DNA of 64,000 nt from NCBI RefSeq assembly GCF_030378065.1, contig NZ_JAUCGJ010000005.1, forward strand, positions 1 to 64,000. Reading direction: 5' to 3'. This document shows positions 1-64,000 of this stretch, piece after piece; within the stretch, counting starts at the first letter, position 1; each line of letters starts with the position of its first letter. The notes below the pieces were generated by a model. It had not been told where the DNA came from. It searched no databases and saw only the letters and a list, made by a program, of their open reading frames with translations. The position numbers and the translations under genes were made by a program. The stretch is from Candidatus Venteria ishoeyi. GTDB lineage: Bacteria > Pseudomonadota > Gammaproteobacteria > Beggiatoales > Beggiatoaceae.

Positions 1-1305
1 AAAAGGTAAGGATGGGAATATGATTATCGGATCATCTTTAGTGGAAATTAAATGAAAAGAGTCTTTATTATCTATAATATTGATATGTGAACTAATTTTA
101 AGTCTATTCCAGTCATTTGAGAAAATCAACTGATGACTATTATTAAATATTTTTTTCTTTGTAAGAGTATTAAATCCCTTGGGTACAAATGGCAGCATTC
201 TTTCTACCCATTCTTCAATGACAATATCCGGCTTATCTAATTTTATATTTTCTATTAAAGATAAGTAATTACTTTTTTCCCATACATAAGTGACCTGTTT
301 AAATTTTCTTGAGAAGTAAGGCTCTAATGCCACAAAAAAAGAATCTCTGAAAATAAGTGTTTTAAGTTTTTGCCCCTCACATAGCATTGTATAATACTTT
401 GGCCAGTTATCATTAGCATTAATAGCTCTTGTTGGTATGCAAGATTTATTAAAAATAGGTTGTGGATCAATATCAGCAGGAAACTCAACACCCATCAGTG
501 TAGCTAAATCCATAGCCCCATTACGTTTTTTATCTTTTAGTTCTTTTAGTTCTACCTGAATTTTTCCAGGAAAGCGTTTTTCCACTTCTTGCATGATTTC
601 ATATTGTGCAATATTCGCTGCATAATGATTCCAATGAGAATCTATTTTATAATATAGTTGCTGTTTATCTCGTTGATTGATTAATTTCTGTCTTAAATCA
701 ATCACTGAAATATCTGTATGTTTTCTTAGATGCTCGATAATTTGATCAGTTGCAGAATATTTATTCACCTTATCAATATAATCTGGTAATTTATTCGCAT
801 AAATCGTATGTTTATTTGGTGCTATTACAAATAAATATTCAATGCCCTGTGCATTTAACCAGGAATTGAGATCTGTCATATAATTTGCAAATGCCTCTAA
901 ATCTTTTTGGGAATATAGATTGGTATTTCTATAATCTCCAACAGGATCATCGTTTCTGTTATAGCCCTTTTTTATGGATCCTAAAAACAACCAGCCATCC
1001 TTGCCTATCGTAACATCTTGGGATGGTGTATCACCCAGATTATATTTCACTAATTTATAATATGTTGTCAGCCAGTCTCGCAAACCAAAATTATCACTAT
1101 AATAAGTATTAAATAATTTAGGAAATTTTTTAGCCTCTTCTATAGTATAGGGTAATTTTGGCCGCTTTGATAAAACCCTTTTTTCCACTTTAGAAACCTG
1201 CTTATCATTTTCAATAATACTGATAAAAAAAGGAACAAATATAGCAACTAAAAATATTATTGCAGTCAGTATTGCGTTAGCTTTATATAAAACTCTTATT
1301 TTCAT
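1..1305 (-). CDS. AlgJ/AlgX-like SGNH acetyltransferase-type protein (C-terminus cut by window edge)
   Basis: An open frame runs leftward from an ATG at 1305 to the window edge without a stop, about 435 codons. It begins with a basic start and one hydrophobic segment (about residues 10-27), so it is probably a membrane-anchored or exported periplasmic protein. Two motifs fit the AlgJ/AlgX/AlgV SGNH-hydrolase-like family: IDSHWN near residue 221 (the conserved DxHW) and FRDSFF near residue 321 (the nucleophile-Ser block). Such proteins O-acetylate exopolysaccharide in the periplasm, with acetyl groups passed by an AlgI-type MBOAT protein. An AGGAG ribosome site lies inside the end of the upstream MBOAT gene, 13 bp away, so the two are very likely co-transcribed. 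The stretch is visibly A+T-richer than the rest of the window. Which polysaccharide is modified cannot be told. Confidence 0.8.
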   Translation of the reverse strand, partial: MKIRVLYKANAILTAIIFLVAIFVPFFISIIENDKQVSKVEKRVLSKRPKLPYTIEEAKKFPKLFNTYYSDNFGLRDWLTTYYKLVKYNLGDTPSQDVTIGKDGWLFLGSIKKGYNRNDDPVGDYRNTNLYSQKDLEAFANYMTDLNSWLNAQGIEYLFVIAPNKHTIYANKLPDYIDKVNKYSATDQIIEHLRKHTDISVIDLRQKLINQRDKQQLYYKIDSHWNHYAANIAQYEIMQEVEKRFPGKIQVELKELKDKKRNGAMDLATLMGVEFPADIDPQPIFNKSCIPTRAINANDNWPKYYTMLCEGQKLKTLIFRDSFFVALEPYFSRKFKQVTYVWEKSNYLSLIENIKLDKPDIVIEEWVERMLPFVPKGFNTLTKKKIFNNSHQLIFSNDWNRLKISSHINIIDNKDSFHLISTKDDPIIIFPSLPF

Positions 1306-1318
1306 CTTTGACCTTCTC

Positions 1319-2752
1319 CTAAAACCTAAAGTAAATAAATGGGTTATATGTAGCGGAGGCTATTTTTAAGATGCTAAAAAATAATAACAATGAAAGTATG
1401 AATAACTTGGGTATTTCTATTAAAAAAATATGCTTAATAGAGCTTCCCCTTGCGAGTTTCCCAATATTTTTATTTAAATATGGGTAAGTAGGGACAGATA
1501 AAATAATTCCGATAAAGAATGCATACATTGCCTCATGGGACACTACCTGTGAAAATTGTAATGATGTAGTTTGATAATGAAAGAAGTCTATCATTGAATG
1601 TAAATAATTGATGGCTTGTGACAGGGTATTAGATCTAAAAAACACCCAGCCAATAATAACAACCATAAGTAAATAAAAGTGTTGCACTGGTTGCCATAAT
1701 TTTTTTAGCAGTTTTGAAAAACCAGCATGTTCACTGGCCAAAAATATTCCATGAAAAATCCCCCACACCAAAAAGCTCCAATCTGCACCATGCCAAAATC
1801 CAGTTAAAATAAACACAATGAGCAAGTTAAGGTAAACCCTGGTAGCTGATACTCTATTGCCACCTAATGGAATATACACATAATCTCTAAACCAGGTTGA
1901 TAATGAAATATGCCAACGCTGCCAAAATTCTCGTAGAGACTTTGAAATATAAGGGTAATTAAAGTTCTCCAGAAATCGGAAGCCAAACATTCTACCCAAG
2001 CCAATTGCCATGTCGGAATAACCTGAAAAATCAAAAAATATTTGTAAGGTGTAGGCTATAATTCCTATCCATGCCAAAGGCATTGTTAGTTCATTGTCAG
2101 GAAGTAGGAAAATGGTATCTGCAACTTCTCCTAATGGGTTGGCAAGTAATACTTTTTTTGCAAGACCATAAATAAAACGCTGAACCCCGCTGGCAAATAA
2201 TTCAACTGAGTGTTCTCTGTTGGTAATTTGTAATGACACATCGTGGTAGCGAACAATAGGACCAGCAATTAATTGTGGAAATAGGGAAATATAAAGTGCA
2301 AGATTAAAAATATTTTTTTGTGCTGGCACTTCTTTTCTGTAAACATCGACAATGTATGAAATTGCCTGAAAAGTAAAAAATGAAATACCTAAGGGGAGGT
2401 GAACGGGTGCTAATGTGATTGCCGGGAGGTTTATTAAGGAAAAAATAATATTAATATTGTCGGCAATAAAATTGGCATACTTGAAAGAAATCAATAATAA
2501 AACATTAATAATTATGGCAGATGTGATTAATATTTTTTTATATTGTTGATTTTTATCAATTAGTTGACCAAGAAAATAGTTAGAAATGATAGAAAATATC
2601 ATTACTAAAAGATAAAAAACCTCACCCCAAGCATAAAAAGAAAGGCTGCATAACAACAGGGTAATATTCTTGATTATTTTTGGAGAAAGATAATAAATCA
2701 GAAGTGCTATTGGCAAAAATCCAAATAAGAAAATTGGGGTACTAAAAACCAT
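1319..2752 (-). CDS. MBOAT-family O-acyltransferase, AlgI-like
   Basis: A 477-residue polytopic membrane protein with many hydrophobic segments. The family signature RWHISLSTWFRDY followed by IPLGGNR lies near residue 280, and the active-site histidine is in WHGADWS near residue 320. Length and motifs match AlgI/DltB-type membrane-bound O-acyltransferases, which move acetyl groups across the inner membrane for periplasmic polysaccharide acetylation. It is the first of two minus-strand genes; the AlgJ/AlgX-like partner starts 13 bp downstream and its ribosome site lies within this gene's last codons. No alginate polymerase genes are seen in the window, so alginate itself is not implied. The pair is A+T-rich compared with the genes to the right. 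Confidence 0.9.
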   Translation of the reverse strand: MVFSTPIFLFGFLPIALLIYYLSPKIIKNITLLLCSLSFYAWGEVFYLLVMIFSIISNYFLGQLIDKNQQYKKILITSAIIINVLLLISFKYANFIADNINIIFSLINLPAITLAPVHLPLGISFFTFQAISYIVDVYRKEVPAQKNIFNLALYISLFPQLIAGPIVRYHDVSLQITNREHSVELFASGVQRFIYGLAKKVLLANPLGEVADTIFLLPDNELTMPLAWIGIIAYTLQIFFDFSGYSDMAIGLGRMFGFRFLENFNYPYISKSLREFWQRWHISLSTWFRDYVYIPLGGNRVSATRVYLNLLIVFILTGFWHGADWSFLVWGIFHGIFLASEHAGFSKLLKKLWQPVQHFYLLMVVIIGWVFFRSNTLSQAINYLHSMIDFFHYQTTSLQFSQVVSHEAMYAFFIGIILSVPTYPYLNKNIGKLARGSSIKHIFLIEIPKLFILSLLLFFSILKIASATYNPFIYFRF

Positions 2753-2799
2753 ATTTATAATTCAATTTTGATAAAAGTAGTATCAGTATTTTTGATTTT

Positions 2800-3576
2800 T
2801 CATAAAAAATCAAGTAATGATTGCTCGGTATCTGTAATATGCAATTGCTGACAGAATAACAGCCGAAACTGCGTTTCTTCCGCACCGGGTAGCAATAAGC
2901 GTTCTAATAAGCGATTCAGCGTCAGGTCAAAATAGCGCAAGGCTGCCCGATGTTGGCGCAACATCCGAATAAACCACTCAATCCGCTCCTGCTCTATTTC
3001 ATTTAATAAACTTAATTCATCTGTAGAACCGATGCCACTGAATTCACTGAAACAGGCCTGTAAATCCAGACGGTAGCGTAAATTTGCTGGAAAAATATCT
3101 TGCCAGACATGACAATTGCTTGGCAACGGCAATTGTTGTCCGTAACAATTCAGCACTTCGCTTAATGTTGGCCAGCCTTCGTGGGCAATCCAATGTAAAA
3201 ATGCTTCTTTGGTGTTAAACGGTTCGTACACTAAATAAGGTGCAATTTCCAAAGCGATATCGTACCAGTTCTGCTTGGGGCGATAACGTTGATCAATCTG
3301 AATAATGGTATCTCCCTCCGTTTTGTCTAATTGTTTCCAATCTTCTATTTGATCAATTTCTTCAGGTTGTAAATGCTCACCCTGCTCATAGCGTTGTACC
3401 AGCGCCCATTCTACAAAATAACCCGATTCAATGTCACTAATCAATTTTTCCAGGGCTTCAGCAACAATTTGCTCATTGCCTGGGGCGTTGGTTTCCAGCG
3501 TGATAAATTCGAAAAAGTCCCAAACCTGGATCTCTTGTGGAGAGCTTTGTGCATGGTGAGATGAGAATGGTGTCAT
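2800..3576 (-). CDS. hypothetical protein, 258 aa, acidic, Trp/Leu-rich
   Basis: I do not recognise this family. The protein is soluble, with no signal peptide or membrane segment, and acidic overall. It looks mostly helical, with a leucine- and arginine-rich C-terminal third (around residues 195-235). The ATG at 3576 has a GGGAAC-like ribosome site a few bases upstream. It stands alone: a convergent neighbour is not present, the acetyltransferase gene starts 48 bp downstream on the same strand, and a sensor kinase diverges upstream. Codon use resembles the housekeeping genes further right rather than the A+T-rich MBOAT pair. The frame is long and clean, so it is very probably real. Confidence 0.7.
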   Translation of the reverse strand: MTPFSSHHAQSSPQEIQVWDFFEFITLETNAPGNEQIVAEALEKLISDIESGYFVEWALVQRYEQGEHLQPEEIDQIEDWKQLDKTEGDTIIQIDQRYRPKQNWYDIALEIAPYLVYEPFNTKEAFLHWIAHEGWPTLSEVLNCYGQQLPLPSNCHVWQDIFPANLRYRLDLQACFSEFSGIGSTDELSLLNEIEQERIEWFIRMLRQHRAALRYFDLTLNRLLERLLLPGAEETQFRLLFCQQLHITDTEQSLLDFL

Positions 3577-3676
3577 AATGTTCCCAAAATCAATGTTTTT
3601 AAAATCAGATTTTTTAAAATTGGATATACAGGTGCATGAAGCGTTATACTACAAAAACCATCGTAAAAAATATTAA

Positions 3677-5194
3677 ATGAATTTTTTTTTACCATCGATA
3701 TTTATGAAAGTTTCCCAATACATCCCATTTAATAAACGTTTATCCACCCATCTGGCTGCCTGGGTGCTGGTGATAACGATCTCCTTAGGTTTGGTATTTA
3801 GCGCCTTACAGGTGTACCTGGATTATTTTAATGTGCGGGCTGAATTTGACAATACCATTAACCAGGTACTCAAAACTATGGAAAAACCTGCCGCGCAGGC
3901 AGCTTATACAATGGATGCGGTGCTGGCTTATGATGTCGTCATGGGTTTATTTAAATATGAGGCCATTCGCAAGGTAGCGTTGTTGGATGAAATCGATAAT
4001 GCACTCGCTGAAGAAGAGAAAGAAGCTTTAACTTCAAAAATAAACTGGTTTTCATCGTTGTTTTTTGAGCGTCAGCGCATTTATACCGTACAATTATATG
4101 CCAACACTTATACTGAAAATGAAGAGGTATTTGGCTCACTGAAAGTGACAGTGGATCTGCACTTGCTTGCCAGCGGATTTTTAGATCGCGCCATGATTGT
4201 GCTGTTATCCACAATGGCCTGGAACTTGATTTTAGGTGCCTTAATCTTTTTATTGTTTCAATATCTGGTCAATCGCCCCTTAAATAAAGTGACTTCCACG
4301 CTGGCAACAATTGATCCGGCACATCCCCATCTCACTTTGAACTGCCCGGAACATCACCAGGAAGATGAACTGGGACAATTGATCAATACCACGAACACGC
4401 TGCTAAATGCCATTGATACCCGGGTGAATGAAAGGGAAGTTTTATTACAGCGTATGGAAATGGCGCGTCAGGCCGCAGAAGTTGCCAATATTGCCAAAAG
4501 CCAGTTTATTGCTAAAATGAGTCATGAGTTGCGCACGCCGCTGAATGCCATTATCGGTTACAGTGAAATGCTGCAAGATGAAATTGATGAAATGACAGAA
4601 CAGGAAATGATTGAGGATTTAACCCGTATACATGGTGCTGGCACGCATTTATTGAATATGGTGAATGATATTCTGGATATTTCTAAAATTGAAAGTGGGC
4701 GCATGGAATTAAACATCGAAAAAGTGCCAGTTTGTGATTTAATCGAGGAAATTTTTACCATTGTCGAACCCAGAGCTGAAAAAAACAAAAATACCCTACA
4801 GTTTGAATGCCCCAAAACCCTGGACGATTTTTATACCGATGCCACTAAACTTCAGCAGAGTTTGTTGAATTTATTAGATAATGCTTGTAAATATACCGAA
4901 GCAGGCAATATTTCGTTTCTCACTAAAAAAATAATACGCGATGATCGTACCTGGCTGATTTTTCAGATTACTGATACTGGCGTCGGTATGAGTCGCGAAC
5001 AACGGGATCAGGTTTTTGTGGCATTTTCACAAGCAGATGACAGCAGTACCCGTGCTTATGACGGTATCGGGCTTGGCTTGTCGATTACAAAAAATCTGCT
5101 TGATATGCTGGGTGGGGATATTTCCCTGGAAACAGAATCTGGAAAAGGCAGTACCTTTATTGTCCATATCCCTTCTCTTGAGCCAACTGAATAA
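3677..5194 (+). CDS. membrane sensor histidine kinase
   Basis: A 505-residue two-component sensor. Two membrane segments (about residues 25-48 and 172-197) flank a periplasmic domain of about 125 residues, followed by a HAMP-like linker. The HisKA dimerisation domain has the phosphoacceptor in MSHELRTPL (His283), and the HATPase_c domain has its N box (LLDNACKYT) and G boxes (DTGVGM, GIGLGL). There is no receiver domain, so it must act through a separate regulator, and none is encoded next door. The ligand is unknown. The ribosome site for the ATG at 3677 is weak; an in-frame ATG at 3704 is an alternative start. The DUF945 gene downstream has its own ribosome site 102 bp on. Confidence 0.88.
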   Translation: MNFFLPSIFMKVSQYIPFNKRLSTHLAAWVLVITISLGLVFSALQVYLDYFNVRAEFDNTINQVLKTMEKPAAQAAYTMDAVLAYDVVMGLFKYEAIRKVALLDEIDNALAEEEKEALTSKINWFSSLFFERQRIYTVQLYANTYTENEEVFGSLKVTVDLHLLASGFLDRAMIVLLSTMAWNLILGALIFLLFQYLVNRPLNKVTSTLATIDPAHPHLTLNCPEHHQEDELGQLINTTNTLLNAIDTRVNEREVLLQRMEMARQAAEVANIAKSQFIAKMSHELRTPLNAIIGYSEMLQDEIDEMTEQEMIEDLTRIHGAGTHLLNMVNDILDISKIESGRMELNIEKVPVCDLIEEIFTIVEPRAEKNKNTLQFECPKTLDDFYTDATKLQQSLLNLLDNACKYTEAGNISFLTKKIIRDDRTWLIFQITDTGVGMSREQRDQVFVAFSQADDSSTRAYDGIGLGLSITKNLLDMLGGDISLETESGKGSTFIVHIPSLEPTE

Positions 5195-5296
5195 ATTAGG
5201 GCGGTGGAAGTGCTTTTTAGCAATGCAACAGCGAAAAGATACTTACACCAAACTTAGATTAATCAATAATACAATAAATTTAATAAAGGAGTCTTT

Positions 5297-6811
5297 ATGT
5301 CTGTTTTTCCCCGCCGCAATGCGTTGATGCTGAGTATCGCACTGGCACTTTCTATTCCTCATGTACACGCAGAGACACCGGCTGCAACACCATTTGCACC
5401 ATCAGCAGCATCGGAAGCTGCGCCAGCACCGGCAGCATCAGAAGATACATCAGCAGCAACCGCCCCTGCCGAAGGAGAGATGATATCACTGGATTATCAA
5501 ATTGACAAAGGTGCGACAGAAACCGCTAGTACTGCGGGGGAAAACCCTTTTCCCATGCTGCTGGATATTTTGAAAAAGTCAATCGCAGCAGGTCAAAAAA
5601 ATGCAGAAAAAGCCGTCAAAACGGAAGTGCATTTGCCTTATCCAGAAGATATGATTGAATCGATTGCAGGAGAACTGCCAAATTTATTCCTGGAAACCAG
5701 CGTTGATGCACAGGGTGCGGGTAGCACTGAATTTTCCATGGAAAAACTGGTCAGCGATATTGAAAGTGACGATGCTAAAGGTAAAATCAATTGGCAGGGG
5801 TTAAAGGGTAAAATTCAGTATCAAGCCGATCTGAAAAAACCCGGTGGTGAAGTCAGCATTCCAGGTTTAAGCATAGATGCGGCTGATGAGTTTGAAATGT
5901 CGATGGAAGGTTTGGCACTTTCCGGTCAATTAGACGACTATTTAGAACCACTCAAACTGAACATTGAATTACCTACGCTGAACTTCAAATCTGAAGATGG
6001 TGAGTTTGAGTTGCAACGCTTGAGCAGCGCAACGGACTTAAAAACTGGCCCATTTGGTCTGAAACTGGGTACCAGCGACATAAAAGTCGGTACGCTCAGT
6101 TTTACGGCAGAAAAAGATGAAACCGGCTCAATTCATGGTTTGAACATTGACGGCAAAGCCAAAATGAATGGCGATAAGCTGGTGGGTTACACACTGGGTT
6201 TTGCTATCAGTCAGTTCTTTTTACCTGAAAGCGTCGATACTGAAGGTCTGAAAGATATCCGGGTCGATTTCCAGCTGGATTTGCTCAACCTGGATGCGGA
6301 AAGTATCGGAAAACTGCAAGACACCATGCGTGAAATGCAGGCACAGGGCATGGGCGAAGAGATGATAGGCATGGCCATGATGGGGCAACTCATGCAGGCT
6401 GCGCCCGTATTTATTAAAAATTCTCCGGTTATAGCGATTAAAAAACTGCTCCTGAAAACGGCTAAAGGCGCGATTGATGGTAATATCAAAATTGCTTTAG
6501 ATGGTAGCAAACCCGTCAACCTGCAAGACCCTAACTCCATTAAAATGGCTTTACAAGGGGATGCACATGTCAGTTTATCCGGTGAATTACTGAAAAACAT
6601 TCTGACTCAACAGATGGCGGCAGAAATGCCACCAGAAACCCCGGAAAATAAAGGTAAAATGCCTTCTGCTGCGGATATGGCACAAATGCAGATCGATGCT
6701 TTTGTACAACAGAAATTCCTGGTGAAAGATGGTGATGATTACACCCTGGATGCCAAACTAGAAGGTGGTAAGCTGCTGGTGAATGGTCAGGAAATTCCTT
6801 TACCGATATAA
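5297..6811 (+). CDS. DUF945 (YdgA/YihF-like) exported protein
   Basis: A 504-residue protein with a clear Sec signal peptide ending in VHA near residue 25, followed by an Ala/Pro-rich low-complexity stretch (about 26-60). The body has alternating strand patterns, and the C-terminal part carries the DUF945-like layout: a LDLLNLD segment near 325, and a final helix leading to a KLLVNGQEIPL strand at the end. DUF945 proteins are periplasmic and of unknown biochemical function. AAGGAG sits 8 bp before the ATG. A strong terminator follows the gene. The gene is about 100 bp behind a sensor kinase and could be read with it. Confidence 0.78.
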   Translation: MSVFPRRNALMLSIALALSIPHVHAETPAATPFAPSAASEAAPAPAASEDTSAATAPAEGEMISLDYQIDKGATETASTAGENPFPMLLDILKKSIAAGQKNAEKAVKTEVHLPYPEDMIESIAGELPNLFLETSVDAQGAGSTEFSMEKLVSDIESDDAKGKINWQGLKGKIQYQADLKKPGGEVSIPGLSIDAADEFEMSMEGLALSGQLDDYLEPLKLNIELPTLNFKSEDGEFELQRLSSATDLKTGPFGLKLGTSDIKVGTLSFTAEKDETGSIHGLNIDGKAKMNGDKLVGYTLGFAISQFFLPESVDTEGLKDIRVDFQLDLLNLDAESIGKLQDTMREMQAQGMGEEMIGMAMMGQLMQAAPVFIKNSPVIAIKKLLLKTAKGAIDGNIKIALDGSKPVNLQDPNSIKMALQGDAHVSLSGELLKNILTQQMAAEMPPETPENKGKMPSAADMAQMQIDAFVQQKFLVKDGDDYTLDAKLEGGKLLVNGQEIPLPI

Positions 6812-6854
6812 AGATATTTTGATGCCCTCAGTGGTTTTATGCTGAAGCAGGATA

Positions 6855-6891
6855 AACCTGATAAGTTTCTAAAACTTGTCAGGTTTTTTTT
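6855..6891 (+). terminator. rho-independent terminator of the DUF945 gene
   Basis: A 14-bp stem (arms 6855-6868 and 6872-6885, one G-U pair) closes a three-base loop and is followed by a run of T. It lies 44 bp after the stop codon. Confidence 0.85.
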
Positions 6892-6937
6892 GGCTTTTCT
6901 ATAATTTTTGTGGGCAAGAAGCTAAACCCCGTTCACT

Positions 6938-7112
6938 AAGGAGTGAGGATAAAATAAATACAGAAACTGGGCGCAGGATTTTTATTCATTTTCAAGGCGC
7001 GAAAATAGGCGCATAGCAAGCTATGTAACTGCCTAAGTCCAAACAGGCGGAACGCAGAAAATGGAGAAAAAGACCAGCCAAGTTGCTGAAGTTATAAAAT
7101 TCTCGCTCCTAA
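6938..7112 (+). repeat. repeat family A, full-length copy 1 (MITE-like, 175 bp)
   Basis: The ends are imperfect inverted repeats: AAGGAGTGAGGAT on the left and ATTCTCGCTCCTAA on the right. The body is closely similar over its full length to 32491-32665, including an internal GCATAGCAAGCTATG block. It has no open frame and no transposase. It fills most of the 315-bp gap between the DUF945 gene and the RecQ fusion; the rest of the gap holds the terminator and nothing else recognisable. Confidence 0.85.
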
Positions 7113-7125
7113 TATAGAAATAGAA

Positions 7126-10100
7126 TCAGTTACTTGAGTGATAAACTAGTTCCACCACAGGAATCAACCAGGCATCACAACGCAAACGCCTACGGTATTG
7201 TGCTTCACAATCTTCAGCATGACGTAATACAACAGCCAATACCCTTACCTGCTGGATATGTGACCAATGTCTTGCCCAGCGTTGTTGTCCACTTCGCGAT
7301 AATTGCGCCAGCGCTACCTTATTTTCATTAAATAAAACTAAATGTTCGCCCTGCTTCTCAGGATATAGCGTATCACCTGTCTGTATTTTTTGCAGCACCT
7401 GGTGAATGTTTGCTTGCGGCGGTTGGCGTCCGGCAAAATCCAGAAAAATATCCTTGAGGCTGAGTATTTCATAACGCCAGGGGGGAAACTGCTGAGTCAC
7501 AAAATTGTGCTGTGTCCGAAAATATAAATGCTCACCCGCATCTAACAGGGTAATATGTGGGTGTTGCCGGTTTTGGGTTTGAAACAATAATAAATGCTCC
7601 CGCGCCCGTGTCATTGCTACGTAATACAGGCGGCGACTTTCATCACTGGTTTCAAACCTGTCATCATCGGGAATGCACAGGACTTTGAACTCCAGACCCT
7701 TGGCTCGGTGTATTGTCGTCAGTAAAATACCTTGATGTTGATGTGCTTCGCGTTTCCACTCTCGCAAATTATCATAACAAAATGCCAACAAATGTTGATT
7801 GGGTAAAACATGATTCCCGACTTCATTTTGCCATGCCAGCAATATGTTGTGAATTAAATGTAACCAGGCATTGTTTTCATTTGCCGGATATAAAACCAGC
7901 CAATCAGTGACGCTTTGCTGTTGTTTCGCCTGTGTATCCAGTTGTTGCAGAAATGTCGCTATCTCACGGATGCGGTAAGGGCTGGGCAATTTTTCACTAT
8001 CCAGCCCCCAGTTGACAGGAATATTTTGTTGCTCGCATAAGGCGCGTATGGGCATTAAGGTTTCCCAGGTGTGTGCCAGCACTGCGCAGTCCTGCCATTG
8101 CCAGTGCTGCTCCCGGTTTTTATGTACATCTGGATGCAGGGCTTGCAGGCGTTGCAGTTCGTTGAGTAACGTCAATGCTTGCTGCTGGGCATTGCTCACG
8201 CTGAAAATCTGCACCCGTCCCTGTCCCAGTGAATCTGCTTGTTGCCACGCCCCGCCTGCGGGTTCGTGCTGACGTTGGGTGTTAATGCGAATGACATGAT
8301 CCTGTTTCATGCGCTTTGAGTTGTGTTGGATCAGGCTGTTTGCGGTCTGGATAATTGCGTCACTGGAGCGATAATTGTCCACCAGATGATAAATTTCAGC
8401 CTGATAGTCTTGCTGAAAACGCTGAATAAAACTGACGTGCGTACCGCGAAAGCTGTAAATATTTTGATCGTCATCACCCACCGCCAGAATGCTTAACTTG
8501 GTATCGGCATCCTGGGTACGTCCAGCCAGTGCAGAAATAAACGCATATTGCTGCGCGTCTATATCCTGATATTCATCCACCAGAATATAAGCATAACCCG
8601 CCAATAAACGCTCACGTAATTCATCGCCCAGCAGACCCGGAAAATCCTGATCGCCACGCAGTAGCGCCGTGGCCTGTACTATCAATTGTTCAAAATTGAT
8701 GTCGGTTTTTGTGCCAGGGCTGACCATTGAACGCCCACACAGGCGTAAAGCCATGCCGTGATAGGTCTGGATAGTCACGCCAAAAGCATCATCACCCACT
8801 AAGTCACGCAGACGACGGCGCAGGCTGAGCGCGGCACTGCGGTTAAAACACAACACCAGGATACTGGCAGCCGCTACCCGCAACACCCGTAGCAGATAGG
8901 CGCAGCGATGTACCACAGTTTTGGTTTTACCGGAACCCGGCCCCGCCAGAATTAACATATTTTGTTCTGCGCTGGCGGCAACAATACTGGTTTGTACCGG
9001 ATGTTGCAGACTTTCTACGATTTGATGATAAGACGCGGCACTGGTGGCGCGTTTAAGCATGGCCTTGTCATGCTTGAAATAACGTTGAATAAAATTTTTA
9101 CGATCCAGCAGAAAATAGGCTGCCACCAGATTCAGCGCATCTTGAATTTTTTTCTGTGCCAACCTTGCGTATTCATTCATCACATGAATTTGTAGTATAC
9201 GCTCGCCATAGTGATGATCCAGCGCGCCATAATCACTCTGGTTATAACGCCGCCCTTTGGCTTCTGGTTGTATCGTGATATGCATTGCCGCACGAAATAT
9301 CGCCAAACCCTGCTGTAAATTTAATACCCCCTGCTCATGTAAAAATAATAAACCGCGTTCAGCAGCAGCCAGTGAATCTTTAAGTTGTGTTTGCAAGGCA
9401 AGGTCATTACTTAAAGCTTGTTGCAACTCATCCAGAGTAAAGCTCAGTAACAGTTCTTTGCGCTGGTTTTCACCGGTTGCCTGCGCCTTGTGCTGTAAAT
9501 GTTGCACCAGCACCTGCGCCACTGCCTGACGGCGTTTAGCAGTCTGTTCCAAAGCATTCCAATCACGTTGCAGGTGCAGTTTGTAAAAATCCTGTGCAAC
9601 ATAGTGTAAACTCAAACTACCGCGATTACCTGCCAGCCCCTTGCCATCTTGAGACAGGCTTTTTAATAATTGTAATAAGGTTTGGGGATGGATTGCATGA
9701 TCCCGTTCCAGCAAATGCTGGCTGAGCTGGCGCAGATTTAAGTCCATCCAATCACCTTCCTTCGCGTCAGGTTCCTGTTCGCGTAGCACACTGATCATTG
9801 CGCTTTCCAGACTGCATACCTGGCTTAATAGCTGCTGTGCATTATTGCGGCCTTTTGCCCGAAAAAAGGCAGTTAATTGCAAACCCTGATTAATAAAACC
9901 CTGCTGCGCCATGTCTTGTAACAAGCGTATGGCTTCCTTGGCAGGCGTGGTATCGGTTTCCGGCGCAACTTCAATCTGCGCGGTGGCAGCCAGCGCGTCA
10001 GCGGTCAGCCCTTCGTCAATATCCATATTCAGCAATACACTGAACAAGCGTAACCATTGCTTTTTTTTATCTTGAGATACATGCAGTTTTTCCAGTCGCG

Positions 10101-12279
10101 CTTCGGCCTGTTGCATATCCAGCAAAACCTGTCCCTGAAAAACCTGGGTGCTGTTTTCATCGCGCTGCACAAAACCTGAACGCTCCAACCAGGCAATTGC
10201 AGTTTTCACCTTGGTATCCATCATGTGATCAGTATGCTCAAAACTCAGGCTTTCATTGCCAAGCTGTTGCATTAATTCTCCGCTGCTAATCACCACAAGA
10301 TTTTGATCCTGGCGACGGCTGCGGCGCAAGACCCGTAAAATTGTGCTGATGTCGCGTCGGGTCAGTTGTGATAAGGCGCTGAGCTTAAACTGCCGTTCAA
10401 TATCGGTTTCGTCATAAAGCAAAATACAGTCAGCCGTTTCACGATCACGTCCAGCGCGTCCGGCTTCCTGTAAATAATTTTCTAAAGAGCCGGGAATATC
10501 GGCGTGAATAACCAGACGCACATCATTCTTGTCAATGCCCATGCCAAAGGCATTAGTGGCACAAATTACCGGTAATTCACCAGCGATAAAAGCATTTTGT
10601 AATGTATGTTTTTCTGGAGGTTCCAGACCGGCATGAAAAGCCGCTGCATGAATTGGCTGTTCATGTTCCGCTAAAAATGTGGCGATTTCTTCTGTGCGTT
10701 TGCGGGTAGTGGCGTAAACAATGGCGCAACCACTTTCCAGATGGTGTAACAAGTCGTGGATTCGCGTATTTTTTTCCATGCTGCTGGTGGGTATGATTTG
10801 AAACGACAGATTATCCCGTTCTACGCCACCTGCAAATAAGGTCAAATCCTGCGCTAAAAACTGCTTGAAATGTCCCCTGATTTCGGCAATAACATCCTGC
10901 TTGGCAGTAGCGGTAAATGCTGCAACGGGTGGTATAGGCTGTTTGATTGTGGCGGAAAACTCTCGGATAAAACGTGCGGCATACCAATAATCCGTGCGGA
11001 AATCATGCCCCCATTTTGACAGGCAATGCGCCTCGTCAAATACCCAGCAAGCAATTTCACGTTGTTTGATGGTTTCGCGGAAACTATGATTGCGTAATTG
11101 TTCTGGTGATACATATAAAATCGCGGTATCCCCCAGGCGTATCCGCTCCAGCACCTGCCCGCGCTCTGGCGATGTTAATAAACCATTTAAGGCATCGGCA
11201 AACGGCGTACCGGTACGCCGTACCAGGCCATCCACCTGATCTTTCATCAGCGCCTGCAAAGGAGATATAACAATGGTCAGTACGCCGCGCCGTTGATAAT
11301 GTGCCAGCGCCGGAACTTGATAGCACAGAGACTTACCACCGCCAGTGGGCAGAATTGCCAATAAAGGCTGGCGCTGCATCCCTGCTTCCACTATGCGTTG
11401 CTGTAAGCTGCTGCCATCTTCAGCTTGCGGTATGGGGCGATACGCCTGAAAGCCAAAAAAATTCTGTAATTGTTTGACCGCATTGTGATGTTCATGACAA
11501 TAAGCACAATCCGCCTGCCCACAATTTGTTTCTCGCAAACTGTGCAGAATGTCAATGATTTCAGGGAACTGATAACGCACCCAGGGCGGCAGCACAGAAT
11601 TACCTTCCGCGACACTCAACCAGGCCAAGGCATAAGCCCAGGCTGGCGTAATCTTAAAATTTTGCAGCCATTGCGCCAAAGCATGAGCACATAAACGATC
11701 AGCATAACGCTTTTGTTGCAGCAGCGCTTTTGCGGTATTCAACTGGATTTCAGGGATACCCAATGCCTGAAAAAAATCTTGTATTCCTTGTTCCTGGGAA
11801 AAACAAAAACGATAAAATGCCAGTAAATCTCCCTGCCCGTTTTGCTTCATGCGTTCAAAGCTGTGCCATTCCTCAGTCAATAATTGTGCGGACAAACGTG
11901 CGTCAGCAACGGGATCATTAACTGTATCATGTACCAGTTTGTAATCTTTGACCAGATGGTGATAAGGAGTTTGCGGAAAGGCCAGCGGGGAAAGCAATAA
12001 GGTATCTAGCAAGGGTTGCTTGAGGATGAGCGCCTGTGGGTTGTGGCTTTGCAGCACGGGCATGTCATGGGCAACAATATTATGTCCCAGTACATAATCC
12101 GCAGTTGCTGCAAATTGTTCTAAATCAATTATCGCCTGTGCCAGATCAAAATGGCCTTGACGCATGAAAACCTGATCCCGGTAAACTGCACCAATTTTGA
12201 AAACAGTGTTTTCTGTATCGGTTTCCAAGTCCAACCAGAGACAGCGTTGTAAAAGCTCTGTTACCTGCATAACAGGCAT
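7126..12279 (-). CDS. giant exonuclease-RecQ-UvrD fusion helicase
   Basis: A single clean frame of 1717 residues. Residues about 1-135 form a DEDD-type 3'-5' exonuclease-like domain: WLDLETD (Exo I), GHNIVAHD (Exo II) and NDPVADA (Exo III, where the usual His is Asn). A small Cys/His cluster (CGQADCAYCHEHH) lies near 255. A RecQ-type superfamily 2 helicase follows, with Walker A TGGGKS near 310, DEAH near 415 and the QEAGRAGRD motif near 620. The C-terminal part is a superfamily 1 UvrD/Rep-type helicase with GPGSGKT near 1113, DEYQD near 1233 and YVAMTRARE near 1553. This suggests DNA repair or replication-fork processing by a nuclease with two motors. No clear ribosome site is seen; ATG codons at 12279 and 12270 are both possible. 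It is a single-gene unit. Confidence 0.88.
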   Translation of the reverse strand: MPVMQVTELLQRCLWLDLETDTENTVFKIGAVYRDQVFMRQGHFDLAQAIIDLEQFAATADYVLGHNIVAHDMPVLQSHNPQALILKQPLLDTLLLSPLAFPQTPYHHLVKDYKLVHDTVNDPVADARLSAQLLTEEWHSFERMKQNGQGDLLAFYRFCFSQEQGIQDFFQALGIPEIQLNTAKALLQQKRYADRLCAHALAQWLQNFKITPAWAYALAWLSVAEGNSVLPPWVRYQFPEIIDILHSLRETNCGQADCAYCHEHHNAVKQLQNFFGFQAYRPIPQAEDGSSLQQRIVEAGMQRQPLLAILPTGGGKSLCYQVPALAHYQRRGVLTIVISPLQALMKDQVDGLVRRTGTPFADALNGLLTSPERGQVLERIRLGDTAILYVSPEQLRNHSFRETIKQREIACWVFDEAHCLSKWGHDFRTDYWYAARFIREFSATIKQPIPPVAAFTATAKQDVIAEIRGHFKQFLAQDLTLFAGGVERDNLSFQIIPTSSMEKNTRIHDLLHHLESGCAIVYATTRKRTEEIATFLAEHEQPIHAAAFHAGLEPPEKHTLQNAFIAGELPVICATNAFGMGIDKNDVRLVIHADIPGSLENYLQEAGRAGRDRETADCILLYDETDIERQFKLSALSQLTRRDISTILRVLRRSRRQDQNLVVISSGELMQQLGNESLSFEHTDHMMDTKVKTAIAWLERSGFVQRDENSTQVFQGQVLLDMQQAEARLEKLHVSQDKKKQWLRLFSVLLNMDIDEGLTADALAATAQIEVAPETDTTPAKEAIRLLQDMAQQGFINQGLQLTAFFRAKGRNNAQQLLSQVCSLESAMISVLREQEPDAKEGDWMDLNLRQLSQHLLERDHAIHPQTLLQLLKSLSQDGKGLAGNRGSLSLHYVAQDFYKLHLQRDWNALEQTAKRRQAVAQVLVQHLQHKAQATGENQRKELLLSFTLDELQQALSNDLALQTQLKDSLAAAERGLLFLHEQGVLNLQQGLAIFRAAMHITIQPEAKGRRYNQSDYGALDHHYGERILQIHVMNEYARLAQKKIQDALNLVAAYFLLDRKNFIQRYFKHDKAMLKRATSAASYHQIVESLQHPVQTSIVAASAEQNMLILAGPGSGKTKTVVHRCAYLLRVLRVAAASILVLCFNRSAALSLRRRLRDLVGDDAFGVTIQTYHGMALRLCGRSMVSPGTKTDINFEQLIVQATALLRGDQDFPGLLGDELRERLLAGYAYILVDEYQDIDAQQYAFISALAGRTQDADTKLSILAVGDDDQNIYSFRGTHVSFIQRFQQDYQAEIYHLVDNYRSSDAIIQTANSLIQHNSKRMKQDHVIRINTQRQHEPAGGAWQQADSLGQGRVQIFSVSNAQQQALTLLNELQRLQALHPDVHKNREQHWQWQDCAVLAHTWETLMPIRALCEQQNIPVNWGLDSEKLPSPYRIREIATFLQQLDTQAKQQQSVTDWLVLYPANENNAWLHLIHNILLAWQNEVGNHVLPNQHLLAFCYDNLREWKREAHQHQGILLTTIHRAKGLEFKVLCIPDDDRFETSDESRRLYYVAMTRAREHLLLFQTQNRQHPHITLLDAGEHLYFRTQHNFVTQQFPPWRYEILSLKDIFLDFAGRQPPQANIHQVLQKIQTGDTLYPEKQGEHLVLFNENKVALAQLSRSGQQRWARHWSHIQQVRVLAVVLRHAEDCEAQYRRRLRCDAWLIPVVELVYHSSN

Positions 12280-12302
12280 TATACAAGTTCTGCGTTACAT
12301 AA

Positions 12303-12346
12303 ACAGTGATATAGCTTGCTATGTGCCTGTTTCACCTCATTCCTAA
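12303..12346 (-). repeat. repeat family A, degenerate internally deleted fragment
   Basis: Read on the minus strand it starts with TTAGGAATGAGG, the family A left end with one change, and jumps directly to the internal block ACAGGCACATAGCAAGC seen in both full copies. It sits just upstream of the RecQ fusion gene. Confidence 0.6.
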
Positions 12347-12487
12347 CACTTTCGTTGGAAATAAGCTAATACACAAATCGCAATGTCCACCATGCGAATG
12401 TTGCGTTGCCAAAATCTGTACTTTTGGATACCTGCCTATTAATAGAATATTTTTGTCGATTTCAAGGTGGATGGGGTTTATCACCTG

Positions 12488-12510
12488 TCATATCATAAAA
12501 AATGATATGA
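12488..12510. promoter_or_regulatory. A+T-rich inverted repeat upstream of cyaY
   Basis: A perfect 9-bp inverted repeat, TCATATCAT and ATGATATGA, separated by AAAAA, 58 bp before the cyaY start. It could be an operator or a weak hairpin. Function is inferred only from position. Confidence 0.4.
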
Positions 12511-12567
12511 TAAAAATCCTCATCATGTAACTTGTAACCGACTGAAAAACAAAATTTGGCACTGACT

Positions 12568-12909
12568 ATGAAAATCAACGAATCTGACTTTAATCATTTA
12601 GTTGATGCAACCCTGGAATGGGTCGAAAACTATCTGGATGAACGCGATGTTGATATTGATTATGAAACCAGTGCAGGCATTTTGACCCTGGAATTTGAAA
12701 ATGGCAGTAAGCTGATTATCAATCGTCAGGCACCTGTGTCACAGCTCTGGCTGGCAGCACGTAGCGGCGGTTTTCATTTTGATTATGATGATGAACAGAA
12801 ACAATGGCGTTGGGATAAAGATGGCACGACATTTTGCCATATACTTAATCAGGTTTGTCTGGAGCAGGGTGCTTTTAGCAGCAGCGATATTGATTTTTGC
12901 CAGGAGTAA
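12568..12909 (+). CDS. cyaY: frataxin-like iron-sulfur protein CyaY
   Basis: A 113-residue protein with the bacterial frataxin pattern: an acidic first helix (LVDATLEWVENYLDERDVDIDY broken by the family's usual acidic positions), a strand GILTLEFENGSKLIINRQ, then QLWLAARSGGFHF and a WRWDKDGTTF strand. Frataxins bind iron at the acidic ridge and modulate cysteine desulfurase in iron-sulfur cluster assembly in the cytoplasm. The ATG at 12568 gives the family's usual N-terminus; an upstream TTG at 12556 would add four residues. A hybrid sensor kinase starts 6 bp after the stop, with its ribosome site inside the last cyaY codons, so the two are probably co-transcribed. This neighbour is unusual for cyaY. 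Confidence 0.92.
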   Translation: MKINESDFNHLVDATLEWVENYLDERDVDIDYETSAGILTLEFENGSKLIINRQAPVSQLWLAARSGGFHFDYDDEQKQWRWDKDGTTFCHILNQVCLEQGAFSSSDIDFCQE

Positions 12910-12915
12910 ACCCAC

Positions 12916-15447
12916 TTGCAACAGGAAGAGTTACTCTTTATTTTTTTACTGGCAGTTGCCGCTCATAATGTATATCTCTGGTATCGATTGGGGCTCCTGA
13001 AAATACGCTATGATAAGTGTGAAACACAATATCATGACTTACAAAAGGAGTTTGAAAAACAAACAACCGCATTGCGTCATACTGAAGCCAATCTGGTGCG
13101 TGCACATCACATGGCAAAATTGGGGAATTTTCGCCATAACCTGATCACAGGGGAAATTATCTGGTCTAAAGAATTATGTCAGATGGTAGGACTGGGGGAT
13201 CAGGAACGTTCTCTAACGCTGGATGAAGTTAATCATTTATTACAACCAGAAGAAATCAAGCGTTTAGAACAGGCTTTACATGAGGTAATCACCCAAGGTT
13301 GCGTGGCTGATCTCGATATTTCCATTTGTCATTCAGACAAGCAGGAATTTTCCTATTACCATAATCGTTTTGAAGCAATTTTTAATGAGCAGGGACGTGC
13401 TATTGAAGTATTTGGTACGCTTCAGGATATTACCATGCACAAATGCACGGAAAATTCCCTGAAAAAACAAAATGCTTATGAACATGCCATTGCAGAATGT
13501 TCCCGTAGCTTATTAATGCCGCCATTAGATAATGAGCAGAAAAAACGGGAAATCTTAACCCAGGCATTAAAATCATTGCTGGATGGTTTACATATCAGTC
13601 ATGTTACGCTGATTAAAAATGTCCAGGATCCCAATCTCGGAGCCTGTCTTGAATATGTGGCTAAAGTTGCTGTAAAACAGGATGTTTTGCACCGGGAGGC
13701 ACAATATTTACCGTGGTCAATTTTTCCATCAGAATTACAAGAAACCTTAAGGAAAGGCTACAGTATTGGAGGAATAACACATGAACTGTTCAAAGCGTAT
13801 CCAATAGCACTAAAACATTTTGACACACTGTCTCAATATTGTTTTCCCATTCATTTTAATGATCAATGGTGGGGCGCTATTAGCTTTGGTGATTGCTTTG
13901 AAGCACGCAAGCTAGATGAAATGGAAATCATGCTGTTGCAAACCGTTGCCGAAATGTTCAGTAATACTTTACAACGCTGGGAAAATACCACAGCATTGAA
14001 AAAGGCCATTAAGGCGGCTGAAACTGCCAACCATGCCAAGTCAACATTTTTAGCCAATATCAGTCATGAATTACGTACCCCGTTAAATGGTATTTTGGGT
14101 TATACCCAGATTTTGCTGCGCCATGGCAACCTGGCTGAAAAACAGCAAAATAGCCTGGAAATTATTCAACAAAGCGGCAGTCACCTGCTGACATTGATCA
14201 ATGATGTCTTGGATATTGCCAAGATAGAAGCCGGTAAACTCAGTTTAAAACCCACTTCGATTTATCTGAAAAATTTTCTGGCAGAAGTGGTTGCCATGAT
14301 GCAGATGCAGGCACAGCAAAAAGATTTATCCTTAATTTATCAGCCGGATAATAGCCTGCCAGACATCATCTGGGTCGATGAAAAACGTTTGCGACAAGTG
14401 TTATTAAACTTATTGGGTAATGCCATTAAATTTACCGCGCAGGGTGAAGTCACGCTATCAGTATACGCACAGTCAAAAATACCAGAAACAACAGCCAAAC
14501 CAACAGAGTCAGCACCGCAAATGGGTCTTTTTTTTGAAATAAAAGATACGGGTATCGGCATCACAACTGAGCTGCAAAAAAATATTTTCAAACCTTTCCA
14601 GCAGGCGAATATGAATGCAATGGGTACAGGTTTGGGTTTAACTATTTCCCAGCAGTTAGTTGAGAAAATGGGAGGGCATATTCAGGTAGAAAGCTTACCA
14701 GAACAGGGAAGCCGTTTCTGGTTTGAGTTGAAATTTCCTATTTCTGCCACCACCATTGCACCAGAAAAGCACTTAAACAGTGCTAAAATTACAGCTTATC
14801 GTGGTAAACCACGGCATATTCTGGTGGTGGATGATGTTGATTATAATCGCATGTTATTATCAAGTTTATTAAGTCCACTGGGATTTAAAGTGGGGCAAGC
14901 TGATAATGGAGAAAAGGCTTTAGCTTATTTGCAGCAACAAGCGGTGGACTTGATATTGATGGATTTAACCATGCCGGTAATGGATGGTTTTACTGCCTTT
15001 CAAAAGCTGCGCGCCTTGCCTGGATTGGAAAAAGTGCCTGTTATTGCAATTTCTGCTAATGTTTCACAAGCTGTTCAAGATCAAGTTAAAGCAATGGGCT
15101 TTGATTATTTTTTACCTAAACCGGTTGAACCCCAATGTTTGTATTCACAAATGAAAACCTGCTTAAATCTGGAGTGGATAGAAACCACAATATCACCACA
15201 ACCCACAAAAAAAGTAGCTGATGCTAAATTTCAAGTACCTCCCTTGGCAAGTCTGATGCGTTTAAGAAGTTATGCTGAAACTGGAAATATGGCTCAAATA
15301 CGGCAATGGATTACAGATATTCAGGCAGAAAATAAGCAATACCTGGCATTTTCTGAAAAAGTTGCAAAACTATCTGAAAATTATAATAATCAGGGGATTA
15401 TAAGTCTTATTCGTTCTATGGAAACAAAAAAAGCTGAACTCAGGTAA
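12916..15447 (+). CDS. hybrid sensor histidine kinase (TM-PAS-GAF-HisKA-HATPase-REC)
   Basis: An 843-residue hybrid kinase. One N-terminal membrane segment (about 6-28) leads into a PAS-like domain (about 70-175), a GAF-like domain (about 190-350), HisKA with phosphoacceptor His384 in ISHELRTPL, HATPase_c (DTGIGI, GTGLGL), a receiver with Asp683 in LMDLTMPVMDGF, and a C-terminal helical tail. The start is a TTG: CAGGAGT lies 9 bp before it and no better start is available. It is followed after 4 bp by a second hybrid kinase, so the pair likely forms one phosphorelay unit with cyaY upstream. No output domain is present. The signal is unknown. Confidence 0.88.
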   Translation: MQQEELLFIFLLAVAAHNVYLWYRLGLLKIRYDKCETQYHDLQKEFEKQTTALRHTEANLVRAHHMAKLGNFRHNLITGEIIWSKELCQMVGLGDQERSLTLDEVNHLLQPEEIKRLEQALHEVITQGCVADLDISICHSDKQEFSYYHNRFEAIFNEQGRAIEVFGTLQDITMHKCTENSLKKQNAYEHAIAECSRSLLMPPLDNEQKKREILTQALKSLLDGLHISHVTLIKNVQDPNLGACLEYVAKVAVKQDVLHREAQYLPWSIFPSELQETLRKGYSIGGITHELFKAYPIALKHFDTLSQYCFPIHFNDQWWGAISFGDCFEARKLDEMEIMLLQTVAEMFSNTLQRWENTTALKKAIKAAETANHAKSTFLANISHELRTPLNGILGYTQILLRHGNLAEKQQNSLEIIQQSGSHLLTLINDVLDIAKIEAGKLSLKPTSIYLKNFLAEVVAMMQMQAQQKDLSLIYQPDNSLPDIIWVDEKRLRQVLLNLLGNAIKFTAQGEVTLSVYAQSKIPETTAKPTESAPQMGLFFEIKDTGIGITTELQKNIFKPFQQANMNAMGTGLGLTISQQLVEKMGGHIQVESLPEQGSRFWFELKFPISATTIAPEKHLNSAKITAYRGKPRHILVVDDVDYNRMLLSSLLSPLGFKVGQADNGEKALAYLQQQAVDLILMDLTMPVMDGFTAFQKLRALPGLEKVPVIAISANVSQAVQDQVKAMGFDYFLPKPVEPQCLYSQMKTCLNLEWIETTISPQPTKKVADAKFQVPPLASLMRLRSYAETGNMAQIRQWITDIQAENKQYLAFSEKVAKLSENYNNQGIISLIRSMETKKAELR

Positions 15448-15451
15448 AACA

Positions 15452-17854
15452 ATGTTTCAAAACTCAAATACAAGCACCATGCAAGCTCAGACTCTGCTGA
15501 TTATTGATGATGAACCCAGTAATCTTTGTATTGTAGAAAGTTATCTTGAAAAAGCTGGTTTTAACCTATTACTGGCTTTAAGTGGTGAAGAAAGCCTGCT
15601 GATCGCAAAAAAAGCATTGCCGGATTTAATTTTGCTGGATGTTATGATGTCCGGGATGAATGGGTTTGAGACTTGTCTGCAATTAAAAAAGGCTCCCGAA
15701 ACACGAGAAATTCCAGTGATATTCATGACAGCCCTGGATAATATGGAAGATAAACTGAAAGGCTTTGATGTGGGTGCGGTGGATTATATTACCAAACCGC
15801 TCAATGAGAAAGAGGTATTAGCCCGGATTTCCACACATCTGCAATTACGCAGTCTGCAAAAGGATTTACAGGATAAAAACCAACGCCTGCAAGAAGAAAT
15901 TCAACGTTGTACCACTGCTGAACTTGCCCAGAGAGAAAGCGAAACACAATTTCAAGTCATCTTTAATAATGCCTATGTGGCAATTAGTTTGATGAACGTA
16001 ACAGCGAATTATCTACAAGTTAATGAAGAGTTCATCCGTTTATTGGGGTATTCCGCTGCCGAACTTGAGCAGGTACGATGTCAGGATATTACTCATCCAG
16101 ATGACCAGGCTTTATCTGAACAAAATCTAAGCCGTATTCGTCATCGGGAAATCACCTCCTGTGCTTTTGATAAACACTTTATACGTAAAGATGGTTCGAT
16201 GTTTCTCGGCAGTAATTGGTTGGCAGGGCTTTATGATGAAGACACCCAATGCTGTTATGGTTTTGTTTGTGTTATCACGGATCTAACTGAACGTGAGCAA
16301 ACCTACGCTAAAATTCAAACCCTGTCACGGGCGGTGGAACAAACTCACAGTGCTGTGGTGATTACAGATAACACCGGCTGTATTGAATTTGTAAACCCCG
16401 CATTTACTGAAGCAACGGGATATTCTACTGAAGAAGCAGTGGGAGCCTATCCCAATATCTTAAAATCAGGTTATCAGGATCAAGCTTTTTATACCAACAT
16501 GTGGGTCACCTTAAAAAGTGGTGAGTTATGGCAGGGGGAACTGGTTAATAAACGTAAAGATGGCACTATTTATTGGGAATATGTAACAATTTCACCCATT
16601 AAAGATGAACAGGATCGTATTATTAATTTTATCGCCGTCAAAAAAGATATTACAGAACGTAAAGCCGCAGAAATTGCCTTACAAGAAGCCAAAGAAAAAG
16701 CAGAAATTGCCAGCCAGGCAAAAAGTGCTTTTCTGGCAAATATGAGTCATGAAATTCGCACACCCATGAACGCAATTCTGGGATTTACTGAAATTCTTAA
16801 CGGCATGATCACAGATCCCACACAGCAGGATTATCTAAAAACGATACAAAATAGTGGTGAAACCTTACTGGATCTGATTAATGATATTCTTGACCTATCC
16901 AAAGTGGAAGCAGGAAAAATGCAATTGGATGAAACACCGGTTAATCTCATCAAAGTGTTCCAAGAAATTGCGCAGATGTTTAAACCTAAAACTCAAGCCA
17001 AGGGATTGGATTTCCAAGTTGATATTGCCCAAGCGTTGCCAGAATGGTTATTGCTGGATGAAACCCGAATACGCCAGATCTTAATCAACCTTCTGGGTAA
17101 TGCCATTAAATTTACACAACAGGGGGTTATTCGGCTCAGTCTTATTATTCATGATTTGGATATTAAAAATCATGTTTGCTCATTGGAATTTTCAGTGCAG
17201 GATTCAGGTATTGGTATTCCTTTAGAGCAACAAGAGAATATGTTTAAAGCCTTTGAGCAGCAAGCAGGACAAAGCCAGGCAAAATATGGGGGCACAGGTT
17301 TGGGACTGGCTATTTGTCAACAACTGGCAATGCTCATGAAGGGAGAAATTCAGGTTTCCAGTCAAGTGGGCAAGGGCAGTATTTTTACCATTAACCTGGA
17401 TAAGCTGAAAATTCTGCATCCCCCAAGCAAAAGACTCAAAGCGCATCAGCCTGAACAAGACGTTAATTTTGCACCAGCGACCATCCTAATTGTTGATGAT
17501 CAAATGGTTAATCGTAAATTACTGGATTTACAACTGAAAAAATATGGATTTAAAAATCTGCACGCCAATAATGGTGAAGAAGCGCTGTTTATTATAGAAG
17601 AGACCCAGCCGGATTTGATTTTGCTGGATATGATTATGCCCATTATGAATGGTATGGAAACCATACAACAGCTTAAACAAAATCCCAAAACAAGGGCGCT
17701 TCCAGTGATTGCAGTTACCGCAGATGCCATTACTGACGAAGCGAAGGCCTTCAGCCAATTGTGTGATGGCGCAGTAACCAAGCCCATTGCAAAATCAGAG
17801 TTATTGGAAATGCTGAAATCTTTTTTAACGATAGAAACTCAGACTCAAACTTAG
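15452..17854 (+). CDS. soluble hybrid histidine kinase (REC-PAS-PAS-HisKA-HATPase-REC)
   Basis: An 800-residue protein without membrane segments. The N-terminal receiver has Asp63 in LLDVMMSGMNGF. Then come a coiled linker, two PAS domains (about 165-275 and 285-410), HisKA with His433 in MSHEIRTPM, HATPase_c (DSGIGI, GTGLGL), and a C-terminal receiver with Asp726 in LLDMIMP. The layout is that of cytoplasmic phosphorelay kinases that receive phosphate from another kinase through the first receiver. The gene starts 4 bp after the membrane hybrid kinase, which is the likely donor. It converges on a third kinase gene, with a family C repeat between them. Confidence 0.88.
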   Translation: MFQNSNTSTMQAQTLLIIDDEPSNLCIVESYLEKAGFNLLLALSGEESLLIAKKALPDLILLDVMMSGMNGFETCLQLKKAPETREIPVIFMTALDNMEDKLKGFDVGAVDYITKPLNEKEVLARISTHLQLRSLQKDLQDKNQRLQEEIQRCTTAELAQRESETQFQVIFNNAYVAISLMNVTANYLQVNEEFIRLLGYSAAELEQVRCQDITHPDDQALSEQNLSRIRHREITSCAFDKHFIRKDGSMFLGSNWLAGLYDEDTQCCYGFVCVITDLTEREQTYAKIQTLSRAVEQTHSAVVITDNTGCIEFVNPAFTEATGYSTEEAVGAYPNILKSGYQDQAFYTNMWVTLKSGELWQGELVNKRKDGTIYWEYVTISPIKDEQDRIINFIAVKKDITERKAAEIALQEAKEKAEIASQAKSAFLANMSHEIRTPMNAILGFTEILNGMITDPTQQDYLKTIQNSGETLLDLINDILDLSKVEAGKMQLDETPVNLIKVFQEIAQMFKPKTQAKGLDFQVDIAQALPEWLLLDETRIRQILINLLGNAIKFTQQGVIRLSLIIHDLDIKNHVCSLEFSVQDSGIGIPLEQQENMFKAFEQQAGQSQAKYGGTGLGLAICQQLAMLMKGEIQVSSQVGKGSIFTINLDKLKILHPPSKRLKAHQPEQDVNFAPATILIVDDQMVNRKLLDLQLKKYGFKNLHANNGEEALFIIEETQPDLILLDMIMPIMNGMETIQQLKQNPKTRALPVIAVTADAITDEAKAFSQLCDGAVTKPIAKSELLEMLKSFLTIETQTQT

Positions 17855-17880
17855 ATTCTGTTTCAGGTTAAGTTACCCAA

Positions 17881-17957
17881 TATTCGCCTCAAATAATGAA
17901 AAAATCTGCCTCAAACCAGCTTTCCCTCGCTGCGGCCTCTGTTCTCGGACAGCCTCC
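17881..17957. repeat. repeat family C, partial copy (right half)
   Basis: This stretch is nearly identical to the right half of the complete element at 62206-62366, from ATTCGCCTCAAATAATG to the terminal TGTTCTCGGACAGCCTCC. The left half is missing. Its last base is also the last base of the stop codon of the minus-strand sensor kinase at 17957-19453. Confidence 0.8.
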
Positions 17958-19453
17958 TAGTCATCCGGCACTTCCGGCATAGACTGTGGCAAAGAAACAA
18001 TAAATTCTGAACCCTTGCCTTCCTCGCTTTCCACTCGCAGTTTGCCACCCATCAAGTGACAAAAGCGTTCACTGATTACCAGCCCCAAACCCGTACCACC
18101 GTATTTTCTTGTTGTTGAGTCATCAGCCTGGGTGAAAGCATCAAAAATCTTTTGCTGCTGCGCCTTAGTGATGCCGATGCCGCTATCCTGAACATTAAAA
18201 ACCAGCCAGGGCACTTTGCCTCTTTGCTGTTTACGGATTGTCAGGGTGATCGAACCTTTTTTGGTGAACTTGGCGGCATTACTGAGTAGATTAAACAATA
18301 CCTGACGAATGCGCATGGGATCGGAATACATAAATTCGACTTCATCTGTCATGTTCAGAATAAACTGATTATGGCGCTGTTCAAATAAAGGAAATAAGGT
18401 ATCACCAATTTCCTTGACTAACTGATGCAGGTTGAAATTTTCAGCAATTACCTGCATTTTGCCCGCTTCAATTTTTGAAATATCCAGGACATGATTAATC
18501 AAAGATAATAAATGTTTGCCGGAATTATTGATTTTTTCCAGGTCATTGTGGACTTCTTCAAAATTTAGATTTTCCGCATCTTCCATCAACATTTCACTGT
18601 AACCAATCACGGCATTCAGCGGCGTGCGCAGTTCGTGTGACATATTTGCCAGAAACCGTGATTTGGCCTGATTGGCTTGTTCTGCGGTATCGCGTGCCGC
18701 CAGTAAGTCATGGGTGCGTGACAATACCCGACTTTCTAATTCATCATTCGCTATGGATAAGGCTTCCACTGCGCTGTTCAATGCGGCTTGTTGGTATCGA
18801 ATGCGGATGATGACAAATGCAATAATCAGAATACAAATGAGTACAGCAAAAATATCCAGTAAAATGACTTTGTCACGCGTGCCCTGATATTTGGCAACAA
18901 TGGCTTTAACTTCCTGCTCGGCAATCTGGTTCCCCACCTGAATCATTTCTCCCAGTTCCTGAAAAATAATCCGGTTTACATCTTGTGCTTTTAACAAATC
19001 TTCGCGCATTTTGGTTATATCACTTTCACCATTGCGAATCATCGCCACCACTTCTCCGAGGGAGTTCTGCCCCGCCCCTAATACGTCACGCTGGGCTTCC
19101 AATTGCAGTAATTCTTCCTGACTTAAATCCAGTTGATAAAGCTGGTCACGGGTGATAATAAAACGACTGCCATTGTCAAAAAAATCATTCGTTTTTTCTT
19201 CTCTGATAAAAGGATCATTAGTGACAGTCATGTAAAATACATTCAACATGCGCTCACGGATGACATTGCGCATGGTGTTCATCAGTTCAGATTTTTTCTG
19301 ATGTTTTTCAATCAGTTTTTCCAGTTGTTGATTGGCTTTTTCAACCTGAGACAAGCTGATATAGGTGACTGCCAGTAAAATCGTCAACACAGCCAGAAAG
19401 CCTGTTATCAGCAGGAAGCTTTGTTTAGAAATACGGGACTTTTTGGTTTTCAT
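17957..19453 (-). CDS. membrane sensor histidine kinase
   Basis: A 498-residue sensor. Membrane segments at about 13-33 and 200-222 enclose a helical periplasmic domain rich in Glu/Gln and Lys (four-helix-bundle type). A coiled linker leads to HisKA with His273 in MSHELRTPL and HATPase_c (DSGIGI, GTGLGL). There is no receiver. It is clearly a paralogue of the kinase at 33799-35307: same domain order, same length and near-identical linker (KSRFLANMSHELRTPLNA). The stop codon abuts a family C repeat. It converges with the tandem hybrid kinases, which could be its partners through their receivers, but this is inference. Confidence 0.88.
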   Translation of the reverse strand: MKTKKSRISKQSFLLITGFLAVLTILLAVTYISLSQVEKANQQLEKLIEKHQKKSELMNTMRNVIRERMLNVFYMTVTNDPFIREEKTNDFFDNGSRFIITRDQLYQLDLSQEELLQLEAQRDVLGAGQNSLGEVVAMIRNGESDITKMREDLLKAQDVNRIIFQELGEMIQVGNQIAEQEVKAIVAKYQGTRDKVILLDIFAVLICILIIAFVIIRIRYQQAALNSAVEALSIANDELESRVLSRTHDLLAARDTAEQANQAKSRFLANMSHELRTPLNAVIGYSEMLMEDAENLNFEEVHNDLEKINNSGKHLLSLINHVLDISKIEAGKMQVIAENFNLHQLVKEIGDTLFPLFEQRHNQFILNMTDEVEFMYSDPMRIRQVLFNLLSNAAKFTKKGSITLTIRKQQRGKVPWLVFNVQDSGIGITKAQQQKIFDAFTQADDSTTRKYGGTGLGLVISERFCHLMGGKLRVESEEGKGSEFIVSLPQSMPEVPDD

Positions 19454-19611
19454 AATCAGCTGGTTAATCTGAACTCGATATAAGGTTTTTTAGAAAAATA
19501 GTAAAATCTATCGTTTTTCATAAAATAGTTTCACGGCTAACATCTTTTGAATAGAGGGAGTTATTCATCAGCCACCTGGAAATTATTTATCTGAAAAACG
19601 ATATATTCAAC

Positions 19612-20418
19612 TTATTTAGCCGGAGGCATATTTTTTTGCATTTGCTGGTTCATGCGCTGCATTGCCCGCTGCATCATTTGTTGCGGTGTCGCAATTTCAA
19701 AGCCTGTTGGTATAATAAAATCATTGGCAGGCACAGAGACATCCGTCTGAATTTTTAGAACTTCAAAATCTCTGTTGCCATCAGGTGACTGGGTGCGCAG
19801 TACAATGCCTTTTGCCAGCAAATCTCCTGCCACTTCTTCGGCAACGATAAAGCAAGGGTTCATTTTCATAAACGGCATGGCACCCACAGCTTTTTTACGT
19901 TCTGCATTCATTTTACCCATGCTTTCCATAAAGTGCTTCAGGTGTTTTACCTTAAGTGCTGGTTCGGAAACGTATTGATCGGCGCATAATTTACCATCGG
20001 CTTTCACCTGATAATGTGTTGTTGGGTAACCGGCAATTTCTGGGCCAGTTCCCACTTTAATCAATTCACTTTTAGCCGCAGGTTTGTCAGCAGGTGCCTG
20101 CTTGAGTTGTTTAGGCATTTTTGGCATTTGTGGTGGTGTTGACATGTCAATGACCATTTTTTCTTTTGGATTGACCATAAATGTTTTGCCAGCACCAACA
20201 TCCATCAACACATATTGTCCATTGGGCAGAGCACCGTTCATACGTCCTTTTAAACCCTCAACCAACATTGTTTGTTTAAATGTTTTAACTTCTTTGGTCA
20301 TGGGATTTGGGCGGGTTGATTGCTGTTCGATCAGCGTGGCTGCATTTGCAGCACTTGCAACGCTCCCGATTAATAAGGTATTAATCAGTATGGCGCGATA
20401 ATTTTTTTTATAAAACAT
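19612..20418 (-). CDS. exported DUF4412-like protein
   Basis: A 268-residue protein beginning with a Sec signal peptide (MFYKKNYR start, hydrophobic core, ANA cleavage near residue 26). The mature part has a repeated-strand pattern with MLVEGLKGRMN, KEKMVIDMS and GYPTTHYQVK segments, as in DUF4412/LolA-like barrel-type periplasmic proteins. The last 40 residues are Met/Gln-rich. Function is unknown. The ATG at 20418 is chosen because AGGA lies 8 bp upstream and it puts the signal peptide at the N-terminus; an in-frame ATG at 20508 would add 30 unlikely residues. It follows adk on the same strand but a strong terminator separates them. Confidence 0.75.
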   Translation of the reverse strand: MFYKKNYRAILINTLLIGSVASAANAATLIEQQSTRPNPMTKEVKTFKQTMLVEGLKGRMNGALPNGQYVLMDVGAGKTFMVNPKEKMVIDMSTPPQMPKMPKQLKQAPADKPAAKSELIKVGTGPEIAGYPTTHYQVKADGKLCADQYVSEPALKVKHLKHFMESMGKMNAERKKAVGAMPFMKMNPCFIVAEEVAGDLLAKGIVLRTQSPDGNRDFEVLKIQTDVSVPANDFIIPTGFEIATPQQMMQRAMQRMNQQMQKNMPPAK

Positions 20419-20512
20419 GGTTTTTTTCCTGTTATATGCATAAAAATAAATATTCCTTAGCATATCATTTGAAGTGTCAGGTTTGTAGATATCTGAAAAA
20501 ATATTCATGCAT

Positions 20513-20560
20513 AAAAAAACCCACGGTCTCTGATGTAAATCAGAGGCCGTGGGTTTTTTT
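20513..20560 (-). terminator. terminator of adk (works in both directions)
   Basis: Arms AACCCACGG-CTCTGAT and its complement pair over about 17 bp around a GTA loop, with an A run on one side and a T run on the other. It lies 11 bp after the adk stop. Confidence 0.9.
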
Positions 20561-20570
20561 ATATACAGGA

Positions 20571-21230
<660 letters not shown>

Positions 21231-21244
21231 TTATTTCTCCGTGT

Positions 21245-21299
21245 TTAGGAGTGAGAATTTTCTAACACTCGAATTCGAGTGCTTATTCTCGCTCCTTAA
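21245..21299. repeat. palindromic family A derivative in the adk leader
   Basis: The ends TTAGGAGTGAGAAT and ATTCTCGCTCCTTAA match the family A termini. The interior is replaced by a 16-bp perfect palindrome (21266-21281, centred on GAATTC). The whole 55 bp can fold into one hairpin. It starts 18 bp upstream of the adk start codon, so it lies in the adk promoter or leader. Confidence 0.7.
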
Positions 21300-21407
21300 G
21301 GGTGTAAAAAAACCCTTATTATGCCGCGTCATTATTAATAAGTGTATATATTTGAATTTATGGGGGTATCAAATAACCCAAGAGAGTAACTGTGTGATGA
21401 TTTAAAA

Positions 21408-21437
21408 TTGCTTATTCTAAAATCATCAGTTATAATC
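21408..21437 (+). promoter_or_regulatory. sigma-70-type promoter for tRNA-Ser and SRP RNA
   Basis: TTGCTT at 21408-21413 and TATAAT at 21432-21437, spaced 18 bp. The tRNA begins 29 bp after the -10 box. Confidence 0.65.
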
Positions 21438-21465
21438 CGCGCCCTGATTTTGAGAAATTGCACCG

Positions 21466-21555
21466 GAGAGGTGTCCGAGCGGTCGAAGGAGCACGCCTGG
21501 AAAGTGTGTGTACGTTAATCGCGTACCGAGGGTTCGAATCCCTCTCTCTCCGCCA
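21466..21555 (+). tRNA. tRNA-Ser(GGA)
   Basis: A 90-nt class II tRNA. The acceptor arm GGAGAGG pairs with TCTCTCC, the anticodon loop is CTGGAAA with anticodon GGA, there is a long variable arm, the T loop is TTCGAAT, and the CCA end is encoded (21553-21555). The anticodon identifies it as serine, reading UCC and UCU. The SRP RNA gene begins 22 bp downstream and may be in the same transcript. Confidence 0.95.
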
Positions 21556-21577
21556 TCATATTAAAATCAGGTTGTTA

Positions 21578-21692
21578 TGGTGACCTTATCGGTTCCCTCG
21601 CGACGTGAAACTGTGAACTCCGCCAGGTCCGGAAGGAAGCAACGGCAGCAGTGGAGTCGTGCGCCGAGGTGTAGCTGCTAAGGTCGCCACCA
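21578..21692 (+). ncRNA. ffs: signal recognition particle 4.5S RNA
   Basis: About 115 nt folding into one long hairpin whose ends TGGTGACC and GGTCGCCACCA pair. The apical part has the conserved bacterial SRP core, CAGGTCCGGAAGGAAGCA, with the GGAA tetraloop and the internal loop that binds Ffh domain M. The RNA targets membrane proteins to FtsY and SecYEG. Placement just before dnaX is common in proteobacteria. Confidence 0.95.
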
Positions 21693-21782
21693 TTCTTAAA
21701 AGTCCTCATTTAATATCCAATAAAGCCGTAAACAGCGGTGCCGTTATCAGGTACTTAGCACAGGCTTTTTCAGGTGCCCGCT

Positions 21783-23630
21783 ATGGCTGATATGGACACG
21801 ATGCGTTATCAGGTACTTGCCCGTAAATGGCGTCCCCATAGTTTTGCAGAAATGGTGGGCCAAAGTCATGTGCAAAGGGTGTTGATCAATGCCCTGGAAT
21901 CCAAGCGTTTGCATCACGCTTATTTATTTACCGGTACACGCGGCGTTGGTAAAACCACGATTGCCAGAATTCTGGCAAAATCCCTAAATTGTACTGAGTC
22001 TGGTGTCAGCGCCTACCCTTGCGGACATTGCCCCAGTTGCCTGGAAGTGGATGCTGGACGTTTTGTTGATTTAATTGAAGTGGATGCCGCATCCCGTACC
22101 AAGGTCGAAGAAACCCGCGAACTTCTGGAAAATGTGCAATATGCGCCCACTAAAGGCCGTTATAAGGTTTATCTGATTGATGAAGTCCATATGCTGTCAA
22201 ACAGCAGTTTTAATGCTTTATTAAAAACTCTGGAAGAGCCACCTGAGCACGTTAAATTTTTATTTGCCACCACCGATCCGGAAAAATTACCCGCCACGAT
22301 TTTATCGCGTTGTTTGCAGTTTAATCTGAAGCGCTTAACGCTCAGTGAAATCAGTAGTCATCTGGAAAAAATTTTACAGCAGGAAAGCATCGCTTTTGAA
22401 GCGCCTGCTTTGCAGCATATTGCAAAAGCTGCCGATGGTAGTATGCGCGATGCCTTAAGTTTGCTGGATCAGGCAATCGCTTATGGCAATGGGCAATTGC
22501 TCAGCGCAGAAATCAGCACCATGCTGGGTAGCATTGAGCAAAATCAGGTGTATCCTTTACTTGAGGCTTTAGTTGCGCAAGATGCTGGCGCGTTGATGGA
22601 TGCTGTGGAAACTATGGCGGCTTATCAACCGGATTATGGACAGGTGTTAGCTGAATTGCTGTCCACACTGCAACAAATTGCCTTGCTGCAATATATTCCA
22701 GATTATCAGAATAAGGCTTCCCCCTTAGAGGATGACAGCGCGCAGGCATTATCTGCTTTTGCAAAGCAAATGACGCCGGAAAGCATACAGTTATTTTATC
22801 AAATTGCTTTATTAGGGCGGCGTGACTTGCCTTTGTCTCCAGAAGCCAAAGGGGGATTTGAAATGGTATTGCTGCGTATGCTGGCATTTCTTCCGGTAGC
22901 GGCAATAGATAATACTTCGCCTCAAACCAAAAGTATTCAAGCAAAACCAAATGCACCTGCTCCCGAGACTTCTGCAACACATGTCCAGCAAACTAAAGCC
23001 CCGTCCCGTAATAGCAGTAGTAATAATGCGGGTATCTCTTCCGCTCGTGCGGCACTAGGGCAGCTCCAACAAGATAACAAGCCGAAAAAAAAAACACTTA
23101 AATCCTTAGCTGCAAAGTCACAAATACCACAGAATCAGGTAAAGCCTGTCACCAAGTCATTGCCTGAAACCAGCTTAAGCAGCCACAAGGCACAATCAGT
23201 ACGCTTGCAGCAACAGCAAGAGATGCCGGAGTCGGCAAAATTTTGGGCAAGCCTGTTAACACAACTTGAGGTGAGTGGTGGTAGTCGGGAATTGGCAAAT
23301 CATTGTGTTTTATTACAACATGAAAACCAGCAGTTCGTGCTGCAACTGGATAAAATGGCATTACATAATGTCAAACGGGAACAGGATATTTATAACGCAT
23401 TGCAGCGCCATTTTAGTGGTTCCGTACAATTACAGATTCAAAAAAAAACCCTTTCAGCGACCCAAAAACAACAAACACCCGCTGCTTTGCAGGCAGCGGC
23501 GAAAGTGAAGCAAAATCAACAAGCCTGGCAAACACTGGAAAATGACTCTACAGTCAAAGCGTTAAAAAATTTATTTGGTGCCGAGTTTGACCGTCAAAGC
23601 TTAAAAATTCTGGCTAAGGGTATATCTTAA
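21783..23630 (+). CDS. dnaX: DNA polymerase III tau/gamma subunit
   Basis: A 615-residue clamp-loader subunit. Visible are Walker A GTRGVGKT (residues 51-58), four zinc-binding cysteines (70, 80, 83, 86), Walker B DEVHML, and the SRC sensor motif. After about residue 370 the sequence is a low-complexity linker, then a divergent tau-specific C-terminus (domains IV-V) that contacts DnaB and the polymerase. A run of ten A inside the linker (23085-23094) probably causes a -1 shift giving the shorter gamma form of 439 residues. The ATG at 21783 has AGGTG 6 bp upstream; an in-frame GTG (21774) and ATG (21801) also exist, and homologues often begin at the latter (MxYQVLARKWRP). Confidence 0.95.
   Translation: MADMDTMRYQVLARKWRPHSFAEMVGQSHVQRVLINALESKRLHHAYLFTGTRGVGKTTIARILAKSLNCTESGVSAYPCGHCPSCLEVDAGRFVDLIEVDAASRTKVEETRELLENVQYAPTKGRYKVYLIDEVHMLSNSSFNALLKTLEEPPEHVKFLFATTDPEKLPATILSRCLQFNLKRLTLSEISSHLEKILQQESIAFEAPALQHIAKAADGSMRDALSLLDQAIAYGNGQLLSAEISTMLGSIEQNQVYPLLEALVAQDAGALMDAVETMAAYQPDYGQVLAELLSTLQQIALLQYIPDYQNKASPLEDDSAQALSAFAKQMTPESIQLFYQIALLGRRDLPLSPEAKGGFEMVLLRMLAFLPVAAIDNTSPQTKSIQAKPNAPAPETSATHVQQTKAPSRNSSSNNAGISSARAALGQLQQDNKPKKKTLKSLAAKSQIPQNQVKPVTKSLPETSLSSHKAQSVRLQQQQEMPESAKFWASLLTQLEVSGGSRELANHCVLLQHENQQFVLQLDKMALHNVKREQDIYNALQRHFSGSVQLQIQKKTLSATQKQQTPAALQAAAKVKQNQQAWQTLENDSTVKALKNLFGAEFDRQSLKILAKGIS
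23085..23102 (+). promoter_or_regulatory. probable programmed -1 frameshift site in dnaX
   Basis: Ten consecutive A follow a CCG codon. In the zero frame they read Lys-Lys-Lys-Thr and translation continues as tau. If the ribosome slips back one base on the third AAA (23091-23093), the next codons are AAC, ACT and TAA, so synthesis stops after 439 residues. That is the size of the gamma subunit, and the place (linker between domains III and IV) matches known dnaX shift sites. Transcriptional slippage on the A run would give the same product. Confidence 0.75.
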
Positions 23631-23779
23631 TTTTTTTATTATTGCTTATGCTCACTCCTAACTACCCCCTGATTTTTGAAAAATCTTTGCTGTCTGCCAT
23701 ATCAGCTATATAATGGCTTTAATTTGATGCGCCCTTAAAATAAACACTCTTTTCCATTCAGTTATCCAGGAATATTCCA

Positions 23780-25780
23780 GTGCCTTCAGTGTCTACAGAA
23801 GCTAAAGCCAAGGCTGAAGCCAAACGACTCATGGCCGAAGTGAATCAGCTTCAGGCCCAAGCAAAAAATCAACATGTCACCAGTTATCGTGAGACACAAA
23901 AGCTGATCGTACATATTAATCAGCTACAAGTTGCTGCGATTAAAGAAAAAAGTGCAGCTAAAGCGGAACAGGCAAAGCAGGAAACCAAACGTCTGTTTAC
24001 AGAAAAATTTAGCCATATTCAGGATAAACAGAAAAATATCCACGCACAAATCAATCGTTTATTACAGGTCAAGCAGAAATATGATCTGCTTGCGAAAACG
24101 CAACTGGCTATTGGCAAAAAAGAAAATCCCAATGACACACATTTTCGTCAGCAATTGATGGGCTTAATTAAGCAGAAAAAAGAAGAATTTATCCGCACCA
24201 ATAAAGAGGCTGAAAATATTCACGATCAGGCCAGAAAAAAATCAATCATACTGACTAAAAATGGTGAAACAAGCCAGGTTGTTGAGCAAGCCACAGAAAA
24301 AAAACCACAGGCTACGGATATCTCACCTTCTTTAAGTGACAAAGCAAAAGCTGAAGCAGAGAAGCTGATCACGGAAGTTACTGCGCCGAAAAATATGGTA
24401 ACGGCGGATAAAGCTGAAGAAGTTGGAAAAATGATTCAGGAAATCAGTAAGCTGCAAATGGCTGCTGAGCAGGGTACCTTAACTGAAAGCGAAGCCTTAT
24501 TGCTGGAAGAGCGTATCTTGAAAGTTGAATCAAAACAGCGCGAGTCGCGTGAGCAGATCAATCAACTGACTCAGGCTAAAATTAAGTATGAATTGGCCTT
24601 ATCACGCAATGCTGAACAACGTAAACATCAGGATGAAAGATTACGCGGCGAACTGAATCATTTGATTACTGAAAAAGAGCAGGAACAAAATCAGCTGCTT
24701 GATGAATTAAATATGATTCGTATGCACTCAGAGCAGGAAGCCAAGCTGCTCAAGGCACAGCGTGATGCTGCGCGTGCGCTGGCAGAACAGCAATCCCAGG
24801 TTGATGCCAGCAAACTGCCGCAAGACTCCAAAAAATATGGCATGTTATTAGGAGTTGTTGTATTGATTTTATTATTAGGCGGGGGGGCAGGTGTGTTTTT
24901 TCTGACACCCTGGCTCAATCCTGATGAAGATGTGCCGCTGAATGATAAACTGATTAAAAACTCAGTTGCGCCCGTTGCAGCGGTTAGTCCCGTTGAAGAA
25001 CAAGCAGCGCCACCTAAAGTAAAAAGAGCAGTCAAAAGAAAGCTGAAACCTATTCGTATTTTCCAGGATAAATTAAGCAGTGGCGCTTTATCACCAATCA
25101 TGATACAACTGCCGGCAGGTGCATTTAAGATGGGAAGTCCGCCACATTACCCTTATACTGACGAGCATCCCCAACAAACTATTAATTTACAGAGTTTTTC
25201 TATCAGCCAATTTGAAATCAGCTTTGATGAATACCAGGTTTTTATTCGTGCCACTGGGCGTAAAATGCCTTTTGATAATAACTGGGGGCAGGATAAACGT
25301 CCGGTTATTAATGTTAATTGGCAGGATGCAACAGCCTATGCGCAATGGTTAAGTCAGGAAACAGGTTATCAATATTATTTACCCAGTGAGCGGGAATGGG
25401 AATATGCTGCAAGAGCTGGCAGCAAAACCACTTTCTGGTGGGGTAATAAAGTCGGTAAAAATCATGCCAATTGTGCTGTTTGCTCAAGTCAGTGGAGTGG
25501 TGTGAAGACAGCACCGGTTGGCAGCTTTTCCCCTAATTCATTTGGTTTGCATGACATGATTGGCAATGTTCTTGAATGGACTCGTACCTGTTACCATCCC
25601 AATTATCAAAATGCACCGACAGGTGGACAAAACTGGGAAGGTGGAAACTGCGCCCAACGTATGGTACGGGGTAGTGCTTATAACAGCTATAAACGGGATA
25701 TTCGTATTACCCGGAGAAAAGCATTTACCTCAAAATCACGAAATACCAATTTAGGTTTTAGAGTGGTGCGCGTGAACTAG
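23780..25780 (+). CDS. coiled-coil membrane protein with C-terminal FGE-sulfatase-fold domain
   Basis: A 666-residue protein in three parts. Residues about 8-330 are Lys/Glu/Gln-rich coiled coil and appear duplicated: AKAEAKRLMAEVNQL near 10 recurs as AKAEAEKLITEV near 190, with similar downstream spacing. A single membrane segment lies at about 354-375. Residues about 430-666 form a formylglycine-generating-enzyme (SUMF1) fold: FKMGSPP, INVNWQDATAYAQWLS, YLPSEREWEYAARAG, GNVLEWT and the terminal NLGFRVVR. The copper-binding cysteine pair of true FGE is not where expected, so it is probably a binding or scaffold domain rather than a sulfatase-maturing enzyme. The start is GTG with CCAGGA 8 bp upstream. 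A hypothetical gene follows within 40 bp. Confidence 0.85.
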   Translation: MPSVSTEAKAKAEAKRLMAEVNQLQAQAKNQHVTSYRETQKLIVHINQLQVAAIKEKSAAKAEQAKQETKRLFTEKFSHIQDKQKNIHAQINRLLQVKQKYDLLAKTQLAIGKKENPNDTHFRQQLMGLIKQKKEEFIRTNKEAENIHDQARKKSIILTKNGETSQVVEQATEKKPQATDISPSLSDKAKAEAEKLITEVTAPKNMVTADKAEEVGKMIQEISKLQMAAEQGTLTESEALLLEERILKVESKQRESREQINQLTQAKIKYELALSRNAEQRKHQDERLRGELNHLITEKEQEQNQLLDELNMIRMHSEQEAKLLKAQRDAARALAEQQSQVDASKLPQDSKKYGMLLGVVVLILLLGGGAGVFFLTPWLNPDEDVPLNDKLIKNSVAPVAAVSPVEEQAAPPKVKRAVKRKLKPIRIFQDKLSSGALSPIMIQLPAGAFKMGSPPHYPYTDEHPQQTINLQSFSISQFEISFDEYQVFIRATGRKMPFDNNWGQDKRPVINVNWQDATAYAQWLSQETGYQYYLPSEREWEYAARAGSKTTFWWGNKVGKNHANCAVCSSQWSGVKTAPVGSFSPNSFGLHDMIGNVLEWTRTCYHPNYQNAPTGGQNWEGGNCAQRMVRGSAYNSYKRDIRITRRKAFTSKSRNTNLGFRVVRVN

Positions 25781-25817
25781 TATGCAGGAAAATCCGTTAT
25801 GGATTTGGAGCCTTATC

Positions 25818-26321
25818 ATGAAAATTAGTGAAGAACTTAGAAAACGCATTAAGCAACTGGAAGCAGAGCAAAATACGCAGGCTCAAGATTTAGCCGAGCT
25901 GGATAGCTTAAAAGATTTTGCCAGTATTGAAGAACTGGAAAAAGAGCTGTCCCACATTGATCAGGATATGCCGCAGGCAACACCTGAGTTACAACTTCAG
26001 GATATTAATTTAGAACAAGAACTCCTTCCCGAAGTTGAGCTAAATGATAAACTGGTAGAAACACCTGAGCTTCATGATATTGATTTATCTGAAGAAATGC
26101 TGGGGCAGGGCAAGCCCAAAGCAAAACAAACAACAGGAAATTATGCCGTTTGCCTGTTATTTAATGTCAAAATGCCTTCAGAGTGGTCGGAAGAAGCCGG
26201 AGGGGGTTGGCGAGGCAAAGGCCAGGGTACGCAGTATCCGAGTCAGGAAGCAGCAAATAAGGCGCTGAAACAACTTAAGAAAAAATGGCCTGATTACCCG
26301 ATTAAGATTATGAAGAATTAA
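25818..26321 (+). CDS. hypothetical acidic coiled-coil protein
   Basis: A 167-residue protein I do not recognise. The first 100 residues are acidic and helical (Glu/Gln/Leu-rich, coiled coil likely). The C-terminal part is a compact segment with AVCLLFNVKMPSEW, a glycine-rich turn, and a Lys-rich helix ending in KKWPDYPIKIMK. The ATG at 25818 is preferred because GGAG lies 7 bp upstream; an earlier ATG at 25782 would add 12 residues. It directly follows the FGE-fold protein and is probably in the same operon. The next gene has its own promoter. Confidence 0.65.
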   Translation: MKISEELRKRIKQLEAEQNTQAQDLAELDSLKDFASIEELEKELSHIDQDMPQATPELQLQDINLEQELLPEVELNDKLVETPELHDIDLSEEMLGQGKPKAKQTTGNYAVCLLFNVKMPSEWSEEAGGGWRGKGQGTQYPSQEAANKALKQLKKKWPDYPIKIMKN

Positions 26322-26338
26322 AAAAACAAAATTTTTAC

Positions 26339-26367
26339 TTGACCACTGACATTTTATGTCCCATAAT
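26339..26367 (+). promoter_or_regulatory. sigma-70-type promoter of the yjfI/pspA-like operon
   Basis: TTGACC at 26339-26344 and CATAAT at 26362-26367, spaced 17 bp. It is followed by AGGAGG 6 bp before the ATG at 26397. Confidence 0.7.
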
Positions 26368-26396
26368 ATGTCTAACTTCATATGTAGGAGGATGCA

Positions 26397-26825
26397 ATGA
26401 GCTACCAACAGAGATTGACTGAACTGGCGACTGAAATTGATGGCGCTGTCACTGAATCAGAACTGGTTTTACGCACAGAACTGATTGAAGGTGAGGAAGG
26501 TGTTAACGTTTTAATTGTCAGCGTAGAAGATCGGGAAGAATTTCCAGTTTACATCACCATAGACGATAGTCAGGTTTTATGTATTTCACACTTATGGCTG
26601 GAAGATGAGGTGATTGCAGAAAAACGTGCTGAACTCTTAGATGCCTTATTGGCAATGAACGTACCGATGCCCTTGTCTTCATTTTCCAAGCTGGGCGATC
26701 AGTATTTGATTTTTGGTGCGCTAAGCAATCAATCTTCAGTTAACCATGTATTGGAAGAAATTGATATGCTCAGCAACAATACGCTAACTGCGATTGAAGA
26801 ATTTGCAGACTTTCTGCAAGCATAA
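26397..26825 (+). CDS. DUF2170 (YjfI-like) protein
   Basis: A 142-residue acidic cytoplasmic protein that matches the DUF2170/YjfI family. It has a VNVLIVSVEDREEFPVYI strand pair, then an ISHLWLEDEV segment, and a C-terminal helix that opens NVPMPLSSFSKLGDQYL and ends in IEEFADFL. YjfI genes typically precede a PspA-like gene (yjfJ), and that is exactly the order here: the PspA-family gene begins 123 bp downstream. The role is unknown but the context points to membrane stress. A strong AGGAGG and a good promoter are present. Confidence 0.8.
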   Translation: MSYQQRLTELATEIDGAVTESELVLRTELIEGEEGVNVLIVSVEDREEFPVYITIDDSQVLCISHLWLEDEVIAEKRAELLDALLAMNVPMPLSSFSKLGDQYLIFGALSNQSSVNHVLEEIDMLSNNTLTAIEEFADFLQA

Positions 26826-26948
26826 ACTACCTAAAGCAAAATTTAGCATGAGATGGAAGCAGTTTTCAGTAGATTAAGCACTGAAAGAAGCTGGCATCGA
26901 ACTTAGATTGAATAGATTTATCAGTATCACTGATATCAGGGGGTTAAA

Positions 26949-27677
26949 ATGGGATTTTTTAGTAAATTATTTACCGCTTTTCGCGGTGCGGCAACCGAAG
27001 CTGGAGAAGCCATGGTGGACACACAAGCACTACGAATTCTCGATCAGGAGGTTCGTGACTCTAAACGCAGTCTGGACGCAGCTAAAGAGAATCTGGCTAA
27101 AGTGATTGCCCAGCAGATGGGCGTTGAACGCGAAGTTAAACGCTTGAGAAAAACCCTGGAAGAATACGAAGGTTACGCCTTGCAAGCCTTGGATAAAGGT
27201 GATGAAGCCCTGGCAACAGAGTTAGCTGAAAAAGTGGCTGAAATCGAAAATGAACTGGAAGTTCAGCAAAGTGTACTCGACAGTTATAAAAATAACGTCA
27301 GCACACTTAAGCAAACGGTGCGCAAGACTGAAACCAGTATTAAAGCGATGGAACGCGAGATTAATGTGGTGAAAACTTCTGCCAAGGTGCAGGAAGCCAA
27401 TGAAGCGATTTCCTCCCGCTTTTCGGGTACGGATTCTTCGTTGAAAACAGCAACTGCCTCATTGGAGCGCATTAAAAAACGCCAGCAGGAAAAAGCCGAT
27501 CAAATGACGGCGGCGATGAATATGCACAAAGAAGACTTAGGTGATAACTTACAAGACAAGCTGCGCGATGCCGGTATTGTCAATGCCAATTCTTCTACTA
27601 ATTCTGTGTTAGAGCGCCTGAAAGCAAAGCGTAAACCTGCTGCTAAAGCAGGATCTGACACACCGCCTGCGGCTTAA
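26949..27677 (+). CDS. PspA/IM30-family protein (YjfJ-like)
   Basis: A 242-residue, almost entirely helical protein of the PspA/IM30/Vipp1 family. It starts with an amphipathic MGFFSKLFTAFRGA segment, then has long coiled-coil helices (about 30-150: DQEVRDSKRSLDAAKENLAKV and onward) and a Thr/Ser-rich middle. The C-terminus is Lys/Ala-rich and differs from canonical PspA. Such proteins assemble on the inner face of the cytoplasmic membrane and support it under stress. GGGG-like ribosome site lies before the ATG. It follows a YjfI-like gene and precedes two small unknown genes. It is separate from pspBC at 38.6 kb. Confidence 0.88.
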   Translation: MGFFSKLFTAFRGAATEAGEAMVDTQALRILDQEVRDSKRSLDAAKENLAKVIAQQMGVEREVKRLRKTLEEYEGYALQALDKGDEALATELAEKVAEIENELEVQQSVLDSYKNNVSTLKQTVRKTETSIKAMEREINVVKTSAKVQEANEAISSRFSGTDSSLKTATASLERIKKRQQEKADQMTAAMNMHKEDLGDNLQDKLRDAGIVNANSSTNSVLERLKAKRKPAAKAGSDTPPAA

Positions 27678-27683
27678 GATAAC

Positions 27684-27712
27684 GTAGAGACGTAGCACTG
27701 CTACGTCTCTAC
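27684..27712. repeat. palindrome family D, copy 1
   Basis: GTAGAGACGTAGCA and its exact complement TGCTACGTCTCTAC are separated by one base. It lies between the PspA-like gene and the next gene. Near copies are at 33782-33810 and 37071-37099. Confidence 0.85.
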
Positions 27713-27726
27713 CCTACGATTTTATT

Positions 27727-28065
27727 ATGACCGATTTACCCAATAAATGGAAAAAATCAGAAAAAAGCCTCAGAGCTGTACAACTGGCTTTTGAGTTTAA
27801 CCAGCATATTTCTGATTCAATACGCACTGCCGCCAGCCGCCACGGTTTAAGTCCTTCGGATCAAATCAGGGAGGTTATCGGGCTGAAAGCAAAAAAACCC
27901 TTAAGGCCGCGCTTAACTGTTTCGCTCTCTGCGCAAGATTATGAGCACCTGGGCAAACGCTATGGCTTATCACCTGATGATAAAGCGGGTATCCGCAGCG
28001 CGATCTCAGAAGAGTTGATTCATTTCTCGCAAATAGAAAATGATAAACCAAATAATAAGGCATAG
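27727..28065 (+). CDS. hypothetical protein, 112 aa, ribbon-helix-helix-like or adaptor
   Basis: A small basic soluble protein I cannot assign. It contains a helix LAFEFNQHISDSIRTAASRHGLSP-type segment followed by QIREVIGL, then a second block LTVSLSAQDYEHLGKRYGLSP that resembles the first, so the protein seems built from two similar halves. Short repeated units like these recall ribbon-helix-helix DNA-binding proteins, but that is only a guess. It lies in line with the PspA-like gene and 5 bp before a small membrane protein, so it likely belongs to the same stress operon. Confidence 0.7.
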   Translation: MTDLPNKWKKSEKSLRAVQLAFEFNQHISDSIRTAASRHGLSPSDQIREVIGLKAKKPLRPRLTVSLSAQDYEHLGKRYGLSPDDKAGIRSAISEELIHFSQIENDKPNNKA

Positions 28066-28070
28066 TCATC

Positions 28071-28265
28071 ATGTTCTTTAATACTTACTTCAATAAACTG
28101 AAAAGTAATCCCTGGTTTTTCGGTGCCTTGGGTGTAGTCGTGCTTTATCTGCTGTATAAACTTTTCAGCGGTTTTGCCTGGTTTTTGATTCAAACTGTTA
28201 TTTATGCGGTTTTATTACTGGTTTTTCTTGCTTTCTTAAAAAGAAAAGGCTTTTTCAAAGATTAA
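28071..28265 (+). CDS. small membrane protein, 64 aa
   Basis: A 64-residue protein with two hydrophobic segments (about 16-33 and 35-55) and a basic C-terminus ending KRKGFFKD. No family is recognised. It follows the 112-residue hypothetical gene by 5 bp and ends the YjfI/PspA-like operon, so it is a candidate membrane partner for the PspA-like protein. The gap of 98 bp to the convergent thioredoxin-like gene holds no clear terminator. Confidence 0.6.
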   Translation: MFFNTYFNKLKSNPWFFGALGVVVLYLLYKLFSGFAWFLIQTVIYAVLLLVFLAFLKRKGFFKD

Positions 28266-28363
28266 GGCTTATGTAAAAACTTAGGTTATTAGACCATTAC
28301 ACATGGCGCAAACGGTTTTCTGTCAAAAGCCATCCCCAAACGATAGTAAATATATTTACGCCA

Positions 28364-28717
28364 TTATAAATGCTCGTCAATAAATTCTCTGACCCAATGC
28401 AAAGGTTTCGCGCTGGCAAAACGCCCGATAATTTCGCCATCCTTAAATAACAAGACGGTGGGAAATCCCCGTAACTTATAATGCCCGGCCAGACGCATAT
28501 TATCATCCACTTCAACTTTTGCCAGATACCAGCTACCCGCATATTCAGCAACGGCAGTTTCCAGTATGGGCGTCAGCATTCGGCAGGGGGCGCACCAGTC
28601 CGCCCAGAAATCGACCAGAATGGGCTTGATGTGAGAGGCTTCAATCACTTGCTTTTGAAAGCTCTCTTCCGTGACATCAAATATCAGTCCCTTGGTTTCA
28701 TCGTGTATATGATACAT
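28364..28717 (-). CDS. thioredoxin-like protein
   Basis: A 117-residue thioredoxin fold with the redox motif WCAPC (the usual Gly is Ala), the cis-proline in GFPTVLLF, and the expected FxxDGE turn. It has no signal peptide, so it acts in the cytoplasm as a thiol-disulfide reductase. It is slightly longer than thioredoxin 1 and has an unusual N-terminal leader (about 15 residues), so it is a thioredoxin-family paralogue rather than certain trxA. AAGGAT precedes the ATG. It stands after surE on the minus strand with a 90-bp gap that holds a possible family B repeat end. Confidence 0.85.
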   Translation of the reverse strand: MYHIHDETKGLIFDVTEESFQKQVIEASHIKPILVDFWADWCAPCRMLTPILETAVAEYAGSWYLAKVEVDDNMRLAGHYKLRGFPTVLLFKDGEIIGRFASAKPLHWVREFIDEHL

Positions 28718-28807
28718 TTTTAATATCCTTTTAAAAATCTGATGTTATGCAAAGGCTTCTTTTTTATGCTGCAAAGTACAAAAAAAACCACCATTGCGGC
28801 ACATGAT

Positions 28808-29563
28808 TTAAAATTTATCAAACCACTGTCCCAGCGTTTCCAGGCTTTGATGCCGGGTTAAATCAGCATGTAGCGGCGTGATGGAAACCTGTTGCCGGTC
28901 AATGGCGTAAAAATCTGTGCCAGGGCCTGCGTCCTGTGCTTTTCCCGGTGGCCCCACCCAGTAAATCACCTGTCCCCGTGGATCACTGCTCTGAATGGCG
29001 GGTTCTGCCTTGTGCCTATGTCCCAGGCGGGTTACTGCCATGCCCTTGAGTTGCTCCCAGGACACATCGGGTACATTGATATTTAAGATTTGATCTTGCG
29101 GCAGTGGACGGGTTCGCATCTGCTGTAGAATCTGTACAATCACTTTTGCCGCTGTATCGTAGTGTTGTGGATCATGACTCACCAGAGAAACTGCTAAGGC
29201 GGGTAAGCCTAATGTGCGCCCTTCCATTGCTGCTGCCACCGTGCCGGAATACAGCACATCATCGCCCAGATTGCTGCCCGCATTAATCCCGGAAACCACC
29301 ATATCCGGGCAGGTTTCCAGCAGACCGGTAACACCCAGGTGTACGCAATCGGTGGGGGTACCATTGACACAGATAAAGCCGTTATCAGTTGTGGTGGCAC
29401 GCAGGGGTTGTTCCAGGGTTAAAGAATGACTGGCCCCACTGCGGTTTTGCTGTGGGGCGACCACAGTCAGTTGTTGAATAAAATCCAGTGAATCCAGGGC
29501 CGCAGCCAGGGTGCGTATACCGGGAGCCAGATAGCCGTCATCATTACTTAATAAAATATTCAT
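28808..29563 (-). CDS. surE: 5'-nucleotidase SurE
   Basis: A 251-residue SurE nucleotidase with the N-terminal metal-binding [12 protein letters not shown], the [12 protein letters not shown] motif, and the NVPD segment. It is a divalent-metal-dependent nucleoside monophosphatase in stationary-phase survival. Its ATG overlaps the argF stop in an ATGA arrangement, so translation is coupled to argF. In many gammaproteobacteria surE is beside pcm, nlpD and rpoS; here it is instead coupled to an arginine gene. Confidence 0.96.
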
Positions 29564-30468
29564 ACGGTGTTTAACAGAAATTCCAACAAGGCTTTTTGCG
29601 TGTGCAGCCGATTCCCCGCTTCTTCCCAGACCACGCTTTGCTGTCCATCAATCACCTCAGTGGTGACTTCTTCGCCACGGTGCGCTGGCAGGCAGTGCAT
29701 GAATAAGGCATCTTTATGGGCGCGGCGCATGACTTCATTATTAACCTGGAACGGTGCAAAAATATTAGCGCGGTTATCCTGTTGGCCTTCATGCCCCATA
29801 CTGGACCAGACATCCGTGACCACTAAATCCGAATCACTGGCAGCCCACTGCGGGTCATTACCCACTTGTATGCGATCCCCGGCAGCCGCCAGAATATTGG
29901 CATCCGGGCGATGACTGTCAGGGCAGGCAATACGTAATTCAAAATCATACTGACGGGCAGCATTGATAAAAGAATGGCACATGTTAAAACCATCACCAAT
30001 CCAGGTGACACGTTTACCCTGAATTGAGCCACGGTGCTCATAATAGGTCTGCATGTCGGCTAAAAGCTGGCAGGGGTGGAAGCTATCAGTCAAGCCATTA
30101 ATTAAAGGAATTGAGGCGTATTGTGCAAACTTTTCCAGGGTTTCCTGGTGAAAGGTGCGAATCATCACAATATCCACCATGCCGGATAAAACCCGTGCGG
30201 TATCTTCTACCGGTTCCCCGCGTCCCAACTGGGTATCATTGGGAGATAAAAAAATTGCACCGCCGCCGCCATGCAGCATGGCGGATTCAAAAGAAACCCG
30301 GGTGCGGGTGGAGGATTTTTCAAAAATCATTCCCAGCACCTTGCCCTGGAATAAGTCTTTGTTTTCACCGCATTGGTGTTGCGCTTTCAGTTCAATACCG
30401 CGCAGGATTAATTTTTGTAATTCTGCTGGAGTTAAATCCAGCAAGCTTAAAAAATGACGCTTCGTCAT
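29560..30468 (-). CDS. argF: ornithine carbamoyltransferase
   Basis: A 302-residue enzyme that makes citrulline from ornithine and carbamoyl phosphate. The carbamoyl-phosphate site is [10 protein letters not shown] (about residues 48-57), HPCQLLAD binds phosphate, and [12 protein letters not shown] carries the catalytic Cys-Leu-Pro. The ATG at 30468 gives the family's [12 protein letters not shown] start and has AAAGGT upstream; an in-frame ATG at 30504 would read through a family B repeat. argD is upstream on the same strand but 160 bp away, across the repeat. surE overlaps the stop by 4 bp. Confidence 0.96.
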
Positions 30469-30490
30469 TTTATGTACCTTTAATGATGTT

Positions 30491-30621
30491 CTGATGTTAC
30501 GCAATCTGGTTCTTTTTAGTTTAAACCCTGACTTGCCTTGGGCTAACTAAAAATCAGCACGGAGCAAGAAGCTGCTTTTTTGTACCTTAAAGCACATTGT
30601 GAAGTTTTTGCGTAACGCCAG
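30491..30621. repeat. repeat family B, copy 1 (MITE-like, 131 bp)
   Basis: The ends CTGATGTTACGCAA and TTGCGTAACGCCAG are inverted repeats matching at 12 of 14 positions. After the left end both this copy and 43187-43269 continue CTGGTT and a T-rich block, so the left parts are homologous. No coding capacity. It fills the gap between argD and argF. Confidence 0.7.
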
Positions 30622-30627
30622 TATGTT

Positions 30628-31803
30628 CTAAGAAAGAAAATCGTGAATTAAAGCAGAGACCGTTTTAATCATTTCATCGGCCTGCGCATCGCTGATAATC
30701 AATGGTGGTAACAAGCGAATAACCTGTCCGGCAGTGACATTGATTAACAAACCTTGCTCCAAAGCCTGCATGACCAGTTCCGGGCAGGGTTTATCTAATT
30801 CTATGCCAATTAATAAACCTTTTATTCGAATTTCGCTCACCCCAGGCAGGTCTTGCAGGGCTTGCTCAAAGCCTTGTTGAAAGCGAGCACCCAGTTCAGC
30901 AGCGCGTTGACACAGATTTTCCTGTTCAATAATGTCCAATACCGTCAACCCCACCCGACAAGCCAGCGGGTTGCCGCCAAAGGTGGAGCCGTGAGTACCG
31001 GGTTGCAGGCGTGAGGCCGCCTCGCCGACAGCCAGACAGGCACCAATAGGTACGCCGTTGCCTAAGGCTTTAGCCAGTGTCATGACATCGGGTTTGATAT
31101 TATGGTGTTGATGCTCAAACCAGCGTCCGCTACGGGCAATACCAGTCTGGATTTCATCCAGCATTAATAACCAGTTGTGTTGATCGCACAAGGCACGCAG
31201 ACGTGGCAGATAATCGGCATCAGGAATCTGTATGCCGCCTTCGCCCTGTATTGGCTCTACCAATATGGCAACAACATCCGTTTCCTGTTTGGCAACTCGC
31301 TCAACGGCTTCAATATCGTTATAAGCCACCCGGATAAAACCCTGCACTAAAGGCTCAAAACCGGCCTGTACCTTGCGATTGCCTGTTGCGCTTAAGGTTG
31401 CCAGGGTGCGACCGTGAAAACTACCTTCCATGACAATAATTTTGGGTAGGCTTAAACCACGTTGGTGTCCGGTCAGGCGCGCAATCTTGATCGCAGCTTC
31501 ATTGGCTTCCGCGCCGGAATTGGCAAAAAACACCGTTTCCATGCCGGATAAAGCCACCAGCTTATCTGCCAGTTTCTGCTGCTTGTCGATACCATAAATA
31601 TTTGAGGTGTGTAATAAAGTTTCTGCCTGTTCACAAATCGCATCACGAATGGCAGGATGCGCATGTCCTAAATTACATACAGAAATACCGGACAAGGCAT
31701 CAAGATAAACTTGTTCTGTGTCATCCCATAATTGTGCGCCTTTTCCATGTATAAAACTGATCGGTAAACGGCTATAATTCGGCATTAAGGTGTTTTTCAT
31801 CAA
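30628..31803 (-). CDS. argD: acetylornithine aminotransferase
   Basis: A 391-residue PLP-dependent class III aminotransferase. GVSVCNLGHAHP-type N-terminus, FFANSGAEANEAAIK, the EPIQGEGG motif, LLMLDEIQTG and the PLP-binding lysine in TLAKALGNG are all visible. It converts N-acetylglutamate semialdehyde to N-acetylornithine, and may also act on succinyl-diaminopimelate. AGGAAGAG lies 7 bp before the ATG. It heads an arginine block argD-argF-surE on the minus strand; a hairpin in its leader might attenuate it. Confidence 0.95.
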   Translation of the reverse strand: MMKNTLMPNYSRLPISFIHGKGAQLWDDTEQVYLDALSGISVCNLGHAHPAIRDAICEQAETLLHTSNIYGIDKQQKLADKLVALSGMETVFFANSGAEANEAAIKIARLTGHQRGLSLPKIIVMEGSFHGRTLATLSATGNRKVQAGFEPLVQGFIRVAYNDIEAVERVAKQETDVVAILVEPIQGEGGIQIPDADYLPRLRALCDQHNWLLMLDEIQTGIARSGRWFEHQHHNIKPDVMTLAKALGNGVPIGACLAVGEAASRLQPGTHGSTFGGNPLACRVGLTVLDIIEQENLCQRAAELGARFQQGFEQALQDLPGVSEIRIKGLLIGIELDKPCPELVMQALEQGLLINVTAGQVIRLLPPLIISDAQADEMIKTVSALIHDFLS

Positions 31804-31833
31804 CGGCTCTTCCTGCTTCCTAAAAACAAAAAA

Positions 31834-31863
31834 GCAGCCGGATAAAGCTGCCCTTATTTTTTT
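31834..31863. terminator. hairpin with flanking A and T runs between argD and a divergent gene
   Basis: GCAGC and GCTGC (31834-31838, 31847-31851) form a short stem flanked by A-rich and T-rich runs on both sides. Because the neighbours diverge, it is not a normal gene end; on the minus strand it sits about 30 bp before the argD start, as an attenuator would. The stem is short, so this is tentative. Confidence 0.35.
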
Positions 31864-31881
31864 AAAAAACTTTAATTATAT

Positions 31882-32499
31882 ATGAATTTACCGCATCTTT
31901 TCTATATTTACCTAATAATTTTTTTGCTTATTGGCTGTACAGCCTCACCGCCACCGCTGAAAATACTGGCTGAAGACGATGTAATTCTGGCTTTTGGCGA
32001 CAGTCTGACCTATGGCACAGGCGCGCAGCCTGAGGCCAGTTATCCCAGTTTACTGGAAAATCAGATTCAACGCCGGGTTATCAATGCCGGGGTTCCCGGC
32101 GAACGTAGTGGGCAGGGGCTGGCAAGATTGCCGGGATTACTGAAAAAGCACCAACCTAAACTGCTATTGTTGTGTCATGGAGGTAATGATTTTTTGCAGC
32201 ACAACAGTGATCAGCAGGTGGTTAAAAATTTACGCGCAATGATTCAATTGGCGCAGCAGCAAGGGATTGAAGTGGTGTTAATTGCCGTGCCTAAACCTGG
32301 TTTTTTTCTTTCTGGCGCAGATTTATACCATGACGTTGCCAGTGAATTTAAGATTCCGATACAACAAGACATTATTAGCCAGGTATTATCCAAGCCCCAC
32401 TTAAAAAGTGATCAAATTCATCCCAATGCGGAAGGTTATCAGCAACTGGCAGCGGCGCTTGCGGTTTTATTAAGCAAGGCTGGGGCGATTAAGGAGTGA
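31882..32499 (+). CDS. SGNH/GDSL esterase lipoprotein (TesA-like)
   Basis: A 205-residue protein starting with a lipoprotein signal peptide (hydrophobic core, then LIGC with the lipidated cysteine near residue 19). The SGNH blocks are clear: FGDSLTYG (nucleophile Ser), NAGVPG, HGGNDF and DQIHPN. It is a periplasmic esterase/thioesterase/lysophospholipase of the TesA/arylesterase group, anchored in the membrane here instead of soluble. The stop codon TGA and the last two codons lie in the left end of a family A repeat, so the C-terminus may have been reshaped by insertion. It diverges from argD; no strong ribosome site is visible. Confidence 0.88.
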   Translation: MNLPHLFYIYLIIFLLIGCTASPPPLKILAEDDVILAFGDSLTYGTGAQPEASYPSLLENQIQRRVINAGVPGERSGQGLARLPGLLKKHQPKLLLLCHGGNDFLQHNSDQQVVKNLRAMIQLAQQQGIEVVLIAVPKPGFFLSGADLYHDVASEFKIPIQQDIISQVLSKPHLKSDQIHPNAEGYQQLAAALAVLLSKAGAIKE

Positions 32500-32665
32500 G
32501 GATGAAATAAGTGCAGGAACTGGGCACAGGATTTTTATTCATTTTCAAGGCGTGAAAACAGGCGCATAGCAAGCTATGTAACTGCCTAAGTCCAAACAGG
32601 CACAACGCAGAAAATGGAGAAAAAGACCAGCCAAGTTTCTGAAGTTATAAAATTCTCACTCCTAA
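32491..32665 (+). repeat. repeat family A, full-length copy 2 (MITE-like, 175 bp)
   Basis: It is closely similar throughout to 6938-7112, with ends AAGGAGTGAGGAT and ATTCTCACTCCTAA. Its left end supplies the stop codon of the SGNH esterase gene. With the 157 bp that follow (nothing recognisable except a short inverted repeat, CCTTGA...TCAAGG at 32721-32743) it makes up the 323-bp gap before ispE. Confidence 0.88.
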
Positions 32666-32822
32666 GTAAATATCTAATAAAGTTTCGGAGTTCATATTAG
32701 GCCAAAGCAACCAGCCAGTCCCTTGATTTATAAGAATTCAAGGCGCAAAGTCTTGCTATCAAGTTGCAAGGCTTGAACAAAAAAACCTTTTATGTGTTGC
32801 TCAATGGTTTTCATCACCCATT

Positions 32823-33734
32823 TCAGTGCCTCGCCAAGTACCTCTTTCTGACCAAATCCAGCTTTTTTGCAGTAGGTTTTGTGTTCTCGGACAGTCTCCT
32901 GGCTTCATGCCCTGTCGTTTCCAAGCCTTTAACATGCCATATTTTCCACTGCGCAGGGCATGAGGCTAACGCCTGTTGTGCCATTGCCTCATTGTCACAG
33001 GGTGCAAAAATACAGGCACCGGTACCGGTTAGGCGTGCGGGGGCATAGCCACTCAGCCAGTCTAACGCCGCTTTTACCGGGGGATAACACAAACTAACAA
33101 GGTTCTGGCAATCATTATGCACAGACGTGCCTTGTAAAAAATTTTGCAGACTGATTTTTGGTGTATTTCTGGGTAAATCCGGGTGTTGGAAAATACTTGC
33201 GGTGCTGATGTGGCAATCGGGTTGCAATAACAAATAATTACCTGTTGCTAAATTCTCCAAAGGCGTTATTAATTCTCCCACACCTTCTGCCCAAGCCGCT
33301 TTACCGTGGATAAAAATCGGTACATCCGCGCCCAGTTGCAGTCCCAGTTGTGCCAGTTTTTCCAATGACCAATGCAGTTCCCAGTGCTGATTTAATGCCA
33401 ATAACACTGTTGCTGCATCCGAGCTGCCGCCCCCCACGCCGCCACCAACAGGGATACGTTTTTTCACTTGAATCGTAGCGCCCGCCGTGGTGTTGCTGTG
33501 TTGTTGCAGCAAACGTGCTGCTCGCAGGCTTAAGTCCTGTTCCGGGTTAATCGTTAAGCCATCATAAGCACAAGACAAAATGCCGGTTTTATTGGTTTGA
33601 AAATGCAACTCATCGTATAGATCGATAAATTGAAAGACTGTTTGTAATTCGTGATAGCCATCCGCACGGCGACCTGTAATATGTAAAAACAGATTGAGTT
33701 TGGCAGGTGCCAACCAGATGTTAGATGTTTGCAT
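32823..33734 (-). CDS. ispE: 4-diphosphocytidyl-2-C-methyl-D-erythritol kinase
   Basis: A 303-residue GHMP kinase of the non-mevalonate isoprenoid pathway. The opening APAKLNLFLHITGRRADGYHEL, the ATP loop PVGGGVGGGSSDAA and the C-terminal ARLTGTGACIFA are visible. The enzyme proper should end near the WKIWHVKGL segment. The last 25 or so residues (from RRLSENTKP to the stop) are encoded by a family C repeat fragment in the frame of the gene, so they are an added tail. The usual neighbours lolB and prs are absent. No operon partner is evident; a sensor kinase gene lies upstream on the same strand, 64 bp away. Confidence 0.95.
   Translation of the reverse strand: MQTSNIWLAPAKLNLFLHITGRRADGYHELQTVFQFIDLYDELHFQTNKTGILSCAYDGLTINPEQDLSLRAARLLQQHSNTTAGATIQVKKRIPVGGGVGGGSSDAATVLLALNQHWELHWSLEKLAQLGLQLGADVPIFIHGKAAWAEGVGELITPLENLATGNYLLLQPDCHISTASIFQHPDLPRNTPKISLQNFLQGTSVHNDCQNLVSLCYPPVKAALDWLSGYAPARLTGTGACIFAPCDNEAMAQQALASCPAQWKIWHVKGLETTGHEARRLSENTKPTAKKLDLVRKRYLARH
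32843..32899 (-). repeat. repeat family C, partial copy inside the 3' end of ispE
   Basis: Read on the minus strand it matches the left arm of the complete element at 62206-62366: GGAG-CTGTCCGAGAACACA, then CCTACTGC and AAGCTGGATTTGG, with a few substitutions. It is translated as the C-terminal tail of IspE. Confidence 0.8.
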
Positions 33735-33781
33735 GTCAGTCTCGTTATACCGTTGAATAAATAATCACGTCTGGCAGTGGG

Positions 33782-33810
33782 GTAGAGATGTAGCATTGCT
33801 ACGTTTCTAC
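33782..33810. repeat. palindrome family D, copy 2
   Basis: GTAGAGATGTAGCA and TGCTACGTTTCTAC around one base, an imperfect copy of the palindrome at 27684. Bases 33799-33810 are the last three codons and the TAG stop of the adjacent minus-strand sensor kinase. Confidence 0.85.
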
Positions 33811-35307
33811 ACTACTGTCCTGGTAATTATTGATTCTGGCGTGCATGGGCAGGCGCACACTGAAGCTACTGCCTTTGCCTTGTTCTGATTCAATGCTGAT
33901 GCTGCCGCCCATCATCTGGCAAAAACGCAGACTGATGACCAGCCCCAAGCCATTGCCACCATAACGGCGGGTGCTGGAGTTATCCACCTGCATAAAAGGC
34001 TGAAATAAACGCTGTTGTTCGCTGTCACTGATACCAATACCGGTATCAGTAATCGTCATGGTGATCCAGGTACGATTTTCAATGGATTGCTGGATGACGG
34101 TTAAAGTCACTTGACCGTTTTGGGTGAATTTTCCGGCGTTGCTGAGCAGGTTGCATAAAATCTGTTTCACCCGCACCGGATCGGCAAACATTTCTTCAGC
34201 ATTCGCCAGGTATTCCCAGTTAAACCGGTTCTGATTGCGAATAATTAAGGGTTCGAGGGTTTTTAATAGATCTGAGATGAGTTTGGGCAGGGAGAAAAAC
34301 TGTGCATTCATTTGCATCTGCCCTGCTTCCAGTTTGGAAATATCAAGGATATCATCTACCAGGGACAATAAATGCAGGCCGGAATCATTCACTTGCTGTA
34401 ACAGCGTTAAACTTTCTTCCTTAGGCAAGGTATCGTGTTCATCCTGAATGACATTAATATAACCAATAATGGCGTTTAATGGCGTGCGCAACTCATGTGA
34501 CATATTTGCCAGAAAGCGGGATTTACTTTGATCCGCTTCCAGAGATTGATCCCGTGCTGTTTGCAAGGTGGCTGTACGCTCCGCAACTTTGGTTTCCAAC
34601 GTTTCATTGGCGCTTTTAAGCGCAGCAACGGCTTTTTCCAGAGCAATTTCCTGGTGGATAATACGGTAGATTATCCATATCACCACGGCAATGCATAATA
34701 AAATCGCAAAAATGTTCAGGGTACGAATTTGTTGCTGGGTTTCCTGATAGGCAAAATCGACTCTTTTAAATGTGGGGTGGTTGGCAAAATTTAATTGCAT
34801 ATCACGAATAGAGGATAATTCGTTGAGAAGATAACTGCTTTCACTCTGAATTTTTATCATTTTATCAAGGGCGACTTCTCGCTGATTACTCATTGCCAGC
34901 GTGATTGCCTCGTTTAATTTATCTTGAATTTTCAGGAAAATCGGATGATGCGCTTCTAATTGATCGCGTTCTTCCTGAACCAGCGCCATTTTGAGTAATT
35001 GTTGTTGATTACGATGAAATTCTTTATCTTCAGTGCGATACTGTTCCCATGCCGTTTTTTGTGCGGTAGGATCGGTGAGTTTTACCACATAATAAGTACG
35101 ACGAATTCGGGTATGTATCAAATCATATACCCGGTTTAGCAGACGTGCCCGGCTTTGATGCTCCGCCATTAATGCGGAGAGATTCTGATTCATTGCTCTG
35201 AGGTTTTGCAAACTGATATTGCTGGCAAATACCAGCGCCAGCAATATCAATGTAAAACCCATAACAATTAATATAGACTGTTTGGTAATAAGATTTGATT
35301 TTTTCAT
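33799..35307 (-). CDS. membrane sensor histidine kinase
   Basis: A 502-residue sensor with membrane segments at about 11-31 and 197-215, a helical periplasmic domain between them, a coiled linker, HisKA with His271 in MSHELRTPL, and HATPase_c (DTGIGI, GNGLGL). It is a paralogue of the kinase at 17957-19453. The final codons and the stop lie in a family D palindrome. Its ATG overlaps the stop of a small coiled-coil membrane protein gene by 4 bp (ATGA), so the two are translated together and the small protein may be part of the sensor. No response regulator is adjacent. Confidence 0.88.
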   Translation of the reverse strand: MKKSNLITKQSILIVMGFTLILLALVFASNISLQNLRAMNQNLSALMAEHQSRARLLNRVYDLIHTRIRRTYYVVKLTDPTAQKTAWEQYRTEDKEFHRNQQQLLKMALVQEERDQLEAHHPIFLKIQDKLNEAITLAMSNQREVALDKMIKIQSESSYLLNELSSIRDMQLNFANHPTFKRVDFAYQETQQQIRTLNIFAILLCIAVVIWIIYRIIHQEIALEKAVAALKSANETLETKVAERTATLQTARDQSLEADQSKSRFLANMSHELRTPLNAIIGYINVIQDEHDTLPKEESLTLLQQVNDSGLHLLSLVDDILDISKLEAGQMQMNAQFFSLPKLISDLLKTLEPLIIRNQNRFNWEYLANAEEMFADPVRVKQILCNLLSNAGKFTQNGQVTLTVIQQSIENRTWITMTITDTGIGISDSEQQRLFQPFMQVDNSSTRRYGGNGLGLVISLRFCQMMGGSISIESEQGKGSSFSVRLPMHARINNYQDSSVET

Positions 35308-35636
35308 TGAAAATCTGTGATATGACCTGTATCCAATTCATCAGCAAGCTCTGTTAATACTTGTTGCTGAATTTTAATAAGCTGATCTAAATGTTTTTTC
35401 ATACTCTCTATCATTTGTTGTGCCACTTTTAATTCCTGATGCAATTGCTGGTTTTCCAGCCGCAATTGCTGATGCTCTTCCTGTAAAGTCAGGCAAGTTG
35501 ATTCTGCGGACACACGCAGAGGCAAGGCGTACAAAATCACCAGTAATAAAATCAGCAACCAGTCACTGATTTTTTGTGCTGACCGCGCCTTGCTCTGCCT
35601 TTGCTCATGACGTTTTATCGACAGTTTCTTATGCAT
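35304..35636 (-). CDS. small coiled-coil membrane protein coupled to a sensor kinase
   Basis: A 110-residue protein with a basic N-terminus, one hydrophobic segment (about 25-42, ending in SAES so possibly a signal peptide), then a Gln/Leu/Glu-rich coiled coil (about 48-95). No family is recognised. It probably projects into the periplasm. Its stop overlaps the start of the sensor kinase gene (ATGA), which suggests a joint function, for example modulating the sensor domain. hemN lies 18 bp upstream on the same strand, so hemN, this gene and the kinase may form one transcript. Confidence 0.7.
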   Translation of the reverse strand: MHKKLSIKRHEQRQSKARSAQKISDWLLILLLVILYALPLRVSAESTCLTLQEEHQQLRLENQQLHQELKVAQQMIESMKKHLDQLIKIQQQVLTELADELDTGHITDFQ

Positions 35637-35654
35637 CTTTACAGTTATTTTTGC

Positions 35655-37043
35655 TCAGATCACTTTTGAAAAACGCTGCTGAGTCTGTTGTTGTTGCAGA
35701 TACTGATCAAAAATCATGCAAATGTTACGAATTAATAAGCGTCCGGCAGGTAATACCTGGATGTGACGGCTATCAAACGTCAGCAACCCATCTTCCTGCA
35801 TTTTATCCAGCGCCTGCCATGCGTGGGCAAAATAATCCTGAAAAGACAAGTTGTGATCCTGCTCTAATTTTTGAATATCCAAGCGAAAATGGCACATCAA
35901 GTCCATAATAATTGCTCTGCGCAGCAAATCATCAGGCGTGAGTTCAATGCCACGGAAAATAGGTAAATGACCGCCATCGAGTACAGCATAATAATCATCC
36001 AGGGCGCGCAGGTTTTGGCTGTAGCTATTAGCAACTTTGCCGATAGAGGTCGCACCAAAACCAATTAAATCGCAATCTGCATGTGTTGCATAACCCTGGA
36101 AGTTACGATACAAACTGCCACTGCGTTGCGCGATGGTCAGTTCATCTTCCGGTTTGGCAAAATGATCCATGCCGATATAAACATAACCTGCTTGGGTCAG
36201 ATGAGTGATAGTTTGTTGTAAAATCCGCAATTTTTCATCGGCTGAAGGTAATTCTGCTTCATTGATACGGCGTTGCGGCTTAAATAGTTTTGGCATATGC
36301 GCATAATTAAACACCGATATGCGATCCGGCGAGACTTCAATAATTTTATCCAGGGTTCGGATAAAAGAATCAACGCTCTGGTGCGGTAGCCCATAAATTA
36401 AATCAATACTTAAAGAATGAAAGCCTTCCTGGCGCGCGGCATCCAGCACCGTTTGGGTGACGGCTTCAGATTGAATCCGGTTAACCGCTTTTTGCACTTT
36501 GGGATCAAAATCCTGTACCCCCAGACTCAAGCGGTTAAAGCCTTCTTCACGCAACAAAGCAATGGTTTCAGCAGTCGCTTCACGCGGATCGATTTCAATA
36601 GAGTATTCACCCTTATCATCATTGCGTAAATTAAAATAGCGGCGCGTGTGTTGAAACAAGGCGTGAATTTCTTCATGGCTGAGAAAAGTCGGTGTACCAC
36701 CCCCCCAGTGTAACTGGTCAACCACGCGATCAGTGTCAAATAACTGTGCCTGCAAGGCCATCTCTTTGTACAGATAATCCAGATAAGGCGCGCTACGACT
36801 GCGATCTTTAGTGACTACTTTGTTACAGCCGCAGTAAAAGCACACGGTATTACAAAATGGAATATGGAAATATAAGGATAAGGGCGGGTGCCCCTGATTG
36901 CTTTGTCTGGCAAGCTGCTGATAACGGGTTTCATCAAAGTCTTCGTGAAACTGTACCGCAGTCGGGTAAGAAGTGTAACGGGGTCCTGAGGTGTCATAAC
37001 GTTGTATCAGTTCAGGGTCAAAAATAACGCTTTGTGTATCCAT
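35655..37043 (-). CDS. hemN: oxygen-independent coproporphyrinogen III oxidase
   Basis: A 462-residue radical-SAM enzyme converting coproporphyrinogen III to protoporphyrinogen IX without oxygen. The iron-sulfur motif is CNTVCFYCGC (about residues 62-71), HWGGGTP follows near 112-118, and SIDLIYGLPHQ lies in the core. Length and the HemN-type C-terminus separate it from HemW. It is probably used under low oxygen. The ribosome site is not evident. It precedes the small coiled-coil gene and the sensor kinase on the same strand, and a family D palindrome lies in its leader. Confidence 0.96.
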   Translation of the reverse strand: MDTQSVIFDPELIQRYDTSGPRYTSYPTAVQFHEDFDETRYQQLARQSNQGHPPLSLYFHIPFCNTVCFYCGCNKVVTKDRSRSAPYLDYLYKEMALQAQLFDTDRVVDQLHWGGGTPTFLSHEEIHALFQHTRRYFNLRNDDKGEYSIEIDPREATAETIALLREEGFNRLSLGVQDFDPKVQKAVNRIQSEAVTQTVLDAARQEGFHSLSIDLIYGLPHQSVDSFIRTLDKIIEVSPDRISVFNYAHMPKLFKPQRRINEAELPSADEKLRILQQTITHLTQAGYVYIGMDHFAKPEDELTIAQRSGSLYRNFQGYATHADCDLIGFGATSIGKVANSYSQNLRALDDYYAVLDGGHLPIFRGIELTPDDLLRRAIIMDLMCHFRLDIQKLEQDHNLSFQDYFAHAWQALDKMQEDGLLTFDSRHIQVLPAGRLLIRNICMIFDQYLQQQQTQQRFSKVI

Positions 37044-37070
37044 ATAAAATACTCATTGTTTCACAAATCT

Positions 37071-37099
37071 GTAGAGACGTAGCAGTGCTATGTCTCTAC
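37071..37099. repeat. palindrome family D, copy 3
   Basis: GTAGAGACGTAGCA and TGCTATGTCTCTAC around one base. A further half-unit (GTGCTACGTCGCTACC) follows to 37119. It lies between the rhodanese gene and hemN. Confidence 0.85.
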
Positions 37100-37131
37100 G
37101 TGGTGCTACGTCGCTACCTGATAAATCCGGT

Positions 37132-37812
37132 TTAACGCTTGCCTTTAATCGTTGTTAAACCCAGCATTTCCCAATCCTGCATACCACCACGATACCATTT
37201 AATTTTGGCAGGTGGATAACCCAAGCCCAGTAAGGTATGGATATTGTTTGGCGACTGTTCGCACCAACTACCATTACAGAACATTACCAAAGTTTTGGCA
37301 TTGGAAAAATTCCATTTATCGCCATCAGCTTTTTTTGCACCAAATGTATCAGTAAGAATCGCGTCACGGTTGGCGATTTCTTCAACCTCAAACGCTGAAT
37401 TATTATTGGGGCTGATTTTCAGCCAAGGTACATTGATCGCACCAGGAATCGTGCCACGCATTAACCACTCAGGTGTGCGGGAGTCAACAACCAGGATAGA
37501 CTTATCACCGTTACTGGCTTTATTCAGATAATCCAATACATCTAATTCACCAATCGTCTCGACATCGGCATGGAGTGACATTGGTGCAACACAAAATGGT
37601 GGGCAATGTCTGGAGGTTTTTGTAAACAACGGGTTAATTTTGTGATCTTTTTCCTGATTACGCATGATCACAACATCCTTACCCTCATGCTTTACAGTGA
37701 CTGACCCCAGATCTTTGGTAATCTTCACTGCTAATTCTTCAGCATTCAGTATGCCGGAAAAAGCAATGCCGCCCAGTAAAACGCTCGCGGTCAGGATTTT
37801 TGAAATTTGCAT
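37132..37812 (-). CDS. periplasmic rhodanese-like protein
   Basis: A 226-residue protein with a Sec signal peptide (cleavage near LNA-EE, about residue 24). A cysteine motif HCPPFC lies near residue 70. The rhodanese domain (about 90-220) has LVVDSRTPEW, GTIPGAINVPW and the active loop MFCNGSWCEQS, which carries the catalytic cysteine. Rhodaneses transfer sulfane sulfur. Export and the extra HCPPFC pair suggest a role in periplasmic sulfur or redox metabolism, as seen in sulfur oxidisers, but this is inference. A strong GGAGG lies 10 bp before the ATG. It is transcribed alone. Confidence 0.85.
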   Translation of the reverse strand: MQISKILTASVLLGGIAFSGILNAEELAVKITKDLGSVTVKHEGKDVVIMRNQEKDHKINPLFTKTSRHCPPFCVAPMSLHADVETIGELDVLDYLNKASNGDKSILVVDSRTPEWLMRGTIPGAINVPWLKISPNNNSAFEVEEIANRDAILTDTFGAKKADGDKWNFSNAKTLVMFCNGSWCEQSPNNIHTLLGLGYPPAKIKWYRGGMQDWEMLGLTTIKGKR

Positions 37813-37963
37813 TGTTTTTATTCCTCCAAAAAGTATATTTTAAGTGCTGGACTATTGTAGAACAAAAACGGCTTCAGCGCATGTTTTAAGAGATAGCACC
37901 TTGAATCAGGTATAATACTAAAAAATTTCTAACAACAGAGTAGTACGGGGGAGGAGCCCGGTG

Positions 37964-38584
37964 ATGGACAGAAAACAACATTGGGAACAGGTTTATGCCG
38001 AAAAAAATGCCAAGGAAGTCAGTTGGTATCAGGCACACCCTGAAATTTCATTAGAACTCATCAAAACAAGTCAGCAAAAAAAAGGGATTATTGATGTTGG
38101 TGGCGGTGCTTCGGTATTAATCGACAAGCTGTTGGAATCCGCTTATCAGGATCTGGCAGTATTGGACATTTCTGCTGCCGCGTTGCGCATTGCTCAGCAG
38201 CGCCTGGGGCAAAATGCCACGCAAATACAATGGATTGAATCTGATGTAACACAATTTAAGGCAACGGAACAATTTAATCTCTGGCATGATCGCGCCGTCT
38301 TTCATTTCTTAACTGAAAAATCAGATCGAGCCGCTTATCTGCAAGTGCTGCGCAACAGTTTAAAACCCGGTGGCTGCGTGATTATGGCAGCTTTTGCCAT
38401 CGCTGGCCCGGAAAAATGCAGCGGCCTGGATATCGTGCAATATGATGCTGAAAAGCTGCTAAAAGAACTTAATGGACAACATGCAGGGAAATTTACTTTG
38501 CAAGAACAAGTCTCAGAAAATCATAAAACGCCTACTGGCAAAATACAGGCATTTACTTATTATCGTATGCAACGCACAGCTTGA
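37964..38584 (+). CDS. class I SAM-dependent methyltransferase
   Basis: A 206-residue Rossmann-fold methyltransferase. The SAM motif I is IIDVGGGASVLID (about residues 45-57), the acidic motif LAVLDIS ends strand 2, and WIESDVTQF and LWHDRAVFHFL follow. The family includes small-molecule methyltransferases such as thiopurine or trans-aconitate enzymes; the N-terminal HWEQVYAEKNAKEVSWYQ is shared by many uncharacterised members. The substrate is unknown. GGAGGAG gives a strong ribosome site for the ATG at 37964; a GTG lies 3 bp before it. pspB starts 18 bp after the stop, so it may lead the pspBC operon. Confidence 0.85.
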   Translation: MDRKQHWEQVYAEKNAKEVSWYQAHPEISLELIKTSQQKKGIIDVGGGASVLIDKLLESAYQDLAVLDISAAALRIAQQRLGQNATQIQWIESDVTQFKATEQFNLWHDRAVFHFLTEKSDRAAYLQVLRNSLKPGGCVIMAAFAIAGPEKCSGLDIVQYDAEKLLKELNGQHAGKFTLQEQVSENHKTPTGKIQAFTYYRMQRTA

Positions 38585-38602
38585 TTAATAAAGGTAGGCA
38601 AA

Positions 38603-38842
38603 ATGATGCAATTTACACAAATATTTCAAGGCTCATTTTTATTTTTACTGATATTTATTGTGCCACTCTGGTTATTTTTACATTATCGCCTGCAAGCCAA
38701 AAAAACTGAACACGGCATCAATGATACAGACATAGAGCGTCTGGAGAAACTCCAGAATAATGTTAAAAAATTACAAGAACGGGTGCAAACGCTGGAATTG
38801 ATTCTGGATGAAAAAGTACCAGAATGGCGGCGTATACAATGA
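38603..38842 (+). CDS. pspB: phage shock protein B
   Basis: A 79-residue protein with one membrane segment (about 12-30) followed by a coiled-coil tail ending in LDEKVPEWRRIQ, which is the PspB layout. PspB and PspC sit in the inner membrane, sense envelope damage, and relieve PspA inhibition of PspF. AAGGTAGG precedes the ATG. The stop overlaps the pspC start by 4 bp (ATGA). No pspA or pspF is adjacent; a PspA-family gene is elsewhere in the window (26949-27677). Confidence 0.88.
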   Translation: MMQFTQIFQGSFLFLLIFIVPLWLFLHYRLQAKKTEHGINDTDIERLEKLQNNVKKLQERVQTLELILDEKVPEWRRIQ

Positions 38843-39204
38843 AACGGGCTTTATATAAAGACACTGAAAACGCCTTAATAGCAGGGGTGTGCGCTGGACT
38901 TGCTGATTATTTCAGCATCAACCGCGCTGGACTGCGCATGTTGGTGATCGCGCTTTGCCTATTCTCTCTCCCTCTGGTATTGATCAGCTATATAGCTTTA
39001 ACAATTTTATTAAAAAATAAGCCAAAAATCCCGCAAAAAGTACCCTTTGATGTGGCGCAGCAAGAAAGCTTGTCTGCTGCATTTGCCAGGGCGCTTAATA
39101 AAAGCGAACAGGAAATTGCCACGCTGGAAACCAATATCACCCGGCTTGAAGCCTATGTCACTTCTGATCATTTTGAATTAAAAAGAAAAATTTGGGAACT
39201 CTAA
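38839..39204 (+). CDS. pspC: phage shock protein C
   Basis: A 121-residue PspC-domain protein. KRALYKDTENALIAGVCAG and ADYFSINR open the PspC domain, a membrane segment spans about 34-56, and a helical cytoplasmic tail follows. It works with PspB in envelope-stress signalling. The ATG at 38839 overlaps the pspB stop, and the pspC stop overlaps the pyrC start (TAATG at 39202-39206). So translation is coupled from pspB through pspC to pyrC, an unusual pairing of a stress sensor and pyrimidine synthesis. Confidence 0.88.
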   Translation: MKRALYKDTENALIAGVCAGLADYFSINRAGLRMLVIALCLFSLPLVLISYIALTILLKNKPKIPQKVPFDVAQQESLSAAFARALNKSEQEIATLETNITRLEAYVTSDHFELKRKIWEL

Positions 39205-40241
39205 TGCAATTAACTTTTACCCGTCCTGATGACTGGCACTTACACGTCCGTGATGGCGCTGGCCTGCAATCTGTCATCAGCGCAACTGCGCGTTGCTTTG
39301 GGCGCGCGATTATCATGCCCAACTTAAAGCCCCCTGTGGTTACGATTGCCGATGCACTGGCTTATCGGGAGCGTATTATAGCGGCCCTGCCAGCCGACAG
39401 CGCATTTCAGCCGCTGATGACTTTATATCTGACGGATAACACCCGTATTGCGGATATCGAACAATTAAGCCAAACGCCGGAAGTGGTTGCAGTTAAGTAT
39501 TATCCTGCGGGCGCAACTACCAATTCCGATGCCGGTGTCACCGACTTACGTAATGTCTGGGGTGTACTGGAAGCCATGCAGGATGCTGGCATACCGCTAT
39601 TAATTCACGGTGAGGTCACTGCCAGCAGCGTAGATGTGTTTGATCGGGAATATATGTTTATTCGCCATATACTTGATCCTTTGCTGGAAGCTTTTCCAAC
39701 GCTCAAAGTGGTATTGGAGCATATTACCACCAGCGAAGCTGTAGATTTTGTGCGTGCAGGGGAAGATCGGCTGGCTGCCACGATTACTGCACATCATTTA
39801 TTAATGAACCGTAACGCCTTATTTACCGGGGGTATACGTCCACACCATTATTGCCTGCCGGTGTTAAAGCGGGAAATTCATCGGGAAACCTTAGTCGATG
39901 CCGCAATCAGCGGTAGTCCCCGGTTTTTTCTCGGCACCGACAGCGCGCCACATCCACGCCAAGCCAAAGAAAGTGCCTGCGGCTGCGCGGGCATGTATTC
40001 TGCCCCGATTGCCATTGAATTATATGCGGAAATTTTTGAACAGATGAATGCGCTGGATAAATTAGAAGCTTTTGCCAGTTTTTATGGCCCCGACTTCTAT
40101 GGTTTGCCGCGCAACAGCGAGCAAATTACCTTGCAAAAAACCGACTGGACTTTGCCTGAAAGTTTTAACTTTGGTGAAGACCAGGTAATTCCCCTGCGTG
40201 CTGGAAAAACCATACATTGGCAACTGGAGTCTGCTTCATGA
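39204..40241 (+). CDS. pyrC: dihydroorotase (class II)
   Basis: A 345-residue zinc enzyme that closes carbamoyl-aspartate to dihydroorotate in pyrimidine synthesis. [10 protein letters not shown] (metal His pair), the carbamylated-lysine segment [23 protein letters not shown] and GTDSAPH are all present and in the expected order. The ATG at 39204 gives the family's [12 protein letters not shown] start; its T and A overlap the pspC stop. The stop overlaps the rnt start by 4 bp (ATGA), so these genes form one translationally coupled string. Confidence 0.97.
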
Positions 40242-40837
40242 TCCCCATTGTCAAGCGTTTTCGGGGCTTTTTGCCGGTTGTCGTTGATGTCGAAACAGCG
40301 GGATTCAACCCCAAAACTGATGCCTTGCTGGAAGTTGCCGCCGTATTACTGAATCAGGATGAAGACGGCCTCTGGTTTTGTCAGGATTCTCATTTATGTC
40401 ATGTTGAACCCTTTCCCGGTGCTAACCTGGATCAAGCTTCACTGGAATTTACCGGTATTGATCCTTATCATCCCTTTCGTATGGCAGTTTCCGAAGCTGA
40501 TGCACTGAATACGATTTTTGAACCTGTGCGTAAAGCGGTTAAACAGCACCAGTGTTCAAGAGCGATACTGGTTGGGCATAACCCCATGTTTGATTTGAGC
40601 TTTATTAAAGCAGCGGTGGCGCGTTGCCAAATCAAACGTAATCCGTTTCATCAATTCAGCACCTTTGACACGGCAACGCTGGGCGGTCTGGCTTATGGTC
40701 AGACCGTATTAGCACGCGCGGCACAGGAAGCCGGACTGGAATGGGATAATGAACAGGCACATTCTGCGCTATATGATGCGAAGCGCACAGCAGAACTATT
40801 TTGTAAAATTATTAATCGTTGGGACGCGCTGAAATGA
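40238..40837 (+). CDS. rnt: ribonuclease T
   Basis: A 199-residue DEDD exoribonuclease that trims the 3' ends of tRNA and other stable RNAs. DVETAGF (Exo I), [11 protein letters not shown] (Exo II) and [14 protein letters not shown] (Exo III with His and Asp) hold the catalytic residues; AAVLL and FTGIDPYHP follow the RNase T pattern. The ATG overlaps the pyrC stop and its stop overlaps the aroK start (both ATGA). The order pyrC-rnt is common in gammaproteobacteria; aroK next to it is less so. Confidence 0.95.
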
Positions 40838-41364
40838 GTTATTTCGATAACCTGCCTGCCGGCAATTTATTTTTAATCGGTCCGATGGGGGTGGGAAAAA
40901 CCACCATAGGACGGCAACTGGCCCAAGAGCTGGGGCGGGAATTTAAAGACAGTGATCGGGAAATAGAAGAGCGCACCGGCGCAGATATTCCGCTGATTTT
41001 TGAACTGGAAGGTGAAATCGGTTTTCGCCGCCGCGAGCGGGAAGTCATTGATGAGTTAAGCCAATTATCCAATATCGTCATTGCAACGGGCGGTGGCAGC
41101 GTGTTAGATCCGGATAATCAGCAATGCCTGAAAACCCGGGGCACGGTCATTTATTTATACGCATCGCTGGATCAACTGGTAAAACGTACCAACCGTAACA
41201 AAGGTCGCCCTTTGCTGCAAACTGACAACCCCCGTGAAAAACTGGAAAGTATTATGCGCGAGCGGGAACCGATTTACCAAAACCTGGCCGATATTTCCAT
41301 GGAAACCGGACAGGACTCTATCCGCCATGTAGTGCAGGTTTTATTGTCAAAACTGGAACAATAA
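40834..41364 (+). CDS. aroK: shikimate kinase
   Basis: A 176-residue shikimate kinase of the aromatic amino acid pathway. Walker A is GPMGVGKTT (about residues 15-23), [11 protein letters not shown] binds shikimate, ATGGGSVL is the central loop, and RNKGRPLL is the lid. The ATG overlaps the rnt stop. aroK is normally followed by aroB; here aroB is missing and an unknown gene starts 2 bp after the stop. Confidence 0.96.
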
Positions 41365-41366
41365 CG

Positions 41367-42494
41367 ATGAGATTCAAGTCCAGCTCAGCCTTTTATCAAG
41401 AACTGCACGGCTTTTGTATTGAACGCCTTAAAGAATCGTTTAACCCGGATAGCCAATTGTTTGATTTACGCCTGCATAATCGTCACTGGGGGCTGGTGGA
41501 AGGTACGGAAAACAGCAGCAGCACCGCAATGGTGCTCATTGCCTTGCACCGCGCAGACATTGATGTGGAAGGCCTATTCTCATTACAAATAAAATCAGTG
41601 CTCAAAGCCCTGACAGATTTACACCGTTTTCCGGTTTATCACGAAACCCTGGGTTTGCTGATTTGGGCTAATGCCATCTGGGATGGTTCATCACTGTCGG
41701 ATTTATTGCAAGAATTGGGTTTATCGCTGATTAAAATCCCCGCTTTAACCAGGAACCTGAAAAGTGCTGAACTCGCCTGGCTGGTGAGTGGTTTCGCACA
41801 TGAATACCGGCGCTCTGGTGAGCAGGATGTGCTGGAAACCTTGAAGATTTTATTAACGCAACTGCAACTCAGGCAGCATAAAACCAGCCATGTGTTTTAT
41901 CACTATGCACATAATGCCCCGTTGCGGCTACGCTACCGCCGTCATGTCACTACCTTTGCCGATCAGGTTTATCCGGTGCAGGCACTGGCTTTTGCCAGTA
42001 TTTTGCTGAAAGAACCCGGTTATTTACAGCAAGTGCAGCCCTGTGTGCAGCAAATTGTTGATTTGCAAGGTAAGCTTGGGCAATGGTGGTGGCACTACGA
42101 TGCCCGCAATGCCCAGGTATTACAAGCCTACCCGGTGTATTCAGTACACCAGCACGCCATGGCTCCGATGATGTTAATGGCTTTAGCCGCAGCGGGTGGC
42201 AAGGCGCATACCGCAGCAATGAGTCTGAGCCATGCCTGGCAGGATCATAATGAAATCAATGCCAACATGACTGACCGCGAAGTGGGTACCATGTGGCGCG
42301 ACATTGAATATGATGAAAACAAACTTGCCAGCAGTTTCCGTAAAGCCCGCTCCGTGATGGGCCAGACCCGGGATCGGACAAGCCGCCTGCCAAAATTAAA
42401 AATTCGTTATGACACCTGGCCTTATGAATGGGGCTGGTGTTTATATGCACAAGCCATTGCAACGACTGCACCACCATCGCAGCACTTAATATAG
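41367..42494 (+). CDS. unknown protein of possible alpha/alpha-toroid fold
   Basis: A 375-residue soluble protein without signal or membrane segment. It is helix-rich, with repeated Leu/Ala-containing helices and conserved-looking aromatic blocks (RHWGLVEGTEN, DQVYPVQALAF, WWWHYDARNAQV, HQHAMAPMMLM). This pattern recalls alpha/alpha-toroid enzymes such as prenyltransferases or polysaccharide-related barrels, but I cannot assign a family. No catalytic DxDD motif is evident. It starts 2 bp after aroK and is thus the last gene of the pspBC-pyrC-rnt-aroK string. A function with aroK is possible but unsupported. Confidence 0.65.
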   Translation: MRFKSSSAFYQELHGFCIERLKESFNPDSQLFDLRLHNRHWGLVEGTENSSSTAMVLIALHRADIDVEGLFSLQIKSVLKALTDLHRFPVYHETLGLLIWANAIWDGSSLSDLLQELGLSLIKIPALTRNLKSAELAWLVSGFAHEYRRSGEQDVLETLKILLTQLQLRQHKTSHVFYHYAHNAPLRLRYRRHVTTFADQVYPVQALAFASILLKEPGYLQQVQPCVQQIVDLQGKLGQWWWHYDARNAQVLQAYPVYSVHQHAMAPMMLMALAAAGGKAHTAAMSLSHAWQDHNEINANMTDREVGTMWRDIEYDENKLASSFRKARSVMGQTRDRTSRLPKLKIRYDTWPYEWGWCLYAQAIATTAPPSQHLI

Positions 42495-42529
42495 CCAAGT
42501 TCCATATTTTTATTTGGGAGTGAGAAACC

Positions 42530-43099
42530 ATGAATCTATCATACAAACAACTGTTTTTTCCTGTTATTGGCAGTGTTTTATTGCTCAATGCCTGTAGTTC
42601 TGTGATTGGTTCAAAAAATAATACGCCACAAACTTCCCGCACCGATCAAACACCCACCCGCCATCTCACACCAGGCGTTATCGGCACCGAAGGACAAACT
42701 GCGCAGGCAGAAGATATTGCCACGCTATTGCTTAATACCCATAACCAATGGCGGCAACAAGCCGGAGTACCTGCATTGGTGTGGTCTGAAGGCTTAGCCC
42801 AACACGCACAAAACTGGGCTGAGCAATTAAAAACAAAATACTGTATTTTACGCGCACAGCCGGATAATCCTTATGCTGAAAATTTATTTTCTGGCATTGC
42901 AATTAAGCCGCAACAAGTGGTGAATTATTGGGGGCGGCAACATTCAAATTATGATGCAAAAACCGGACAGTGCTTACATGGACGCGGCTGTGCGCATTAT
43001 AGTCAGATGATTGCGCCAAATACCCAGGAAATGGGTTGTGGTATTGCCAGTTGCGATAATCTGAGCGTGTGGGTTTGTCATTATAACCCCCCTAAATAA
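42530..43099 (+). CDS. CAP-domain (SCP/PR-1-like) lipoprotein
   Basis: A 189-residue lipoprotein: signal peptide with lipobox LLNAC (cysteine near residue 22), a Thr/Pro-rich linker, then a CAP domain (about 60-187). LNTHNQWRQQAG, LVWSEGLAQHAQNWA, YAENLF and HYSQMIAPNTQEMGCG are the usual helix and strand blocks, with the His and Glu of the cavity. Bacterial CAP proteins are exported and of varied, mostly unknown function. The cysteines in the C-terminal part could form disulfides. Its ribosome site GGGAGTGAG resembles a family A end. It stands before serC but a family B repeat separates them. Confidence 0.85.
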   Translation: MNLSYKQLFFPVIGSVLLLNACSSVIGSKNNTPQTSRTDQTPTRHLTPGVIGTEGQTAQAEDIATLLLNTHNQWRQQAGVPALVWSEGLAQHAQNWAEQLKTKYCILRAQPDNPYAENLFSGIAIKPQQVVNYWGRQHSNYDAKTGQCLHGRGCAHYSQMIAPNTQEMGCGIASCDNLSVWVCHYNPPK

Positions 43100-43186
43100 T
43101 CGCTTATAAAAGCACTCGAAATCCCACACGATAAAATATAGACAGCATGGCTTTATGATAAAATGCATGATTTTTATCATTAATCA

Positions 43187-43269
43187 CTGATGTTACGCGC
43201 CCTGGTTATTTTTGGCTTGAGTCCCGCGCTTTTTTGGACTTACCAAAAAACACTTTTGCGTAACAGCAG
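43187..43269. repeat. repeat family B, copy 2 (83 bp)
   Basis: The ends CTGATGTTACGC and TTGCGTAACAGCAG are inverted repeats. The left part matches 30491-30530 (CTGGTT, then a T-rich run and a GTTT/GCTT block); the interior is shorter. It lies 22 bp before serC, in its leader. Confidence 0.7.
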
Positions 43270-43291
43270 TTAATCATTAACAGGAAAAACC

Positions 43292-44374
43292 ATGTCACGC
43301 GCTTATAATTTCAGTGCTGGTCCCGCAATGGTACCAGAAGCCGTTTTACAGCAAGCTCAGGAAGAATTACTGGACTGGCAGGGAAGCGGCATGTCAGTGA
43401 TGGAAATGAGTCATCGCGGTAAGGAATACATGTCGATTGCAACCCAGGCAGAAGCCGATTTGCGTGAGTTAATGGCGATTCCCGAAAATTATAAGGTTTT
43501 GTTTTTACAAGGTGGCGCTTCCAGTCAGTTTGCCATGGTGCCACTGAATTTGCTTGGTGATAAAAAGACCGCTGATTATTTTAATACCGGGCAATGGTCA
43601 AAAAAAGCCATTGCAGAAGCGAAGCGTTATTGTGATGTGAACCTGGTTGCCTCTTCTGAAGCTGAAAATTTCTGTACCATCCCGGATACGGCAAACTGGA
43701 ACTTAAATGCCGATGCCGCTTATGTGCATTACACTCCTAACGAAACCATCGGTGGTCTGGAGTTCCAGGAAATCCCTGAAGTGGGTGATGTGCCATTGGT
43801 AGCTGATTTTTCTTCAACCATCTTATCGCGTCCTTTGGATGTTTCCCGTTATGGCATCATTTATGCCGGTACGCAGAAAAATATCGGCCCTGCGGGCATG
43901 GCGGTGGTGATTGTGCGCGAAGACCTGCTGGGTAATGCTGGAGACAGCACGCCAGCGATGTTTAATTATGCAACTCACGCTAAAGCAGATTCCATGTATA
44001 ACACCCCGCCGACCTATACCTGGTATTTTGCAGGTCTGGTCTTCAAGTGGCTGAAACAACAAGGTGGCCTGGAAGCCATGGCAAAAATTAATCAGGGTAA
44101 AGCGCAGGCTTTATATAATGCCATTGATACTTCAGATTTTTATGCCAACCCTGTTGACCCACGTTATCGCTCATGGATGAACATACCTTTCACCCTGGCG
44201 GATGATGGCTTAAACGATACCTTTCTGAGTGAAGCCAAAGCCGCTAATCTGGTGACATTAAAAGGTCACCGCAGTGTTGGCGGAATGCGCGCCAGTATCT
44301 ATAACGCCATGCCGGAAGCCGGTGTGCAAGCCTTAATCGCTTTCATGAAAGACTTTGAGCAGCGCAAAGCGTAA
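43292..44374 (+). CDS. serC: phosphoserine aminotransferase
   Basis: A 360-residue PLP class V aminotransferase of serine and pyridoxine synthesis. NFSAGPAMVP at the N-terminus, MSHRGKEY, FLQGGASSQF, and the PLP lysine in AGTQKNIGPAG identify it. It converts 3-phosphohydroxypyruvate to phosphoserine. CAGGA lies upstream of the ATG. serA and trpB follow after a repeat-filled gap of 152 bp, so serC, serA and trpB may be one functional cluster: serine synthesis next to the enzyme that uses serine to make tryptophan. Confidence 0.97.
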   Translation: MSRAYNFSAGPAMVPEAVLQQAQEELLDWQGSGMSVMEMSHRGKEYMSIATQAEADLRELMAIPENYKVLFLQGGASSQFAMVPLNLLGDKKTADYFNTGQWSKKAIAEAKRYCDVNLVASSEAENFCTIPDTANWNLNADAAYVHYTPNETIGGLEFQEIPEVGDVPLVADFSSTILSRPLDVSRYGIIYAGTQKNIGPAGMAVVIVREDLLGNAGDSTPAMFNYATHAKADSMYNTPPTYTWYFAGLVFKWLKQQGGLEAMAKINQGKAQALYNAIDTSDFYANPVDPRYRSWMNIPFTLADDGLNDTFLSEAKAANLVTLKGHRSVGGMRASIYNAMPEAGVQALIAFMKDFEQRKA

Positions 44375-44389
44375 ACACCCTCTACTTAC

Positions 44390-44498
44390 CCTCGTTACCA
44401 GGCTCTGCTTGGTAACGTCTGTGCTTCAAGCTCCGCTTGGCGTAATGGAAGCAGAGCTTCCAGAATAGGCGTTCCCAATGAAGACATTGGGAACGAGG
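44390..44498. repeat. palindrome-rich repeat (family E) between serC and serA
   Basis: Ends CCTCGTTACCA and TGGGAACGAGG are inverted repeats; inside are two further hairpins, around AGGCTCTGCTTGG and GGAAGCAGAGCTTCC. This type (CTCGTTCCCA ends) is widely dispersed in many bacterial genomes. No coding capacity. Confidence 0.7.
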
Positions 44499-44526
44499 TT
44501 AATAAAAATCTCAGCCGGAAAACATT

Positions 44527-45693
44527 ATGTATAAAATATTAACCCTGAATAATATCTCTACCGCAGGGCTTGATCGCCTGCCACGCGAAAGCTACGAAAC
44601 CGCTTCTGAAATTCAACACCCGGATGGCGTGTTATTACGCTCCTTTAAAATGCACGACTGGGAAATTCCCGAGACCTTAAAAGCGGTAGGTCGTGCCGGT
44701 GCTGGTACCAATAATATTCCAGTTGACAAGATGAGCGAGCACGGCGTAGTGGTATTTAATGCACCGGGGGCTAATGCCAATGCAGTAAAAGAACTGGTGC
44801 TGGCAGGCATGTTACTGGCTGCGCGTAATATTTGCCAAAGCTGGGATTTTGCGCGCGCCTTAGAAGGTAGTGATGCGGAAATCGGCAAACAGGTCGAAGC
44901 CGGTAAAAAGAACTTTGGTGGTTTTGAATTGCCTGGACGCACTTTAGGTGTGGTAGGTTTAGGCGCTATCGGTATTAAAGTGGCAAATGCCGCGATTGCG
45001 CTGGGCATGAATGTGATTGGTTATGATCCACAGATTACCGTCAAAAGTGCCTGGCAATTATCGTCTAAAGTCAAACAGGCGCACAGCGTGGATGACATGC
45101 TCAATCAAGCGGATTTTGTCACCTTCCATGTACCATTAATCGATGCCACACGCAATATGATCAATGCCGAGCGCCTGGATAATATGCGCCATCGCGTAAC
45201 AATACTGAACTTTGCCCGTGCCGGGATTGTGGATGATGAAGCTGTGGTTAATGCGATTCAGGCCGGTAAGGTCAACGCCTATATCTGTGATTTCCCAACC
45301 AATCTGACAAAACAGCACGAGCGCGTGATTACCTTGCCGCATCTGGGCGCATCCACCAAAGAAGCGGAAGATAACTGCGCAATCATGGTGGCAGAACAAG
45401 TCAAGGATTACCTGGAAAATGGTAATATCCTCAATTCCGTGAATTTCCCTGAAGTTCACTTGGCGCGCGCGGAAACCGGTTCCCGTTTGGCCATTGCCAA
45501 CTCCAATGTACCGAATATGGTGGGGCAAATCAGTACCGACATTGCCAATGCGGGACTGAATATTATTGATATGATTAATAAATCCAGAGGTGACCTGGCT
45601 TATACGCTGGTTGATGTTGACGGTGAAATACCGCAAAGTCTGATAGATGCCATTAATGACATTGATGGAATTTTAAATTTACGGGTTTTATAA
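44527..45693 (+). CDS. serA: D-3-phosphoglycerate dehydrogenase
   Basis: A 388-residue NAD-dependent dehydrogenase that starts serine synthesis. [11 protein letters not shown], the dinucleotide motif [11 protein letters not shown] (about residues 144-154), [12 protein letters not shown] (catalytic Arg) and [12 protein letters not shown] (catalytic His) are visible. The C-terminus carries an ACT-type domain ([13 protein letters not shown]-like pattern near 335, ending ILNLRVL) for feedback by serine. trpB begins 1 bp after the stop, so the two are coupled. Confidence 0.96.
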
Positions 45694-45694
45694 G

Positions 45695-46894
45695 ATGACA
45701 GACAGCAATGCAAACATGCCCGATGCCAAGGGTTATTTTGGTGAATATGGTGGGCAGATTATTCCACCACAGCTAATTGATATTATGAATGATATCAATG
45801 ATGCTTATGATAAAGTCTCGCAAACGGCTGGATTTCAGGATGAACTGCAAGAACTGAATGCAGATTATGTCGGTCGCCCCAGCCCGGTTTATTTTGCCAA
45901 ACGTTTAAGCGAAAAAGTCGGTGGCGCCCGTATTTTCCTGAAACGTGAAGATCTCAATCATACCGGTGCACATAAAATCAATCATTGTATTGGCGAGGCC
46001 TTATTAGCCAAATACATGGGTAAAACCAAAGTGATTGCGGAAACCGGCGCGGGTCAGCATGGCGTGGCCTTAGCCACCGCCTGTGCTTTGGTGGGCATTG
46101 ATTGTGAAATTCATATGGGTGAAGTGGATATTGCAAAAGAGCATCCGAATGTCACCAAAATGAAAATTTTGGGCTGCAAACTGGTACCCGTTTCTCGCGG
46201 CACCCGCACCTTAAAAGATGCGGTTGACAGTGCTTTTGAAGCCTATCTGGAAGACCCCGTAAACTATATTTACGCGATTGGTTCCGTAGTCGGGCCTCAC
46301 CCTTTTCCAAAAATTGTGCGCGACTTTCAGAGCATTGTTGGTAAGGAAGCCAGGGAACAGTTTCTGGCAAAAGAAAATAAATTGCCTGACGTACTGATTG
46401 CCTGCGTGGGTGGCGGCTCTAATGCCATCGGTTTATTCACGGCATTTTTAGACGATGCCGAAGTTAAGATGATAGGCGTAGAACCTGCGGGTAAAGGTCT
46501 GGATACACCTGATCATGCCGCCACGCTGACCTTGGGAACAAAAGGCGCACTTCACGGTTTTGAGTGCTACAATATTCAAGATAAGGAAGGTAATCCGCTG
46601 CCGGTATATTCCATTGCTTCCGGTTTGGATTATCCTGGTGTTGGCCCCCAGCATTGTTATCTTAAAGATATTAAACGGGTGAATTACGAAGCCGTTGATG
46701 ACAAAGCCTGTCTGGATGCCTTCATTAAATTGTCACGTTTGGAAGGCATTATTCCGGCACTGGAAAGCGCACACGCCGTTGCCCATGCGATGAAAATTGC
46801 AAAAACCATGTCTAAAGAGGAAACCATACTGGTGAATCTTTCCGGGCGTGGTGATAAAGACGCTGATTTTGTTGCGGATTATTTATCGCTTTAA
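45695..46894 (+). CDS. trpB: tryptophan synthase beta chain
   Basis: A 399-residue PLP enzyme. [16 protein letters not shown] holds the PLP lysine, [12 protein letters not shown] the catalytic Glu, [10 protein letters not shown] the phosphate loop, GVGPQHCYL and LSGRGDKD the C-terminal blocks. It joins indole and serine to tryptophan. There is no trpA or trpF nearby; the gene follows serA by 1 bp. The residues after the lysine ([11 protein letters not shown] instead of the usual NVLGQALLAKR) show it is a divergent branch, so it could be a second, stand-alone TrpB. That needs a genome view. Confidence 0.93.
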
Positions 46895-46920
46895 TCTCAC
46901 TTGTGTCTGAGTACGCATTA

Positions 46921-46953
46921 AACTTTCCAGGTTTTTAAAACCTGGAAGGTTTT
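46921..46953 (+). repeat. palindrome family F, copy 1, possible terminator of serA-trpB
   Basis: CTTTCCAGGTTTT and AAAACCTGGAAGG pair and are followed by TTTT. It lies 27 bp after trpB. Related palindromes are at 54612-54649 and 62391-62425. Confidence 0.65.
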
Positions 46954-47006
46954 AATCCCTTAAAGAAAATACCACATTTATCCTATGGAATTGTTATAAT
47001 AAAAAA

Positions 47007-48512
47007 ATGTCTTATTTCCTTCGCTCTTGTCTATTATTGTTAAGTAGTACCTTGTTATTGGGCGGTTGTAGCAATATTCCGCTGCAAGAAACCGCCACAG
47101 AGGCAACACTGCAAACAACTTTCAGCCTGAAAACCGAGCTGGAATACGCACCACCGCCAGAAATCGAAACCACGATTCAGGAAGGCCAGTTCAGCAGCTT
47201 GAATCCACCCCAGAAAGTTCAGGAGGAGCCTGGAAATATCTGGGCGCGCATTCCTAAGGGGTATACGCTATTACCCACGCTGGAAAAACAGAAAATTGAA
47301 AAAGAACTGCAATTTTATCTGAAATACCGCAAGCGGTATTTCAGACGCATCAGCAAAAATGCAAAACCCTGGTTGCACCACATTGTTGAAGCCATAGAAA
47401 AACGGGGTATGCCGCTGGAACTGGCGCTATTGCCCGCAGTTGAAAGTGCCTATAATCCAATGGCCTATTCGCCTTATAAGGCAGCGGGGGTGTGGCAGTT
47501 TATTCCCAGCACGGGCAAAGTTTTTGGTTTAAGGCAAAACAAATGGTATGACGGACGCAGGGATGTCACCGCAGCGACTGAAGCGGCGCTGGATTATCTC
47601 CAGGAATTGCATCAACGTCTGGGCGGCAACTGGTTGCACGCTATGGCCGCTTATAACTGTGGTGAAGGCTGCCTGCGCAGAGCGATTAAAAAGAATAGAA
47701 AAGCAGGTAAACCCACTGATTTCTGGTCACTGGATTTACCTAAAGAAACCCGTAAATATGTACCTCGCATCATGGCCTTATCCACCATTATTGCGGATCC
47801 GGAAAAATATGATGTTACGACTTTAAAACCGATAGAAAACCGGCCTTATTTCACTAAAATTGCAGTTGAAGAACAAATTGACCTGGAGCTGACTGCAAAA
47901 CTGACGGGGCTGAGCAAGCAGGAATTTATCCGTTTAAATCCTGGTTATAAACGCTGGGTTACAGCACCGGAAGGCAAACATTCTCTGGTGATACCCATGC
48001 AGCATGCAAAAGGTTTCCAGCAGAAATTCTCGCTGCAAAAAGTCAAACCAAAAACAAATAAATCAAAACGGATTCATTTTGCTGGAAATAAAACGAAAAC
48101 AAAAACAAGAACAAAACGCAAGCGTTCTCGCACTTATACCATAGCCAAAGGTGATAATTTGTGGACTATTGCCAGAAAGCACAAAGCGACAGTATCCGCC
48201 TTACGTAAAGCCAATGGCTTATCTAAAAAAGCACGTTTGCGTCCAGGAAAAAAACTGATTATTCCGGGTAAATCTGTCAAGCTTGCCAGTCGTTCAAAAA
48301 CGCAACGCAAATCCAAAAAACGAGTAGTCAATAAAACTGCAAAACACCGTTTGCATATTATAAAATCAGGAGAAACCCTGGGGCACATTGCCAGGCGTTA
48401 TCAAATTTCCGTCAATGCATTGTGCCGACTCAATCGTATCGGCAAAAAAACGACCTTACGTGTAGGCAAGGCGCTGAAAGTACCGCGCACCCCTTTGAGT
48501 GCATCTCTGTAA
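47007..48512 (+). CDS. membrane-bound lytic murein transglycosylase with LysM repeats (MltD-like)
   Basis: A 501-residue lipoprotein: lipobox LLGGC (cysteine near residue 21), a spacer, then an SLT-type lysozyme domain (about 110-280) with catalytic Glu146 in AVESAYNP and the GVWQFIPSTG and AYNCGEG blocks. Two LysM peptidoglycan-binding units follow (about 374-421 and 447-495: YTIAKGDNLWTIARK, HIIKSGETLGHIARR). A very Lys/Arg/Thr-rich linker joins them. It cuts peptidoglycan glycan strands in the periplasm, anchored to the outer membrane. This is the MltD layout, but whether it is orthologous to mltD is not certain. A membrane aminopropyltransferase gene lies 26 bp downstream. Confidence 0.9.
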   Translation: MSYFLRSCLLLLSSTLLLGGCSNIPLQETATEATLQTTFSLKTELEYAPPPEIETTIQEGQFSSLNPPQKVQEEPGNIWARIPKGYTLLPTLEKQKIEKELQFYLKYRKRYFRRISKNAKPWLHHIVEAIEKRGMPLELALLPAVESAYNPMAYSPYKAAGVWQFIPSTGKVFGLRQNKWYDGRRDVTAATEAALDYLQELHQRLGGNWLHAMAAYNCGEGCLRRAIKKNRKAGKPTDFWSLDLPKETRKYVPRIMALSTIIADPEKYDVTTLKPIENRPYFTKIAVEEQIDLELTAKLTGLSKQEFIRLNPGYKRWVTAPEGKHSLVIPMQHAKGFQQKFSLQKVKPKTNKSKRIHFAGNKTKTKTRTKRKRSRTYTIAKGDNLWTIARKHKATVSALRKANGLSKKARLRPGKKLIIPGKSVKLASRSKTQRKSKKRVVNKTAKHRLHIIKSGETLGHIARRYQISVNALCRLNRIGKKTTLRVGKALKVPRTPLSASL

Positions 48513-48538
48513 GCCAGAAACACGTAAGCTGACAAGAA

Positions 48539-50116
48539 ATGAAGCCCGTTGCACCTGCGACTGTTCACGCCCCCCTGCTATTACTCACAGCAACTTTTTT
48601 TATTGCCGTCAGCGGCCTGGTTTATGAACTGCTGACAGGTACCTTGTCGAGTTATTTGCTTGGCGACTCAGTGTATCAATTTTCCCTGGTCATCGGTTTA
48701 TTTATGACCGCAATGGGCCTGGGTGCGTATTTTTCCCGTTTTATTCAAAGTAAACTCAGTCTGGCATTTATCCAAATTCAAATGCTGCTGGCCTTAACGG
48801 GGGGACTCAGTGCGCCTTTCTTATTTTATGCCTTCACTTATCTGGATAATTATTCAGCATTTTTGTGGCTCAGTTGTATTTTGACAGGTAGTTTAATCGG
48901 CCTGGAAATTCCTCTGATTATCCGTATTTTGCAGTATTATCAAATCTTAAAACTCAATATTTCCAATGTCTTAACCGCTGATTATATCGGCGCGCTGGCA
49001 GCCGCCTTATTATTTCCTCTGGTGTTGGTGCCGCAACTGGGTTTAATGCGTACCAGCTTATTATTTGGCCTGCTTAATTTGTTGGTGGCAGCACTGGCTG
49101 TCTGGATTTTTCACACAGACATCATCATTCGCCAGCGCTTAAAAATGATTGTGACGGAAGTGGTGCTGATTGCCACGGTACTTGGCAGCGCAATGGTCTA
49201 CAGTGAGCAGCTATTACAATTTTTTGAGCTGCGTTTATATCAGGATGAGGTTTTATTTGCGCGCTCCACGCCTTATCAACGTCTGGTTGTCACCCGCAAA
49301 GGCCCGCGTTTTCGTTTGTTTATTAATGGCAATCTGCAATTTGACAGCCTGGACGAATACCGCTACCACGAAAGTCTGGTACATCCTGCCATGAGCTTAA
49401 GCCGACAGCGCCAGCAGGTATTGATTCTTGGGGGTGGTGATGGCATGGCAGTGAGGGAAGTTTTAAAATATCCTGATGTGGCGCAAGTGACGCTGGTTGA
49501 TTTAGACCCGACCATGACAGATTTATTTCGTGATAACCCCTTATTAAAACAACTAAATGACAAGTCGCTCAGCCATCCTAAAGTTAAGGTGGTCAATGCC
49601 GATGCCTGGCAATATCTCCAGCAAAGCCAGGCATTTTATAATGTCATTATTATTGATCTGCCCGATCCGCATCATATCAGCTTAAGCAAGCTTTACAGTC
49701 AGGCATTTTATCATTTACTGAGCCAGCATCTGGCGCGTGATGGCATGTTAGTCACCCAGGCCACCTCGCCTTTTTATGCGCGCACAGCTTTTTGGTGTAT
49801 CGCACACACCCTGGCAGCCAGCAAAGATGCCCTCAGCCATGAAAATACCTTATATACTCAGGCTTACCACAACTATGTACCCAGCTTTGGTGAATGGGGT
49901 TTTGTATTAGCCAGCCATCAGCAGATTTTCTGGGAAACAGCAAATTTTCAACAACAATTACCCGAAAATCTGCGTTATCTCAATACCCATGTTTTAGAAA
50001 ATGCCATCATTTTTCCACCTGATATGCAGGAACTTGAAACCGAAGTGAATCGCCTGCAACAGCATCCTTTATTACGTTATTATGAAACGGCCTGGACGCA
50101 GTGGTTTCCCTCTTGA
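48539..50116 (+). CDS. membrane polyamine aminopropyltransferase (spermidine synthase-like)
   Basis: A 525-residue protein: seven or so membrane segments over residues 10-225, then a soluble spermidine-synthase fold (about 230-510). The latter has YQRLVV, the substrate block YRYHESLVHPAM, LILGGGDGMAVREVLKYP (dcSAM site), VTLVDLDP, NADAWQYL and IIDLPDP. The Asp residues that handle the aminopropyl donor appear to be kept. Such membrane-fused forms are common in proteobacteria and often sit beside pspA/yjfIJ-type genes; here the gene follows a murein hydrolase. The exact product is unknown. Confidence 0.88.
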   Translation: MKPVAPATVHAPLLLLTATFFIAVSGLVYELLTGTLSSYLLGDSVYQFSLVIGLFMTAMGLGAYFSRFIQSKLSLAFIQIQMLLALTGGLSAPFLFYAFTYLDNYSAFLWLSCILTGSLIGLEIPLIIRILQYYQILKLNISNVLTADYIGALAAALLFPLVLVPQLGLMRTSLLFGLLNLLVAALAVWIFHTDIIIRQRLKMIVTEVVLIATVLGSAMVYSEQLLQFFELRLYQDEVLFARSTPYQRLVVTRKGPRFRLFINGNLQFDSLDEYRYHESLVHPAMSLSRQRQQVLILGGGDGMAVREVLKYPDVAQVTLVDLDPTMTDLFRDNPLLKQLNDKSLSHPKVKVVNADAWQYLQQSQAFYNVIIIDLPDPHHISLSKLYSQAFYHLLSQHLARDGMLVTQATSPFYARTAFWCIAHTLAASKDALSHENTLYTQAYHNYVPSFGEWGFVLASHQQIFWETANFQQQLPENLRYLNTHVLENAIIFPPDMQELETEVNRLQQHPLLRYYETAWTQWFPS

Positions 50117-50390
50117 AAAAAGGCTTATTTAAATAAAATTCAAAAAATAAGTGCAATAGTAATTTCTCGAATGTTACAATACCGACAAGTAAGGTTAGAT
50201 TGTGCATCAGATGCTGATAAGCCGATACCTACAGCAAAATTGCTTCCATAAACTCAATAAGTTAGCCTGTGAAAAATCCTTTTTTCCAGGAGCCTGCCTT
50301 GAAAATCTAAGTTTTAAAAAATATCCCTGAAATTTAAGCCTTAAAAAAGGGCTGCCAAGGTTTTATGATCTTCATTGTGCTAATTTTTTC
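50117..50390. other. non-coding leader region upstream of the rpsO promoter
   Basis: This 274-bp gap contains no gene I can support. It is A+T-rich, with several short inverted segments (for example GATAAGCCGAT), and no repeat family recognised elsewhere in the window. The rpsO promoter begins at 50391. Confidence 0.5.
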
Positions 50391-50420
50391 TTGCATAGGT
50401 TTTTTTATCATTGATATAAT
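50391..50420 (+). promoter_or_regulatory. sigma-70 promoter of rpsO-pnp
   Basis: TTGCAT at 50391-50396 and a perfect TATAAT at 50415-50420, spaced 18 bp, about 85 bp before the rpsO start. The A/T-rich leader is suited to autoregulation by S15. Confidence 0.75.
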
Positions 50421-50505
50421 GGATAGTTTTTTATAAACCGATACCTTTTGTTTTCCTATATCTTTTTTTTATTTTATTTGTTCCTCCAAGGAGAGCGCAG
50501 CATCC

Positions 50506-50772
50506 ATGTTAACCACTGAACACACAGCAGAAATCATTAAACAGTTCCAGAAAAGTGAAAATGATACTGGCTCACCTGAAGTACAGGTTGCTTTACTGTC
50601 AAAAAATATCAGTGCTTTATCTGAGCATTTCAAAGATCACAAACATGACAATCATTCTCGCCGTGGCTTAATTCGGATGGTTAATAGCCGCCGTAAGTTA
50701 CTGTCTTATTTGAAGAAAAAAGATGTAAACCGTTACCGCGAATTAATCGCAGCTTTAGGTTTACGCCGCTAA
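50506..50772 (+). CDS. rpsO: 30S ribosomal protein S15
   Basis: An 88-residue S15, the 16S rRNA central-domain binder. [28 protein letters not shown] and [10 protein letters not shown] are the conserved blocks. AAGGAGAG precedes the ATG. The gene is followed by pnp, the usual order, but the truB-rbfA-infB-nusA block that normally lies upstream is missing; it has its own promoter here. Confidence 0.98.
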
Positions 50773-50890
50773 TCCAGGTTTATACCAAACTCAGGTTAAA
50801 CAATAAAGTTTTACCAATTATCAAAATCGTGGTTTATGCCGGAAGGTGCTCTATTTCAGCCTTCCAAGTGCCCACGTATTGGAAATAGAG

Positions 50891-52981
50891 ATGAATTTGC
50901 ATAAAAAAGAGTTTCAGTACGGTAATTATACTGTCACGCTGGAAACTGGTGAAATTGCCCGTCAGGCAACTGGCGCAGTTATGGTCAGCATGGGAGACAC
51001 CAGCGTATTAGTGAGTGTGGTTGCTGCCAGAGAAGCGCGCCCCGGTCTGGATTTTTTTCCATTAACCGTTGATTACCAGGAACGTATTTACGCAGCAGGG
51101 CGTATTCCCGGCAATTTCTTTAAGCGCGAAGGCCGCCCCACTGAAAAAGAAACCCTGACTTCACGTCTGATTGATCGCCCAATTCGTCCTCTGTTTCCAA
51201 AAGGCTTTACCCACGAAACCCAGATTATCGCAACGGTCATGTCCCTGGATCCCAATATTGACCCTGATATTCCGGCCTTATTGGGTACTTCAGCGGCCTT
51301 ATCCATTTCCGGCGTACCTTTTAATGGCCCGATTGGCGCGGCGCGTGTGGGTTATCTCGATGGCGAATACGTACTTAACCCAACATTTAGCGAGCTTAAA
51401 ACCTCTCAGTTAGACCTGGTGGTTGCCGGTACAGAATCTGCGGTTTTGATGGTGGAATCTGAAGCTTCAGAACTGTCTGAAGATACCATGCTGGGCGCGG
51501 TATTGTTCGGTCATGAGCAAGGCAAAATTGCCATTGAGGCGATTCGTGATTTTGCAGCCGAAGCCAGCAAACCGGCCTGGAACTGGCAGGCATCCGCAGT
51601 AGATGAAGCACTGCAACAACGGGTTGCTGAAATTGCCAGCGATGAAATTCGCAAAGTTTATCAAATTCATGACAAACTGGAGCGTTTGTCTTCACTGTCC
51701 AAATTGCGCAAAGACACAGTTGCCAGTATTTGTGGTGCTGAAGGCGTGGAATGGTCAGAAGATGACGTTCAAGGCAGTTTTGAAAAGTTAGAAAAACAAT
51801 TGGTGCGTGGCACCGTCATCAGTGGCGCACCACGTATTGATGGGCGTGATAATAAAACAGTACGGCCTATCACCATTAAAACTGGCATATTACCGCGTAC
51901 TCACGGCTCTGCCTTATTTACCCGTGGTGAAACCCAGGCTGTCGTGGTCACTACGCTGGGCACGGAACGTGATTCGCAAATGATTGACGCGCTGGAAGGC
52001 GAATATCGCGAACCCTTTATGCTGCATTATAACTTCCCGCCTTATTGCGTGGGTGAAGTGGGTCGCGTGGGTAATCCCAAACGCCGTGAAATTGGTCATG
52101 GTCGATTGGCAAAACGTGGCGTACAGGCGATGATGCCAACCCTGGAAGAATTCCCTTATTCCATTCGCGTGGTTTCAGAAATTACTGAATCCAATGGCTC
52201 CAGTTCTATGGCTTCGGTTTGTGGTTCCAGTCTGGCAATGATGGACGCAGGCGTACCGGTGAAATCTCCGGTGGCTGGTATTGCCATGGGCCTGATTAAA
52301 GAAGGTGAGCAGTTTGTGGTGTTAAGCGACATCATGGGCGATGAAGATCACCTCGGTGATATGGACTTTAAAGTGGCAGGTACCCGGGAAGGGATTACCG
52401 CGCTGCAAATGGACATTAAAATCGAAGGCATTACCCGCGAAATCATGGAAACTGCGCTGGGTCAGGCAAAAGATGGGCGCTTGCACATCCTCGGCGAGAT
52501 GGAAGCTGCGATTTCCACGCCGCGTGAAGAAATGTCTGAATTTGCTCCGCGTATTATCAGCTTTAATATCAAAGCCGATAAAATTCGTGATGTCATTGGC
52601 AAAGGCGGCGCAACCATTCGCTCCATTACCGAAGAAACCGGTGCCAATATTGACATCAACGATGATGGCCTGATTAAAGTTGCAGCGGTTGATTACGCAG
52701 CAGCGGAAGAAGCCAAACGGCGTATTGAGCAGATTACCACTGATGTTGAAGTGGGCGTGATTTACGAAGGCAAGGTCAGCAAGTTAATGGACTTTGGCGC
52801 TTTTGTCACCGTGCTGCCGGGTAAAGATGGTTTAGTGCATATTTCCCAGATTTCTCACGAGCGTGTTGAAAAAGTCAGTGACAAGCTGTCTGAAGGCGAC
52901 ATCATTCGGGTGAAAGTGCTGGAAATTGACAAGCAAGGCCGTATTCGCCTGAGTATGAAAGCAATTCAAGAAGGTGAATAA
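50891..52981 (+). CDS. pnp: polynucleotide phosphorylase
   Basis: A 696-residue 3'-5' phosphorolytic exoribonuclease of the RNA degradosome. Two RNase PH domains (about 10-215 and 305-530; [16 protein letters not shown] in the first, [19 protein letters not shown] in the second) hold the active site, followed by a KH domain ([14 protein letters not shown], about 553-615) and an S1 domain (about 620-690, [11 protein letters not shown]). The ATG at 50891 gives the usual [11 protein letters not shown] start; an earlier in-frame ATG would add 15 unlikely residues. The start has GGAAATAGAG upstream. A palindromic repeat and then a strong terminator follow the stop. Confidence 0.98.
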
Positions 52982-53064
52982 TACCAATTTCAGAGCATCA
53001 TTTAACTTATAAGTAGGCTATCAGGCTTATTTCCTTAAGTTAAATTGCCTTAAGAAATTGGTAT
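52981..53064. repeat. palindromic repeat (family G) at the end of pnp
   Basis: ATACCAATTTC and GAAATTGGTAT end the element; further matching arms ATTTAACTTA and TAAGTTAAAT lie inside. Its first base is the last base of the pnp stop codon. It can fold into a long hairpin and may shield the mRNA 3' end. Confidence 0.7.
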
Positions 53065-53077
53065 CTATTAAGATTAA

Positions 53078-53114
53078 AAAAATGGGGCAATCATTAGATT
53101 GCCCCATTTTTTTT
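53078..53114 (+). terminator. rho-independent terminator of rpsO-pnp
   Basis: A 12-bp stem (AATGGGGCAATC with its complement) around ATTA, with an A run before and a run of eight T after. Bidirectional in form. Confidence 0.92.
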
Positions 53115-53188
53115 GTTAGCTTGAGTGCAGTGTAAGCTTCATTCAACGCTAAAAGCACTGAAAGCCGCTGACACCTCACGCTAAGTTA

Positions 53189-54577
53189 TTAACTGCGGAT
53201 AAGCCTGACTTTGAAAGAGCGCCCTTTTAATTTACCTTCCGATAGTTTTTTGAGCGCCGATTTCGCAACAGCCTGCTCAATGGCGACATAGGCTTTGTTA
53301 TCAAAAATATGAATTTTCCCCACTTGTTTGCCACTGATACCCTTATCGCCGGTTAAAGCACCAAGAATATCGCCGGGGCGCAGCTTTTGTTTTTTACCGC
53401 CACTAATTTGCAAAGTACGCATCAGTGCTTGCATTGGAGGGTCTTCCAGTAAGCTCAATGGTGGCAGTGGCTCGGCTGCCATAATGGGATTGACATCAGT
53501 TTCCAGTGTCGCCACTTTATAAGTTTCTTTTTCAGTGAACAAAGAATAGGCCATACCTTGACTGCCTGCGCGCCCCGTGCGTCCAATCCGATGTACATGG
53601 GTGTCTGCGCCATGTGCAATGTGATAATTAATCACCGCGTCTAAGGCATCAATATCCAGACCACGTGCGGCAACATCGGTGGCAACCAGGACGGAAGTAC
53701 TTTTATTAGCAAAACGCACCAGCATTTCTTCACGATCCCGTTGTTCCAGATCGCCATGCAAAGCCAATACGCTAAATCCCTCATGCTTGAGTTCATTGGC
53801 TACGGCCTGGGTTTCACGCTTGGTATTACAAAAAACCACGGTTGATTCTACACGTAATTGCAACAGCAGCAAACGCAAAGCAATAATGCGTTGCTGCTCG
53901 TCTTCAACCTTGTAGAAATGTTGTCGAATACTGCTATCATCATGACTGGTATCCACTTTGACATGGATGGGTTCCTGCATAATGTGCCGGGCAATAGATT
54001 GAATTTGCTCGGAAAAGGTTGCGCTGAATAACAGTGTCTGACGCTGCTTGGGTACTTGCTGAATAATGGCATCCAATGTCACTTGAAAGCCCATATCCAA
54101 CATACGATCCGCTTCATCCAGCACCAGTGTGTTTACATTTTCTAATTGCAAGCGACCTTTACGCAAATGATCCTCAATACGCCCAGGGGTACCGACGATA
54201 ATATGAACGCCATGCGCCAGCGCGCTAATCTGGGGGCCAATCGGCATACCCCCGCATAAACTTAAGACTTTGATATTTTGAATAGTTCGCGCCAGCTTAC
54301 GAATTTCTTTGGCAACCTGATCGGCAAGCTCCCGTGTTGGACACAGCACCAGCGCTTGTACATTAAAACTTTTAATATCCAGCTTTTCCAGCAAGCCAAG
54401 GCCAAATGCAGCGGTTTTTCCTGAGCCGGTTTTGGCCTGCCCCATGACATCCTTACCTGCCAAAATCGGTGGCAGGCTTTGCGCTTGTATCGGTGTCATC
54501 TGCTCATAAGCAAGGGAAGCGAGGTTTTTTAACAGGTGTGGGTGTAGTTTAAGCGTAGAAAAGGCGGGTGGGGTCAA
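53189..54577 (-). CDS. dbpA: DEAD-box RNA helicase DbpA
   Basis: A 462-residue helicase. The Q motif (YEQMTPIQAQ), AKTGSGKT, DEAD (LDEADRMLD), SAT, and HRIGRTGR are present. The C-terminal 75 residues match the DbpA RNA-binding domain (KLRPGDILGALTGD, VGKIHIFDNKAYVAI), which binds the 23S rRNA hairpin 92; this sets it apart from other DEAD-box proteins. It acts in 50S ribosome assembly. It is transcribed alone, convergent with pnp, whose terminator separates them. Confidence 0.95.
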   Translation of the reverse strand: MTPPAFSTLKLHPHLLKNLASLAYEQMTPIQAQSLPPILAGKDVMGQAKTGSGKTAAFGLGLLEKLDIKSFNVQALVLCPTRELADQVAKEIRKLARTIQNIKVLSLCGGMPIGPQISALAHGVHIIVGTPGRIEDHLRKGRLQLENVNTLVLDEADRMLDMGFQVTLDAIIQQVPKQRQTLLFSATFSEQIQSIARHIMQEPIHVKVDTSHDDSSIRQHFYKVEDEQQRIIALRLLLLQLRVESTVVFCNTKRETQAVANELKHEGFSVLALHGDLEQRDREEMLVRFANKSTSVLVATDVAARGLDIDALDAVINYHIAHGADTHVHRIGRTGRAGSQGMAYSLFTEKETYKVATLETDVNPIMAAEPLPPLSLLEDPPMQALMRTLQISGGKKQKLRPGDILGALTGDKGISGKQVGKIHIFDNKAYVAIEQAVAKSALKKLSEGKLKGRSFKVRLIRS

Positions 54578-54611
54578 AATAGTGATCCTGGTTAAATGCT
54601 GAGTGAATTTC

Positions 54612-54649
54612 AGACCTTCCAGGTTTTAAAAGCCTGGAAGGTTTTTTTT
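54612..54649. repeat. palindrome family F, copy 2
   Basis: AGACCTTCCAGG and CCTGGAAGGTTT pair around TTTTAAAAG and are followed by eight T. It sits between dbpA and pncB; the T run is on the wrong strand to end pncB, so it is a repeat rather than its terminator. Confidence 0.75.
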
Positions 54650-54738
54650 GAAGTGTAGCGTAAGTATTCCGTCTCCCGTAGGGATAACATCTGAAATTGA
54701 TTATTTTATCTTCGTTCCTTATATTGAATCCAGGCCAA

Positions 54739-56220
54739 CTAATTATTTGTTTGCATTAGCTTTTGCTTTAATTTTAACAAGTTTGTTTCCAACCCGACAG
54801 GATAAGGCTTTTTAGTTTGTTGTTGTTGAAAAGCCAGACGTTGTTGTTTGGCATAGGCCTGAATTTCCGGCAGTGTTGGTTTTTGATAGACGATTTTACC
54901 CGTGTGCATTACCGGTTGTAACAGGGCTTGCCCTTGTGCGCCCACAGGCATGATTTGCAGGTTTTGTTCGCCAAAGTTCTGCCATTGTATGTGTGATAAT
55001 TGTGGTTTATCCAGTTCATTGACCAGCACATCACCCAGCCAGATATTGTCTTGTTGAAAACGATAAACCTGCAATATACCAGGATTAGAAACTTTTATGG
55101 AGTCATTAGAGCGTTTAACTCGAAATTTCCATTGTTTATTTTCATCCTGGATGGCGGCAAGCTTATACACGCCGCCCAGCGCAGGCTGTTCATAAGCGGT
55201 TGCCAGACGTGTTCCCACGCCCCATATTTGGATTTGTGCACCTTGCGCTTTGAGTGCCTTGATTTTATATTCATCCAGATCGCTGCTGGCAACAATTTTC
55301 GCCTGGGGGAAACCCGCATCATCCAGTAGTTTGCGCGCACTGATACTTAAATCTGCCATATCCCCGGAATCCAGGCGTATACCTATCATCTCATGTCCCG
55401 ACTCACGCAGTTGCTGGCCTGCAATAATCGCTTTTTTCACACCTTCCAGGGTGTCATAGGTATCAACCAAAAAGATGCAGTTATTGGGCATGGCTTCAGC
55501 ATAGCGGGTAAAGGATTCCAGCTCATCATCAAAACTCATCACCCAACTATGGGCATGGGTACCACGTACCGGCACGCCGTGTAATTGCCCTGCAAGCACA
55601 TTTGAGGTTGCCGCGCAGCCGCCAATGTAGGCTGCGCGGCTGGCTGTTGCACCGCCGTCAATACCTTGCGCACGGCGCAGACCAAATTCCAGCACCGGCT
55701 CATCCCCGGCAGCCGCGCAGATTCTTGCGGACTTGGTGGCAATCAGGGTGGGGAAATTGATGAGATTTAACAAAGGTGTTTCTAATAATTGGCATTGCAA
55801 CAGTGAGCCTTGTACACGCAGCAGCGGTTCATGGGGAAACACCACTGTACCTTCAGGCACCGCCAACACATCACAGTCAAGTTTAAGTTGTTGCAGATAA
55901 TCCAGAAAATCCGGTTCAAACAATGTCTGCCCATCGTTTCCAGTGAGTGTGGCAAGGTATGCCACATCTTCTTCACTGAAATGAAAACCCGCCAGATAAT
56001 CCACCACAGCTTCCAGTCCCGTGGCAATGGCAAAATCATTGGCAAACGGGATTTTGCGAAAAAATAAATGGAACACAGCTTGTTGATCCGCAAGCCCGGA
56101 CTTCCAATAACTATACGCCATAGTCAATTGGTATAAATCCGTGAGTAGTGACAGCGAACTGCGATAAAGCTGGCGTAGTGGTGCGCGGCTCTGGCTATTC
56201 AGTGGCATGTTATTTTGCAT
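54739..56220 (-). CDS. pncB: nicotinate phosphoribosyltransferase
   Basis: A 493-residue enzyme of NAD salvage (nicotinate + PRPP + ATP to nicotinate mononucleotide). [18 protein letters not shown] near the N-terminus, the phosphorylated-His region [12 protein letters not shown] near 220-230, [12 protein letters not shown] and [10 protein letters not shown] near 330 are typical. The C-terminal 60 residues are Gln/Lys-rich. It resembles the group with longer PncB rather than the E. coli form. It stands alone on the minus strand, upstream of dbpA, with a family A derivative before it. Confidence 0.92.
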
Positions 56221-56232
56221 GATTTCACCTTA

Positions 56233-56287
56233 AGGAGTGAGAATTTTATAACTTCAGAAACTGGACTTATTTTATCCTCACTCCTAA
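56233..56287 (-). repeat. repeat family A, internally deleted copy (55 bp)
   Basis: Read on the minus strand it joins the first 27 bp of a full family A element (AGGAGTGAGGATAAAATAA) directly to the last 27 bp (TTCTGAAGTTATAAAATTC then CACTCC). The ends are intact and the middle 120 bp are gone. It lies between pncB and the ygfB-like gene. Confidence 0.85.
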
Positions 56288-56297
56288 GGCGCATTCC

Positions 56298-56855
56298 TTA
56301 TTGTAAGCTTGGCTTGGTGGCCTGCACAGGGTGCAATTCTTCATAAAATGTTAACATGCCCACCCGCAGGTATTCGACTAATTCCATATAGGCTTTTTCA
56401 TTCGCTTCATCTTCTTCTAACTGGGTGTCCATCTGCGAGAAGCGCAACACATCGTCAATAAACTCTTTAACATTATCAGAATCTTTTGTTGAAGCCTTAA
56501 ATTGTCCTAAACTGATGCCCAGCAAAAAACCATCACACCACTCTGTCAAGGCAATCACCCGTGTTGCCAGTGATTCCTGGTCAGTAGGCAATAATAAATC
56601 AATCTGCATATCGGCACTGTTAAGCTGATCTAATACCCAGGTTTTGAGCTTGATTAAAACGCTTTTACCTTGCTCGGCCACAATATTACCCGCCTCAATG
56701 TCGCCAAGTACGACATGCAGCCAGCTTTGATCGCTGTTTGCAGAGTTGGCATTTGCTGGCCTGACACACAAATAACCACAAATAATACCGTGAACCTCAG
56801 CGGCATTCTGTTGTGCTTCAATACGTTGTAATGTAGTTTGAATGGCTTGATACAT
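56298..56855 (-). CDS. UPF0149/YgfB-family protein
   Basis: A 185-residue acidic all-helical protein of the UPF0149 (YgfB/YecA) family: VHGIICGYLCV, WCDGFLLGISLGQ and AYMELVEYLRVGMLTFYEEL are the family helices. In other gammaproteobacteria ygfB lies before pepP, ubiH and ubiI; those genes are absent here. It has no zinc SEC-C tail. YgfB has been linked to regulation in Pseudomonas but its biochemical role is unclear. pncB is its downstream neighbour. Confidence 0.88.
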   Translation of the reverse strand: MYQAIQTTLQRIEAQQNAAEVHGIICGYLCVRPANANSANSDQSWLHVVLGDIEAGNIVAEQGKSVLIKLKTWVLDQLNSADMQIDLLLPTDQESLATRVIALTEWCDGFLLGISLGQFKASTKDSDNVKEFIDDVLRFSQMDTQLEEDEANEKAYMELVEYLRVGMLTFYEELHPVQATKPSLQ

Positions 56856-56985
56856 ATTATACTTTATATTTTTAGTTTAAGGGATTCTGTTCATTGTCAA
56901 TGTACTTATTAATAATCAAGGCTATTCTCAGGGGAAGAAAAAAGTAATGTGAAGAACATTCTGTACTTTTTGTTGTCTACTAGAT

Positions 56986-58032
56986 CTATTTTTTAGCATG
57001 TTCATTTTCTGTAATACCAAGGAGTTCTAGTTTTGCTGGATCATCTATTTCTAACAACTGTTTTTGCACTTCCTCACCAATAGAATGAGTTGTATTATTG
57101 ATTGTTATTTTAGCTTGTCCATCAAGAAGAATATTGAGTTCTTTAGCAATAATGACAGCAGACTTTGATATATGTTCTTTCGCCTCATTAATATCAATCC
57201 CTTGACTTTCTAGTTTTGATGTGAATTCAAGAACTGTATTAACGGCATCAACTTTCCTTGGTATACCAGACAGTTTCCCTTCTTTTGTATAATTTCTATA
57301 AATATAAGAAGCTGATGAATTTATGAACTCAATCATTAGGCTGATTATTTTATTGTCTCCTATAACCTTTGCCCACATACTTCCCGATTCTATTTTGTTA
57401 ACTATCAAAGGGTGTTCAGATATGGAAACATTGAGTAATGAACAAAGCTCATTATATATCATATCAATTGCATTCAATTTAACTGCAAATTTATTTAAGC
57501 TCATAGATGAGGGAAGAAGCAATGAAAGTGCTTCATGATCTTCTAGCTCATAATGCTGCTCTTCAAGGTTGCTCTCAAAAAATAATAGTGCTGTTTTAAA
57601 ACCATTTAGTATAGAGGAAAGTTTTCTTGCCTCTGTTATTACAGGTGCAGCATTTTGGGGGCTATATGAGCTGATAAATATTTCATATTTATTAGCAAAC
57701 AAATCTATATTTTTAGAAATAGCATCTATCATACTTAAATCATCTAGCTCATAATTTTGAGTATTTTTTAAACTTTTTTGAAACCCTTCTAAAGATGAGT
57801 AAAACTCCCTTATATTAATATTTTCTACAATATTCTTTAATTGAGCGAGATGATTACGCAACTGATTTGCAGCAGCATTAGTTTTTTCTCCACCTTGACC
57901 AATTTGTACTAAATAATTATCTATCCCTGGGAAGCTAGAGTTAATTGCATTAAGCATTGAGAAGAATTGAGCTGCTTCTTCAAAAGCTTCTAATAACTTT
58001 TTTGCCTCATCTCTTAGTTGGAATGAAAGCAC
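56986..58032 (-). CDS. A+T-rich hypothetical protein, 348 aa
   Basis: A 348-residue soluble, mostly helical protein with no signal or membrane segment. I do not recognise the family. Its visible landmarks are NQLRNHLAQLKNIVENIN (about 57-74), a segment VNKIESGSMWAKVIGD near 215 that looks like a conserved turn, and a Lys/Glu-rich C-terminus. The start is GTG with AAGGAG 6 bp upstream. The coding region is much A+T-richer than its neighbours and uses AT-ending codons, so it was probably acquired separately. It sits between two conserved genes, ygfB and ybeD. A role in defence or another accessory function is possible but unsupported. Confidence 0.75.
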   Translation of the reverse strand: MLSFQLRDEAKKLLEAFEEAAQFFSMLNAINSSFPGIDNYLVQIGQGGEKTNAAANQLRNHLAQLKNIVENINIREFYSSLEGFQKSLKNTQNYELDDLSMIDAISKNIDLFANKYEIFISSYSPQNAAPVITEARKLSSILNGFKTALLFFESNLEEQHYELEDHEALSLLLPSSMSLNKFAVKLNAIDMIYNELCSLLNVSISEHPLIVNKIESGSMWAKVIGDNKIISLMIEFINSSASYIYRNYTKEGKLSGIPRKVDAVNTVLEFTSKLESQGIDINEAKEHISKSAVIIAKELNILLDGQAKITINNTTHSIGEEVQKQLLEIDDPAKLELLGITENEHAKK

Positions 58033-58058
58033 CTATATCTCCTTTTTAATATTAGTAA

Positions 58059-58328
58059 CTACAATACCATAGTAACCCGCTCATGCTCACTTAACTCGTA
58101 ATACAGGTTATCCAGTTGTTCGCGGCTTTGCGCTTGTATATTCACTGTGACGGAAAGGTAATTTCCACCCTTGCTGGCGCGGCTGCTGACCGCGCCTTCT
58201 GTAATATCCCCACAATGACGGCGGATGATCTCCACCACCAGTCTATCAAAATCCGGGCTTGACTTGCCCATGACTTTAATGGGGAAATCGCAGGGAAAGT
58301 TAAACAGTTCTTCTTTTTTTTCAGTCAT
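58059..58328 (-). CDS. ybeD: DUF493 family protein YbeD
   Basis: An 89-residue ferredoxin-fold protein of the UPF0250/YbeD family: FNFPCDFPIKVMGK, DITEGAVSSRASKGGNY and YLSVTVNIQA-type strands. It usually lies upstream of lipB and is thought to help regulate lipoate or D-alanine metabolism. Here lipB is not adjacent. The ATG shares one base with the stop of gspF (TAATG), so the two genes are coupled, an arrangement not usual for either. Confidence 0.9.
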   Translation of the reverse strand: MTEKKEELFNFPCDFPIKVMGKSSPDFDRLVVEIIRRHCGDITEGAVSSRASKGGNYLSVTVNIQAQSREQLDNLYYELSEHERVTMVL

Positions 58329-59533
58329 TATTGTACCAGTTGATTCAGTTCAAAAATCGGCATCAAAATCGCCAATACAATGGTTAATACCACGCCGCCC
58401 ATCAATAAAATCAAAAGCGGCTCAAACAAACCTAAAGCCACTGCAATCAGACTTTGTACTTCATGTTCCTGATTTTGCGCAGCACGCTCCAGCATGGCTT
58501 CAAGCTCACCGCTGTTTTCACCGCTGGCGATTAAATGCAAGGTAATCGGGGGAAACAGTTTGCTTTGTGATAAGGCATTATACAGGCTGCTGCCTTCGCG
58601 CACACGCTCACTGGCTTTTTGCACTGCCTGACGCATGGGCAGGTTATTGAGCACTGCGGCTGCAATTTTTAATCCCTCCAGCAAAGGCACACCACTGGCA
58701 TTGAGTATACTCAAAGTGCGGGTAAAACGCGCTGCCTGCACGCCGCGTTCCAGCCGCCCGATGACAGGTAAACGTAAAATCAGATGATGAAAATGTATTT
58801 TTGCCGATTCAAAACGCAACCAATAACGCATTGCCAGGAACAGCAATAGCACCGCAAAAAATAACAATAAACCCCAGCTATTTAAAAAGTCGCTGAGCTG
58901 AATTAAAAAGCGGGTCAGCCAAGGGAGTTCCTGCTGCAAGTGAGTGAATACCTGTACCACTTCCGGCACCACATAAGCCAACAAGCCAAAGACCACCAAT
59001 AAGGCAACACTGCTGAGCAGGGCAGGATAAAACAAAGCCAGCAATACTCTATTTTGTAATTGCTGGCGGCTTTCAGTGTAATCTGCCAGACGCTCTAATA
59101 CCACATCCAGATGCCCGGATTGTTCTCCTGCTGCCACTGTTGCCTGATAAATTTCTGGAAATGCTTGGGGAAATGCCTTTAAGCCCTCAGCCAGACTGTG
59201 GCCTTCCACCACTTTAGAGCGCACTGCCAGTATCAAGCTTTTTAAGGTGGCTTTTTCACTTTGTTCAGCCACTGCGCGTAAGGCTTCTTCCAGTGCTAAT
59301 CCTGCTTTAACCAGCGTTGCCAGTTGCCTTGTCAACAATGCCAAATCAGCCGCCGACAACGAGCCGCCACGCCGCCTTTGCCGGGTATTTTTGCGAATGA
59401 CCTCTTCAACACTAAGTGGTGTCAATTGCTGATCCCGCAAATGCTGGCGCACCTGACGCGGAGTGTCGCCTTCCTGCACACCTTTACAGGTGCGACCGGC
59501 GCTATTTAATGCAGTATATTCAAAAGCAGGCAT
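58328..59533 (-). CDS. gspF: type II secretion/type IV pilus inner-membrane platform protein, GspF-like
   Basis: A 401-residue protein of the GspF/PilC family: FEYTALNSAGRTCKG at the N-terminus, two T2SSF domains (about 70-190 and 270-395) each with a helical bundle, and three membrane segments (about 168-192, 218-235, 370-392). It forms the inner-membrane platform of type II secretion. The other gsp genes are not in the window, so it is a stand-alone copy here. It is coupled to ybeD by an overlap of one base. Confidence 0.9.
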   Translation of the reverse strand: MPAFEYTALNSAGRTCKGVQEGDTPRQVRQHLRDQQLTPLSVEEVIRKNTRQRRRGGSLSAADLALLTRQLATLVKAGLALEEALRAVAEQSEKATLKSLILAVRSKVVEGHSLAEGLKAFPQAFPEIYQATVAAGEQSGHLDVVLERLADYTESRQQLQNRVLLALFYPALLSSVALLVVFGLLAYVVPEVVQVFTHLQQELPWLTRFLIQLSDFLNSWGLLLFFAVLLLFLAMRYWLRFESAKIHFHHLILRLPVIGRLERGVQAARFTRTLSILNASGVPLLEGLKIAAAVLNNLPMRQAVQKASERVREGSSLYNALSQSKLFPPITLHLIASGENSGELEAMLERAAQNQEHEVQSLIAVALGLFEPLLILLMGGVVLTIVLAILMPIFELNQLVQ

Positions 59534-59603
59534 TGGTTGTTAAATAGAGTAGAATGGAGAGGTTTAAACATTATCCAATAATAATGTCATGGATGAAGTA
59601 AAA

Positions 59604-59984
59604 ATGCGATTTAATTTTTTTAATATTTTTATACTGATGGTGTTGTTGAGTACAGCATTTTTAAGTGTTCATGCCAATGAAGCATCAGATTTTGAGCACC
59701 AAACCGGATTAGCCTCCTATTACAGTGATAAATTACAAGGCAGAAGTACAGCCAGTGGTCAGCCCTATGATAAGGATAAATTAAGCGCAGCACACTTATC
59801 ATTGCCTTTTGGTACCTTGCTTCGCGTGACCAATCTTGCTAATGGCAAGCATGTGATAATCCCCGTTAATGACCGGGGGCCGTATAGAGATAAACGTATT
59901 ATTGATGTTTCCCGTAAAGCGGCAGAGGCTTTGGATATGATTTCAGCCGGTATTATCAAGGTGAGTATTGAAATACAAAAATAA
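59604..59984 (+). CDS. RlpA-like double-psi beta-barrel protein
   Basis: A 126-residue exported protein with a signal peptide ending in VHA near residue 24. The rest is a single double-psi beta-barrel domain: GLASYYSDKLQGRSTASG, AAHLSLPFGT, VNDRGPY and IIDVSRKAAE. His and Asp of the RlpA lytic-transglycosylase site are in AAH and NDRGP. There is no SPOR domain, so it is a short RlpA-type protein, likely a periplasmic murein enzyme. The ATG at 59604 is preferred because it puts the signal peptide at the start; an ATG at 59589 would add five acidic residues. It lies alone between divergent and convergent neighbours. Confidence 0.82.
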   Translation: MRFNFFNIFILMVLLSTAFLSVHANEASDFEHQTGLASYYSDKLQGRSTASGQPYDKDKLSAAHLSLPFGTLLRVTNLANGKHVIIPVNDRGPYRDKRIIDVSRKAAEALDMISAGIIKVSIEIQK

Positions 59985-59990
59985 TTTCCT

Positions 59991-60010
59991 GTTCCCGGAC
60001 AGACTTCCTT
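59991..60010. repeat. degenerate end of repeat family C
   Basis: TGTTCCCGGACAG followed by CTTCC resembles the family C terminus with two or three changes. It lies just after the RlpA-like gene. Confidence 0.35.
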
Positions 60011-60017
60011 TGTTTCA

Positions 60018-61499
60018 TTATCCTGTCACTTTACTGGCTATTTTTTTGCGTTTATGTTGTTTCTGTTTACCTGCTTTCCATTGCCGTAACTTACGATAAA
60101 TAGTTGAGGCATCAATTTCCAGAAAAATAGCCGCTCTGGAAATATCGCCATCACACGCTTTTAAGGCAGTTTCTATGCATTCTTTTTCCATCTGCCATAA
60201 TGGACGAATTTGCTGGCTGACTGGATAATGGGACTCCGGCCTGGAATCTAGTATTTCAGAGAAATGATTGTCGGCTAAATTTATATTATCACTGCCAGGC
60301 AACTGGTTTAATGGTTCAGGCAGCATATCCGGTGTCATATAACGTCCATCATTTAAAACCACTGTATTATGTATGACATTTTGCAATTGCCGAACATTGC
60401 CCGGCCAGTGATACTGATGTAACAGATAGGCAGTTTCAGGATTAAACCCGATAAAAGATTTTTGTTCCTGACGGCTATATTGTTCTAAAAAATATTGTGA
60501 AATCATTAAGATGTCATTGTCACGCTTGTGCAGGGCAGGCAGCCGAATCGGTACGACATTTAAGCGATAATACAAGTCTTCACGAAACTTTCCTTCATGT
60601 ACATCTTTGTCAATGTCATGGTTCGTTGCGCAAATAAACCGTACATCAACTGTTTCCACTTGCGAATTGCCAATTTTCTGAAATTGCCCGGTTTGGATAA
60701 AACGTAATAATTTTCGTTGCGAGTCCAGCGGCATATCCGCGATTTCATCCAGAAACAGCGTACCTTTATGCGCCTGACTTGCCGCACCCTGCCGGTTCTG
60801 ATGCGCACCGGTAAATGCACCTTTGACATGACCAAAAATTTCACTTTCTAACAAATTTTCAGGAATGGCTGCACAATTAATAGCAATAAAGGGTTGTTCT
60901 TTACGGCGACTTTCTGCATGAATGGCTTGTGCGCAGAGTTCTTTACCCGTGCCGCTCTCCCCGGTAATAAATACCGGGGCTTTACTGGTTGCAACTTGAT
61001 CGATAATGCGATAGATCGTCTGCATGGCAATCGAAGCGCCGATAAAATCATGATAATGATCACGGGAAACACCTTGTTGATAGGTATTTTCCAATTCGAT
61101 CAATGTTTGATGGCGTAAAGCATTGTGAATCGTCATCACTAAGCGTTCCGTGCCAAAAGGATATTCAATAAAATCCAATGCCTGATATTTTTTTGCCCAG
61201 TGTGCAATTTTTTGCTCTACACAACCAAACAAGACCAGTGCTGGCATATATTTTTTCAGGCTTGCGGCAAACTCAGATTCATGTGCCTGTAATTGTTCTA
61301 ATGCCAACAGCACCAAGCGTGGAGACTGCGTTGCCAGGACTGACAGCGCATTATTGAGTTGATTAACGCGGACAACAGACCAGGAGATATCGGATAAACC
61401 ATCAAAACAGGCATTGGGCTGAGTCCCCATCGTTTCTGCTTCAATCAGTAAAATATCAACATTCTGTCTGGAAGTCCGGTTTAAATTTATTTTATCCAT
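60018..61499 (-). CDS. sigma-54-dependent regulator with a degenerate receiver domain
   Basis: A 493-residue NtrC-type activator. Residues about 13-120 have a receiver-like fold (NVDILLIEAET, PRLVLLALEQL, ALVLFG, ALDFIEYPF), but Ala stands where the phosphorylated Asp should be (LVLLALEQ), so it is unlikely to be phosphorylated. The AAA+ domain (about 150-380) has GESGTGKE, GAFTGA (sigma-54 contact), FLDEIADM and the arginine finger region. A Fis-type helix-turn-helix ends the protein (GDISRAAIFLEIDASTIYRKL). The ATG at 61499 is chosen over 61745 because the extra 82 residues look like non-coding sequence. The target promoters are not seen. Confidence 0.88.
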   Translation of the reverse strand: MDKINLNRTSRQNVDILLIEAETMGTQPNACFDGLSDISWSVVRVNQLNNALSVLATQSPRLVLLALEQLQAHESEFAASLKKYMPALVLFGCVEQKIAHWAKKYQALDFIEYPFGTERLVMTIHNALRHQTLIELENTYQQGVSRDHYHDFIGASIAMQTIYRIIDQVATSKAPVFITGESGTGKELCAQAIHAESRRKEQPFIAINCAAIPENLLESEIFGHVKGAFTGAHQNRQGAASQAHKGTLFLDEIADMPLDSQRKLLRFIQTGQFQKIGNSQVETVDVRFICATNHDIDKDVHEGKFREDLYYRLNVVPIRLPALHKRDNDILMISQYFLEQYSRQEQKSFIGFNPETAYLLHQYHWPGNVRQLQNVIHNTVVLNDGRYMTPDMLPEPLNQLPGSDNINLADNHFSEILDSRPESHYPVSQQIRPLWQMEKECIETALKACDGDISRAAIFLEIDASTIYRKLRQWKAGKQKQHKRKKIASKVTG

Positions 61500-61628
61500 C
61501 CTTACACGCGCATTAAAAAATTTAGCAAAAAATAGCGCAGTCACAGTATATAATGCAGCGCTGTCAGTAATAAGCAGGTTGCCCCTGCTAAACGTTAATG
61601 CAAAAATTGTTTCAGGTATGATGGGCGC

Positions 61629-62195
61629 ATGAAAAAAATTATTTATTTGCTTTGTATCAGTGCAGCGATGGTGGTGTCTTTCAGCCATATTCAAGCACGG
61701 CTGGCGCAGACCAGGGCACAAAATGGTATTAATGAACACGTCCAAACGCTGGCTTTGTTAAAACAACAAAGTCAGCATTTATCTATGGCGCAGCAATTAC
61801 GCTCTGATTTATTACCCAGCATTGCAAACTTGACTGCCAAAATTGAATGGGAAAAAGAGAATATTCAGGCCGCCCAGACCTTTGCCGCACCGGCGGTAAT
61901 GTGGTTAGCCCTCAGTTTGTGGGCTTTGGCATTGTTATTGTGGCTTAAGTGGTTTCAACATCTGGCAAAAAAACGTAAGCCCTGGAAACGCAAAAGCAGC
62001 AGGATGCATTGGCAACAACAAGCCGTATTTTTTTCAGGTTTGGGCTTTTTGCTCGGTAGCATTTTGCTGCCATTGTTTTATGCGCGCGTGGATATGTGGA
62101 TGGTCTTATCATTAGCCGGTGTTGGTGTTGCTGTCACCTTATTAGGCATACGTCTGATGAAACCGAAAAAAGCCAATGTCAGCAGAAATGTTTAG
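61629..62195 (+). CDS. hypothetical membrane protein
   Basis: A 188-residue protein with hydrophobic segments at about 5-21, 93-112, 135-154 and 158-175, and a helical hydrophilic stretch (about 25-85, Gln/Leu-rich) between the first and second. It is probably an inner-membrane protein with a periplasmic coiled segment. No family is recognised. It diverges from the sigma-54 regulator, which is a possible controller. Its stop is 10 bp before a complete family C repeat. Confidence 0.6.
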   Translation: MKKIIYLLCISAAMVVSFSHIQARLAQTRAQNGINEHVQTLALLKQQSQHLSMAQQLRSDLLPSIANLTAKIEWEKENIQAAQTFAAPAVMWLALSLWALALLLWLKWFQHLAKKRKPWKRKSSRMHWQQQAVFFSGLGFLLGSILLPLFYARVDMWMVLSLAGVGVAVTLLGIRLMKPKKANVSRNV

Positions 62196-62205
62196 CAATT
62201 GTCAA

Positions 62206-62366
62206 GGAGGCTGTCCGAGAACACAAGACCTACTGCGGAAAAGCTGGATTTGGCCAGATTTCTCCCTTATTTTCGTTAAATAGAACCACTATTCGCCTCA
62301 AATAATGAAAAAATCTGATTCAAACCAGCTTCCCCTCGCTACGGCCTCTGTTCTCGGACAACCTCC
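62206..62366. repeat. repeat family C, complete copy (MITE-like, 161 bp)
   Basis: Terminal inverted repeats GGAGGCTGTCCGAGAACA and TGTTCTCGGACAACCTCC match at 17 of 18 positions. The left arm recurs in the 3' end of ispE (32843-32899) and the right arm at 17881-17957. There is no transposase gene. An ATG inside (62305) opens a frame into the downstream glycosylase gene, but this is not its true start. Confidence 0.85.
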
Positions 62367-62390
62367 TACTCATAAATTCCCGGAAACACC

Positions 62391-62425
62391 AAACCTTCCA
62401 GGTCTTGGAGACCTGGAAGGTTTTC
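62391..62425. repeat. palindrome family F, copy 3
   Basis: AAACCTTCCAGGTC and GACCTGGAAGGTTT pair around a short loop (TTGGA). It lies between a family C element and the uracil-DNA glycosylase start, as a composite repeat block. Confidence 0.75.
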
Positions 62426-62442
62426 AGAAATCAGGCATAGCC

Positions 62443-63468
62443 ATGTCATTATCTCGCCGCTTATATCTGGAACAAATGGGCATTACCCTGTGGCAACGCC
62501 GCGATATCACCTCATCACAAGGCGCTGACTTAGTGCCTGATACCCCTACTGTCGCTAAAACCACAGTTGCAACAACAACCCAGCCTGATGCAATGACAAT
62601 AAAAACGGAAACCTTAAACGAACTAGCACCAATACAGTTTGCCCAAGAGCCTGTCATTCAGAAACCTGTTGTCCAGGAACCTGATCCCCTTATCCAGCCC
62701 CCCGCAACAGTTGAAAACACGGAAGCAATGATGCTGGAGCCACCACCCGCCTGGTTGGATATACCGCCAGAAGTTGATTTTGATGATGGCTTTGAACCTG
62801 TATTTCCTGAAGGCTTAGCTGAGCCTGAAGTGCCGGACATGCCACCAGCACAAGCTATCATCGATCCCTGGGTCAAGCGCGCACAGGACATCAGCCAACT
62901 GGATTGGGATGCCTTGCAACAACAGGTCAGCGCCTGCCAGGATTGTCCACTGGCACAGACCCGTCAACATACAGTTTTTGGTATGGGAAATAAGCAAGCG
63001 AATTGGTTATTAATTGGTGAAGCGTCGGGGAGTGACGAGGATCGTCTGGGTGAGCCTTTTGTCGGGCGCGCAGGAAAATTGCTCAACGCCATGCTGACGG
63101 CAGTTGGCGCTAACCGGGAGCAGGTTTATATTGCCAATACCGTAAAATGCCATCCACCACACAACCGTGATCCCAACGCCCCGGAAATTAAACGTTGCGC
63201 GCCTTTTCTGGAGCGCCAGATTCAGTTGCTGCAACCGCGTTTGATTCTGGCGTTAGGCAAGGTTGCCGCGCAACGTCTGTTGCAAACTGAAGCCGCGATG
63301 GCAAGTTTTCGTCAGCAACAATATACCTACGGTGAAAATAAAATACCGCTGCTGGTGACTTATCACCCGGCATATTTATTACGCAGACCGAAAGAAAAAG
63401 CCAAAGCCTGGGAAGATTTACTGCGCGCTATCACCTTGGTGCCGGTGACAGGGCAGGATAGCCCATAA
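62443..63468 (+). CDS. family 4 uracil-DNA glycosylase
   Basis: A 341-residue protein. It begins MSLSRRLYLEQMGITLWQ, the typical family start. A long Pro/Glu/Thr-rich linker (about 25-135) joins this to the catalytic domain (about 155-335). Iron-sulfur cysteines are CQDCPLA and later KCHPPHNRDP and RCAPFLE. Motif A is GEASGSDEDRLGEPFVG, with Ser where most members have Pro; motif B is TYHPAYLLR. It removes uracil from DNA. The ATG at 62443 is chosen over 62305, which lies in repeat DNA and would add 46 residues read from a family C element and a palindrome. hisG converges on it. Confidence 0.9.
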   Translation: MSLSRRLYLEQMGITLWQRRDITSSQGADLVPDTPTVAKTTVATTTQPDAMTIKTETLNELAPIQFAQEPVIQKPVVQEPDPLIQPPATVENTEAMMLEPPPAWLDIPPEVDFDDGFEPVFPEGLAEPEVPDMPPAQAIIDPWVKRAQDISQLDWDALQQQVSACQDCPLAQTRQHTVFGMGNKQANWLLIGEASGSDEDRLGEPFVGRAGKLLNAMLTAVGANREQVYIANTVKCHPPHNRDPNAPEIKRCAPFLERQIQLLQPRLILALGKVAAQRLLQTEAAMASFRQQQYTYGENKIPLLVTYHPAYLLRRPKEKAKAWEDLLRAITLVPVTGQDSP

Positions 63469-63488
63469 TGGAAAGGCCTTCCAGCCTC

Positions 63489-64000
63489 CTAGCCCACTGC
63501 TGTCGCAACCTGCTCTATCAACAACTTCACCTGTTGATATTTCATTTTCATTGCCGCCTTATTCACCACCAGACGGGAGCTGATGTCAGCAATATGCTCC
63601 ATCGGCTCCAGACCATTGGCACGCAGGGTGTTGCCGGTATCCACCACATCCACAATCCGATCCGCCATGCCCACCAGCGGGGCCAACTCCATTGAACCAT
63701 ATAACTTGATGATTTCGACCTGCTCCCCTTTGCTGGCAAAATAGGAACGTGCGACATTAACAAATTTGGTGGCAATGCGTAAGCGTTGTTGCTTAATCAC
63801 TTTGTTGGGATCGCCAGCAACCATCAATTTACACTGGGCAATTTTTAAGTCCACGGGTTCATAAAGCTCATTGCTATCATATTCCAGCAAGACATCTTTC
63901 CCCGCCACACCGACATCCGCACCGCCGTGTTCAACATAAGTCGGCACATCTGTGGCGCGAATAATCACCAGTTCCACATCTTTCTGATTGGTAGGTAAAA
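63489..64000 (-). CDS. hisG: ATP phosphoribosyltransferase, short form (N-terminus cut by window edge)
   Basis: An open frame runs in from the right edge and ends at 63489. The visible part (about 170 residues) shows [63 protein letters not shown] and a C-terminal helix, all typical of HisG. It catalyses the first step of histidine synthesis from PRPP and ATP. The lack of a C-terminal ACT-like regulatory domain marks the short form, which needs HisZ. The true start is to the right of the window, so the internal GTG near 63977 is not the start. Confidence 0.95.

Follow-up and report, generated by a model that had tools for sequence, protein, structure and literature searches.

The window, meaning the whole 64,000-nucleotide stretch analysed here (contig NZ_JAUCGJ010000005.1, positions 1 to 64,000), comes from the draft assembly of Ca. 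Venteria ishoeyi (G000; 4.41 Mb, 115 contigs, 98.8% complete). It holds two full copies of a MITE, reduced and decayed relatives of these copies, and one member of a different MITE-like family, which were delimited as follows.

6937..6939 (left) and 7110..7112 (right), no strand: TAA target duplication of the copy at 6940-7109
6940..7109, + strand: full MITE copy, 170-bp class, terminal inverted repeats GGAGTGAGGAT.../CTCGCTCC
6971..7078, + strand: hairpin core of this copy, 170-bp variant, one arm partly replaced (56.5 bits, E 2.6e-13)
12272..12355, - strand: decayed core fragment, 29 bp at 86-90% (17.3 bits, E 0.041, a weak match)
21248..21295, - strand: 48-bp ends-only copy with another palindrome inside, TTA at 21245-21247 and 21296-21298
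32490..32492 (left) and 32663..32665 (right), no strand: TAA target duplication of the copy at 32493-32662
32493..32662, + strand: second full MITE copy, 170-bp class, 94% identical to 6940-7109
32524..32631, + strand: hairpin core of the second copy (63.6 bits, E 2.5e-15)
56234..56284, - strand: 51-bp derivative with both ends and the core deleted, TAA at 56231-56233 and 56285-56287
62205..62367, - strand: member of a different MITE-like family, 163 bp, ends AGGAGGYTGTCCGAGAACA, fold z -6.9

A preliminary description of this DNA had pointed to similar copies with inverted ends at 6938-7112 and 32491-32665, joined ends with the centre deleted at 56233-56287, ends around a different palindrome at 21245-21299 and a decayed fragment at 12303-12346. 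All five places carry the sequence described, the last one being a piece of the core and the weakest of the five, whereas the edges shift by a few bases, to 6940-7109 and 32493-32662 for the two full copies. The ends-only copy lies in reverse orientation, upstream of an ORF.

With up to three mismatches allowed, the end pattern of the element was found at 519 places in the genome versus 2 for a reversed control pattern, and a 24-base core pattern at 236 places versus 0 for its control, so the repeat family cannot be ascribed to chance. A lack of further copies in the genome had been named beforehand as evidence against the MITE reading; the 236 places of the core pattern dispose of that objection. 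We analyzed element sizes in 859 kb, comprising the window and 40 stretches chosen partly around known matches, so that the density in this sample is biased. Of its 95 end pairs, 65 span 158-159 bp, 18 span 170-171 bp, nine are shorter and three longer; the element thus measures 158 or 170 bp, with inverted ends GGAGTGAG..., and core-bearing copies are far commoner than short ones (83 full-size versus 9 short pairs). The 175-bp copies that had been taken for the full form are indeed intact elements, but the 170-bp form is the minority one (18 versus 65). What distinguishes the two sizes is a segment of the core that has been replaced, CCTAAGTCCAAACAGGC standing in the place of about 5 bases; this arm segment disturbs the upper stem and can form a small hairpin alone. 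Two of the 65 members of the 158-159-bp class hold a more distant core. Among the three long pairs, one is a 158-bp MITE interrupted by an IS66-like element (590-aa ORF, judged by eye; L157:3361-5633), the two MITE halves overlapping by 8 bp; the other two, one spanning a P-type ATPase-like ORF (by eye) and one spanning unrelated sequence, look like chance pairings.

Insertion at a short target leaves its trace in the flanks. Identical 3-bp flanks were found in 117 of 129 distinct copies (57 TAA, 57 TTA, 2 TAT and 1 TCA); the search pattern held TWA on either side, which partly imposes the target preference and leaves the equality of the flanks free. Of 119 copies flanked by TWA at either end, 114 had equal flanks (P 3e-28 versus a coin toss). 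We also found an empty site: the copy at L160:9932-10095 lies inside a repeated intergenic sequence whose sister repeat, L167:9506-9628, lacks the element and is 100% identical to the two flanks joined together (123 bases), where TAA/TTA stands only once. Farther out, identity between the repeats is 98% in the 229-bp flank on the left and 80%, with 87 gap positions, on the right. For seven more copies there are candidate empty sites among paralogous sequences (74-87% identity), and in some of these the TWA is not preserved. Ten identical pairs occur among the 158-bp copies (n = 73), with a median nearest-neighbour identity of 98.7%, which we take as a sign of recent movement. The MITE label and the recent activity proposed in the preliminary description are both borne out by these data: the element is short, has no transposase gene, has terminal inverted repeats, is dispersed at high copy number and duplicates its target. 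An autonomous relative, which not every definition of a MITE requires, was not found within this genome.

A structured RNA or regulatory repeat that is immobile and was multiplied by recombination, not by transposition, would account for the stable folds (z -6.4 for the whole element at 6940-7109, and -10.3) and for the conserved structure, and related hairpins do lie between tRNA-Ile and tRNA-Ala genes elsewhere. Such a repeat does not predict exact 3-bp duplications, an empty site or core-less derivatives that have moved, and only 3 of 42 genomes of the family contain a match to the 24-base core pattern, at one place each beyond Ca. Venteria ishoeyi. We find this explanation scarcely credible; as the sole explanation of the copies in this genome it is, in our view, refuted by the empty site and the duplications.

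The internal-deletion derivatives noted in the preliminary description are represented by six 51-bp copies that have one common deletion junction, lie at six loci and carry equal duplications in 6/6 cases. Six copies with the same junction, each with equal duplications, indicate that the core is dispensable in cis for transposition. One 51-bp copy (L157) stands in tandem with a longer copy.

Regarding the genomic setting, 0 of 92 elements were inside ORFs of at least 100 aa as delimited by a simple ORF caller, and two were inside doubtful ORFs of 85-90 aa. No orientation bias relative to neighbouring genes was detected for 76 elements (36 versus 33 at 3′ ends, 43 versus 40 at 5′ ends), and this speaks against a function in host messages that depends on the strand; a role as a host 3′ UTR hairpin was rejected on this ground. 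Five tandem arrays were found (L144:13777-14101, L155:7318-7644, L161:14472-14820, L162:7028-7352 and L163:7570-8055), in which 6/6 junctions are head-to-tail, with one 3-bp duplication common to the adjoining copies; neighbouring copies are 91-99% identical. Head-to-tail arrays with a single common duplication point to local dimer formation. In 7 of the 92 elements, the duplication coincides exactly with the stop codon (TAA) of a neighbouring ORF, so that insertion spared the gene (L134:17590, L144:2350, L148:317, L149:14046, L150:17294, L164:5669 and L167:2221). We make no claim of a preference for stop codons from this fraction, which we guess to be near that given by intergenic TWA density. 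Carriage by phages or plasmids was rejected: phage and plasmid collections gave no match to the 176-bp window copy, and viral contigs gave none to the end or core patterns.

We next consider which transposase could move the element. The proteins of two insertion sequences in relatives (L101 and L102) are ISAzo13 transposases (NF033519, 461 and 473 bits; cut-off 200). When 20 ends of 10 such insertion sequences were compared with the MITE, the best match averaged 18.7/24 versus 13.4 for shuffled ends, a mean to be read in the light of some of the insertion sequences being close kin and of two ends being off by one base (truly 21-22/24). For the insertion sequence L119, 14/18 bases of the left end and 15/18 of the right end agree with the MITE, and in genome G324 an ISAzo13 insertion sequence and a MITE both bear GGGCCGCGGAAAA. 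A further MITE in Ca. Venteria ishoeyi (L140:8530-8688, flanked by TAA left and right) has the GGTAACTYGC ends of another ISAzo13 subtype (L104; 21/24), and the ends of this subtype also occur in G622, a genome outside the class (24/24). ISfinder gives a 3-bp repeat for ISAzo13. In relatives' insertion-sequence copies with both ends readable, the 3-bp flanks were equal in 9 of 16, and 8 of 15 had equal TWA flanks; the seven copies with unequal flanks have TAA opposite TTA. Eight of the nine equal-flank copies have a stop-free transposase match, whereas those with unequal flanks are mostly broken or fragmentary, although L104 is unbroken. The insertion sequences resemble the MITE in their GGAAYGNG...ATAA ends and, in those 8 of 15 copies, in equal TWA flanks, and differ from it in encoding a transposase (NF033519, PF07592).

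No such gene was found in the Ca. Venteria ishoeyi draft assembly, in which searches with PF07592, with a relative's ISAzo13 protein (E<=10; a search run with no positive control of its own) and with PF13358 (DDE_3) all gave no match. PF07592 had matches in 0 of 14 control genomes and in 12 of 42 genomes of the family (11 over the cut-off), which indicates that this search works within the Beggiatoaceae. The preliminary description had placed the transposase elsewhere; ISAzo13 elements with matching ends do exist in relatives, but none was found in this assembly. Among the 66 core-bearing genomes beyond Ca. Venteria ishoeyi, 37 were searched and 32 of these yielded no ISAzo13-family transposase. 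Since it was found neither here nor in those 32, dependence on this enzyme is indirect, and an ISAzo13-family transposase is a putative mobiliser, put forward on the likeness of the ends.

Bacterial MITEs usually belong to the IS630/Tc1-mariner group, which inserts at TA. A TA is contained in TWA, and ISAzo13 transposases do score weakly with the IS630 model, both in favour of a TA-inserting MITE of this group. It is nevertheless quite improbable: the duplication here is of 3 bp with an equal middle base, and no DDE_3 match was found in this genome, the control search having matched in 3 of 14 genomes. On these two grounds IS630 was rejected as the mobiliser.

We turn next to the inside of the element. 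Its core, the inner 96 nt, folds into an extended hairpin in which two internal loops are conserved, TCAAGGCG/AACGCAG and GGC/AAC. In a MAFFT alignment of ten cores with different ends (eight from Ca. Venteria ishoeyi and two from genome G014; a single gap column, one base wide), 14 of the 31 predicted pairs were compensated, meaning that in at least one sequence both sides had changed and the pair was kept. In an alignment of 43 cores, which was fitted to the model and hence leans towards it, 29 of 31 pairs had changed on both sides, 95.5% of cells paired and 234 cells had changed, versus 48 for shuffled alignments and 34-58 for slid ones. Conservation is highest at TCAAGGCG opposite AACGCAGA and at GGCGCATA...CTATG.AAC. 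In the 24 rows of alignment A4 that come from outside this genome, unpaired columns were conserved at 0.69 versus 0.66 for paired ones. Palindromes yield compensated pairs cheaply, and these two values are close; the argument rests on the two internal loops. Rfam gave no match for the window at the gathering score, nor for four further stretches (L132, L140, L089 and L170) at E<=0.5.

The core reaches well beyond this genome. A covariance model built from the ten cores found it at E<=0.01 in 67 of 369 relatives' genomes, Ca. Venteria ishoeyi included; at most 11 candidates were scored per genome, and copy numbers are accordingly lower bounds. A broader model found it at E<=1e-4 in 90 of 398 genomes of the phylum, again including Ca. 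Venteria ishoeyi, of which 61 are outside the class by kinship, these being mostly from one family (f203) and many of them draft assemblies. Among the named carriers are Ca. Accumulibacter, Methylobacter, a Bathymodiolus methanotrophic symbiont, Chromatiaceae, Sedimenticola and Nitrosomonas, as well as two delta-proteobacterial assemblies, possibly products of faulty binning. A contig scan with a pattern that avoids the main Ca. Venteria ishoeyi form gave 72 loci. Stringent criteria were applied to the ends around cores outside Ca. Venteria ishoeyi, namely identical TAA or TTA flanks, ends of the form GG...CC, 8/14 inverted bases and 140-185 bp in total. Of 107 loci, five were dropped (core near a contig end or not located); 29 of the remaining 102, in 19 of 59 listed genomes, passed, versus 0 of 722 displaced control windows. 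The 73 loci that failed comprise decayed copies, two mislocated cores (L358 and L360, where the pattern placed the core outside the hairpin; both counted as failures) and truly different ends, such as TATACTTCGC in G288 and AGCAAGCCYCAG in G077. The preliminary description had named, as evidence that would count against it, copies conserved at the same loci in distant relatives as a structured RNA. The loci differ, but the folded centre is indeed conserved, between other ends, and such a module common to distant relatives is not explained by the MITE label alone.

A rival account of this module is a passive palindrome, the old inside of one MITE lineage that is alike by descent and transfer and functionless, its stems being compensated by template-switch repair. 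Movement proceeds without the core, the elements have no orientation bias, and paired and unpaired columns are similarly conserved overall, as expected from such a palindrome. It fits less well with the loops TCAAGGC/AACGCAG, which are largely fixed while both sides of the stems next to them differ from genus to genus, or with the lengths of the 29 passing loci, of which 27 measure 155-162 bp despite different ends (one 169 and one 179) in a test that allowed 140-185. We regard a functionless core as somewhat unlikely.

Taken with the evidence above, we consider it probable that the repeat is a MITE mobilised in trans by an ISAzo13-family transposase and carrying a conserved structured module. 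The mobile part of this best explanation is directly observed, in the ends, the duplication, the empty site, the identical copies at different loci and the moved derivatives. As for the mechanism, an ISAzo13-family DDE transposase supplied in trans would recognise the GGA(A/G)YGAG...ATAA ends and insert the MITE at TAA/TTA, making the 3-bp duplication. Across many Pseudomonadota, the core stems have been rewritten with compensation and the ends have been exchanged or have diverged. The module may be kept because the folded strand, as RNA or single-stranded DNA, serves the element; our best guess is that a conserved host factor binds or cuts it, so that insertions become tolerable or copy number is raised.

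MITEs are usually viewed as evolutionary dead ends, derived by deletion from a single insertion sequence. In the present case conservation lies in the interior and variation in the ends, across families and classes, and this suggests a lineage defined by its non-coding core, with ends that can be replaced. Extending this, one could envisage phylum-wide modular mobile elements with one folded core and a near-fixed total length, which swap their ends to ride different transposases, whose core functions in folded form, as RNA or as a single strand, and which have this core in common with ERIC and with ribosomal-spacer hairpins; we offer this generalisation as speculative and doubtful. Core-model hairpins were also observed between tRNA-Ile and tRNA-Ala genes in other genomes of the class (L375-L377, L388-L390 and L219; L375:251-347, L376:251-346, L388:251-342, L390:251-344 and L219:1501-1614), a placement that resembles ribosomal-operon spacers. 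These hairpins may be insertions, kin of the core, products of convergence or the source of the core.

Correia elements of Neisseria occur between genes in hundreds of copies, internally deleted ones among them, with a TA duplication and other ends. They resemble the MITE in copy number, deletion forms and the hairpin, and differ from it in duplication and ends. Their transcripts contain the hairpin. Processing of such transcripts by RNase III is described in PMC10969869. ERIC/RU-1 of Enterobacteriaceae and Vibrionaceae are described as palindromic intergenic repeats in PMC10969869 and PMC2759123. The MITE could be a member of an ERIC superfamily of enterobacterial repeats with the hairpin in common: by eye, ERIC carries AAGGCG...AACGCAG, possibly the internal loop of the core, at matching places on either side of a stem that contains a GA/GA loop, and relatives of the core with GA/GA loops exist (L375 and L226). 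The ends of ERIC/RU-1 differ from those of the MITE, and three covariance models score 9.6, 12.3 and 10.6 bits, only in the apical part of one ERIC copy and below significance. We treat membership as a lead, less likely than not. In Ca. Thiomargarita nelsonii, another member of the Beggiatoaceae, MITEs are abundant as in Ca. Venteria ishoeyi, and its genome also lists PFAM07592 transposases; the hupL MITE detailed there, with 10-bp direct and 19-bp inverted repeats, is of another type, and no probable parent for it was identified in ISfinder by the authors (PMC4853749). In the literature searched, which included few subscription papers, we recognised no description or name for the core or for ISAzo13-type MITEs, and the available parts of PMC10969869, PMC2759123 and PMC9208149 contain neither an ISAzo13-MITE link nor such a core. 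The system makes testable an old question, namely why some short ERIC-like bacterial repeats persist and multiply with no transposase of their own, and the covariance model can be used to annotate unnamed repeats in many Proteobacteria genomes.

Other repeats were observed alongside the MITE. The AGGAGGYTGTCCGAGAACA-ended family at 62205-62367 contains a related hairpin core at 62250-62323 (25.7 bits, E 1.7e-4), and members of the same 163-bp size are present at L160:7403-7565 and L166:16079-16241. Positions 26837-26914 of the window belong to another dispersed palindromic repeat, of the TTCGATGTAAGC type, which serves elsewhere in the Ca. Venteria ishoeyi genome as a landing site for the MITE.
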